From NCBI RefSeq assembly GCF_025602895.1, contig NW_026516256.1:124001-188000 (forward strand): a DNA stretch of 64,000 bases. The letters run 5' to 3'. The first letter of the stretch is position 1, and each line of letters begins with the position of its first letter. This stretch comes from Polychytrium aggregatum (taxonomy: Eukaryota; Chytridiomycota; Chytridiomycetes; Polychytriales). Positions 1-64,000 of this stretch are shown in pieces. The notes beneath the pieces are model-generated. The model saw nothing but the letters and a program-made list of their open reading frames with translations. It was not told the origin of the DNA and did no database searches. The position numbers and the translations under genes are program-made.

Positions 1-2286
1 CTGGTGCTGGCGCTCGGTCTTGCCGCAGCCAAACCAGCGCTTGCCCGCAGCATCTCCTCGGCTCACCGCAACCCAGCCCTTGCTGTCCAGGATCTATCTG
101 GCCACGAGTCCGGACCAACCCTCGGCGACACCATTACCGGGCAACACAGCATCGAGGACTGCAATGCACTGGATCCACGACCGGCTCCGCCGAGCAGCGT
201 CCATGATTTGCGTCCGGACGACATCCGGGTCGTGGCGGCCCTGGGCGATAGGTGGGTTTTGCCATCGCCTCGATATCCGTGCTTGAAGAGCCGATATGGG
301 GCCTCCTTCGCTGTTATTCTCGGCAGAACATTTGCGGAGATGACAGCGCTCCATCAACCGTGAGCGAGGATCGAGCAATCGATGGAATACTCAGCAATGT
401 CCTTGGTATCGCCTTTGTCGATGGCAAACGGGAACCGTCCATGCCAGCATTACGGCTGGCTTTGGGGCCAAGGGACGCACATCCAAGAGCCCGATATCGC
501 TCAAGACGATCTATGAAAACAGAGGAGTGAGCACAGCGATAGCACTGACGCTTCTGCGCATCTCTGGAGCGGCCCGAGACTGCTAATGGCGGCTTCGATA
601 GCACCGCTACACCACACTGGGGGCGCAACAATGCGGGAATGGGTTGGGTGGCATCAGCGCCAATCAAAGGGATATGCTGACATGGATGCTCTGCCCTTGG
701 GGACACTGGCTCTCGCAGGTATCGTTTTTCATCGGAGGCGATCCGGATGCCAAAACAGTGAGCCGGTTCATCCAACACTATCGGCCGTCGCTGGTGGGAT
801 ACAGCCATGGCGACCACCTTGCCGAGCTTTGGTGAGCATGAAAAGTCGCAATGAGCGTCCACTTTGCTCTGAGGGCCACACATCCGAGTGCGCCAAGCAG
901 AGTGCCGGAGTGGATACCAAGGTCAACGATCTGATGTGTGCCCGACACCGGCCTCCGCAGCTATGGACCGCTCTGTCCACCATATCAATACCATCGCCCA
1001 AACGACGAGCTCAATGCGGCGCAGAGTGGTGCCATGGTGATGAATCTGCATCAGGAGCTCGACCACCTTATCCAAGAAATGGAGCACAATGACGACATTG
1101 ACATGGACCACGATTTCAAGGTGGGTAACTCATACTGCTGTTGCTGCCTGCACTGCTGAGGACTCGGATGACTGCCGCCGGAATGCGCTGATGGGTCACG
1201 GCCTCCAAACCTCCACAGCTGCTCAACATCTTCATCGGCAGCAACGATGCGTGCTTTGGGTGCGACTTGGCATCGGAAACGACATGGCTGTCGCCTGCCG
1301 TCTACGAAGAGCACATGCGGGCTTTGCTCGGCAAGATCCGGCGCAAGATTCCACGAACCATCGTCAATATTGTGCAGCAGTTCAACATTTCTCAGGTGGG
1401 CCAGGATGCGTCTCGCAATGGCAGAGATGCATCCCACAATATCGGAGACAGTGGGTGCGATGCTGGATACACCAATGCATGAATGCAATGATCTACTCGG
1501 CACCAAAGGCAAGGCAGAGCGCTTGGCGCTGGAAGTCGCCGAGTGTCAACTAAAGTACTTGTGCGAACAGGTCTGGGACCTGACTCACGGCAACGACTAC
1601 TGCAATCAGCTGCGTGACGAAGGACGCACATTTGAGTGGTAAGCTTCCGTCGGATGGCAGACGACGCTGTCGGATGGTCTCGCACGTCTTCACCGAGTTC
1701 ATGAACTATCCCCCCCCCTCCACATACAGCAAATGCGCATTCCTGCCTCTGGAGCTTGGGCAAGTCACCCGCAAGCGCATGGACAGCTTGGTCCAAAGCT
1801 ATAATCGACGATTACTCACGATCTGGGAAGACTACCAAGCCGAGGTGCCCGACGAAGGATTCGCCCTTGTGCTGGATCCTGGATTCACACAGATCCGTCT
1901 GCGAGAATGGCCGATCGAAATGCTCAGCAACGTCGACTGCTTCCATCCGTCTGTGGCCGCCCATGAGCTGATGGCCGCCACCGTTTGGTATATGTTGGTC
2001 TGCTGTCATGTTCGCAGCAGTGCGCATTCATGGCTCGGTGCTGCGGGAACACGGCATCCGCCCATCGGCACCAGGACTGCTCGGGCCATGTTATTCGAGG
2101 GTCGCACCGGGTTGACCAGATCGACTTGATGCAGCAAATCGACTCAACGGGCTGACATTCGTGGGCGTTGCTATCTCCAGGAACAACTTGTATCGCAACT
2201 TTGCCAGCAAGCAGCGCCATGCGGACCCGAGCGTTCCGATGCCTATATTCTGCCCAGAAAACGAAAGCCGAATCCAGACACGCTGA
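1..2286 (+). CDS. Secreted phospholipase B-like SGNH/GDSL hydrolase, 5' truncated by window edge
   Basis: The reading frame is open from base 1 and begins inside a hydrophobic stretch (LVLALGLAAAKPALA) that looks like the end of a signal peptide, so only the first codons are missing. Joined exons are 1-251, 448-526, 719-831, 961-1120, 1219-1395, about 1448-1638, 1730-1987 and 2181-2286, giving 444 residues. SGNH landmarks appear in order: the GDS serine block split by intron 1 (VVAALGD then SITAGFGAKG), a Gly block (FFIGGD), the Asn block (IFIGSNDAC) and the Asp-His block (DCFHPSVAAH). The order and spacing match animal PLB1 and fungal secreted phospholipase B-like proteins, which remove acyl chains from phospholipids or lysophospholipids. 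The last short exon (NNLYRN to a stop) also fits that family. The sixth exon boundary is the least certain because its upstream intron would be only about 52 nt. Confidence 0.85.
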
Positions 2287-2501
2287 ATCCCTGTCGCTGT
2301 CGCCAGGAAGAGCCAGGAGGACATGGAGGAAGATGCACTTGACGCTACGGACAGAGAATATATTTGGGATATGTTGAGCAGCGCAGGACATCCAGGGCTC
2401 AGCGCTTGCTTGTCTGGAGAGCGGGCACATGGGTAGCCTTGGCTTCAAGGACTGTCGGAGTGGCTGTCCAGCGGAGCCAGAGGACCGGCGCCTTGGCATG
2501 A

Positions 2502-3203
2502 TCAAGCGACCGTTCCGATGATGTTGTACTTTTTGCGGTAGAACTGCTCCCACTTGTCGAGGGTAGCTTGCTGCTCCTCGGAGAGACCGGAGCGATCGGG
2601 AATGCAGTCCTCAACCTTGACTGAGCTCAGCGCCAGAGCCTGCGTCGAACACATCGTGGCAACAAGCCCGCAGATAGTGGGGAATGGCGCATTGACATGG
2701 ACAAGTCAGCATGGCATGATCGGACGGAGCACACAAGTCTGCGGCGAGCCAGGCACTCATATGGGACGACGACAACGAAAGCGAGAGGCCCGCATGGATA
2801 CAAGCAGATCGGCCATCCGACGCTTACCCGGGATGCATCGCGGCCGGCAAAAACGTTGTAACCGCAGCCAGGAGCATACATGGCTCTCGACTTGCTGACA
2901 TCGAAGACTGCGGTTGGCGATGGTCGGATCGTAGAATCGTCGGTCAGGGACACACCAGTGCAACGGCAGCCGATATCATGGCGCCCGGATTGAAGCAAAG
3001 GCCTGCAGCAAGTGCGGGTATGCATGCGGCCCTCTTCCGGACGAACCGGTCAAGGGAGCGTCAAGCAGGAAAGACTTACCGACGCCTTTGACAGCGACGT
3101 AGATGGGGTTCTCGGGGTTGCTTCCGTCGAACTGAGACAACTCCACAGCGGTGAAGGCACGATCTCCGTCGGGAAGCTTATCGGCACGCTCTTCAGAACT
3201 CAT
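2502..3203 (-). CDS. Membrane-associated progesterone receptor-type (cytochrome b5-like haem-binding) protein
   Basis: Three exons (3203-3080, 2907-2828, 2639-2502) give 113 residues. The core reads FTAVELSQFDGSN, then IYVAVKG, VFDVSKS, YAPG and NVFAGRDASR. This is the cytochrome-b5-like haem/steroid-binding fold of the MAPR family (yeast Dap1, animal PGRMC and neudesin), whose members bind haem through an axial Tyr and assist cytochrome P450 enzymes of sterol synthesis. The Tyr in YAPG sits where the MAPR haem ligand is expected. No N-terminal membrane helix is visible, so this looks like a soluble short form; an upstream exon with a membrane anchor cannot be excluded. The C-terminal end (ATLDKWEQFYRKKYNIIGTV) matches the usual MAPR tail. 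Confidence 0.88.
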
Positions 3204-3691
3204 TTCAGGAACACTGTTGAGGCGATGTGGTCAGTCCGGACCAAGAAACGGTGGCGTTGATGGTTGGGGCCAACGAGAGGGATACAACTTGGCAGTATCG
3301 ACAGACAGGCCTGTCCCCAGACACTTCTCTTCTGACACCCAGCGCTCCCTCCTAATCCTTCTCCAGCGGACCGCGCAGGCCTATGCACTTGCGTCTCTGT
3401 CGCATGGAGGGGGGGGTCTCACCTGGCTTCGTTGCCCATTGCTGCGGATGACGCTGGAAGCATCGGTCTGGAGACGGGTTTTGATGCCGCCCGATCTGAC
3501 ACGTGGCGGCTGGATCCGGCTGGATCCGGCTGGGCTGCGTCGCACAGGGCCGCACTCCAAATCGGGACGCATAGCCACAGCCAATGGGCGGGCAGAGCCA
3601 CGGAAGCAAGAGAGCGCGGTGCGTGCGACACAGCGACAAAAGGAGCGTGGCTGGGGAGCGGAAACGCCAGCCTTGGGACGTGTGCGACCGC

Positions 3692-3728
3692 GACACAACA
3701 CAACACAGCACAACACAACACAGCACAG
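3692..3728. repeat. Short ACAAC/ACAGC tandem tract
   Basis: The strand shows CACAACACAACACAGCACAA repeated imperfectly over about 37 nt in the gap between two divergent genes. It also carries a tandem GGATCCGGCT pair near 3514-3530. The 690-bp gap holds no supported gene; part of it is probably the leader of the transporter downstream. Confidence 0.7.
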
Positions 3729-3890
3729 CGCCACGCTGTTCTCTGTGTCGCCTGGTGCCCCTCTCCGCCTGGGATTGCTCTCTTTTTCGTTGGCAAGCCA
3801 GCCGGCCCGATCATGCTTTCGACTCTCCCTCGCCTGCACAAGCCAATCCCGCCATCTGATTGTCTCGATCTCCGCCAGCATAAGGACAAA

Positions 3891-5897
3891 ATGCCTCGCC
3901 GGCCGCATCGCCAGGGATGGCAGCACTCCATCCGCCAGCTCCGGCAGCGCTTCCTGCAGCCGTCCTCGTCGCTGTCCTCGCTCGCAAAGTCGTTCGCAAT
4001 GACCGTCGCCGATGGCTCGGCCGCCATTCTGCCAACCTCCAAGCTCGACCAGCATGCAAGCCACGCTTCCAAGGGCATCAGCGGAGTCGCTCTTTCGGTC
4101 CTGGCGGTCCTGCTCTCAGAGTGGCCACTGGCACTGATAATGATCTTTGGGGGTTGCTGCTCGACCGTTGTATCGCTGGAGGTTCTGATCAGGTAACAAG
4201 TCGTCAAGCACTGGGATGCGGTGCCTGGTTCACGATGCATTCGGTCGCATGTCATGGTGGCGTTGAGGAGCTCTCGCCACTCGCTGCTGCTGCCAAACCC
4301 CGACTCGGTGGACAGCGTGGGCTGCGTGGGCTGCGTCGATGGATTGTCCGGCATGCCACTCGCTCCGGCGTCCTGATTCCGCTTCACCCTTTCCCACAGA
4401 GACCACTCCGACAGCGTTGAGCTGATCACCTTTGCCCAGTTCACATTCATTTCGTTCATGGGACTGCTCAACAACATCCAGCGAACAAAGCCCGGCTCTG
4501 CCCTGCCGTACGAGCTTCAGACTCGCCATATCCCCCTGAAGCAATATGCAATCATGGTTTTGCTGTTCTTCATGTCAACCCTCACCGGCAACCAAGCGAT
4601 GCGCTACCCGATTCCCATGCCGCTCAACATCATATTCCGTTCGGGCTCCTTGCTCGCCAACATGCTCGTTGGATGGATGTTTTTTTCACGGAGGTAGATC
4701 TTGCAGCCCGCTTGGGGAAGGAGGGCCACCAGGCATCGAATCATCTCTGCTCGGATCGACCTGCAGACCCGCTGACCACGCCCATGCAAACGGCATTTGC
4801 GTTCATTCAGATTCTCCTCGAAGCAAGTCTTTGCCATCTTCGTCGTCACCGTCGGCATCATCACCACGACGTTTGCATCATCCCACGCGTCTGCGGGTGC
4901 CGGTCCCGGCTTTGGCTTCAGCATATCCTTCCTCACCGGAATTGCCCTGATGGTCTTTTCCATCATCCTGTCGTGCCTGCTCGGGCAGGTGCAGCAAGCC
5001 ACCTTTACGACCTATGGCAAGCACTGGCGCGAGTCACTGTTCTACACACACGCCCTTGCCCTGCCGGCGTTTGTGTTTGTCCTTCCCAGCATCCTCAAGA
5101 GCATCGACGACTTCAACCAAAGCCCATGGGTTGGCCTCCTGGAGTACTCCGAGCTCGAGACATTGACCCGTTGGAGCTGGATATGGCGGCTTCTGGCCAT
5201 GGTTCGTCTCCCACGGATGTGGTTTTTCCTGATGGCAAGCACCGTCGCTCAGTGTGAGTACTCTTCAATATCTGCTTCCCATCGACCAAACCCATTTGCA
5301 TGGTGCACGGCGTCTGGCAACAGCCAGCTTTGACCCCCAATGGACATATCAGGTCCACGGCTGACCCAATACCCGTCATTCTTGCTGCCCAAAGTCGTAT
5401 GCATAGCCGGAGTGCAGAAGCTTTCTTCGATGACTTCCTCGGTGGCCGTCACACTGGTAGGCTGTCAGCCACTGCCCCGCTTGGACCTCAGATAGAGCGG
5501 ATATGCGTTCCAACAAGTCCAGGGCGAGCGTTGTTGGCTCGAGCGCATGCCGTGCGATGTCAGCCAAAGGACAATAGTACGGCGTAGTGTGATTGATTTT
5601 AACCCTGTGCTATCAAATCCCTGTGCTCTTATCCATGACCCGACTGCGTCGGTCGCCGCGCTGGGAACACAGATACTAAGTGTTCGCAAGCTCGCGTCGC
5701 TGATCATCTCAATCTACGTGTTCAGCAATCCGTTCACCCTCCTGCACTGGCTTGGCGTCGCCAAGGTCATCATCGGAACGGGAATGTATATGGATCTGAT
5801 CAAGATGCCATACCTGAGATTCTCGATGCTCCGGAGTCGGCCGCAGCTCGTCCATGCGTTCCCGGTCAAGGACTCTACAAATCGAAAGTCAGCCTGA
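3891..5897 (+). CDS. Nucleotide-sugar transporter of the SLC35B4/YEA4 (UAA) family
   Basis: Five exons (3891-4192, 4400-4693, 4811-5253, 5395-5456, 5673-5897) give 441 residues from the ATG at 3891, or 405 from the in-frame ATG at 3999. The shorter form is closer to the usual 330-350. Hydrophobic helices run throughout: ALIMIFGGCCSTVVSLEVLI is the typical first helix of SLC35B4/Yea4, and FTFISFMGLLNN, LTGNQAMRYPIPMPLNIIFR, FAIFVVTVGII and the late LASLIISIYVFSNPFTLLHW follow in the family order. Characterised members carry UDP-GlcNAc and UDP-xylose into the ER or Golgi; in fungi Yea4 supplies chitin and glycan synthesis. The substrate here is inferred from family only. The C-terminal tail (VKDSTNRKSA) has no KKXX retrieval motif. 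Confidence 0.88.
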
Positions 5898-6258
5898 GCA
5901 ATGTGCGGCGCAATACCGGACATTACCAGACAATACCGCCCAGTGCCGAACCGTGACAACCACCCATATGGAACCCTGGAATGACCCCCCTCCTCACAGG
6001 GCTCTGCAAACCTGTCTGTTTGCTTTCCAAGACCTAGATCTGTGTCTTTCTGAATCTCAACCAATACGGCGACCGATCGTCCTCGTTGCCTGAAAACTGT
6101 AGCAGTATCGTGAATACAGCTCCTCCCAAATGTATTGTATCTCTGGGATATGTTCCTTCGATCCAAGAAGATGCACAGATCTGGGAGAGGGTGAATGGCG
6201 ATTTGCCGAATGCATCTTGGCAGTGCAAACACAGTCAAAGCTCGTCTGTCGCCGACAC
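5898..6258. other. Convergent intergenic gap, no gene seen
   Basis: This 361-bp stretch lies between two genes that converge on it, so it should contain both 3' untranslated regions. No convincing coding frame, structured RNA or long repeat is visible. Confidence 0.6.
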
Positions 6259-9200
6259 TCAAGGCTGGGGGTTCCCGGACTCGTTTTGAAGAGCCCCTAA
6301 AGGTGCGTCAAACTGACTTTGGTTCGGAGCACTCTTTGTAAAGCTGGCCATCGACTGGTTGTTGTTCGTGCTGACCGCCAGCTTGTCGAGCATCGCAAAG
6401 ACGGTGTTGTCGCGCTTGGAAGATCCTGGCCTTTGCAGCCCCGCGGCCGCTGTCTTGGCCTTGAGCACCGAATGTGCCCCGGATCGGGACTTGACGTCGG
6501 CATAGTTTTCCAGAAACATCTGGGCCGTTTCTTTGGAGCCAAACTCGAGTGTGTACACCATCTTGTTGCGTCGGAGCCGGACGCTGCGAGCCAGGGCCTT
6601 CTCCGAGTCCGAGTTCTCTGCCAGTTGACAGGGCTCGCACTCACACGATGAGAAGCGGAAGCTCGCCTGGATGGTTCCGTCCGCATCGGCCTCTCGAAAC
6701 TCGATCAGGTCCAAGGTCGTGAACACCAGCACGTTCGAAGACACCCAGGCACCGCCAAACTTGAGCCCCTGCAGACCGCAGTCGTATGCATAGGCGAGGA
6801 CGTTGGCTGCCACCATGCCCTGGCTTGAGATTGCAGAACGATTGTTGTCGGTTGGCGCCGAGTTTTGCGATGGCTTGTCGACCTCGCTTCGTTCGTTGTG
6901 GAAGGTTTGGACAAGTCTCACCCCAAAGAGGATGATCGGAACCAGGGACGAAATCACCACGATGACGCATCCAAGCATCACTCGGCCGACAGTGAAGAGG
7001 GCATCGGAGTTGACACTACCGGAGAGGATATACAGGATCGGCAAACACAGCAGGAGCGTGACAAATACCATGTAGACGCAGATGCCGATGACCTTGGACT
7101 CTTGGAAGCGCTTGTGGGCTCCCCGTGTGAGGAAGGCGACAGCAACGCATCCGATCATGACGAGCCCGTTCATGACGTAGAGCAGGATCTCGGGCACCAC
7201 GGTGGGACCCGACGTGGCCGAGCACACCAAGGAATAGGATGTACCCACGATCTGAGCCATTGGATTCTCGACGGCCATCCAAGCAATGCAGATGATGATC
7301 TCGATGGCCACGATGATCGCTGTGCCGAGGATGAGTTTCCAGTCTGGGGTCTTGAAGACACGCATGCGCTTGTTGCCGAAGATCATGTATATGCGCAAGG
7401 ACTTCATCAGCAGCATGCTGGTTGAGAGATTGAATGTGGTATGAGTGCGAGCGCAGCGAGATTCAGACGGGTGCCTCATCCAGCAGACACAATGGATCAA
7501 CTCGCTGTAGTAAATCGATGCAATGAACAGTGTCGATGCAGTTGAACAGCGTCGATACAGAGAAGCAGTGCCGATGCAGTTGAATAGTGCCGATACAGTT
7601 GAATAGTGCCGATACAGATGATCTCCACATCGTGCCAAGTCCGTTGCTGGCAAGCTGAAAACCAATCTCACCTGAATACGGAGGAGAATGCCACGACCGG
7701 GAAGAACACCCGGCTGGAGCACACAACGCTGCTTGGTTGAGCCGAATAGAAGAGGGCGCCGAGCTGGCCGATAACTGAAGAGCACATGCAAAGTCAGTCG
7801 TCGCGCAGCTCGAGTCTCGTCTACAGACAAATCCACGAAACTTCCACAACCTGCATCAGAATCGATGGCAGCTGTTCACGGCGCACCGACTCCAAAGGAC
7901 TCTCCAGACCAGACTTGCATCCGAGCACTCACTTGATCCAACCATGATGATGTAGCAGCAGTTGGGCGAGATGGCCTTGATGTTGGCCTTGTTTCTCCAC
8001 AGCACCAACAGGGCAAAGATCCCAAAGTTGATGACTAAGGTGACCGTAAACAAGGCCACGACAGCGGCATTGCCAGAGTAGTCGCCAGTCACCAAGACGG
8101 CAAATGGCGAGGCTGGCTCAGAGCAGTCCAGACTTTGGTTGTTGTAGTATCCAACGTCGCAGACGCACTGGGTCACGGACGAGTCCTGGAAGGGTCCGTC
8201 GACGATGCAATATCCGTTCTTGCACGAATTGGCGCTGATGTAGGTCCCGTTGGCATCAAAATACGGATTACAGGGCGACGCAGGATCGTAGAGAGCCTTT
8301 CCATTGTGTGTGACGAGCTTGAGGGCATCAAATGCAAACTGGCGGATGCGGGCGTCGCCAAAGTGAACAAAGTTGTTCTGAGAGAAATATGTGCTGGTGG
8401 AGGGCGATGACGTTGATCTTGTGGAGGGTTGCTGTTGGAGCCGAGAGCAGAATGTGGATATCGGAGGGGCGATCGCCGCGTGGGAGAGAGTTGGTTCAGT
8501 AAAGCGATCAGCCAACGATAGGACATGCCAACAGAGTGTGGACCTGGGCCGTGCAGGCATCGAGAAGCATCAAAGTGCGCACAAGAAAGCAGTGATAGGG
8601 AAGTTGGAGGGGCAGCCAGATCAGCAGGCAAAGGGATTGTGATGACAGGGCAACATGATTGACTTGTCGCGATCAGCATGGGAGCAACCGCCCCAGAAAT
8701 CGAGCCACAAAACTGGCGAGCCAGCGCACAATTCCAGCAGCAGTTGCACATGGGGAGTGCCATCGGACTGGACCCTTACCGCCTCGGTGCCGCCAAAGAC
8801 CATCCAAAACAAGAAGCGCAATGTGGCTCGCATCTGCAGCTCGGTGATGTTGTAGAGCTGGGAGTCTTGCCGAAGGAACATGTACGTCGGGGCCATCAGC
8901 GGATAGGCGCCTGGCGTAGCCGAATCGATGTAAGTTGCCTGGAGGATGCTGCTGATGTTGTTTGTGAAATGAGAGACGGCCGAGATGTTGGCGGTGCTTG
9001 GGGTTGAAATGGCCACCTGTGCAGAGATGCGAGTGTCAAATGCACATCGGACGAGGCTGGGCTTCAGTCGACGCAGGAGGTACGATCGCCATTGCTCCAT
9101 ATCCCTGTATGATCGCTATAGCCCCGTCTTCTGGAACAAATGCACCAGGTGCTTACATTCAGACTCGCAATCGAAGGCGCCACGGTGTCACCGTTTCGGT

Positions 9201-10230
9201 TGATAATGCTGGCAATAGAATACAGACTCTGGCCCGGTGCGAGCGATGCCAGTGTATTGTAGCCATCGGCATAGTCGACATATCCGATCGTGTACGGAGC
9301 AACCTGGATGGCGTCCGAGAGTATGGTGTTCGATGCGGCGTAGAACGGCGGGTTGGCGATGCCCCAGGAGGCAATCGGGTACATTTGTGGAGATGGAAGT
9401 CGCAGGGTACGGTCGAATGAGTTCAGTGCGTACTGGAAGTTGGACGTTGTTCCGGAGTGGCCGCTCCGCACAATCGTCTGGATCGGGGCGCTGATGGTCA
9501 AGAGTGCTGGGTTGTTCTGGGCGAGTCTGGAGTCGTTCCAGAAGGCGATCTTGCCAGTGAAGATGTCGGCAACGTTCTGTCGGGTCAGTGTGAGATTGGT
9601 GATGTTGAGATGGTAGACAATGGCGATGCCGCTGTGGGAATGGAGGATACGGAGCGGATGGGTCAGGATATGCGATCACGACGAAGGGCGACCGGACGCT
9701 CTGGCCGCAGAGGCATCATGGCCCACGACACTTGCCTGATGACCGATGGAACAGGTATGAACTGGCCAGCGGTGTTGCCCGGTCCGACATAGGTGGTGTT
9801 GGAGAGGATGTTGTCGGATCCAGCCCAGGTCAGCCCGGAGGCACCAGCAGCCAAGGAGGTTCGACCGATACCTGAAGTACTTCCAGTGTATGCATAACTC
9901 CAATTCGGATCGTAAGCCGAGTACAACCCCGAAAGAGCAGTGTAGAGCTTGGCTGGGAACGTTGCGCCGACTCCTTGGATCGTCCGTCGGGTTTGAGCCA
10001 TGCTCGCTGGATGTCGAGTCAGACGGAGGTTAGTGGCGGTCATCCAGAGCTGTTCGATGACGACCCGGGACCGACACAGGGCCCATCCGACGACCAGGCG
10101 GCCGCTGCTATTCGCATCTTCTGTCTTCCGTCTTCCGTCGCGGGAGGTGGCTCGATTACTTACTCTGTATCGACAGGTAGATCAGCAGAGCAGTCAATAG
10201 CGGTTGGCGGAAAGCGCTCGTTGGGCCCAT
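6259..10230 (-). CDS. Class C (family 3) GPCR with PstS-like ligand-binding ectodomain and EGF-like module
   Basis: Seven exons (10230-10164, 10006-9736, 9631-9157, 9016-8780, 8431-7933, 7774-7672, 7417-6259) sum to 2811 nt, 936 residues. Residues 1-22 are a signal peptide (MGPTSAFRQPLLTALLIYLS). Residues about 28-350 carry the hallmarks of bacterial PstS phosphate-binding proteins: GVGATFPAKLYTAL, TGSTSGIGR, AGSDNIL, DIFTGKIAFWND, RSGHSGTTSNF and TIGYVDYADGYN. A Ser/Thr-rich linker and a six-cysteine EGF-like unit (spacing C-15-C-4-C-13-C-1-C-11-C) follow. Seven hydrophobic helices from about residue 465 to 720 match GABA-B/glutamate-type receptors (for example LRIYMIFGNKRMRVFK and LGCVIVVISSLVPIILFG). 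The roughly 210-residue cytoplasmic tail contains a possible PH-like stretch. Intron 2 uses a GC donor (CAG|GCAAGT). Ligand and coupling are unknown; phosphate or another small oxyanion is only a guess. Confidence 0.88.
7530..7618. repeat. Intronic minisatellite in the receptor gene
   Basis: Imperfect copies of TGCCGATACAGTTGAATAG and close variants (TGTCGATGCAGTTGAACAG) stand in tandem inside the last intron of the receptor gene. The unit is about 19 nt with at least four copies. Confidence 0.75.
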
Positions 10231-10795
10231 CGGTGCTTCGATTCACAACAGTGGAGACTCGCTATCAATTTGGTCGCTGTGCAAGAGGCAGCGAGCAAAA
10301 CGGTAAAGCTGGCCGAAGGAGCGAGCTAAATACCAGACTCTCTCCGGTGATTCTGCTCACGGGGACGACTCTGACCTTTCGGGCATAGCAAAGATCCAGA
10401 AACAATCTACGGTGCCCAGGCCCATTGTCCAGCACAGGGGCATGAATGGCAGGGCTCATGGTGTCCCTTCAATCAGCGATGACAATGCATGAATCGAGAT
10501 GCCGAGGGCATTCTGCCTCGCTTGCTCAAGAACTAACGACCCGATCAGCACGTTGACCGAAGGCACACCCTCCTGCTTGCCATTGCTGACGCCGCTGTGA
10601 TCGCATCCGCACAGATCGGCGTGAATGCTTCGTCGGCGCACGCATCCGCCAATACGCATGCGACGAGCCGGGCAGCCAAGAAAGCTCTGTGCGAGAAGGC
10701 ACTCAATCTCGGGCTCTTGGGCGCGATCAGCTCGGATCGATGTGCATCAGACATCTCGCCTCAGCTATCACCACGCCGTCCCCCCTGCTTCCCAA
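10231..10795. other. Divergent intergenic region
   Basis: About 565 bp separates the start codons of the receptor (minus) and SNRNP25 (plus), so both promoters should be here. I see no clear TATA element, repeat or additional gene. Confidence 0.55.
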
Positions 10796-11417
10796 ATGAA
10801 TGTCTCAGCAAGCGTCGCCTCTGACGAGGCCGCCATTGCTGCCCTTCTGGCCGATCCACTCCTGGCCGACGTCAAGATCAGCTTGGAGCCATCGCAGGCC
10901 CTTCAGTCCATCGCCGCGCTGGAGGATCTGATTGCAATCGAGCGCAACGAGGCATTCACGGTCCGAGTCGATCGCTCTCCGCTCGAACCCATTGGTCAGT
11001 GCTTTGCCAGCAACGTCTTATGCAGCGAGCTCGTTGTCTCGAATGCTTGAGGCTTGCCCGCCTCGCTCACGCCGCCCATACCGCTCCATCCGATCAGACC
11101 TGGTCGTCAGGCCATCGACGACCCTTGCCGATCTCAAGCGGCAATTCCAGACCAAGCTGGGCTCGCTCTTGTCGGATTCGATGGCCAGTACCACATCGGC
11201 AAGCGATTGTCCGGTCGAGACCCCGCGCAGGGCAACACGCCCGTCTGGACCGATATCCTGGAGATACACCTGGAGGAGCTATTTGTTCTATTCCAAACGA
11301 CTGGGCAAGCTCCAAGACGACCACCAGAATCTCATTGCCTGGGGCCTGCAGTCAGGCGACGAGCTACGGTTCATGAAGAAGCTGCGGATGCGCAAGGCCA
11401 AGGCAAAGAAGCGCTGA
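10796..11417 (+). CDS. SNRNP25: U11/U12 snRNP 25 kDa protein (minor spliceosome)
   Basis: Two exons (10796-10994, 11098-11417) join in phase to give 172 residues. The C-terminal half is a ubiquitin-like fold typical of SNRNP25: LVVRPSTTLADLKRQFQTKL, then ISWRYTWRSYLFYSKRLGKL, then DELRFMKKLRMRKAKAKKR. Human SNRNP25 has the matching ISWSYVWRTYHL and DEVSFIKKLR segments. The protein is part of the U11/U12 di-snRNP that recognises U12-type introns. A 20-residue insertion before ISWRY is rich in Ser, Thr and Pro and might be a retained or missed intron, though the frame is open across it. The gene converges on NOG1. Confidence 0.85.
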
Positions 11418-11794
11418 CAAGCGAGCATCTGGCGCTGCGAGCCGACATGGCTTCGAGTTTGCAGGACGCTCGAGCAATCAGCACTGAGAGAGATGTGTGC
11501 AAGTGGGCAGGTAGCCGCCGTCTATTCAGCAGCCGGGCAACACCCGAGCAATCGAAACATCGCAGCAATGCAAGGACGGGTCGCTGGTCGTTACCAATTC
11601 GGGCGGCCATGACGACCAGGAACCCGAGTGCGACCCGCCCATCATGCCAATATGAAACACAGATGCAAAACGAGGGATAGGAGGATGGAAGGAATGTGTC
11701 GCAGCCCGCTGTACTCGGACGAGCGCACGGGCCTCTAGAAGCACAGCAATACAGTAAGCTGGGTGTCCTGGCGACATCCAGGAAAGCAGCAGCT
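11418..11794. other. Convergent intergenic gap, no gene seen
   Basis: These 377 bp lie between the stop codons of SNRNP25 and NOG1 and must carry both 3' ends. No other feature is supported. Confidence 0.55.
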
Positions 11795-14695
11795 TTATCG
11801 GTGGCTCGCGCTGCCCATGCCTCGCTTGCCAGAGAACAAATGCTTGGGCATTTTGGTTCCGATGTGGCGATCGGCCTCGCCGGCCTTGGCCAGCTGGTTG
11901 CGCTCGCGTTGCGACTTTTTCTTGATGTCATCAGCCTTGGCTTTCTGCTCGACGGTGGCAATACCCATGGTGCTGCGGTCACGCACGACGCTGGTGGCCC
12001 GCTTCTTGGCAGCAACAACGGTTTGGTCTTCATCTGCAGGTCTCGACTCGGATCGTGCGCGCTTGCGGACGACACTGCGCGATCGGATCGAGTCCATGTC
12101 GGCCTGGATGCCTGTTTCCTTGAGGTGCTCCTCGAGGTCGTCGAGAGTCTGGATACAGAATCAGGGTCGTTAGAGGGCCCGGCCAACCATGCAATACTAC
12201 GCAATTGCCCCCGCTCCACAAGTAGATAGAGTCGATACAACCCTGCAGCTCCATACACACGATGCAAGTGCAGCGCACTGACGCCCAGCCTCACCTTTGT
12301 CGACAGCTTGTGCTGAGGAATCTGGGGGCGGTTCTTGCCTTGCGCCTTCTTCTCGCGGTGCTCGATCAGAATGTACTTCTTCTTCTCCCGGATCACGTCC
12401 GCGGCCTCCCGGATCACCTCCTCGTCAGAGTCGAGCTCCTCAGGCTCCGATTCGTAGAAGCCCTCGGCGATCAGGCGCTCTTCTTCGCGCTCGAGAGCAT
12501 CGAGCTTGGCTTCGATATCCGGGTCGATAAAGTCAGCAACGTTCTTGCCGTCCATGATCTCGGGAATAACATCCTGTTTCCAATCGTCGTCCTTGAGGAG
12601 GTAGTTGTCTGTCGAACCAAAGTCCATCGCATCAGTAACCAATCGCATCATGTTGGATGGCAGGTGCACATTGGCAAAACGGCTCGATCCTCGCAAATAG
12701 CCGCATCCACCAAGACTCACCCTTGAGGTTGACATTATAGACACCAGCGCCACCGTGTTCGGCCTCGATGTCTCTGGCAAGCTTGCGGCGGTTGGGGTCG
12801 TTGCGGTCGTACTTGACTCTGGACTTGGCCTCGTCCGGAATGAAGGCGGGGCGCTCCTGCAGACAGAGCAGGAATTGGAGATGAGAACAATATCGCCGAG
12901 AAGCCCTCTCAGCACTGCCAATCGAAGCACGACTGATGCACCGCACACTCCAAGAATAAAACCAGCCCTTACTCTGTCGTCGCGAGGCGTAGGTGTGGCC
13001 AGATGCAGCTTGTTGAGGACGCCGCTGACTTTGCTTCCCTTCAGCTTGGACTCGACGCGGGACTGGAGAAGGATGTCGCAAGCCTATATAGACAGCACCA
13101 GACGGTGAGTTGCCGAGTCCAAGAGTCACCAACGGCGACAGCGGAGTCCACAGAGCAGAAGCTGCTTCAAAGAGCGCCGCCAAGCTGGCTGATATGGACG
13201 AGACTTACTCGATTGCGAACATCCATAACGCCCTCCTCAGTCCAGCACGAGAGCTGCAGCATCTCGATCTCGTCTCGCTTGAGGATACCCTCGACCAGAG
13301 CCTTCTCCTTGGGCGGCAAGTTCTCGGGCTTCATGACATCGATTTTGTTGATGACGAGCACCGTGGGCTTGTTGGCAAAGAGGGGCTTGATGGCGTCGTA
13401 TAGACTCACCTGGCATGCGCCGCGAAGGGAATGCGATATGAGAATACCATCAAATCAAGCTCGGCGTAGGCAGCGACGATGATGGTGTGCTTGGCACGCA
13501 TACCTGCTCGGCGATGCTGTAACCGCACTGTTCCGACAGATCCAGGAAGAACATGACGCAGGCGCGGATGTGGGCCATGGCGGTGACGCTTTGCATCTCA
13601 ATGGTGTTGCGCTGCTCCAGCGGATGATCCAGGATACCGGGCGTGTCGATGACCTGCCATCGGAGGTCACGGTAGTCCATGTGGCCAACGAAGAGCGACT
13701 TTGTGGTGAAGGCGTATGGCTGGACCTCGACCTCGGCCCGGGTAAGCTTGTTCATGAAGCTCGACTTTCCAACGTTGGGATATCCGCAGATCAGGAGCGT
13801 TCGGGTATTGGGGTCGATGGAAGGCAGACGAGCCAGATGCTGGCGGACCTGCTCCAGGTACGCCAAGCTGTCCTTTTGTCGCTTCATGATAGTCGCCATA
13901 CTGCCAGCAAGAGGGCCGAATCGTTAGCGTGGTCTGCATTGTCTCGAGCCAGGCACGTCTGTGGCCAAATCGGTGTTGCCACAGCAGCCATCGAGGCAGC
14001 TGCATCGGTGCATCGCCGCTCGCAAGCGGTTGACATCCAGGTCCTGGTACTCACCGACCAAGAGCGGCTCGCTTGAGCTGCTTGCAGCGGAACAGCGAGT
14101 CACCGAACTTCAGGAGGCGCAGGTAGTCCTTGGCAACGTTGTCGATCAGGTGGCGAGCGGTGTTCATCTGGCCCAGGGCCAGCTTGTAGTGGTCGCGGTC
14201 ATACAGGACGTTCATCAAATCGGCATAGAAGGGGTGGATTTCCTACAGGCATGGGGTGGTATGCGACTGTCAGGGCGGTGGTGACGAAACAGTGCCACAA
14301 TGCAAAGAACAAGTTCGCTGGCGACCCGCACAGGCGGCTTCAGCTCCAACAGCAGCAGCGGGCTACCACAGGATGCAGCCCAGACGGTCCACACCACAGA
14401 GGGACATGTGGACCAGCAGTATGATGCAGCTGGAGGCGACGTCGTGCGCACAAGGAAGGACGGATTCTGCGCTTACATCCAGCTTGGGAAATTCGGTCAA
14501 GATGGCATTCAGCTTCTCGTCGAAGCAGTCCTGGGCAAACTTGACCTTTCGCATGTAGAACGAGCGAATGCGGGAGATTTGGAAGTTGGGGTGGACGACC
14601 GTGGGGGTCTTTCGCTGAATCTTGGACAGGATAATGTCCAGGAGATCAGGGCCCGAGGGCACGACCTGAATCTTCTTGAAGTTGTATATGGACAT
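11795..14695 (-). CDS. NOG1: Nucleolar GTP-binding protein 1 (60S ribosome biogenesis GTPase)
   Basis: Eight exons (14695-14477, 14242-14055, 13900-13504, 13409-13209, 13083-12973, 12856-12721, 12608-12295, 12148-11795) sum to 1920 nt, 639 residues, close to the yeast protein. The N-terminus ([20 protein letters not shown]) is the standard NOG1 start. GTPase motifs are intact: G1 [10 protein letters not shown] near residue 175, G3 DTPG, and G4 NKID in [12 protein letters not shown]. The family signature [16 protein letters not shown]-like stretch appears as [15 protein letters not shown]. The C-terminus is basic and ends [19 protein letters not shown]1 rides on pre-60S particles from nucleolus to cytoplasm and is an essential Obg/CgtA-class GTPase. 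Identity is very secure. Confidence 0.96.
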
Positions 14696-15543
14696 GCTGT
14701 GGGATATACCGGCAGGCTACACAGTTGGCCGTGTGGACGTTGCAGAGCAGAGCAGAGCGGGATGGCTCGGACGATGGCTGGGTGGCAGAGACGGCCGTGG
14801 GAGGAGTCACAGAAAGACTTGGGCTCGACGACAGACAAGCGGGCCTTCTGGAGCTGGAGACAGACACAATCGGCTGCTGCCTAATCAAGACCAAAGGACG
14901 TCTGGCCTGGTTACTGACGAAGGACGGCGGCTGGTCCTGCAACGGTGTCTGTTTTCTGGAATGCTGGCGGATGTCAAAAAAAAAAAGTCCTGTGCGACAG
15001 CGGAAAATGAAATTAATTCGGTGGCGAGAACAGAGAGCGCGGCGAGGACGCTCTCGCGAGCGGAGCGAGGACAGCCGTGTTGCGGTGTTGGGATGATGGA
15101 GCGATGGATGCGAATCGATGGATGCGAATCGATGGATGCGAATCGATGGATGCGGGATGTGCAGATTGCAGGATGTGCATTGCAAGGGCGAGCATTGCCA
15201 TCCGTGAGCCAGCCAGGCTGCCACTCCAATCCTTGCAAAAACAACGGGCATTCCGCCACTTCAGATTCATCGATGGAGCCAACGAGTCGCCATTCAGATT
15301 CATCGAGGATGATGCATGTATATTCAGGATATGCCTCCCAATTGGTTTTGCAGTGCCCCCCCCCCAAACAAAATTGGAACGTAAGGGTTGAGGCACTTGG
15401 CTCTGGTCCAACTCTTCCGGGTGAAACGGCTTACAGTCCCGGGTCGAGTCGCATTCGGAATGGCGCCGGAATTCGTGTGCAAGCGACGTCGCTGGTGCAA
15501 GATTCGCCTCCGGTCCAAAGTACATCCATTCGGTATCGTCGGC
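14696..15543. other. Intergenic region between NOG1 and RPB10
   Basis: This 848-bp interval should contain the NOG1 promoter and the RPB10 3' end. Apart from a 14-nt tandem repeat and short A and C homopolymers near 14985 and 15360, I see nothing supportable; the open frames are inconsistent and low in complexity. Confidence 0.5.
15103..15154. repeat. 14-nt tandem repeat GATGGATGCGAATC
   Basis: Nearly perfect copies of GATGGATGCGAATC occur about 3.7 times in a row. Confidence 0.9.
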
Positions 15544-16064
15544 TTAACCGTGTCGTCGTCCCTGGTTGCCGTAGCTTGAAAGCCGTTGGAGAGGGGAGTT
15601 TTGTCCGTGAGAGGCGTGCCGACGATAGCATGGCGCATCTGCAGGAAGTACTGCAGGGATCTTGTGCATCACCAGGCCGATATAGCTCCTGTCATGTCCT
15701 CCCGCACCATCGTGCGAGCCTCGAGACAGACAGACGGCGCCGAACACTTACTGCAGCAGCTTCTCGATCAGATCAACGTGGGTCAGAACCATTCTGCGGC
15801 AGCAGTACCGCTTGAGGCCAAGCTCATCCAGGGCCTCACACTCGCTGTAGTCCGACTGGAGCAGGGCCAGATAAGCGTCCCATTTGTTGCCAATGACCTT
15901 GCCGCAACTGTAGCCGAGGGAGGCGATAGATCAGCATTCAGCGCTCGAGCATCCAGCGATCCGCATGCGTCGCCGCCGAGCTGCCTCACGACTCGGCCCG
16001 GCTCAGCTAAGCTCGGCCCGGCTCGGGCAGATGCTCACCTGAAACAGCGCACAGGGATAATCAT
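15544..16064 (-). CDS. RPB10: RNA polymerases I, II and III shared subunit RPABC5
   Basis: Three exons (16064-16039, 15907-15752, 15574-15544) give exactly 70 residues, the length of yeast Rpb10. The protein starts [19 protein letters not shown] and contains [20 protein letters not shown], so the four zinc cysteines (7, 10, 44, 45) are present. Rpb10 is a zinc-binding core subunit of all three nuclear polymerases. Reading through the second donor site gives an immediate TAA after CTGCAG. The third exon, only 31 nt, replaces it with [10 protein letters not shown] and a stop, matching the usual tail position (RYNPLEKRD in yeast) in length but little in sequence. The last exon is therefore the least certain part. 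Confidence 0.9.
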
Positions 16065-16947
16065 TGCTGCTCGTCGTCTTGCGCTGCTGGTGGATGGTCG
16101 TTGCTCCCTGCGATCCGGTCCAAAGTCCGCGCCAGAGCGAAGCGGCTGCTCGCACCAAGAAAAAACGCACATTGCGATCACGTGCGGACACTACCGGGCA
16201 GCCACGACCTGGCCAGTTCCCACGGAACAACAATCGCCCAGCATACTGCCCCCGGCGTCCATGCTCGCCGATGCATCTGTATTCGCCAGACACCACCGCA
16301 CCAGGGCCCGACGAGTAGCATGCATCATCCATGTCCATCCACAGAGAATTATTCTGCCACGACTATTGCCGTAGGCATCTTGGTTGTCTGCATTGACACC
16401 GATAGCGACCAATCACAACCGGCATTGCCTCTGGAAGCTTGTTGGAAGACCCTGCATCGAAGCGTCCTTTCCAACACTGTCGAGATAGGTGCACCAAAGC
16501 TCGCGCTGCCGGGGTGCATTTGGTCGACGCAAATGCTCCGAAATCTCGAGCTGGCCCAGATGCACCACGCAGCTCATCGAACTGAGGTTGACCTCCGAAG
16601 CTTCTGTCTTGCGCTGTGAGCAAAGCCATCGAGATAGTGAGTTTGGATCAACCGCTGGCTCGTTCTGAAGGAAGGCACTGTTTATCTCCAGAGTTTATTC
16701 GGCTGACTAGTACCAGACCTGTACTTGTAATCCAACTCAAGCCACCGAACTTCTCGACCAGTTCCAGTCGGCAGATCGCCCACTATCTCGTCTCGCCGGG
16801 TCCCTGTCAAGAATCATCGCTGTCTGCTGTGCTTCAAAATACGCCGTGCCTCTGCTCCAGCTGTGTCACGGCCCCGTCTGCGACATTACTCCCAGAGCTG
16901 CACAGGCGTGGTCCACATCCTCGATCTGCGTACATCTCGTCACAGTC
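16065..16947. other. Divergent intergenic region, no gene seen
   Basis: About 880 bp separates the RPB10 start from the start of the CNBD protein on the other strand. Open frames here overlap each other on both strands without any recognisable motif. It probably holds two promoters and leader sequence. Confidence 0.5.
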
Positions 16948-19470
16948 ATGTCGCGAAACAGTACTTCGAAAAGCTTCCAGAGAAACAGTACCAGCGATGG
17001 ATCTCGACTTCCGTCACTGAGAGCCTCTACTTCGTCACGCGAGCGCCGCCAGAGTGGCTCCAAGCGCAAAACGGAGGACCCAGCGGCACTGCCCCTGGTC
17101 GCCCACCGACAGAGCTCCGTTTCCATGACTCCGATGCGGGGAGGCAGCGTTACTACTCCCAGCGAGCCCAGGTTTCCGGACGAATCGACCCGTGCGCTAC
17201 CAGCACTTGGTTCATCAACTCCAAACTCCAAAAGTGACTCTCCGACATACAAAGAGCCACCGCCTCCCCCCGGCCGTCGAAAGTCGAGCGTCTCCAAACT
17301 GCGCTCTCCAGCCATCGAGGGGCCTGCTCCACCAGGCTCCAAGGCAGCCGCCACCTCCGCCAAGATCGAACGGCGAGGAACCCTTGTCAAGATTGGCCTG
17401 CCTCCACCAAGCAGAACCAAATCCAAGAAAGACAAAAGGTCCGAGCTCAAATCCAAGGTCGAACCCCTGCCGGAGATCGTGCTGCCGCCGCCGACGCCCC
17501 CGTCGGCTAATCATCAGGTCGACATGTCCCTGCCCGGCGAGAAAGAAAAGGTGCTCAAAGCCATGGCCAAAATCTCGGGCCCAATTGTGCAGTATCTGCC
17601 CGACGGCATTCCAAAGTCGCTGCTGCGATGGCGCTACGTCTTGTATGTTGCTCTGAAGGTTCTGCAGTTCAAGACATACGACCCCAGGACCGATGCAGCG
17701 CCGACCTTTGAGGAGCTGAATATCAGCAACCGCATCTACGACGACGAGGTCTCGAACGCCCAAGCCTGTCGAGACATCACCGACATCATCGGGGCATTCA
17801 GGGTCACACGGGTCCTCAGCACACCGCCGTCGAACCGGGAAGAGAGAGAAATCGACTCGCTCGATGCCATCCTCGGCCGGTTCAAGGGCTTTGCTCGGTT
17901 CCCGCCAGCGGTAAGGCCTGTCGTGGGTTGACGGATTAGTTCATGTGGCGATGGGGGTAGCAGTGGAAGTGGTGCAATCTCTGCTTCGTCGCCCTTGATG
18001 TTAGTTGCAGCCTTGTCCAAGTTTTCTCTCTGTCTTGCTTGTTCCAGACTGACTGACTGATATCTGCCCGGTCACATGTGACAGACCCGCATGAAGCTCT
18101 ACAGCGTAGCCTCCATCGTGAGCTATCCAAGAGGCACTGTCCTGATCCGGTCGGGCCTCAATGCAACCACCTGGTACACCATTCTCCTCGGCGAATGTGC
18201 TCAGTTTGCCCCGCCTTCGTCGGTCGAAGATGTCAGTACCGTCCGGATCTTGCAAAAGTACGAGGTTGGGGCCTCCATCGGCGATTTCGTCAACACCGGG
18301 CCACGCGAGATGCGCGGCGTCACAATTTCGTGCTTGATGCGGACCATCCTCATCAAGATCGAAAAGGCCGACTACATCACCGTCAGTCGGGACACAAAGT
18401 CGCTTGAGGCGTATCAGCTCGAATTCCTGGGGAGCGTCCCTGCCCTTTCCGATCTGTCCAAGCAAATGCTGATGCAGCTTGGTGCACGCAGGTGGGTGCC
18501 TCTGGGCTCTGGACTTGTCGACACCCTCGCTCAGTCGTCGGCAGCAAGCCCCATTCTCCTCTCTCAAGCTGGCTTTCGCTGCTTACTCGTCTATTTTTCA
18601 TGTGTGCTTGGCTGCAGCGTCGTGCGGCGCTACCCCGGCGGATCCTTGATTCTCAAGGAGCACGAACCCAACGCCAATATCTACTTTGTCGTCCGCGGCG
18701 CATGTCGTGGTCTGCAGCAGCTCACCTTCTTGAAGAAACCAGGTCCCAAGCCCGCGCTGTTCAACCAAACGTACATGCTCGAAGCCTTCCACAACCAGCC
18801 CGTCGATGCGGAGAAGGACGAGATTGTGCGGGAGTTTGCCCTTGTCGCCGACATAACCGTTGGTCAGTTCTTCCCGCCGCTGATTCCTTCACAGGAGCTC
18901 AAGAAGCTCCGGAAGGCACGCAAACGAGAGGCTAGCTCGGCAAGGGCCACCCCCGAGGGACCCGAGGAAGGAAGCGCCCCGACATCTGCCTGGGCCATCC
19001 TCCAACAGTCCATCAACTCGATCAACTCCAGCCCCATCTCGGTCATGGCCAGCGAGGTTACCGAGTGCATCATCATCACCCGACAGGACTTTTTGGAAGT
19101 AACGACGCCAGAGACGGTCCGCAAAATGACCGAGCCCAAGGCATCGCCGCTGGACCAACCATTCGAGCTGATCATCGAAAAGTACATGGTTGCCTTTGGA
19201 TGGAAGGAGAGCGTGCTCATGTTCAGCAAGGAGCGCATTCCGCCCTATGTCAAGTGCAAGCGTCGGCGCCGGCGCAACGAAAAGCCCAAGAAGGCTGTCA
19301 TTGTCTACCGAGACGAGCAGGAGGCAAAGGAGCGCGAGTTGATCGTCAAGCTCACTCGATTGACCGAGGCCACTCCGCCGACTGATAACGACGGGCCCCG
19401 TCTCTCGGAGCTCCTGGACTCACAGCCACACCCAAAGGCCGTCTCGGGGCAAGCAAGCTCTGGAATGTAA
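16948..19470 (+). CDS. Protein with two cyclic nucleotide-binding-like domains (CNBD2-like)
   Basis: Three exons (16948-17910, 18085-18491, 18618-19470) give 740 residues; ATG 16948 (MSRNSTSKSFQRNST) is the most plausible start. Residues 1-190 are disordered, rich in Ser, Pro and Lys, with polyproline runs. A helical segment (LLRWRYVLYVALKVLQFKTY) precedes the first CNBD-like fold near 325-430 (SIVSYPRGTVLIRSGL, WYTILLGECAQF). The second lies near 458-640 (VRRYPGGSLILKEHEP, IYFVVRGACRGL). The phosphate-binding cassette Gly-Glu...Arg is not conserved in the first (GASIGDFVNTGPREMRG), so cAMP/cGMP binding is doubtful. The end is basic (CKRRRRRNEKPKK). Related CNBD2 proteins are linked to flagellated cells in animals, which would suit a zoosporic fungus, but that is inference. 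Confidence 0.75.
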
Positions 19471-19873
19471 AAGGGCGTCCAACTTCCTGGTGGCACTGGG
19501 CGCTTGCTCATGAAGCATTAGGCCGTGTGGAGAGCCACATCTGCGCTCAGAGCCCCAGCCACGCGATGCCCAACGCCGAGTGTCGGGCGAGTAGTTGTGT
19601 GCGATATTCAGAGAATACAGGGACGCCGTCCCATTTCAATCGAACATGTAGTCTGTAAATGTTTGCATTCAACAGGGTCGTTTGCAACAAAGGCTGATCA
19701 TCCCGGCAGCCTCCAAGTCAAAACCGCGGGTCCTCCTCCGGCCTCCGGTCTTCGCAATCGACCCGTTGCGCGCCGCATTGACGCTACGATTCCACACGGC
19801 TATGGCCAGTGTGCGAGGTCTCAGGCGACAAATCGGTTGGTTGTTGATCAGCAAGCTGGTGTCTCGCCTTTCA
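19471..19873. other. Convergent intergenic gap, no gene seen
   Basis: These 403 bp sit between two convergent stop codons. No coding or RNA feature is supported. Confidence 0.5.
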
Positions 19874-21887
19874 TTACATTGCCAGCAGATCGTCAAGCAA
19901 CGGATCCCCTGTCGCCGACTGGCTTTCTGAAGCCGGAGCAGCCCGTGCAGTTGCGCGCGGGCCGGCCTTGCGGTGCGATGGCTGAAGAACGGCGTTGGCT
20001 GAGCAACAAAGCACAGTGTGGGATCGATAAATTGGTAAAAGTAGACCGGCGAATCATGTATCTGCGAGTATATCAGCCGACTCAGTGACACTGGCACGGC
20101 TGCCTCACCTTTTGTCCCGGGCTGGAGGGTTGAAGCCGAGAGAAGATCATCCAGTTCGCCAATAGAGGCATCTGGCAAATGCGGAGTTGGTAACCATAGC
20201 ATCGCTGCAGCTGAGTGAGGAAGGCAGTGATTGCAACTTACCATGCTTATCGACTCGAGAACCTGAGGAAAGCAGCTCCTCGAGAAGATCAGAGTCGGCT
20301 TGACGCAAGATCGAAGAGAGACACAGTAGGTATGGTGGATCGAGGATGCAGAGAGTTGGGTGCAGAGCAGCATTAGGGAGTGGAGTGCAGATTCGACTAT
20401 CAAGAGCGATCGGGGAGCCGATGTCTCGACGGGCCAACAAGCTTCACCAGTCGGACGAGCATCGAGCCAATTGATGACTTGGACTTACCATGACCAGAGG
20501 ACGGCTGTGTCCGCAGGTACTTTTGCTTGAGTTGCTGCAGTGTGTCCTTGGATGCTGTCACATGGCTCTCCCAGGGTTCCAGCTCGATTGGATCTTCATG
20601 TGAATCAACCTCGTCGCCCTGCTCCAATCCCGGAAGCTAGTTAGCATGCTTGACTGCATCGCACACAGATAGAATTGATTCGGTCCAATAGCGACAGCAA
20701 TGAGGATTCCAGACGGCAGGGGAAAAGATACGGCACCGTATGGACTGGCTCCATCCATCAGCACATGCAGCGGACCGACCTGATTGAGATTCGAGAGGGC
20801 CGACTTTAGCCGCGCATCGAGCGACTCCACTGGCTGCTGGCCCCGCACTTCGTGGTCCATGTGCAGCCAGCTTCCGGAATCCTGGCCGATGACAGGTTGT
20901 GAGTGAGGGCGGTCATGTCCGGTAAACTTGTGTGGCCTGCGATGTACGATCCGGACCAAGAATTGAGAGTCGTGCTCACCAGATCTGCCAGCTCGCCTTC
21001 GATATCTCGTTTCTTGCGGTTGCTGTAGAATGCCTTGGGATCAAAGTCCTTCTCTGTGCGTGGATAGCCCATTGGATAGATCGGTAGATAGTCCATTGGA
21101 TAGTCAGCTCCACCATCACCTCCGGTAATGGCTCGACCAGATTCTCAACGTCGCTCGAGGCAAAGGCTGGTACATACGTGCCAGCTTTGCGATTTCTGCC
21201 AGATCCTCTTGCTCCTGCTTCAGCTGTTCCTGCGCTTGCAGCATTTCTGTCGAATACAATCAGCATCGTTCAGTGCCCTCCGCATTCCAAATCGAACATC
21301 ATGCGAATGCGCCACCTTGGCCGAGCTAGATCCACCTTCTTCTGTGAGCACCTGCTCTTCGTAACGGAAGGCATTGCTTCCGAGTTGGCGGCGGTATCGT
21401 TCTTGGCCCTCTGGAAGGTAGATTTGATTGTGATCATCCAGTGTGAGCACCCAGCGTAAGTATCCAGTGTGGGCATCCAGTGTCAGTATCCAGTGTGAGC
21501 ATCCAGTGTCAGTATTCAACGTGAGCAGCCTTTCTGATGGATTTGCACAATGTTGCGAACGCCGACCAGGTCCCTGTGCATCGGTGGCCGAGCCTCACCG
21601 TTCTTTCGGTTTCTCCTCAGAAGGGCAGGATTCACAGGTAACCCTCTAACCGAGCTCGCGGCCTCGCTCAGGCCATGTTCCTCTTGCTGGTCGTCATCGT
21701 CGTCATCGTCATCGTCGTTGTCGTCTCCATCGGCGTCGTTGGTGACTTGGCCGCTGCCCTCGTCCGCTGTGGCCGAGCGTCCTGCTGGCTTGCCGCTCGG
21801 CCCTCCAGGACCGCGGGGGGTCGCTGGGACGCCGTGCTTGGCCTTCCACCGCTTTGTGGCCTTGAGTTTGTGCTTGTCCAGCCGCAT
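19874..21887 (-). CDS. Unrecognised protein with basic N-terminus, acidic run and three C-terminal Leu-Leu motifs
   Basis: I do not recognise this family. Nine exons (21887-21599, 21410-21316, 21229-21178, 21053-20980, 20881-20780, 20636-20489, 20298-20242, 20171-20109, 19908-19874) sum to 915 nt with no internal stop, 304 residues. The N-terminus is basic (MRLDKHKLKATKRWKAKHG). A nine-Asp acidic run follows, then NPALLRRNRKN, a Gln/Glu-rich coiled-coil-like stretch (EQLKQEQEDLAEIAKLA) and KDFDPKAFYSNRKKRDIEGE. The last three exons each encode one acidic double-Leu motif: DLLEELLSSGS, ELDDLLSAS and PLLDDLLAM at the C-terminus. All three are entered in the same intron phase. The spliced model is internally consistent, but function is unknown. 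Confidence 0.7.
21438..21530. repeat. Intronic minisatellite, about 20-nt unit
   Basis: Units of the form CAGTGTGAGCATCCAGTGTC and CAGTGTCAGTATCCAGTGTG repeat four to five times in the first intron of the unrecognised gene. Confidence 0.8.
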
Positions 21888-21975
21888 GCCGATGGTTGTT
21901 CTGCAGGGAGGAGGAGCTATTATGGGGACTGGGTTTGGTTGGGTGCACTATGAAAAAATTTCTTGTTAATAAAAT

Positions 21976-22074
21976 GAGCGAGAACGAAAAAACGCGCTCT
22001 CGGAGCCACCTCGGTCGGCGAGAAGAGCAGTCTCTGGCGAGAGACCCCCGAGGGAAGGCGAGAAGCCTCTCGCC
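21976..22074 (-). ncRNA. Candidate structured RNA 3' of the Fanzor-like ORF (possible omega-RNA)
   Basis: On the minus strand, directly after the stop of the TnpB-like ORF, three short stem-loops stand in a row. They are GGCGAGA-GGCT-TCTCGCC (22074-22057), GTCTCT-CGCC-AGAGAC (22045-22030), and a longer one pairing GAGCG with CGCTC at 21976-21999, which encloses a homopolymer run. Fanzor and TnpB proteins take their guide RNA from the 3' end of the element, so the placement is right. The folding is by eye only and could be a coincidence of a GC-rich, CGAGA-rich tract. Confidence 0.25.
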
Positions 22075-22225
22075 GTCACACACACACACACTTTGCACAA
22101 GGGAGTCAACCACCTCCCATCACCATCCCAAGAGGGATGGCAACCCCGAAGTGGACTGCCCAGAATATGGGCGACCCGGCATCCACTGTCGAAATGCACA
22201 AGGAACAGTGCGAGATACTTACAGT

Positions 22226-23167
22226 CTATCCAGAAAGAAACGGGACAGTCACTTTCTGGCTTCTGAAACCCGCTGACTGACTTGTAGGCCCAGCGGGTAG
22301 GCCATGGCATTGCACTCCTGTCTTCGTTGGCAATCTCTTTGTTTTGGTTGGTTTGGGAAGCACAGTCTTGAATACACCCGGTCGATCTCCATGGGCGATG
22401 ATCGACTGGCATACCGAGATCATGTTCCTGGCTGCATTGATGTCTCGATCCCACAGCGTATGGCAGCTTGCACAGCTCCGGACAAAGTGTGGTTTCTCGA
22501 TATCAAGATGCTCGACCTTCTCGAGTCGCTTGGCATCCCGGCAATGTGAGCACACCTGTGATGTGTTGAACTCGTTCACCGAGCACACATGGATCTTGGA
22601 GACGGATCGGTCTGGTGGTCGTCTCTGGTGGTGGTGGAACTGCTCAAAGTACTTGGCGAACCTGAGCCTCCTGGGACTGGATGCGTATCCCTTCCCCTGT
22701 TTCCAGGATGCATTCCCAAAGGCAATCACCACTTCGGTCTCCCTTGGTGCCTGGTCGATGACTTGCTTGCACATCTCGTGGACAGTGCGCTGTCGCTTGC
22801 TGTGGAGATCGAGTCGCTTGAATCGCCGTCGCCGGGTCAGGCTGAAGTACAGCTGTTTCTCCAGCATGTCTCCATCGAACACATGGCGAATGTATTGCAG
22901 GAAGGAAGCCAACCCAGGGATCTTGGGACTTGGTGTGGTGCTCATCCATTCCTGCAGACCAAGGGCCTTGTGGGTGCTCTGGATCCACTTGGTCGCCTGG
23001 GTGATGTCTTTCGCTTGCGGGGAGCCAACTGACGAGAAAATAGCGACGATGGCTGGTTCTGCCCTTGGGGAAGAAAGAATCTCCTCAAATCCAGCGCATT
23101 TTGGGCTGGCCGAGATACTACGCAGTGGCGTCCTTGATTCAGATCCAGAAACGCATCGCTCGCTCAA
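22226..23167 (-). CDS. Fanzor/TnpB-like (OrfB zinc-ribbon, RuvC-type) protein, probably N-terminally truncated
   Basis: This single open frame of 313 codons carries the C-terminal half of an IS200/IS605 OrfB-type nuclease as found in eukaryotic Fanzors. Visible in order: a helical block FKRLDLHSKRQRTVHEMCKQ (about 116-135), VVIAFGNASW then KGYASSPRR (146-167), NEFNTSQVCSHC with Glu199, Cys206 and Cys209, SCASC with Cys232 and Cys235, and the RuvC-III box WDRDINAARN with Asp242. The zinc ribbon and the late acidic residues are intact. Fanzors are usually 450-700 residues. The RuvC-I Asp and the DNA-recognition N-terminus are not found in this frame, and only about 590 bp separate it from glycerol kinase. 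It is therefore a truncated copy, a copy with unrecognised upstream exons, or a relic. The first 50 residues are not convincing. Confidence 0.8.
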   Translation of the reverse strand: MSERCVSGSESRTPLRSISASPKCAGFEEILSSPRAEPAIVAIFSSVGSPQAKDITQATKWIQSTHKALGLQEWMSTTPSPKIPGLASFLQYIRHVFDGDMLEKQLYFSLTRRRRFKRLDLHSKRQRTVHEMCKQVIDQAPRETEVVIAFGNASWKQGKGYASSPRRLRFAKYFEQFHHHQRRPPDRSVSKIHVCSVNEFNTSQVCSHCRDAKRLEKVEHLDIEKPHFVRSCASCHTLWDRDINAARNMISVCQSIIAHGDRPGVFKTVLPKPTKTKRLPTKTGVQCHGLPAGPTSQSAGFRSQKVTVPFLSG

Positions 23168-23758
23168 TCAGTCGTGCGAAGACATCTTGTCAAGGTGAGT
23201 CTTGCCTGATAGCCAAACGATCATGTCATCTCGCTGACACACAGCCACGCTTGACTAGGTTTCCAACCAGAGAGATTCAGATGGTGGTGGTTCTTGTCCG
23301 CAATCGGAGTGGAGCTTCCAACAATGATCCAATTGGTCATTCCTCCACACCAATTGCCCACCACCACCGTCAATCGGCTCAAGGTGATACCAAATGCCGT
23401 CAACCGACCATGGCCGGATTCCAACTTTTGCTGCATCTTGGTCTACAGCGTGTATTCATATTCGAGATGAGCAGCCGTGAGGGGTCGGAAAAAATCGATA
23501 GTGGTGGTCAGCGATCCGATTCCGAAAGCCGACACGCTCTCGTCAGCCCTCGCCCGCTCTCCTGCTCTCGCCGAGAACGCCCAAGCCGCGCATGACAGGC
23601 ACATGCCAAGGCTTCCCATCGAAACCCACATCGGCCAGGAGGCAGCCTCTCCTTCCATCTGCAAGCACCCTCCAAGCCAGGACCGGGCCGACAAGCCACC
23701 AGGCCGTGCCCAAGCTCTCCTCAGCACATCCACCGATTCCTCCCTTCCGTCTGCCGCA

Positions 23759-26962
<3,204 letters not shown>

Positions 26963-27830
26963 TGAGCGGGAGATGCCAGATCAACTGAGGGAGCGTCCGA
27001 TCAACTGAGGGGATGCTTGTCCGGCTGAAGCGATGCTTGATCAGCTGGGTTCAGGGCCAAGCCCTCACGATGTGTCGGCTCATGGATCTCGTCGGATCGG
27101 TCTTTGACCGATCATCCGCGTTGTATCGATCATCCTCGTTGTATTGATCGTCCTAACGTCGGTCGGTCAGTTGACAATGATAGATGCATTTGTACTCCCC
27201 TCCCAACAGAGTCGGATTGCTCCTGCCCCATAACTCAGATTTGCTGCTATAGAAGCGCCAAGGGTTATTTGGCTCTGGTGTATCGTTTTTTGTCACCAAA
27301 GAGGAGGGCCATCGTTGGGACACCCGGGTCCCTCCTCCTCTTCTTAAATCGTGCGGCGTCGTCATCACGGTTGGGCTCTGGCCAATACAGGTCGGGCAAA
27401 CCAAGGCCGAAAACGCACCTGGGTCAGTTTCGCCTCATGCAAGGTGTGAACCGGGCGATGAGCAGCTTGACAGATTGGCTGGCACGGAGATGATCGGGCG
27501 GGACGGGGATGAACTGGGCGATCCCGCGCGAGATCTGGGCAGAAGTGGTGGCAGGCGAGAAGCGGGAACGGCCTGGACTTGACTGGAATGGCTGCTGCTG
27601 CTGCTGCCCACCGACCTCCACTCATCGGTCCAGCGGTGCAACCCCCTTTAATCACACAAGATCCAAACACACCGGGCACCCCACGCAGAAACGGCAGTAG
27701 ACCGCGGGACAGGAGGCACTGATCAGATAAATAGTAGTGCGATTACGATGGCCAAGAGCGACCCGAGAAAAACTGCATAGAGATTGTGCATTTCGTCAGA
27801 ACAAACAGAGGGAGGGAGTGGATGGCTCGG
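26963..27830. other. Convergent intergenic region with degenerate short repeats
   Basis: In these 868 bp between convergent genes, copies of GATCAACTGAGGG/GATCAGCTGGG appear near 26980-27045. Copies of GATCATCC(G/T)CGTTGTAT(C/T) appear near 27110-27150. No coding region is supported. Confidence 0.6.
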
Positions 27831-29226
27831 CTACAGCAGGACGAAGCCGTCGTCGACCTCGTACTGGACCGACACCGATCGAACGCGGGTGTCGGCGCCA
27901 GTATCGGTGCCGGTGCCGGTGCCGGTCGAGATGGTGATCTTGGGCGGCGGACGGACAAAGCTCTCGCCGGACTGGCAGCCGTGGTCGGCGAACTGGAGCT
28001 GCTCCGTCGACGTTTCGACCGTAACCGAGATCTTGGGCACGGCGGCGGTGCCCTGAGGCCCGACACTGACGGACTTTGTGAGGCGGTCGGGCGTTTGGGT
28101 CGAGTGCGATTCGGCCATCTGGGTCTCGGTCTCGGTTGACCGCGAGACTGTGATCTTGGGCGGCAGCGTGGGAACGGCCAGCGGGATTCTCTCGAGAATG
28201 CGGGCCTCGGGCACGTAGAGCAGATCCGGATCGACGGGGCCGAGCTGGAGAGAGTGATGGAGAGCGGTGGAGTGATCCGTGGGAGTCAGCAGGCTCTCGC
28301 ACTCTTCCTGCTTCTCGAGCTGTCGGATCCAGGACTCGCTGGTCTCGGAGACGTTATTCGAAGGGAGAGAGGTGTAAGGGATGTCGGCCGGATAGTTGGC
28401 GGCCTCATCAGCATCCGAGTCGCTGGTGTCGCTGTCAGCATCCTGGCCATCTTCATCCTCGCTGTCATCGTCATCGTTGGTCTCATCTTCGACAAAGAGG
28501 GAGTCGGTCACTTGCTCTTGGGCATCGACGAGCCGGACAGGTGTGCTGGCAAACTCGCTATCGCCATCGGTCCCGGCGACAGCGACGACAGTGTCATCGT
28601 CGCGGTAGGGGGCCCACAAGCCCAAGTGCTGGGCTGCGGTGCCGTGGACTGGTGTCGGAACGAGTGTGGGAACGGAACGTAAGTTGAGGCGGGGGTTCAG
28701 GTTATGCGATTGCATGCTGCCGTGGGCATGGAACTGGGAGGGCGAGGCACGAACCTTCAGGCACCACGATTTTGGCCTGGAGCTTGAAGACAGCCTCGCT
28801 GCGCTCGCAGAACCAGCGGACGGCCTCGATCCACTCGAGGTCGCTCTCGATCAGTACGAGCGAGCCCTCCTCGTCGACCCAGCTGAAGGCCAGCCGCGTG
28901 TGCATGGGCAAGTTGTAGAGGGCCTTGACGAGCTGGTCAAAGCTGCGGAACTGGGTCCGGCTGTCAGAGCCGTCGGGAATCGGCACCGAGAACCGGCGGC
29001 AGACCTGGTCCATCTGGTCAAAGAGAGTTGCAAGAGAGACGGATGTGCACAAGTGTCATTCAGGGCGGGGTCTGTGAGCGGCGGGAGGTGAAGATGCTCG
29101 AGATCCACGGACAGGTCAAGCACCAAATGGCCAGACTGTTACCTCGATCTTGAAGGGGACAGAGGCTCGGTGGGAGCGAATCTCCCGCTCGGTCTCCCAG
29201 GAAGCAGTGTCGAGGATGCCAATCAT
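27831..29226 (-). CDS. PB1-domain protein of unknown function
   Basis: Three exons (29226-29143, 29013-28755, 28648-27831) sum to 1161 nt, 386 residues. Residues about 20-115 form a PB1 domain split by the first intron: VPFKIE, then MDQVCRRFSVPIPD, then LAFSWVDEEGSLVLIESDLEW, which is the OPCA-type acidic motif of a type I PB1. The rest is probably disordered. It holds an acidic block (ETNDDDDSEDEDGQDADSD), a Gln/Glu patch, and an imperfect repeat PKITVSRSTETETQ / PKISVTVETSTEQ / PKITISTGTGTGT. PB1 domains pair acidic with basic faces in NADPH-oxidase, polarity (Cdc24-Bem1) and autophagy complexes. Which partner is used here cannot be told. The second donor is GTTCGT, so that junction is less certain than the first. 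Confidence 0.75.
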
Positions 29227-29540
29227 TGCGATGGGAGGGCGTGGGAAGACGGGTGGAGGCAGCGAGGGAAAGGTGCAGCAGAGTGGTGGTGGGGATGTAC
29301 AGTCGAGCAGGATTGGGCTGGAGCGGCAGCAGCCCAACACAGGCAATGGGAGGGCGTGGGAAGACAGGCGATGGACGACGGACGACGAACGACGATAGTG
29401 TTGGCGACGGCGGCTGTACATATAGCCCGACGACACTCTATTTTTAGCCCCCCGGCGCTGGGCAAACGTGCAACATCAGGTGCTGGCGGGGAGCCAAGAA
29501 CGCATCGACGAAAATAGGCCTGGGTCGCTGCTGACCATCC

Positions 29541-29597
29541 TGGTGGACACTACTGGTGGACATTGCTGGTGGACATTGCTGGTGGACATTGCTGGTA
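29541..29597. repeat. 15-nt tandem repeat TGGTGGACATTGC
   Basis: About four copies of a 12-15-nt unit (CTGGTGGACATTG) occur between the PB1 gene start and the SRP19 stop. The surrounding 540-bp gap has no supported gene. Confidence 0.85.
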
Positions 29598-29765
29598 GTT
29601 ATCGCTGGGTGGGTATCAGTACCGGCCCTTACCGCTGGATGTCGCTGCTGGCTACTGATCATCAATCAATCAACAACAATCCCTTTGGCCGCAACCACTG
29701 TCGAGCGTCGGCGCCTGCGATTCCTCATGCTTTATTCTGCGGAGAGCGGGTTGTGTGAGACAAGA

Positions 29766-30527
29766 TCAGCCCCGGATGACCTTTCTCTTGATTTTTTGCT
29801 TTTTGGCACCCGATGGCGATGCAGCCGCTCCGGCTGGGGTCGCCGCCGTCGCCGACGACGAAGACGATGAAGCCTGAGGCACCACTGCTTCCAGGAAGCT
29901 CTTGGAGACTTGCGAGCGCGAGGCAGAGGCCACGTCCGACATGCGAGCATCGACGGCGAGCACGCGGGCCTGGGCGGCAGCATATCCCTGGGCAATCTCC
30001 GAGAGCAGCTTGATCTTGTTTGGAATCGCCGCCCGGACGGGATGGCCCTGGGGATCCTTGAGGCACACACGTAGTCGACCAAAGGCAAAGGGGTCGCGGG
30101 GATGTCGCTTGTCGTTTTCGACCATGCAGGGCAGGTTCAGGGCCTGGGCTGCCGCAAACATGTACACGATGGAGGGCTCGGCCACGGCCACGGCCTTGGG
30201 CACCCGTCGGCCCCCGGCCATGGATTTGTCGGCATCGATGTTGACGGGATATATCGAGACCCAGTTCTTGATCTCCTCGGCAGAGGGCTGTTGGAGCTGT
30301 TGCTGTTGCTGCTGCTGCTGTTGCAGGATCTGGGCACGGCGTGCAGAAACGGATGCAGACGGAACGAGGCTGGTTTCGGGCTCGTCCGATCCGTCGGCCA
30401 GCTGGAGCAGCGGGCCGTCCACATCCTGGATGGTCAGGTTACTGACCAGGTCGGTGGGAAGATCAAAGTCCATCTCGTCAATGTCCTCGTCGTCATCCTC
30501 GATGTATGCGGTTGAGCGGTCGGCCAT
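29766..30527 (-). CDS. SEC65: Signal recognition particle 19 kDa subunit (SRP19/Sec65)
   Basis: This is an intronless frame of 253 residues. The SRP19 domain lies at about 87-170 with WVSIYPVNIDADKS, GGRRVPKAVAVAEPS and KRHPRDPFAFGRLRVCLKDP, the RNA-binding core of the family. The N-terminal extension carries an acidic patch (EDDDEDIDEMDFD) and an 11-Gln tract broken by one Leu near residues 69-80. The C-terminus is Ala/Ser-rich and ends in a basic tail (KKQKIKRKVIRG), as SRP19 proteins do. SRP19 binds SRP RNA helices 6 and 8 and is needed for SRP54 loading. Length is between human (144) and yeast (273). Confidence 0.93.
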   Translation of the reverse strand: MADRSTAYIEDDDEDIDEMDFDLPTDLVSNLTIQDVDGPLLQLADGSDEPETSLVPSASVSARRAQILQQQQQQQQQLQQPSAEEIKNWVSIYPVNIDADKSMAGGRRVPKAVAVAEPSIVYMFAAAQALNLPCMVENDKRHPRDPFAFGRLRVCLKDPQGHPVRAAIPNKIKLLSEIAQGYAAAQARVLAVDARMSDVASASRSQVSKSFLEAVVPQASSSSSSATAATPAGAAASPSGAKKQKIKRKVIRG

Positions 30528-30909
30528 GGCTGCGGGGCTGTCGGTTGGCGTGTCGGGGGGGAAAGGCGGATGGGAGGTTCAGGCGGCTCGAGCTCGATGT
30601 CGAGAGGTCGATGGACTCGATCGGGATCGAGGGACAGATGGGCGCAAGACGATCGATGCAGAGACGATCGATGCAAAGACGATCGAGGGGATCAATGGAT
30701 GCAAGAGATCGGCGCAAAGGAGAGCCGATGCTGGCGGGGGAGCGAGAAGCCAGCGAGCATGGACCAGCAAGCCGCAGCCCGCACAGTCTGTGTGCCTGCT
30801 GCGCTCTCGCTGTCGACGCGCTGCTTCTCGCCGGCCTCTCGCTCTCGCCGGCTTTGGACTTTCTTTGCGGCGGCTCTGACGAGCACATTCGCTCTCTCAC
30901 AAGTCCACC
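30528..30909. promoter_or_regulatory. Bidirectional promoter region between SRP19 and Nup54/57
   Basis: Only 382 bp separate the two start codons. The stretch contains GATCGATGCAGAGACGATCG and near copies in tandem (about 30645-30690), a 15-17-nt repeat centred on ACGATCGA. No TATA box is obvious. Promoter function is inferred from position. Confidence 0.45.
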
Positions 30910-33644
30910 ATGTTCGGAGGTATGTCGTTGCCGCGAAGGGTGCGGCCAGCACGGCGAGTCGATCGCTGAGTGGGGGGCGTTGTTTATTCGAGCCTCCGAG
31001 ATCCACTGCGATGGCTGGATCGGCCTCAACACCGGCGTCGGTCTGTCCGTCTGGCGCGATGATCTACACCAAGATCGCTGTTCCTGCCGGCCGCATCATC
31101 GATTTCACTCCGTATCAGCGTACGGCCGGCCGACGATACGTGTTTCGACATTGGGACTCGCCGTCGGCCGACTGGGGCATGCAAGACCCGCACGATCTCC
31201 TCCCGGGTCGATCCCGCCAACCGATCGATTCCCTGACCCTCCCCTCTCTGTCTTCTCGCTCCGCGGCCACCCGCACAATCCGCCTCCCTCTTCTTCCAGC
31301 GCCATCATCGTCCGGAGGATTCCCGTTCGGCAGCGCTTCTGCGGCACAGCCCGCCGCTCCGGCCCTCGGCTTCGGTGCAGCAGCGGCAGCGACGCCTGCG
31401 TCGTCAGCACCCGGTGCCGGATTCGGCTTTGGAGGCGGGGCCATAGCCGCCCCGGCTGTCCCGTCCTTTGGAAGCTTTGGTCTGGGCGCATCGGCGGCTC
31501 AGACCCCGGCCACCTCGTCCTCGCTCTTTGGCGGCCTCGGAGCATCGACGGCGGCCCCGGCTCTTGGGGGCTTTGGATCTGTGCCCGCTGCAGCCTCAGC
31601 GCCGCTCTTTGGCTCGGCCGCCCCTGCGGCCGCTCCCACATCCGCATTCGGAGGATTCGGCACCGTCACAACGGCCCCGACCGCCGGTGGCTTCCCCAGC
31701 GCCGGAGGCGGCCTCTTTGGAAGCAGTGGCACTTCATTCGGCGGGGCTGCGGCTCCTGCAGTCGCACCCTTTGGTGGAGCCTCGCTCTTTGGAGCTGCCC
31801 AGGCTGCACCGTCCGCCCTCATTCCGCAGCAGCGTAAGCATCATTTCCGCTTCCGTTTCCGTTTCGTTCGGCGCATTCCTCGGCAGGGTCATGTTTTACT
31901 GCTCAAGGCTTCCACCCCGGGACCAGAGTCTTGTGAATCGAGAAGATTTGTGGCTACACCCAAGTCAAGATCGACTGGACCATGATTCGTTCGAGGGCGT
32001 CCCCGCCCATCGCTGTGGCTGACTGTATCCTGTTGGATATGCCTTCCTCACCTTCCGCCTCCACCACGACCCTCAGAACGTCCTGCGACGATCGAAGATG
32101 CGATTCAAGACATGATGAATGCTTGGGATCCGTCCAAGCCCCAGTGCCAGTTCAGAGTAGGGATGCCAGCTTTGCGAGGCTGACATGGCGAACGAGGCGA
32201 CGACCAGACATGGGCATAGAATGCATGCTCTCCTGGAGCATGGCGTCGACCACGTGCCGACTCTTGCACGATTCTCATTCCTGAAACCCGCCCCATCGCT
32301 CCGTTTTTTATCAACGCATGTAGCACTACTTTTACAACCTGGTCCATCCCAGCGAAGCTGCCAGATACACACGGCCAGCCAACCATGACGAAGCCCTCTG
32401 GAACCAGGCTCAGAAGGACAACCCGGATCCAACGTGGTGCGTCCTATTGTCTTTGCCCTGGGGAGGGAAGAGGAGCTGGACCTTCGACGACAAGTCAATG
32501 TCGGTGTCTGTGGGAGTATGCAATCCCTTCCTCCCGACAACACCTCGGAATCATGGCAGCAAGTACTGACATGCCAATGCCCGCCCACTATGGCCGTGCT
32601 GGATCCAGCATGGTCCCGGTTCTGGCTGTTGGATTCGGGGATATCCAGAAGCGCATCGCGGAGCAGGAGAACGAATCGAATCGTCACCGTCAAGTGCTAG
32701 AAGTATGTAGCACGAATGGTCGAAAGTCGCTGTGGCGTGGGGGTTGGTGGCATACCAACGCTATCTAACGGCGATGCGTCCTCGTGGCAAAAATCGGATC
32801 GCATCCACCGCCTTCCCTTTCCGCCTTTCGCCGACGAATCGCATGCGACAGGATGCGCTGCGGCAGCTCAACAAGATCCAGGAAAACCACTACTTGGACA
32901 TTACCGTCCGAATCGCAGACTACAAGCGGAAACACCGCGAGCTGGCGCATCGGCTGCTAAAGGTGCAGTAGCATATCAGCAAGTCTTTCTGGCTGAGGCT
33001 GGGGCTGTGGTCAGCCCTTCCAAGAGCCATGGTCGCGCCACTCACACCTGCGAACGTTTGGCTGCCGTGTGCTTTGATTCCCTGCTCCTGTCGCTCGCCG
33101 CCACGCCACATGGCCACCTTGCCGCCCTGTGTGCGTGCTCAGATCATGAGCAAAATCCAGATTGTCACCAACAAGGGCCAGTCGATCGGTGCCGAAGAAG
33201 AGGCACTGCGCACGCGGCTGGAGAGCATCAACCGCGAGTTCAAGCCGCCATCGCAGCTACGGGGACGGGTCAACGAGCAGTGGGCCCAGCTGCAGATGCT
33301 GAAGGAAAGCGGCAGGCTGGCAAGCGTGGCGGGCTCGGCGATGCCCGGACGGCCTGGGGAGTTTGAAGTGGTGGACGAGGAGAGTCTGCGCAAGATTTAT
33401 GAGGTAAGAGGGGCAGCCTTGGCCGAATGTTGGATACCAAAGCGGGCTGGACACGCCGGCGATGCTGCGATACCCGAAATCAACGCATCTCCCTCGCTCG
33501 TATCATGTCTGCAATCCTCGCCAGGCTCTGTCGGAGACGCAGAAGGGATTGAACATCTTGATCCAAGTTGTCCAAGCAGACAAGAAGAACGCCGAGCTCA
33601 TGAACAAGGGATATACCGACAACAGCTTTTCGAAGATGCCATAG
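30910..33644 (+). CDS. NUP57: FG nucleoporin Nup54/Nup57
   Basis: Eight exons (30910-30919, 31300-31833, 32077-32156, 32324-32433, 32609-32702, 32852-32962, 33143-33403, 33525-33644) sum to 1320 nt, 439 residues. The first exon is only 10 nt and encodes MFG. Residues about 4-180 are FG/FGG repeats rich in Ala, Ser and Gly. After that comes the conserved Nup54 core: WDPSKPQCQFR then HYFYNLVHPSEAARY, MVPVLAVGFGDIQKRIAE, a coiled coil (NKIQENHYLDITVRIADYKR, RELAHRLLK) and the C-terminal helix GLNILIQVVQADKKNAELM. The protein belongs to the Nup62-Nup58-Nup54 (Nsp1-Nup49-Nup57) channel complex, which forms the permeability barrier. Confidence 0.92.
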
Positions 33645-34482
33645 CCGACCTTTCTTTCTCCTCACCAAACCTGGTTGGACGTGCAAGTCGATGGGACCCT
33701 GACACCACCATGCAGCGCCCACTTCTTCTGGCTGTTTTTCCCTCTGGCCTCCCCCCCCTCCCACCAACGCAAACGACATTCCTCACACACCTCTGCCTTG
33801 TCTGGGTGCCGCTGCCCGAGCTGCGCTACCCACTCCCCAATACAGATATTATGTCGGAAGCATCCGTTCTCTAGCCGGTGGAGGCTGTGCGATGGACTGG
33901 GGCGGTGCGATAGAATGATGTGATGCGATGGACTGATGTAGTAGTATAAAAGTAGTGGGCTGCTGATCCGCCGTGACGAGCAAAAGGAGCAAGTGGCAAT
34001 CGACATGCATCGCTCATCGGGTAAGCGGGCCATCGGTATCTGGGAAATCGTCGTTGTGGAGCTGCGTTGACAGATATGAGCGATAGGACAGAACAAGAAA
34101 TCAGAGTCTCGACACAGGCCATCAAGAACAGAGAAGACCCCGGTGCTGTACACAGTACAGGGTGCGGGATGGGAGCAGAGTCGCAAGCACAGCACGGCGC
34201 TGCCCTCGAGCGAATCCAGAGATACACACCGCCTCGGCAACCTCGATCCAGCGACTGAGGTTTATGGCCGGATGGGTGACTGGGTCGACTTGGTCATGGC
34301 CCCAGACGACAAACTCCTCAAAGATGCGTGTGGGTCGACTCAGATCAGGACCTGAGCTTGTATCGTCGCCCTCTGTGGGATGGGCATAGACGGTGCCTGA
34401 GAGTTGCGATGTGGATAGATAGATGGTGGGTGTGGGTGAGGAGATGGACTGAACGATCGATGAGATCTTGGAGTGGAATCAT

Positions 34483-34570
34483 GGACGGGAAGATCGACAG
34501 GAATCATGGAGTGGAAGATCGACAGGAATCATGGAGTGGAAGATCGGCGAGATCATGGACGGAAATCATG
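34483..34570. repeat. Tandem repeat GGAATCATGGAGTGGAAGATCGACA
   Basis: About three and a half copies of a 25-nt unit run in direct orientation, decaying at both ends (GGACGG variants). Confidence 0.85.
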
Positions 34571-35089
34571 GACGAGGCCACAAGCAGGTCATTGCCTGCA
34601 CCTTTGTATCCTGGCGGCAGCTGGACAGTGCGGCCTCGAAGGGCTCTGCCCCGGAAAGACGACTCCCATTCTGCGGCTGGACAAGATATGCCGGCGTTAA
34701 GGAGTGCGACCCTGGATGTTGAGACCGACGGACAGGTTCTTGTCTCGTCATGGAGATAGCCATCCGATCAGGGATGCAGATCCCAGAGATCTGGGAGGAG
34801 ATCGACAACGCAGCAGGCCAAAGGCAACGGGATCTGACGACAGCCGGACCGAGATGCTGGCGAGTCCCACTCACTCGAGGAGGCCGGGTGGTCGGTGCTT
34901 GGCCGAGGCGTAACGACAAAATACTGGTCAACCTTGGCTGGGCCAGAGTAGCCGATGCGACAGGGCAGCAGGTGGATGCGTGGGTGGCTCATGCGCAGGG
35001 GCGACTTGCGAGCGATGGTCAGGCGGGCGGTGTGTCAAGATGACGGTAGAAGGTGGCTCTGTCGGCGGGAGCAGGAGAGGGAACCCCAA

Positions 35090-35205
35090 GTGGTCCCTGG
35101 TGGAGGTCAAATGGTCTTTGGTCGGGATCAAGTGGTCTCTGACGCAAAGTCAAATGGTTTCCCCGTCGAGATCAAGTGGCCGCCGGTTCAGATCAAGCGG
35201 CTGCC
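35090..35205. repeat. Degenerate about 24-nt tandem array
   Basis: Units of the type GGTCAAATGGTCTTTGGTCG and GATCAAGTGGTCTCTGACG follow one another for five to six imperfect copies. Confidence 0.7.
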
Positions 35206-36202
35206 TTTGGAGCCGAGCGGGTCGGCGAGGCGATCAGATGTCGTCTCTGGCCTTGCCTCGTCCCTCGCGCTGCTCCTCACATGCCCACCCTGGTCTGAAA
35301 CATGCATCCTCCCGACAAACCTCTCCAGCAGGCCCAATGCCCCCACCCGCCAAACAAAGCCCGGCGAGTGCACCAGCAGGCTCGATGCGCTCCTTCAACC
35401 GGGCCAGACACCCAGACGAACCCAAGGCCGGGTCGTCCGGATGGCTGGGGCATGGGACCGGCAAAAGCCAGCCGCAGGCGACGCAGACGACGCAGCTGGG
35501 CCGAGTCCGCTGTCGATTCGTTGCACCGAGGGGCCGAGTGCTTGCTCTGGCCGGCCTGCTGACGACCTGAAAGCGATGCCGCACCGGTGCAAGAGTGGTG
35601 CTGCGAAAATGTGAAAGCGACTGCCGATTGGTGTCGAGGAGGGTGGGGGCTGGCGGGCCGGATCAATGGAGGAGGGCCGGGTGGCATGGCTCGGCTTGTC
35701 GAGCTCAGTCTCGAACGGCCTGGACAAGGAGCCGATGCCGAGGCATAGAAGGCGGCAGTGGCAGCGACGGTGCTGGCGGTCTGTCTTGGCGCCCAGATGG
35801 ATCTGCATGGGGGAATGGCAGTCCAGGGCACAGCGAGGCGATGCATCCGAGCAGGTCCACAGCACCGCGATGTGCCGTTTTCCCGAACGGCCCTGGGACC
35901 AGCCGACCCGCCGGTTAAACCACCGAGCGGCAGACCAGTTCCGGCCCGGCTGCGAAAACGGATAGGACCTGGAACGGCCAGGCACAGAAGGCATCAAGGC
36001 CGTGCGGGGCGAGCGGCAGCGGTATGGACAAGCGAGAAGGGTGGAGCGAGAGCGGTGGGAGAGATCAAGTGATGTGACAGAGGCGCACGGGGAGGACTCT
36101 CCACGGCGGCCTTGGCGAGGGAGGAGAATCTGCCGGCCTGCGGGGACAGACCGAGATGGCCCCGTGAGAGCGGGTGGGTGAGTGGATGCGAACAAGCGGG
36201 AG

Positions 36203-36290
36203 TCGATACGATACGACATCCAAGCGATACGATACGACATTCAAGCGAGACGATACGACATTCAAGCGAGACGATACGATATCCAAGCGA
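36203..36290. repeat. Tandem repeat ACGATACGACATTCAAGCGAG
   Basis: Four imperfect copies of a 21-24-nt unit (CGATACGATACGACATCCAAG variants) stand head to tail. Confidence 0.85.
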
Positions 36291-36420
36291 GACCGAGTTT
36301 CGAACCCTCTAGATCGGCGCCGATCTGCGGCTTCTGGAGCGACCCCACCCTCCCTTGGCATCGGGCAACCCCTCCGAGCACAGCACTCAAGCGAGAGAGA
36401 GAAAAAAAAAGTAAAAGTGT

Positions 36421-36486
36421 AAATCACAATCACAAATCACAATCGCAAATCACAATCACAAATCACAATCGCATATCACAATCACA
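36421..36486. repeat. Tandem repeat AATCACAATCACA
   Basis: Alternating ATCACAATCACAA and ATCACAATCGCAA units repeat at least five times. Confidence 0.85.
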
Positions 36487-36796
36487 TCCATCCATCAAAC
36501 TGCACATCTCGCCCATTGCCGCTGCGTGTCACGCCGCTGACTGGACCGGCCTTGTCCTTCACCGCCACTGCTCCATACACCCGATTTTTTTTTCTGCGCT
36601 TGGCTCCATCACGCGGCCCATGCTCATGACGTTCTTATAAATATGCCTTTGGCCCTCGCGGCCAGATGATAAACCCCACGGAGACCCAGCGCTTCAGCAG
36701 CCACACTTGACTCTCATCCGCCTTGGTCCGCATACCCTCCTCTTGCCGCGCCGCCCAGCCCGAATCGCCTCAGCTCGAATCGCACCCACCCACCCG

Positions 36797-36838
36797 CATC
36801 GAATCGCATCGAATCGCATCGAATCGCATCGAATCGCT
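36797..36838. repeat. 10-nt tandem repeat CATCGAATCG
   Basis: Four perfect copies lie 60 bp upstream of the cyclin start codon, probably within the promoter or leader. Confidence 0.9.
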
Positions 36839-36900
36839 TCTACTGCACACCTCTTAGCTCGCACCTCGACCTGGATCCACCTACCTCGCCATCGTCCCAA

Positions 36901-37803
36901 ATGGGCTGCTCCAGAAGTTACTTTGTTCAGCCTCGCATGCGAGCTCACTCTCGCAAGGCCGTCTCTGCCGACCCATCCTCGGTCTGCTCCAGCCTCACCC
37001 ATGTCTCGCCCAAGACCAAGGCCATCCCAAACACCATTCCGGCCCGTACCTACCCCACCAACAGGAGCCCATCGCCCGTCTCGCTCGGCATCCTCAAGGC
37101 CCACGCCGACTTTGCCACCTTTGTCCTCTTCCGGATCGCCTACACCCCGACGGTCCGCCCGGCTCGCTCCCGAAGCGAGATTGTCTCGCTCCCGCATCTC
37201 GATCAGTTCCAGCAGTTCTCGCGCACGCTCTTCAACATGCTGGCCCAGTATCCCAAGCTCCGGCCGTTGTTTTCGCTGGCCTACTTTTATGCCGCCCAGT
37301 TCTGCAAGATGACCCGCCTGCAGCACCAGCAGAGCCTGGCCCAGCGTCCTCCTAGCCGCAACAGCACATCTGCCTCCATCTCTGGCTCCATCTCTCCGTC
37401 GCCGTCCTTGCCCGGATCCGATAGCCAGACCAGCCTCTGTCCCTCATCCAACTCCCAGGACGAGCTCGAGATCCTCCCCAACCAGCTCCTGTCCATCTTC
37501 CGCATCGCCCTCATTCTGGCCCAAAAGTTCCACAACGACCAGCGCTATTCGAACGACTCGTGGTCCCGCATCTTCGACATGCCTCTGCCGGTCCTCAACG
37601 AGATGGAGCGCAAGTTTCTCGCCGCTATCCAGTACACCCTCCACATCCGCCCGAGCACCTACGATAGCTGGCTCGTCGTCATCCACGAGCTGCGCCAGGA
37701 ATACCATACTCGCATCCTCCACCGCGATTCGGCCGATTCCAGAGCTCCTCTCCCAATATCGACCTCGCCTCGAACCTCCTGCATTGCCGGCGACGCCGAG
37801 TGA
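36901..37803 (+). CDS. Pho80/Clg1-like cyclin
   Basis: A single exon encodes 300 residues. The cyclin box spans about 100-270, interrupted by a Ser-rich insertion (residues about 150-185, SRNSTSASISGSISPSPSLP). Diagnostic segments are LNMLAQYPKLRPLFSLAYFY, then LSIFRIALILAQKFHNDQRY, then WSRIFDMPLPVLNEMERKFL and YTLHIRPSTYDSW. The AQKFHND...YSNDSW and LNEMERKFL elements are typical of Pho85-type cyclins (Pho80, Pcl, Clg1). These bind a Cdk5/Pho85-class kinase in phosphate, glycogen or polarity control. The N-terminal 90 residues (MGCSRSYFVQPRMRAHSRK) are basic and without a known domain. Subfamily assignment is tentative. Confidence 0.8.
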   Translation: MGCSRSYFVQPRMRAHSRKAVSADPSSVCSSLTHVSPKTKAIPNTIPARTYPTNRSPSPVSLGILKAHADFATFVLFRIAYTPTVRPARSRSEIVSLPHLDQFQQFSRTLFNMLAQYPKLRPLFSLAYFYAAQFCKMTRLQHQQSLAQRPPSRNSTSASISGSISPSPSLPGSDSQTSLCPSSNSQDELEILPNQLLSIFRIALILAQKFHNDQRYSNDSWSRIFDMPLPVLNEMERKFLAAIQYTLHIRPSTYDSWLVVIHELRQEYHTRILHRDSADSRAPLPISTSPRTSCIAGDAE

Positions 37804-39943
37804 GCTCTCCCAGCCTCAATCCCTGGATGGATCGAGCCCAGATGGCATCGTTCTTCATATGAACTGCTCTCATAATCCGGACGCCATCTCTCTCTCTCTC
37901 TCTCTCTCGGTCGACCACATCCAGCCAGGGCCATCTTTCCTGCAACATGCCGATTCCGCCATTGTTCAGCGACTCGATGTGCCCTCCCCCCAATTCGCAT
38001 TTGGATCTCAAGCATTATTTCTTGCGATCCACCTTTATCCTCCTTGGTAATTTTTGTCCTTCAGTAATTTGCACGCACTGCGTTTTCCTCTCTGCCCATC
38101 CCTTTCCCCGTTAAGCATGCTCCCTTTGAGATCCACCCGTTGCCCCCAAGGCATTCCCTTTCTCTCTTGCACCTTATTCCCACCGTTATGGTTTCGTTAT
38201 CCCCCGAATTGCTCCATTATCGGCCCTGTGGTTTGCCCTGCATTCTCCAGCATCCACTGTGAAAGCTCTCCTCCACTCCATTCACTTGCGATACCGTCTG
38301 CCGTTCCGACCCGCACCCTTGGCAATACCATCCCCTCGCCTCCGCTCGCCCAACCACGCTTGACTTCCAGCAGTGCCTTTCCCTATTCTGCCCGCTTCTG
38401 CATGCTACTTCATTCGCTCCATTCGACTTTATTCATCCGGCCCCCTGGCCCGCCAGCACTTGCATTCACGCACTGTATATATAACTTCACCGCTTTCCAT
38501 ACCCAAATCCATCGCTATTCTTGCATCTGCCATATCTGTCAACGCCTTCCTCTTCCAACCCCCCTCTCGCTACGGAAATGAACTGAACACGCTGAAGCCA
38601 GCTCCTCGCCTGGCCATCACCCAATTCTGACTGTCTTGTTCGGCTGGCCATCTCCAAATCTCATTCTATCTCATATCTGGCCATGTCCGAGTCTTGGCAA
38701 GCTCTCTCGTTGGACCCGCGGACACCTCATTCGTTCGCCCGATCGCATGTATCCAGGTGTCTGGTACATTGTACCCCATTTGCACCGCTCGGCGCCTCAG
38801 ATCGGCAATGTATCCGACCGATGACCGATCGACTGATCAAGATCCGGCTCGATGGCACGTTTCCTGAATGCCGGTAACCGTCCATTGTACACACTCCTTT
38901 CCTGGGGGGGCACGTTTTCGCCTCTCCAACCAAGCACCACCTCATCCATTCGACCCAGCGGGCTTCTCGCTTGCGGGGACCGGCCGCTCTCACCCGACCT
39001 TGGACAACGACAACGACTCTATCCGCTGGACCTCATCGCCGCTGCTTGGATGCTTTCCTTTGCGACTTGGACCTCCTTTCTCCAGCAACGGCATTCCCTC
39101 CCTCGCTCTCGTTTGTTGGAACTCTCCCCCCCCCAAGGATGGTGGGAGGAGCGATTCATCTTTGTCAATATACAGAATGATGCCCATTTGCGTTCCTTCA
39201 CATCAGCCACTCTCTGATGCTGACATCAAGTTGATCGGGTCGAGCGAGCTGCTTGCACACATTTCTCTTGCCATGCTTCTGCGGGCACCCGGGTCATCGT
39301 GAGTGTTCAGCAGAGAAAAGTCACCATCCATCCACCCCCAGAATGAGGGTTTCGTTGCGCCAGATTTGTCATCACTCGATCTTGCAGGCTCTATCGATCT
39401 GTCTAATTCCGGCACAGCCCGAGTCTCGTTGGGCATCTCCTTGGCGACCATCCGCAGCGACTCGATCTTTCGCCGTGGGGAGGCCTGTGCCGTGCTTGTT
39501 CGGCATCCGCATGATGCCTGGTCTGCCCCCCTGGTCGCGACCGCCTCCGACAGCCTCATTGGCCATGCCCTTGGCCAGCCGGATCTTCCCGGGTGCTCCA
39601 GACATGGGAACATCGGCTTGGTGGCTGCTGCCCAGCAAACACCCCATCCCTCCTCTTGCCCGGTTCTTTCTCCGTCTATTCCATCTCCACCTCCCCCCCC
39701 CCGAAACCTCGATCGGGCTTGATCCGGACTTATAATCCGAATCACCGTCCCCGCCTTCCATCGGCAAGGACTCGTGCATCGTCGCAAGAGCGGCACCGAT
39801 CGTCTCTGGCGCCTCCGACGCTTTTCTCCGTTGCTGTGGACCTCGCCACCTTTCCCCCAAACTCGCCTCCCCCCCTTTCCAGCCCGCTCCAAGCCGCCTT
39901 TCCTCCTCGCTTGGCCCGCTAGCATCTGGATCTGCTGCCTGCC
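37804..39943. other. 2.1-kb pyrimidine-rich intergenic region
   Basis: The plus strand is strongly C/T rich with few purine runs from about 38,050 to 39,940. Open frames are Pro/Ser/Leu-rich on plus and Gly/Arg/Glu-rich on minus, as composition alone would give. No gene is supported. It probably contains the cyclin 3' UTR and the ABC transporter promoter. Confidence 0.5.
37887..37908. repeat. (CT)n microsatellite
   Basis: Eleven CT dinucleotides stand in the 3' flank of the cyclin gene. Confidence 0.95.
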
Positions 39944-48167
<8,224 letters not shown>

Positions 48168-49046
48168 GAGATCGGCCAAGCAGCGCGAATCAGCTCTGGA
48201 GTGACCCCCATTGATCCTCGGTGATTTGGTGGTCCTGCATCCGGCTTTCATCGGACGGCTGCGCCTGGAGTCTCCCAGGAGTCCCTCAGACATGCGATTA
48301 CTTGCTGGATTGTGTCGGCCAGCCACTCTCCATCCCCTTCCAGAGAGGATCCGCCTGTAGTGGATCCAGAGCAGATCGACTTGCGCTGGACTGCCCATGG
48401 TCTCTTGATCTTGATCGTCCCATCATGTTTTCAATACAAGTCCCTCCGACTCCAACGCACGTTCAACACGACCACGGCTCATGGCAAGCCGCTGGCATCC
48501 TTCCTCCCTCTCTTCCTCCCGTGGCAGCGATAGTGCCCCGGGACAGCCGTTGAGGCCTGGACCGCAATTGAGCGAATCTTCATCAAGAGGAGCCACGGCA
48601 AATTCGCTCAGTCCCGAGTTTCAGCTGGCGCGTGGATACAGTAGCGGACGACGTCAATTTCTCCGTTGCAATCGACCCACGATGGTGGAAAGGGCAGGGT
48701 TCGCTTTTTTTGGCTGGGCGAAAAGCGTGAGCTTGGCAGCCGTCGACGTCAGTCTCTGATCGCATTGATGATGTGCGGGCTGCCTCACAAGGCCAGGCAG
48801 TTCCTGTGTAGTGAGTGAATCAGGCTCTGCCCCGGGGCCGGCGAGAGGGAGAGGAGAGCGAGTCGCATCGGATCTTTTTTTTTGACGACTGGCTTTCCTC
48901 TTCATCTTGGCCATCTTGTTTGTATCCTCTCAGCCGTGCGGCCGTCCGAGTCCCACGTCTGTTCCCGGCAGCTCCTCTGTTCGCCTCCCAGCGCATCCCC
49001 GGCCGCAACCCAATAGCGATTTCGTGCAGATACTTCCCAGCGCGCG
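48168..49046. other. Intergenic region, no gene seen
   Basis: This 879-bp gap lies between tandem genes on the plus strand. A T-rich run at 48871-48882 and pyrimidine-rich stretches before the G-alpha start are the only notable points. Confidence 0.5.
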
Positions 49047-51171
49047 ATGGGTAATGCCTGCTGTCCGGCCGGCGGCGGCCAGGAAAAGTCGTCCAACAAG
49101 GTCGCCGAGGCATCGATCGGTAATTCCTGCGTCTCCGTCAACGCCAACAGCAGCCGTGCATGGGGACAGGATGCGAGCGCTTTGGGGCATCCCTGCGAAT
49201 GAGATGGATGGCCTGTATGCAACTGAGATGGACGGCGGCTTTGTGAGTGAGATGCCCGTGTTTCAGCGTGCCGCCGCTTGCACCCTTGCCGATACTCTTG
49301 TTGGATAGAGTCCTCTCTCACTCCTGCTTTCGACCACGGCGTAGATGCCCAGCTAAAGCTTTCCGAGATGGAGGCCAAACTCAAGTTCAAGATTTTGCTG
49401 CTAGGTACAGCCTCGATGTCAGCTGCGACACTGGCGCCGTTTGATATGCCGGATGTGTGCGGCCTCGTATCGTACCTATGCTTAAGAATCCGGGCCCGTG
49501 GGATGGGGGGGGCTTTGCTTGTCCAGGATCGGGTGAATCGGGTAAATCAACAGTACTCAAGCATATCAAAACCATCAACAAGATCGCCATGTCCAAGTCT
49601 GAGATTGCCGATATCGTAGCGAGTCTCCGTCGGAACTCGATCCAGTGCATGAAAATCCTCATTGAAGAAGCAGAAAAGTTTGGCTTCAATATCGGCGAGG
49701 CAGACAAGGTGGGATCAAGCGGCGCCCCACAGAGAGAGGGCATGCGTTTGGGGCCGGTGGCCGGTGGCCCGGGAAACGCCGGTTGCTGACTATGCTAACG
49801 CTAATGGGACCGCGGTTGATACAGGCAAAATCCGACGCCCTCGCTGCCATGGAGGAGGACGGAGAGTCAGATCAAATCGACACGGTAGCCGATGCCATCT
49901 CGGTGCTGTGGAAGAACGACGCCATCCAGAAGACTTGGGAGAAGAAAGACGAGTTTTGGATTCTGGATTCAGCAGATTTGTACGTCCGCGCTCGCCGATA
50001 CACTCGGAGAGGCAAGGGCGTCAATGGCCCGCCAGCAGAGCTATGTGTTGTCGTGGGCGAACATGCCTGTGCCTCCCGAGTATGCTTCCGATGCGTCTGA
50101 CCTCTCTGCCATCCACATCCTGGTTGCCTCGTATGGTGTTTGTTCAGCTACTTCTCCAACATCGAGCGCTTCTGCCAGGATGACTTTGAGCCTACCGAAG
50201 AAGACTCTGTTATGGCGAGAACGATGACGACGGGCATCATCACAACCGAAATCAAGATAGCCCCGCTGACTTTCTCGTAAGCGTAGTCTGCGTGGGAGAA
50301 TATGAATGCGGAGTTTGTTGCACACCTCTCCCGGCTGACAGGCACCATCTGCACCTTCCAGACTCATCGACGTTGGTGGCCAGCGAAACGAGCGAAGAAA
50401 GTGGATTCACACGATGGACGACTGCAACATGATATTGTACATTGTCAACCTCTCTGGATACAACAGCGTGCTGTTTGAGGATCAGACCCAAAACCGGATG
50501 AAGGAGTGCCTGACGCTGTTCAAGCAAACAGTCAACAACCCTCTGTTCTCGAGCATGCCAATATTCCTCCTCTTCAACAAAAAGGATCTCTTTGAGAGCA
50601 AGATTCGGAAAACCCCGATTACCGTCTGCGAGTGCTTCTCGGATTACAGTGGTGGGTTCCGGCCTGAATCGCTGTCGCAACCAGCAAGTGCTGACTTGCT
50701 TTGGGCCAGCAAGGGCCGCCGAATCCGGCGGCGGAAGGCTGCTGACGCGATGAACTGCAGCGGAAGTAACATTGCCTCGTGCGACTGGACACCGACAGGA
50801 TCGGGCGAACTTATGGACTGCATAGCATTCATCGAGAAACGCTTCAAAGTAGGTGGCAGTCCGTCGGTTCTGAGATGTGTGGAAGGTGGCCAGCGCCGAC
50901 TACCGGCGGAGACAACCACCCGAGCCGTCTTGGCCTTGCATCAATGTTGTGAGAGCTGTGCCCTGACGCCATCGGCTGCTTCCCCCCCCCTCAGGAGCAA
51001 ATTCTCTCTGGATCACCCGACCGCCTCAAAGTCTTCAACATTGCGGCGCGATTCAAAAAGGACGTCAAGGTGGTGTGGGACGAGCTTATCGTGTACCTGA
51101 AGACCAACAACAAGTCTACGATCGACTCGGCACTGAAGTATATGGAGCAGAAGGGCATTATCCAGAAGTAG
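49047..51171 (+). CDS. Divergent heterotrimeric G-protein alpha subunit
   Basis: Eight exons (49047-49119, 49345-49404, 49527-49708, 49825-49979, 50148-50276, 50362-50651, 50799-50848, 50995-51171) sum to 371 residues. The start MGNACC offers a myristoylation Gly2 and palmitoylation Cys5/Cys6. The P-loop is GSGESGKST (45-53), switch I is RTMTTGIITTE with the catalytic Arg (about 181), switch II is DVGGQRNERRKW with the catalytic Gln (about 207), and the guanine motif NKKD is present. The final part is unusual: the TCAT motif is replaced by FNIAARFKKDVK, and the C-terminus reads ALKYMEQKGIIQK rather than the usual NLxxxGLx receptor-contact tail. GTP hydrolysis should be intact; nucleotide exchange rate and receptor specificity may differ. 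Confidence 0.9.
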
Positions 51172-51671
51172 TGGTGGTGCACACAGCCCTTGTCCCAACC
51201 CTGCACATCACGGCCGATATCGTCCTCTGTCATGTTGCGCACCCGCACACGTTCCCATCAACACAGCCGCCCACGGACCTGCTTGCCAATTGCTCTCTCG
51301 CCCTGTCTGCCTCGTGCCCGAGCGGCTCATCCTCGCAAGCGTGTTCCGGCATCAAGAATCGCTCCGCATCGCACATGTTTTCTAGTCATAATATTACATG
51401 ACCGATAAGTCTTTGGCCGTGTGCGCGGAGCAGCGCTGCCCGCATGGGCTGCAGCACCCCGGCCGTCGCTTGCTGCTGTTCGGGCTCGGTCTTGGCGCTC
51501 ATCCACCCCGCGAAACCGGGACGCGTCGCCGCCTCGCCCGCTGACGTAAGCCGCGCCAGGCCCTCCGTTCGTGCAAGGGGCTCTTGGCCTTCTTTCTCTC
51601 GCTGGCCCGCCGCCCGCTTGAGCAGACGCTGTCCTTTCCCCCTCCCCGGTCAGACCGATAGGCACGGCAAC
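51172..51671. other. Intergenic region between G-alpha and ARP2
   Basis: Five hundred bp between tandem genes contains the ARP2 promoter by position. No further feature is seen. Confidence 0.5.
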
Positions 51672-53802
51672 ATGAGCAAAAAGGAAGTGATTATCTGCGA
51701 CAATGGAACAGGCGTAAGTCGTTGTCCGGCGCCGGCCGCCTGCTGGCTGCTGCTGCTCGCCCTGGCCGACGCCATCGCCAACGCTGGCTCGGATGGCATC
51801 GGCTGAGCCCTGCGCAAGCCCGATGTCCTCCGCCAAGGACGTCGGGCAGATCGGTCAGATGAGGGAGATGGCCCTCACGTAGCGCACGCAGCGCACTGCA
51901 TCGTATAAAGCGGACCATCTGGCCCTGCTCCCTGTTCTCCACTGACGCCTGCGGCATCTGCGGCATCTGCGGCATCTGCGGCGCAACCATGCCTCCGTCC
52001 CTCCCCTTTCGCGCTGGCAGTTTGTGAAATGCGGCTTCTCCGGAACCAACTTCCCCGAGGCCATCTTCCCGGCCATCGTCGGCCGCCCCATTCTGCGAGC
52101 CGAGGAGCAAATGTCCAACCTTGCGGAGCTCAAGGACATCATGGTCGGAGACGAGGCCGCCAAGGTCCGGAACCTCCTCCAGGTCTCATATCCGATGGAA
52201 AACGGCATCGTTCGAAACTGGGAGGATATGTACCATCTCTGGGCCTACACCTTCCAGGATAAGCTGGGCATCACAGACTACAAGGATCACAAGATCCTGC
52301 TGACCGAGCCTGCCATGAACCCCAAGAAGAACCGCGAGAAGATGGCCGAGGTTATGTTTGAGCGCTACGGCTTCAACGGCCTCTGGATCGCCATCCAGGC
52401 TGTCCTGACGCTCTATGCTCAAGGTATGGTGCGAGGCGACGCCAGTCTGCCTTGCCTGCAGCGATACCGAGTGCACCATCGGCGTGGGATGCATCGGCAG
52501 TGGAATGGCGCCCCCAGGCCGAGATCGCGCCCTCCAAACCCTGACGCTCTGTCGCTCCTCTGCATGCTCCAGGACTGCAGACCGGCGTCGTGGTTGACTC
52601 TGGCGACGGTGTCACGCACATCGTCCCCGTTTACGACGGCTATGCTCTTCCCAACCTCACGCGACGCCTGGATGTCGCCGGCCGCGACATCACTCGATAC
52701 CTGATCAAGCTGCTTCTGCTGAGAGGATACGCCTTCAACAGAACGGCTGACTTTGAGACCGTCAGACAGCTGAAGGAAGCCGTTTGCTACATTGGGTGAG
52801 CAGCCGATATCCAGCGATCCGTACACATGGGGCGATGTGCTGGAACCACCCACTGATGCGCCGGTGTCTTGCATCGGCTCTAGATACGATCTCCAGCTGG
52901 AAGCCAAGCTGGCGGCCGAAACCACTGTCTTGATGGAGTCGTACACGGTGAGTTGCAGCTGGCTCTGGGCTGCACCGATGTTGGCACAATGCACCGTTGC
53001 GTTCTAGTCGCACTGGACTTGGCCGTACGATGGTTCAATCGCATCGCTGAGTGTGCAAATCGGCGATGCTGACCGTCGCCCCTGACCCGCAACCGCAGCT
53101 CCCCGACGGACGTGTTATCAAGGTCGGATCCGAGCGATTCGAGGCTCCCGAGGCGCTCTTCCAGCCCCATCTGGTCGACTGTGAGAGCGAGGGCATCGCC
53201 GGTAAGGATATGTTGACCCCCAGCCCACCTGGGCGAACCGCTTCTGCATCCGCAGGCACATATTTGAGTGGCAGATGTTCCGGCTGGCCTGTGGCCAACT
53301 AACCAACTACTTGAACGCCGGCCCCGTCGGCAACAGATATGCTCTACAACTGCATCTCCTCCGCCGATCTGGATATCCGTTCCGAGTTGTACAAGCACAT
53401 TGTCCTTTCGGGCGGCACCTCGATGTACCCGGGTCTCCCGAGCCGCCTTGAGAAGGAGGTCAAGCAGCTCTACCTCGCCAAAACCCTCAAGGGCGATGCA
53501 AGCCGCCTCAGCGTAAGTGACATTGTCTTGGGGCTATGAGCGGAGAGGCGAATGCGGCGAACATGTGCGACTTGCGCCAACGGACACAATTGACCATCCA
53601 AACTCGCTGGACCGTGGTTATCGCTCTACAGAAATTCAAGATCCGTGTCGAGGATCCCCCGAGACGCAAGCACATGGTCTTCCTCGGCGGTGCCGTTTTG
53701 GGAGAAATCATGAAGAAGAACGACGCCTTCTGGATCACCAAGGCCGAGTACGAAGAGAAGGGCATTCGTGCGCTCGACAAGCTCGGTCCCCGCGGTGGAT
53801 AA
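51672..53802 (+). CDS. ARP2: Actin-related protein 2 (Arp2/3 complex)
   Basis: Seven exons (51672-51713, 52021-52423, 52573-52795, 52884-52947, 53099-53201, 53337-53512, 53632-53802) sum to 1182 nt, 393 residues, against 391 in yeast and 394 in human. The sequence follows ARP2 throughout: [108 protein letters not shown] and [23 protein letters not shown]-binding loops ([18 protein letters not shown]) are intact. With Arp3 it nucleates branched actin at patches, pseudopods and endocytic sites; chytrid zoospores use it for crawling. Confidence 0.97.
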
Positions 53803-54240
53803 AGAGGCTCCTGGCGATCGTGTGCGTGTCTTCCCGGGGTACATATGACCCACAGTCTGCCCATGCACCATGGCGGCCGTGGTATATCCTCTGGACAGGC
53901 AATCACTCGTTCGTGTACGAGACGGTCAGGCGATCCCAGAGGAATATGCCACCGTGTCCGGCGCATGTTGGGGATCACTCGACAGCCTCGCGAGCAACAG
54001 CGTCGTCCCTCTGCGCCGCTCACTTCTGCGAATAAATCACCCGCCTTTTTGATATGAGCGTCCTTGTACTGATGGAGCGCGTGGCTTGCTTTGATGGGTA
54101 GAGGAGGGGGAGCTGGCATGGGTGTGTTGTATATTGGGCGACCACTGGGATTGGCGCCATCGAAGAGACGATCTTGTCTGAGTATGCAGACTACTCGGGC
54201 TGTTGTCTGACCGCCCGAAATGATACAGAGGGGGGGCTGT
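53803..54240. other. Convergent intergenic gap, no gene seen
   Basis: These 438 bp lie between the ARP2 stop and the stop of the WD40 gene on the other strand. No feature is supported beyond expected 3' ends. Confidence 0.5.
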
Positions 54241-57009
54241 CTATTTGATTCCAAAGCATCGTAGCAGGCGCTTCCACCAGGGCTTTGATGCTTGTTCTAC
54301 CAGGTCCTGAAACACGCAGGGTGAGATGTCAGCACAACGACAGAGAGAAGGTACCGACGTGTGTGCTGCTCGCAAGGCGAGCCGGCCTATGGGTGGAGTC
54401 GTGGTGCATGGCTCACCCGGGCATCCCAGAGCCGAATAGACCGATCACCAGAGCCGCTGTACAGAATACCCTCGAAGAACTTGAGGCAGTACACTCCGTC
54501 TGTGTGTCCCTCAAAAACCATCAGACACTCCCCAGTCTGCGAGGGGTGGAGGGGAAATCATCGAAGCGCATCGAGTCAGCGATATGTTGGGAGGCTGAAC
54601 ACGGACTCGTCGGCTTTGGTATGTGCCATCCGCACCCACCTCGAGATTGAAGCATCTGTTGCAAAGTTCCGTTCAGGAGCAAAGGCCGAACATCGGGGAT
54701 GGATCAGAGAGCGGGAATGGGTCAGTTCATGGTTACTGCGATCCAGATGGCTATACAATCGACTGTTCGTGCTCGAACATCCTTCATCGGAGGGGTCGCC
54801 GATGCACACCAGCGTCGAGCCGAATCGGACCAGTAGTTCGATAATGCGGGCTTATCGGAAAGCGCAGGAAGTGTCTGCCACCGGCTCGTCAGCCCCCACC
54901 TGATTGTTTTGTCATATGATCCAGTGAAGCATAGTTTGTTGACCGCGCTCAGGCACTCGACTCCTCCTTGGTGTCCCCGCAGGACCTTGACTGTTTTTGT
55001 TGTCTGTCGGCGAGGGAGACATTGCCAAGCAAATGTGTCAGGACCTTAGAGGCGGCACTGGCGCTTGAACCGGCCTCTTTCCAACCATTATTAGATCGAG
55101 CACTGGGTGCGGGATGAGGAAGGAGGCTTACTGCTATGCTCCAGACACGAACAGTTTTATCCATGGATCTGCATCGATCAAAACCGCAGTCAGTAGTCGG
55201 ATATGCGAGCCGAAGGCGCCAGCTGGGCACATCCTGCGGCAAAATTCGGCGCTGGGTATACCCGGTAATGATGTTTTCGTCATGCACCTGGAGGCACTGG
55301 ACGCCATCGGTATGTCCCTGAAACACATTGACCGGCTCGCCAGTCTGCGTGCAGCGGATTGTCAGTTCACGGAGTGACCACACGCATGCCCTCTCTGCAT
55401 AGCGGCCTGGGTTGCATAGAACATGTGCTTTCGGCTCACAAACAAAGTGCCTTCGGACAGCCAACTAGTTCAGCGGCGGATATCCTCACTGCCCTGTACC
55501 CCACTCTGGCCATCGAATCAGAGGAAAAGTACCGCACGGCTCCACTGGATGATGGACATGTCCCAGCTCCCGCTAAAGATGTCTGTGTCGGTGACATCGA
55601 TGCAGTTGATGATGTTTTTGTGTCCCTTGAAGACGTGCATGGCCTTGCCGGTCTGGGGGGGAGGGCAGATCCGTTTGGATGTGAGTCCTGGGCATGCAGG
55701 TACTCATTTGATCCCGACTGGCAACATTGATCCGATATCAGTCTGACAATGCGTGACCGATGGCCACCAACAACCACAACGCAATAGACGGGGGGAAGAG
55801 GCACCTCTAGATTCCATGACCGCACGGTGGTATCCCACGATCCAGAGAAGGCCCGCTTTCCCTTGACTTTCAGGCATGCCACGTAGCCCAGGTGGCCTTG
55901 GAGCGTTTGTAGACAGGTGTTGGACTAGTGAGTGCACCAGAGAGAAGCATCTGGTTAGACACAGGTTTGCAACTTTCCTCGCAAGTCGGGATTGTTGTAT
56001 CGATCGGCAAGCAGATGCTCGAAGCTATTGATGCCACTGGACCGGCTGACCCGAGGGGTGCAGTACTACGACGCAAGCCGCCGACACCGAGACGGAGCCT
56101 ACTTCGCCAATGTTCCACGTCCGAACGGTATAGTCTCCACCCGAAACCAGGTTGACGACTCGCTTATCGTATTTCGACTGAGCAATTTGGTTCTGTGAGT
56201 GCGGTACGTATTCACTGAACTCGGGCACGATCTCCATGGCATATACATCGGCGGTGTGGCCCCGCAGCTTCTTGGCTTGCGTCACTTTGACGGCGAGATC
56301 TTTCTTGTTGACCGTTGAAGGAGCGACATCCCACACCAGTATTGTTTGATCGTGGGATCCTGCGATGCAACGCAGGATATGAGCTAGAGCCGTGTCTTGG
56401 CATGGCAAGCACGAAGGGCGATCGCGGCAGCGATGCAATCCAGATGCGCATGCGTCCGAGCAAGCCTGCACGGCCCAATAGCACAATCAAGCAGCACAGC
56501 GAAGTAGCACTCAGCCGAATGACGGTTTGCATCGTCTCAAGCTGCCCACTCTCATCAAGTCACAAGGCCACTTGGCGGGCCTTACCCGTCACGAGAGCAA
56601 TCAGTCCATCTTCGTCTGTTCCAGGCTCCACCCTCATGGTTTTTGACCGCCGTATCCTCTCTCGTTTCATAGGCGGTCTCCCGCCCTTCCAGAAGACATC
56701 CAAGCTATACACTGTGCCTTCGTGTGATCTGTGAGTTTCGTCATGGCACCCAACGACTGAAGCTTAGCGGTGGCTCTGATGCTCTGACGCTCCGACGGGG
56801 CAACCCGAATGTACCCGAACCTTTCAGCGGTGAGCATTCGCGAGTAAGTGCCGTAGCATACCTGAAAACGCCCAAGCATCTCCCCGAATCGACCTGTGTG
56901 TTGGGAGATTTGCCAGTGTTGGCTCATCGGAGGCGTCCGTCGAGCAACGACCGCGACGATGGCTATGGCTGCTGAGAGCCACGAATACCTTTTCCTTCTT
57001 CTCCACCAT
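54241..57009 (-). CDS. Seven-bladed WD40-repeat protein built from 120-nt repeat exons
   Basis: Eleven exons (57009-56894, 56728-56586, 56359-56103, 55924-55805, 55652-55533, 55344-55262, 55168-55132, 55003-54900, 54655-54640, 54536-54417, 54306-54241) sum to 1182 nt, 393 residues. Seven WD repeats are visible: HEGTVYSLDVF...SHDQTILVWDV, LRGHTADVYAMEI...DYTVRTWNIG, LQGHLGYVACLKV...SGSWDTTVRSWNLE, FKGHKNIINCIDV...SGSWDMSIIQWS, FQGHTDGVQCLQV...GSMDKTVRVWSI, LRGHQGGVECLSA...GSYDKTIRCFNLE, FEGHTDGVYCLKF...GSGDRSIRLWDA. Repeats 3 to 7 are each exactly 120 nt bounded by phase-0 introns; repeats 5 and 6 are split again, leaving 37-nt and 16-nt exons. The tail is cationic and amphipathic (KPWWKRLLRCFGIK). 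No F-box is seen. The partner is unknown, and the first exon is the weakest part. Confidence 0.85.
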
Positions 57010-58803
57010 ATGCGAATCTTTTCACGAGAGGCGAGTGGAAGAAGCGGGCGACAGGCGGTGTGGTCTGTGGGACAAGAGCGGGCACGATAGATTTGCGCCC
57101 GGGCCGGTCATCGTCAGCAAATAAGTGGATCTCTCCTGAATACGTCCAACTGGGATATATCCAGAACTGTCGTGCTTCCGAGAACGTGCTGTTGCTGAAC
57201 TTTCGAGTTGGTTGCTGAGCTCATCGGGGCATTCTTTGGCAGAGTTACCCAGACCCCGGGAGATCGACATGCTGCCTCCCCATTTCTCACTGAGCGGTGG
57301 TGGCAGGCTCTACCATCAGCACCTTGGAGGAATTCGATGGCAACAACAACTCGCACAGCTTACTTTTGCTGGTACCAAGCAATTGAGTGGAGAATGCTCG
57401 AGGTGCGGAATGTAGATGTGGGATCTGGGATGGGATATTGCCCCGCTTGTGTTTCCCGCCCTGCGTTTGAGAGCGCTTCCCCAGCGACCAGAATGAGATG
57501 TGTCGGGATTCGTATTCGCCGTCGACCAACAGAGGCATCTGAGATGCAAGCCAGCATCCAAGTTTCATCGGAGCCGAACTAAGCGAGAGGCAGGACTGTG
57601 GTGTCGGGGTTGAGGCTCGGGCAGCGGCCGCTGACGTCGTCGCCAATCATTGCATATGTCGGTGGCAGGCCACCTGTGCATTCTTCGCCTGCCTCTTCCC
57701 GCACTTGAGCTGAGCGGATCGGCCGGCGGGGTGGGGAGAGATTGAGGTTCATTTGGGCATGAAAGAGGCGACTCCCCGGCCGAGTCCATGTGCCAAGGAC
57801 GCTCGACGGCTGCAGTCGTATTTTTCCGGCACAGCGGCCCGTTGGACACCGGTTGCAGTGGCACGGCGAGCGAGACGATGGCGATGGTCACGCGATGGCC
57901 TCGGAGACTTGGACGCATATCTGAAATAGGAGCCACCCGAATGAACGAGCAGGACGACGACACCAACCACAGGAGTGCGGTTGGTGTCTAGACAGGCAAT
58001 CACATGTAAGGACGCCCATGTCAATTCTGACAGCCCAGATCCGTCCCGGCAGGGATGCGACGCGTCGCAGCGTGCCCACCAAGGGCGCGTGTGTGACAGC
58101 ATCACGCACGCGGATTGGTTAGCCAGGGTGCGCGTTGCGCGAGTGCGACACCGGAGGCACACCACAGATGCGCCAGCAAGGACAAGGAACGACGAGCCAG
58201 GCAAGGGGCTGGATGGAAGCGAAGAAAAGACAGAGCGGGCCGTGGGGCCGTTGTGGGGGTTGTGTTGTGGTGCAGTGTGGTGTTATGGTGCAGTGTGGTT
58301 TTATGGTGCAGTGTGGTGTTATGGTGCAGTGTGGTGGTGTGGTGTGTTGTGGTGCGATATAGCATGGCATGATGTGGTGTGCTGTGATGCGATATAGCAT
58401 GGCATGGTGTGATATAGAATTGCATGGTGTGGTATCATGGCACGCGAAATCAGCAGAGCCAACGCGCAGGCAATCCGCGGCGATCGACGACAATCAATAA
58501 CGTTCCTCGGACCATTTGCGCAGAGGTGCTTGTTTCTATTCATGCCTGCATGTGCGTGCACCGCCAGAAGCCACCACGGGCGGCACTGCGCTGTGGCACA
58601 GAGTCGGGTGGAACGCCCAGCACGCAAGGCCGGCTGGCCAGAAGCCTTCCCTCCCCTCCCCCAAAAGCAAAGGCCGCCGAGACTTCCCCTGGCCCGGAAT
58701 CCGCCGGCAGCCCGTCTTTGCCTCCCCCCTCCATCTGCCCGTCCTGGCTTCCAGCAACGCCCCAACAGCCTTGCCCCGCAGACGCCCCTTCGACGCTGCC
58801 AGG
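57010..58803. other. 1.8-kb divergent intergenic region, no gene seen
   Basis: This stretch separates the WD40 gene (minus) from the reductase (plus). Several open frames exist, but none has motifs or splice consistency. A minisatellite occupies part of it. Confidence 0.5.
58250..58436. repeat. G/T-rich minisatellite (GGTGCAGTGTGGTGTTAT and ATAGCATGGCATG units)
   Basis: Four copies of GGTGCAGTGTGGT(G/T)TTAT are followed by three copies of a longer unit containing GCGATATAGCATGGCATG(A/G)TGTG. The array sits about 370 bp upstream of the reductase start. Confidence 0.85.
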
Positions 58804-61800
58804 ATGGTCTTCAAGGAGCTCCTGTGCTGCTTTGCAGACCAGGACGACACTCCTCCCCACGACAGAGGCATCGTGAAATCCGCCCAGCACGCCGCCGAAT
58901 CCGCCCTGCCGAGCGGCCCCGACCATGCCCAGGAATCTGCCCCGACCGCTGCAGCCGAGGTTTCGGAGCCGGTCCAGTCCGAGCCCCGTCCTGTTCCGCC
59001 CATGGATCCCTTCGACGCTTGGATGCACCCGATCGAGGCCCTTATCAAGATGGTCCGGCAGGAGCCCTCGGCCCTCGCCATATTCACGAGCGAGAACGAC
59101 ACAATCGAGCGATACAGCTATCTCCGGCTCTGGGAGCGAGCCTACTCCATCGCCCAGGGGCTCAAGACGCTCCCCGGCTGGGACGACGAGGGCCACAGCG
59201 TTGTTGCCATCTACTGCGAGCCCGAGGCGCACTGGGTGCTCTATTCGTTCGCCGCCTGGATCCTTGGCAAGTGCGTACCAAACGGGGCTGCCCCGTCCCG
59301 CACCCAATTGTGGCACATCCCCCGTTGCAGACATTCCCGCCATCGCACACCCATACTCACACATCCCTGGCCTCCAGGAAAGTTATCAACTTTGCCCTCA
59401 ACTGGTCCGCCTCGGTTCGCAATGAGATTTCAAAGAGGTATGGTCTGGCCGCCCGGCCTTGGGCTCGCGTCGGTTCAATCGCTCCACGCCCCTCTCCGCA
59501 TCGCTCTGACGCTGGCTTTGCTGGACGCGCAACCTCCTCCATAGACTCGGCATTCGGTATATTTTGTTCCGGTTCACGCATCCGGGACGCATCCAGGGCG
59601 TCGAGCAAGTCGATGCCAGTCTGTTCCCTCCGGTCAAGGACATTCCCGAGGCATCGCTCGAGGTGTGTGCGCCCCTGAGCGAGCAAATCTTCTACATGAG
59701 CACCTCTGGAACGACAGGTGAGCTTCCCGATGTACCGGATCGGCATCGGATGTATCTGTGCGATTTCCCCATAGACCCTGCATATTCCAGCGCGAGCTGA
59801 CTTGCCTGGACTCTATCCACTGCTCACAGGTGTTCCCAAGACGTGAGTATCCCATACCGCCCCGGTGTTGCCTCGATCCCGTCCATGCCGGCTACTGACC
59901 CTGGCTCCCTAATCGCAGGTATCTTGGTGCCCACAAGTCCGGCGCTCCGCTTCGACGCAACCTGTGCATCACCTACGGTCGCATCGGCTTCTTCCTTGTA
60001 AGTCAACCAACCAAACTTGTTCCTGTCTCAGCCACACTCCGGATCCGTTTGGAAAGGCTCCCGACCATCTCTGACAGAGCGTCTCCGTTCTCGATGGTAC
60101 AGGCGCCGTCGTTTTCAGCCTCGATGCTGCTCATGCTTGGCACGCTCCAAGCCAAGGCGTCCATCTGGTTCCCCAAGCCCACCAACAATCATGTCGACAA
60201 GGCGCAAAATATCATTCGCCTCCTGGACGAGGGCATGGATATTTTGAGAGGAGTGAGTCCAACATCCAACCCTGCAACGCTCCGGCACAATTTGAACTCC
60301 ATATCAGCATCTTCGCAACGAATGCTTTCTCATGCCGGCTCTGTGTTTCACTTTATGATGCTACGTCAATCCACAGACTCCGTCCCTCATCAACCTGGTG
60401 TTCAAGTTGGCTCTCGCCAAGAACCGCAACACCCAATGGCCCGGCGTCAAGAGAGTGTCGCCCGGCGCCGAGTTGGTTTCCATACATCTCATCCAGCAGG
60501 CTCGAAACTTTTGCCCCAACGCAACAATGCAGTGCAGCTATGGCTCCAGCGAGGTATGTATCCCACGACATGGCTCCAGGAATGCACGCCTCGGCATCTA
60601 ACCCGCTTCGACCTTCATCCAGGCGGTGCTCATCCAGGCGTTTGGCTTCAGTATCATCCGGCCCAAGGACCCTATCCCCGAGCGACTCGTTTATACCATC
60701 TCAAATCCTGGCGTCCGGTGTCTGCTCTTTGATGAGAACGGCGACACTGTCGACACAACCAAGACCAGAAATGGCATCTTGGTCTATGCCGTCAGTCCCG
60801 ACCATCCGATCCGAAGCCACCCCAACTTTGCAAACTCCAACCCGAACGAGAAGCTTGCTGCCTTTGGCTTCCTGGAGGATGGCTCGCCGCGTGTCTGCAC
60901 CATGGACGAAGTGGAGCTTGTTAGCGAGCGTGAGATTGTGATCTTTGGCAGGTGAGAGGCACAGACGCTTGGGTGAGCCGGATGGTCGATGAGACGCTTG
61001 CTTGGTGGGCGATGAAAGCGCCTGCATTCATGCGAGTGGCTGCCGTGCTTCAATCGACGGTATCGCCCGCGCCAGACGGGCCTTGCGGCTACAGTCGCTG
61101 CTTGACTCTTCTTGACGTACTGTAGCTGATCGGGCCCTCTACCTGTATCATCGTCCCTCACCACCGCTGCTTCCGCTCAACACCTGCCGCTGTCGCCGTG
61201 GTGATTCAAATGCAGATACGGCCAAAAGATCAAAATCAACGGCGTGTACATCGACCTTCATGTCCTCGAGACGCTGCTCTCCACCAGCATCTCTCAGATG
61301 GTCTCGGACTGCGCCTTTGTCCAAACTTCGGATCAAAAGATTGTCCTGCTCTATGTCTTGAAGAAGGACTATCCTGTCGCGCTCACATCCCGCCAGATCC
61401 TTGACGCCGCCGAGACCATCTTTACTCTCCAGAACATTTCCAGGGTGCCGATTCACAACTGCCTGGAGCTGCTGGCCATGCCCTTCAACGACTCTGGCAA
61501 GCGCGATACCAAGAAGCTCAAGCGCATCGCTGAGAATGCTGACCACCACGAGCTTGCCATGGCCTACCCGGCCCTTGTTGTCGACGACACGCCCTTGTCC
61601 AAGGCTGCCCTCAAGGTCTCCCGCATTGGAAGCCAGCTCCTGGACATTGAGGTCCTCGACGGACGCGACTACTACATCGCCGGTGTCGGCTTCGACTCGC
61701 TGAGTGTCGGCCGACTTACCCTCGCCATCAAGGAAGAGTTTGATGTCGAGATCTCGCCACTGATTTTGTTGTCCCATGGCATGACTGCCAAGAACATTGC

Positions 61801-63382
61801 CAGCATCATCGTCGACCTTGGCGACGGCAGGCCCTTCCAGCCACCCACCGTCGATCTGGCCCAGGAGGCCGCCAAGCACGACGATGCGACCGTGACGGCC
61901 GAAAGACTCCCCGCCTTTGTCTTTCCCGAGGCCCCCAAGACGATCCTGCTCACGGGCGCCACAGGGTTCCTGGGCATATTTTTGCTCTTTGAGCTGGCTG
62001 CCCGTTTCCCCGAGGCCAAGATCGTCTGCTTGGTCCGAGCCAAAGACAAGCACGCAGCGAAGGAGCGACTCAAGACCACCGCCGCGACCATTGTTGTGGA
62101 CTCGCGCGACTCTACCGCCCCCAAATACGACATCTGGGGTCGCGTTGAGGCCCTGCCGGGCGACCTGTCGCACGACAAGTGGGGTCTCTCTGAGGCTGTC
62201 TGGGATGCCCTCGGCCAGTCCGTCGACGTTATCGTCCACAACGGCGCCGAGGTCCACTGGCTCCAAGACTACCACGCACTCAAGGGTCCAAATGTCCTTG
62301 GCACGGCCACCGCACTGCGCCTTGCCACTGCACACCACCTCAAGCCGCTCCACTACATCTCATCTGTCGGGACTGTCCCAAAGACCAAGGGGTCTGCGGC
62401 ACCACTGGAGGAGACCCTCTACTCGGCCTGGGATATCTCTGGCGGCTACGGACAGACCAAGTGGGTCTCTGAGCAGCTGGTCAACAAGGCGCGATCGCGA
62501 GGTGTGCCAGCCACCATCATCCGGCCGGCTGTGATCGCGGGTGATAGCCGATATGGAGGTGAGTCGTGGTGATGTGGTGGTGTGGTGATGTGGTGATGTG
62601 GTGGTGTGGTGGTGGCGATGTGGTGGTGTGGTGGTATGGTGATGTGCTGGACGCTTACTCGCCCCACTCACGAATCGCTGCTCATCGCCTGACAACGGCT
62701 CTCACTTGCCGTCGCCAGTCTGCAACTCGGACGACTACATCTGGCGATACGTCAAGGGATGCATCCAACTCGGCATCGCACCGTGCCATGTGAGCACGGT
62801 GACGACCAGCATGGACCCCGTCGACCATGTCGCCAAGGTGATCACAGAGATTGCTGCCTCTGAAACTGCCCTGTCCAAGTTTGTGTTCCACATCAGCCAT
62901 CCCGAAAACAGGTGAGTGGCGCTTGCTGCTAATCCAGTAATGCCATAGCTCCGCCCTCCAGTACCTCGGCGCCAGCTTCTCATTCGTCTTACAACGCTCG
63001 TATCTCACCGCTGACCCACTGAATCGCCGCAAACAGTGCCATCAGCGAGAGAGAGATCTTTGAAGCTGTCAAGGGCATGGGCTGGGATACCAAGTTCGAA
63101 ACGCGTGATCAGTTCCGAGCCGCCTTGGTCGAGTCGCATTCACAGCATCAGAACGCCCTGTTCCCGTTGATGCATATGGTGATGAGCATGTCCTTCCGCA
63201 TGGACAACGCCAACACCCGCTCCATCTACCCTGCACCGGGTCTCCCGGCTGCGAGCCAAGTCGCAAACTGCCTGCAGTACCTCTGTCAAGCCGGGTACCT
63301 CCCGGAGATCCCCAGCTCCCCTCGTCTGCCCGAGGAACAGTTCCCACGGGTCTCCATCGTCAGCCGGACCGGTCGCCACTGA
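58804..63382 (+). CDS. NRPS-like reductase: adenylation, carrier and thioester-reductase domains (A-T-R)
   Basis: Eleven exons (58804-59270, 59378-59437, 59545-59717, 59830-59842, 59919-59997, 60103-60252, 60377-60553, 60623-60951, 61216-62558, 62719-62911, 63037-63382) sum to 3330 nt, 1109 residues. The A domain (about 95-600) shows A3 YMSTSGTTG plus VPKT, A5 YGSSE, A8 RYGQKIKINGVYIDL and the A10 Lys in NDSGKRDTKKL. The carrier domain has GFDSLSVGRL with the phosphopantetheine Ser near 641. The reductase domain has the Rossmann ILLTGATGFLG near 725 and catalytic YGQTK near 893. Such enzymes activate a carboxylic acid and release it as aldehyde or alcohol with NADPH; Lys2 is the best-known relative but has a longer N-terminus. 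Exon 4 is 13 nt and encodes the core of A3. The start is the likeliest of several in-frame ATGs. Substrate is unknown. Confidence 0.88.
62566..62643. repeat. Intronic GTGGTGATGTGGTG repeat
   Basis: Imperfect copies of TGGTGGTGTGGTGATG fill most of the intron between exons 9 and 10 of the reductase gene. Confidence 0.85.
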
Positions 63383-63876
63383 TGCAGCGCCGACAAACGT
63401 CCCCCATTCTACCAGCGAGCTTTCCTCAATAGCTTTGTCTTTTTTTTTTTTACTTTCATCTGCACCAATGCAGCGTCTGCGAAACTATACGGGACGCCTT
63501 GATTACAGCTGGCCCTTCTTGGAACGGGGCATCCTGCTCTGGGCCAGGACTGTCGTTTTATTTCTGGTCTTGAATACAGACACCCGCTCGTCGTCCGTCA
63601 TGGCCAAACAGAGGGTCCAATGCATGCGCTTCGCTCCTGATCGCATCATCATCATCCAGAGGCGATCGCTGGTTCTCGCGGCTGTGATACGAGTGCGCTG
63701 CGCATCCCGCGTCACGCCGTTGTCGCATGGTCCGTCCACATGACCGGCTGCCTCAGGTCCAGGGTGGAAGACTCAGGCCGGCTCCTGCCCATCGCCCACA
63801 CTTCCCAACACCGCAACACCCACCGCATCAGAGAGCATTCCCTTCATCAACTGCACCCGCACGCATCCGCAACGCC
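63383..63876. other. Intergenic region, no gene seen
   Basis: This gap runs between the reductase stop and the start of the last gene. A T-tract at 63440-63450 could belong to the 3' processing region. No other feature is supported. Confidence 0.45.
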
Positions 63877-64000
63877 ATGTCATCGAGCACATTGACCAAC
63901 GTCGCCGAGTATTTGGGTCTCAAGCGAGTCACCCCTGAAGAACAGGTGGGGGCATCTGTTGGTGGGCGACGACGAGCCCATCGCAACCAGCCAGATCGGC
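63877..64000 (+). CDS. First exon of an unidentified gene, truncated by window end
   Basis: An ATG at 63877 opens a 23-codon exon (MSSSTLTNVAEYLG then LKRVTPEEQ) that ends exactly at a GTGGGG donor after a CAG codon at 63945. The frame and donor look real and the sequence resembles a soluble N-terminus, but too little is present to name a family. The remaining 55 nt would be intron. Confidence 0.45.
   Translation, partial: MSSSTLTNVAEYLGLKRVTPEEQVGASVGGRRRAHRNQPDR

Follow-up and report, generated by a model that had tools for sequence, protein, structure and literature searches.

The closest systems in print are proteins that join a bacterial type of binding domain to a class C seven-helix core. 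Krishnan 2012 (PMC3251606) reported a PBP_like_2 domain in SPPG_06488, a Glutamate-family receptor of Spizellomyces punctatus, and LysR_substrate, OpuAC and SBP_bac_1 domains in other fungal Glutamate receptors. Rolfe 2016 (PMC4815078) described Plasmodiophora brassicae proteins in which 7tm3 is joined to SBP_bac_1 or PBP_like_2, with both parts in single coding regions of the transcriptome, and read these fusions as transporters absent from other eukaryotes, arguing by homology and stating that the substrates need experimental confirmation; the claim of absence from other eukaryotes is contradicted by the account in Krishnan 2012 and by the genome analyzed here. Seppala 2016 (PMC5168858) found that nearly every second class C receptor in gut fungi bears a type II binding domain, Liu 2025 (PMC12842992) put the number of Glutamate-class sequences in fungi at 918, with an enrichment in Blastocladiomycota and Chytridiomycota, and a review from 2026 (PMC13308352) tabulates the fungal Glutamate-type receptors (class XVI) as uncharacterised. 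Since the PBP_like_2-7tm_3 architecture is in print for Spizellomyces and Plasmodiophora, it is already known, which answers the question, left open in a preliminary description of our locus, of whether it had been described. The literature consulted contains no analysis of the binding pocket, no count of such genes within a single genome and no clade with altered pockets; the literature searched (titles and abstract openings, with most subscription journals outside its range) reports no phosphate ligand for such a receptor.

We analyzed a window of 64,000 nucleotides, i.e., the whole stretch of DNA presented here (G000:C369:124001-188000), and searched the genome to which it belongs (64.7 Mb, 418 contigs). 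Matches to chitin synthase (best 765 bits, with a model that also matches 4 of 14 prokaryote controls) and to radial spoke protein 3 (four in the genome, none in the 14 controls) fit a flagellated fungus; the flagellar marker tektin had no match in the genome. The receptor gene lies on the minus strand at window positions 10230..6259, and was modeled with seven exons by spliced alignment, with introns 2-6 placed by a purpose-written spliced dynamic programme using the protein of an intronless paralogue on C365 (L009) as the query, and intron 1 (10163..10007, phase 1, GT-AG) set manually. The coding sequence sums to 2811 nt (67+271+475+237+499+103+1159), i.e., 936 amino acids and a stop, which agrees with the seven exons and 937 codons of the preliminary description, where the strand had been left unstated. 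Introns 9156..9017, 8779..8432, 7932..7775 and 7671..7418 are also GT-AG, and 9735..9632 is the single GC-AG intron among the six. A copy on C335 (L011), taken as the other allele, is 99.6% identical and shares the intron pattern and the open frame. The N-terminal signal peptide described beforehand is a judgement by eye on a hydrophobic N-terminus, and the hydropathy scan of the window protein gave no flag there. The features of the gene are listed in Table 1.

Table 1. Exons and domains of the receptor gene (feature, window positions, strand, content or basis)
Exon 1	10164..10230	-	start codon, hydrophobic N-terminus, signal peptide judged by eye
Exon 2	9736..10006	-	PstS-type domain begins: GVGATFP, TSG, GSD; GC-AG intron 9735..9632 next
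Exon 3	9157..9631	-	PstS-type domain core: DIFTGKIAFWND, RSGHSGT
Exon 4	8780..9016	-	PstS-type domain end
Exon 5	7933..8431	-	linker, EGF-like unit, TM1, TM2 start
Exon 6	7672..7774	-	remainder of TM2, initial part of TM3
Exon 7	6259..7417	-	remainder of TM3 through TM7, cytoplasmic tail, stop
PstS-type (PBP_like_2) domain	8858..9983	-	residues 31-324, introns included
Six-Cys EGF-like unit	8117..8272	-	residues 404-455
Class C 7TM core	6937..8068	-	residues 472-711, introns included; Pfam 7tm_3 and PDB relatives
Conserved cytoplasmic domain after TM7	6481..6810	-	residues 754-863; sequence conservation

We regard it as close to certain that the window gene carries a PstS-type domain and a class C 7TM core in one protein. 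In a Pfam search with the whole window protein, PBP_like_2 (PF12849) matched residues 25-324 with 75.9 bits (cut-off 27) and 7tm_3 matched residues 472-711 with 122.8 bits (cut-off 33.5), which bears out both the earlier proposal that a PstS-type domain serves as the ectodomain of a class C receptor and the profile check put forward with it; no other domain was found at E<=1. Ten hydropathy windows exceeded 1.5 in the window protein, and seven of these (474, 508, 539, 579, 628, 660 and 697) fit TM1-TM7, the seven helices already described, with two of the other three overlapping them and one (105-123) lying within the soluble domain. Among solved structures, the 7TM part matches mGluR2, mGluR1 and other mGluRs first, followed by GABA-B2, which is much weaker, and CaSR; the type named previously was GABA-B/glutamate. 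Cys 535 and Cys 616, at the places of the TM3-ECL2 disulfide, are conserved in all 21 family sequences, and RFQESK of the window protein aligns with NFNEAK of mGluR2; we take these disulfide cysteines and the F-x-E-x-K before TM6 to be marks of a class C core. The ectodomain is of the PBP_like_2 type and not an ANF-type (type I) Venus flytrap, and none of the 7tm_3 matches listed lies close to the two ANF_receptor or two SBP_bac_1 matches that the genome has.

Between the ectodomain and the helices, the six-Cys EGF-like unit noted earlier was recovered, with cysteines at 404, 420, 425, 439, 441 and 453 and a C-x-C before the last. All six are conserved in 20 of 21 sequences; L017 shows four, perhaps because the unit was truncated by automatic splice modeling. 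Two of seven family members score with Pfam EGF (PF00008; best 5.2e-6), and the window copy has no match to it. The cytoplasmic domain is 57-99% identical among window-like genes, 28-31% in L009, L012 and L017, and 20% in L023, with 11 invariant columns across 10 members. A profile search with 10 cytoplasmic tails gave one PH_29 match at E 0.0013, below its cut-off, and one PH match at E 0.16; in a search with eight tails only that of L017 matched PH_29, and a PDB profile search with the domain gave a best E of 0.39, with two chains. These matches argue weakly for a fold that is perhaps PH-like.

The ectodomain was compared with solved structures using a profile of 12 ectodomains, which found 30 solved sequences at E<=1e-3, E. 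coli PstS first, with other PstS and DING proteins after it. Their depositors named three of them otherwise, 4f18 and 5jk4 as alkaline phosphatase and 1twy as an ABC periplasmic substrate-binding protein; the names of all the others are PstS, phosphate-binding/DING protein, subunit of a phosphate transporter, or phosphate ABC protein. A tungstate/molybdate-type ectodomain was considered and rejected, no such name occurring in this set of 30. All 12 representative ectodomains match the PstS model TIGR00975, with the window copy covering model positions 1-289 of 315, and the four PstS motifs quoted in the preliminary description are all in the window translation. Judged by these profile matches, the window ectodomain is clearly homologous to PstS. 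Its TIGR00975 score of 116.9 bits lies under the equivalog cut-off of 205 for a PstS orthologue, and for this reason the ligand of the domain may have shifted.

Published contacts to phosphate in PhoX are Ser34, Ser62, Asp80, Arg159, Gly164, Thr165 and Asn201 (PMC5439949). With PhoX and E. coli numbering differing by a constant 24, a profile alignment to E. coli PstS places T38, S67, D87, R168, G173, T174 and N214 of the window protein at these positions, where the register of S67 depends on the profile alignment and a single-sequence alignment puts S65 there instead; counting Thr and Ser as equal, the window gene keeps all seven. Across the family, 11 of 21 sequences have seven of seven contacts, L023 has six (Arg to His) and nine have three or four, and when near-identical copies are merged the 12 distinct genes divide into eight, one and three. 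Phosphate appears a sensible candidate ligand, given that the window gene has the published pocket residues, as the earlier proposal of phosphate or another oxyanion had supposed. Our main reading, to which we assign a probability of about 0.6, is that the window gene encodes a class C GPCR that would sense inorganic phosphate or a close oxyanion by way of a PstS-type Venus flytrap, in a family containing a subfamily with a changed ligand. For the window receptor we infer a ligand, a lobe closure, a role for the EGF-like unit and coupling to a G protein as follows: extracellular inorganic phosphate or a close oxyanion would bind in the interlobe cleft, the lobes would then close, and the EGF-like unit would relay this closure to the 7TM core, which would in turn activate a heterotrimeric G protein.

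The altered pockets form one group in a tree of 18 sequences, with a support of 100/99, and can be placed on it as one change; this tree was midpoint-rooted, kept the contact columns in, and has long branches flagged for L009, L012, L017, L023 and others. Within the group, Arg168 is replaced by Asn or Ile, and Thr174 by Leu, Ile or Met, with the signature LTRQN..DIF.GK...WND retained. A one-sided test compared eight contact positions, taken to be those of the pocket, with the other columns invariant in the intact set. Against five close genes this gave p values of 0.043 (L018), 0.032 (L020) and 0.0012 (L024), and against eight genes, with L023 excluded and Ser/Thr equalised at residue 38, 0.048, 0.033 and 0.00046, respectively, all six tests being interdependent and uncorrected. 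Read in this way, the values argue weakly for a concentration of changes in the pocket in two of the three altered genes, and more strongly in the third (L024). As three of 12 distinct genes lack three or four of the seven contacts, phosphate is unlikely to be the ligand of the whole family.

The same evidence bears on the best-surviving alternative, a receptor of the same build whose pocket would hold another ligand, such as a metabolite, an organophosphate, the end of a polyphosphate or a different oxyanion, which we see as possible and tentatively keep in second place. A scan of bacteria gave a single relative, only 30% identical, and this, the score below the PstS equivalog cut-off and the altered pockets of sister genes all fit such a ligand, as does E. 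coli PstS position 137, which is Gly in all 21 sequences. For our main reading we count that 1qui, the best-scoring chain, has Gly there as the window protein does. Also weighing against the alternative are the seven published phosphate contacts, all of them in the window gene and in eight of the 12 distinct genes.

A phosphate transporter, in which the PstS-like domain would pass phosphate to the seven helices and these would carry it through the membrane, is improbable. PstS itself belongs to an ABC system for uptake, which lends the idea some background; the helices, however, score as a class C receptor and align to mGluR2, and class C cores are not known to transport. In addition, a search for the ABC permease BPD_transp_1 (PF00528) that was positive in all 14 control genomes gave no match here, and on this ground an ABC uptake partner for the ectodomain was rejected. 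The naming of PBP_like_2-7tm3 proteins as phosphate transporters in Rolfe 2016 (PMC4815078) is a point in favor, and it is the argument from homology, with substrates awaiting confirmation, that is described above. The present genome speaks against the architecture being a transporter unique to Plasmodiophora.

Very improbable, in our estimate, is that the PstS-type domain binds no small molecule and persists as a folded module for adhesion or dimerisation. The three distinct genes with altered pockets have mostly open frames, which would mean that the fold can persist without a phosphate site, and one of the nine altered sequences, L020, carries an in-frame stop. The contacts nevertheless survive large divergence: L012 is only 36% identical in the PstS-type domain, yet has seven of seven. 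The stop in L020 (C113:502300-508300) lies within the EGF-like unit and is absent from L021, which is 95.8% identical to it. In L013 (C35:249700-255700), 90.8% identical to the window gene, part of TM4 is missing in the model, where a gap of 46 bases was called an intron, and the near-identical partner L014 keeps this part; we treat both L020 and L013 as damaged or doubtful.

Our search of the genome identified at least 28 PF12849 matches at E<=0.001, and each of the 28 listed is followed by 7tm_3 in the same orientation at a distance of 424-1866 bases, so that no PF12849 match listed is without a 7tm_3 partner. Conversely, 28 of at least 58 7tm_3 matches are listed without a PF12849 partner. 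The family comprises about 12 distinct genes when copies more than about 95% identical are merged by eye. On both C410 and C412, PF12849-7tm_3 occurs twice, in opposite orientations and at a spacing of about 75 kb, and three of these four (L018, L019 and L027) are >99% identical to one another. Since the window protein was the query from which the loci were modeled, their recurring exon lengths lean on the window gene: 475/237/499/103 is found in all 14 window-like loci (L010, L011, L013-L016, L018-L022 and L026-L028) and 478/237/499/103 in L024 and L025, and the four most divergent loci (L009, L012, L017 and L023) do not share the pattern. The wrong joining of two adjacent genes is barely credible for this gene, whose exons are predicted from the DNA, and was rejected because both domains of the C365 paralogue lie within an uninterrupted frame of 1089 codons, the loci repeat the same intron positions and phases, and the Plasmodiophora transcripts are reported to contain single coding regions (PMC4815078).

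Comparison of coding sequences also gave signs of purifying selection on the window gene. Against L010, L015 and L016 (60-64% identical), dN/dS ranges from 0.12 to 0.27 overall, with 0.12-0.17 in the PstS domain, 0.17-0.27 in the 7TM part and 0.13-0.17 in the cytoplasmic domain, and for the EGF unit it is 0.12 against L010, with no value against L015 or L016; these ratios are rough, because every dS is >1 and synonymous sites are near saturation. Against the close copies L013 and L014, dN/dS is 0.16-0.50. A decayed gene was rejected in view of the allele L011, with the same introns and an open frame, and of the low dN/dS.

On a wider scale, we give even odds to the view that the phosphate cradle of PstS was taken over as a class C Venus flytrap and duplicated to about 12 genes for phosphate-sensing GPCRs, in which the older type would bind phosphate and the derived clade would have been re-tuned to other ligands, with the PstS fold of this genome serving only as a receptor sensor among the matches listed. 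The pocket can be read from solved PstS structures and would provide this uncharacterised class of receptors with a concrete first ligand to try, and a genome that has both intact and altered pockets offers natural controls. The genome contains 80 exon matches to G alpha and 20 matches to RGS. G alpha (PF00503) exon matches also lie in the window at 49523-50653 (+; C369:173523-174653), about 39 kb from the receptor, and the same matches are found on C335, the contig of the second receptor copy. Other frames in the window contain a cyclic nucleotide-binding domain (18082-19470, +; PF00027, 31.2 bits), a NOGCT domain (11371-13083, -; 59 bits), presumably of the kind known from nucleolar GTP-binding proteins, and a phosphopantetheine site with NAD_binding_4 (61205-62572, +), which we take to resemble the end of an aminoadipate-reductase-type enzyme.

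Among known systems, SPPG_06488 is a chytrid protein with a PBP_like_2 (PF12849) ectodomain on 7tm_3, both of which the window gene likewise carries; the passages on it in PMC3251606 name the domain pair, with no mention there of a pocket, an EGF unit or a cytoplasmic domain. The Plasmodiophora brassicae proteins show the same PBP_like_2-7tm3 pairing in an organism that is not a fungus. In gut fungal class C receptors a type II domain replaces ANF, as in the window gene, but these domains are described as similar to binding proteins for sugar uptake, unlike the PstS type found here, and the few receptors reported with EGF-like units have them beside pectin-lyase folds (PMC5168858). The bacterial PstS, PhoX and DING proteins share the sequence family and the seven phosphate contacts with the window ectodomain, but are without a 7TM fusion, and the window domain scores under the PstS equivalog cut-off. 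Animal mGlyR/GPR179 and mGluR2 have the class C core of the window gene with Cache or ANF sensors in place of the PstS type, and mGlyR, too, has an EGF-like domain beside its sensor (eLife 2025, PMC12716839).
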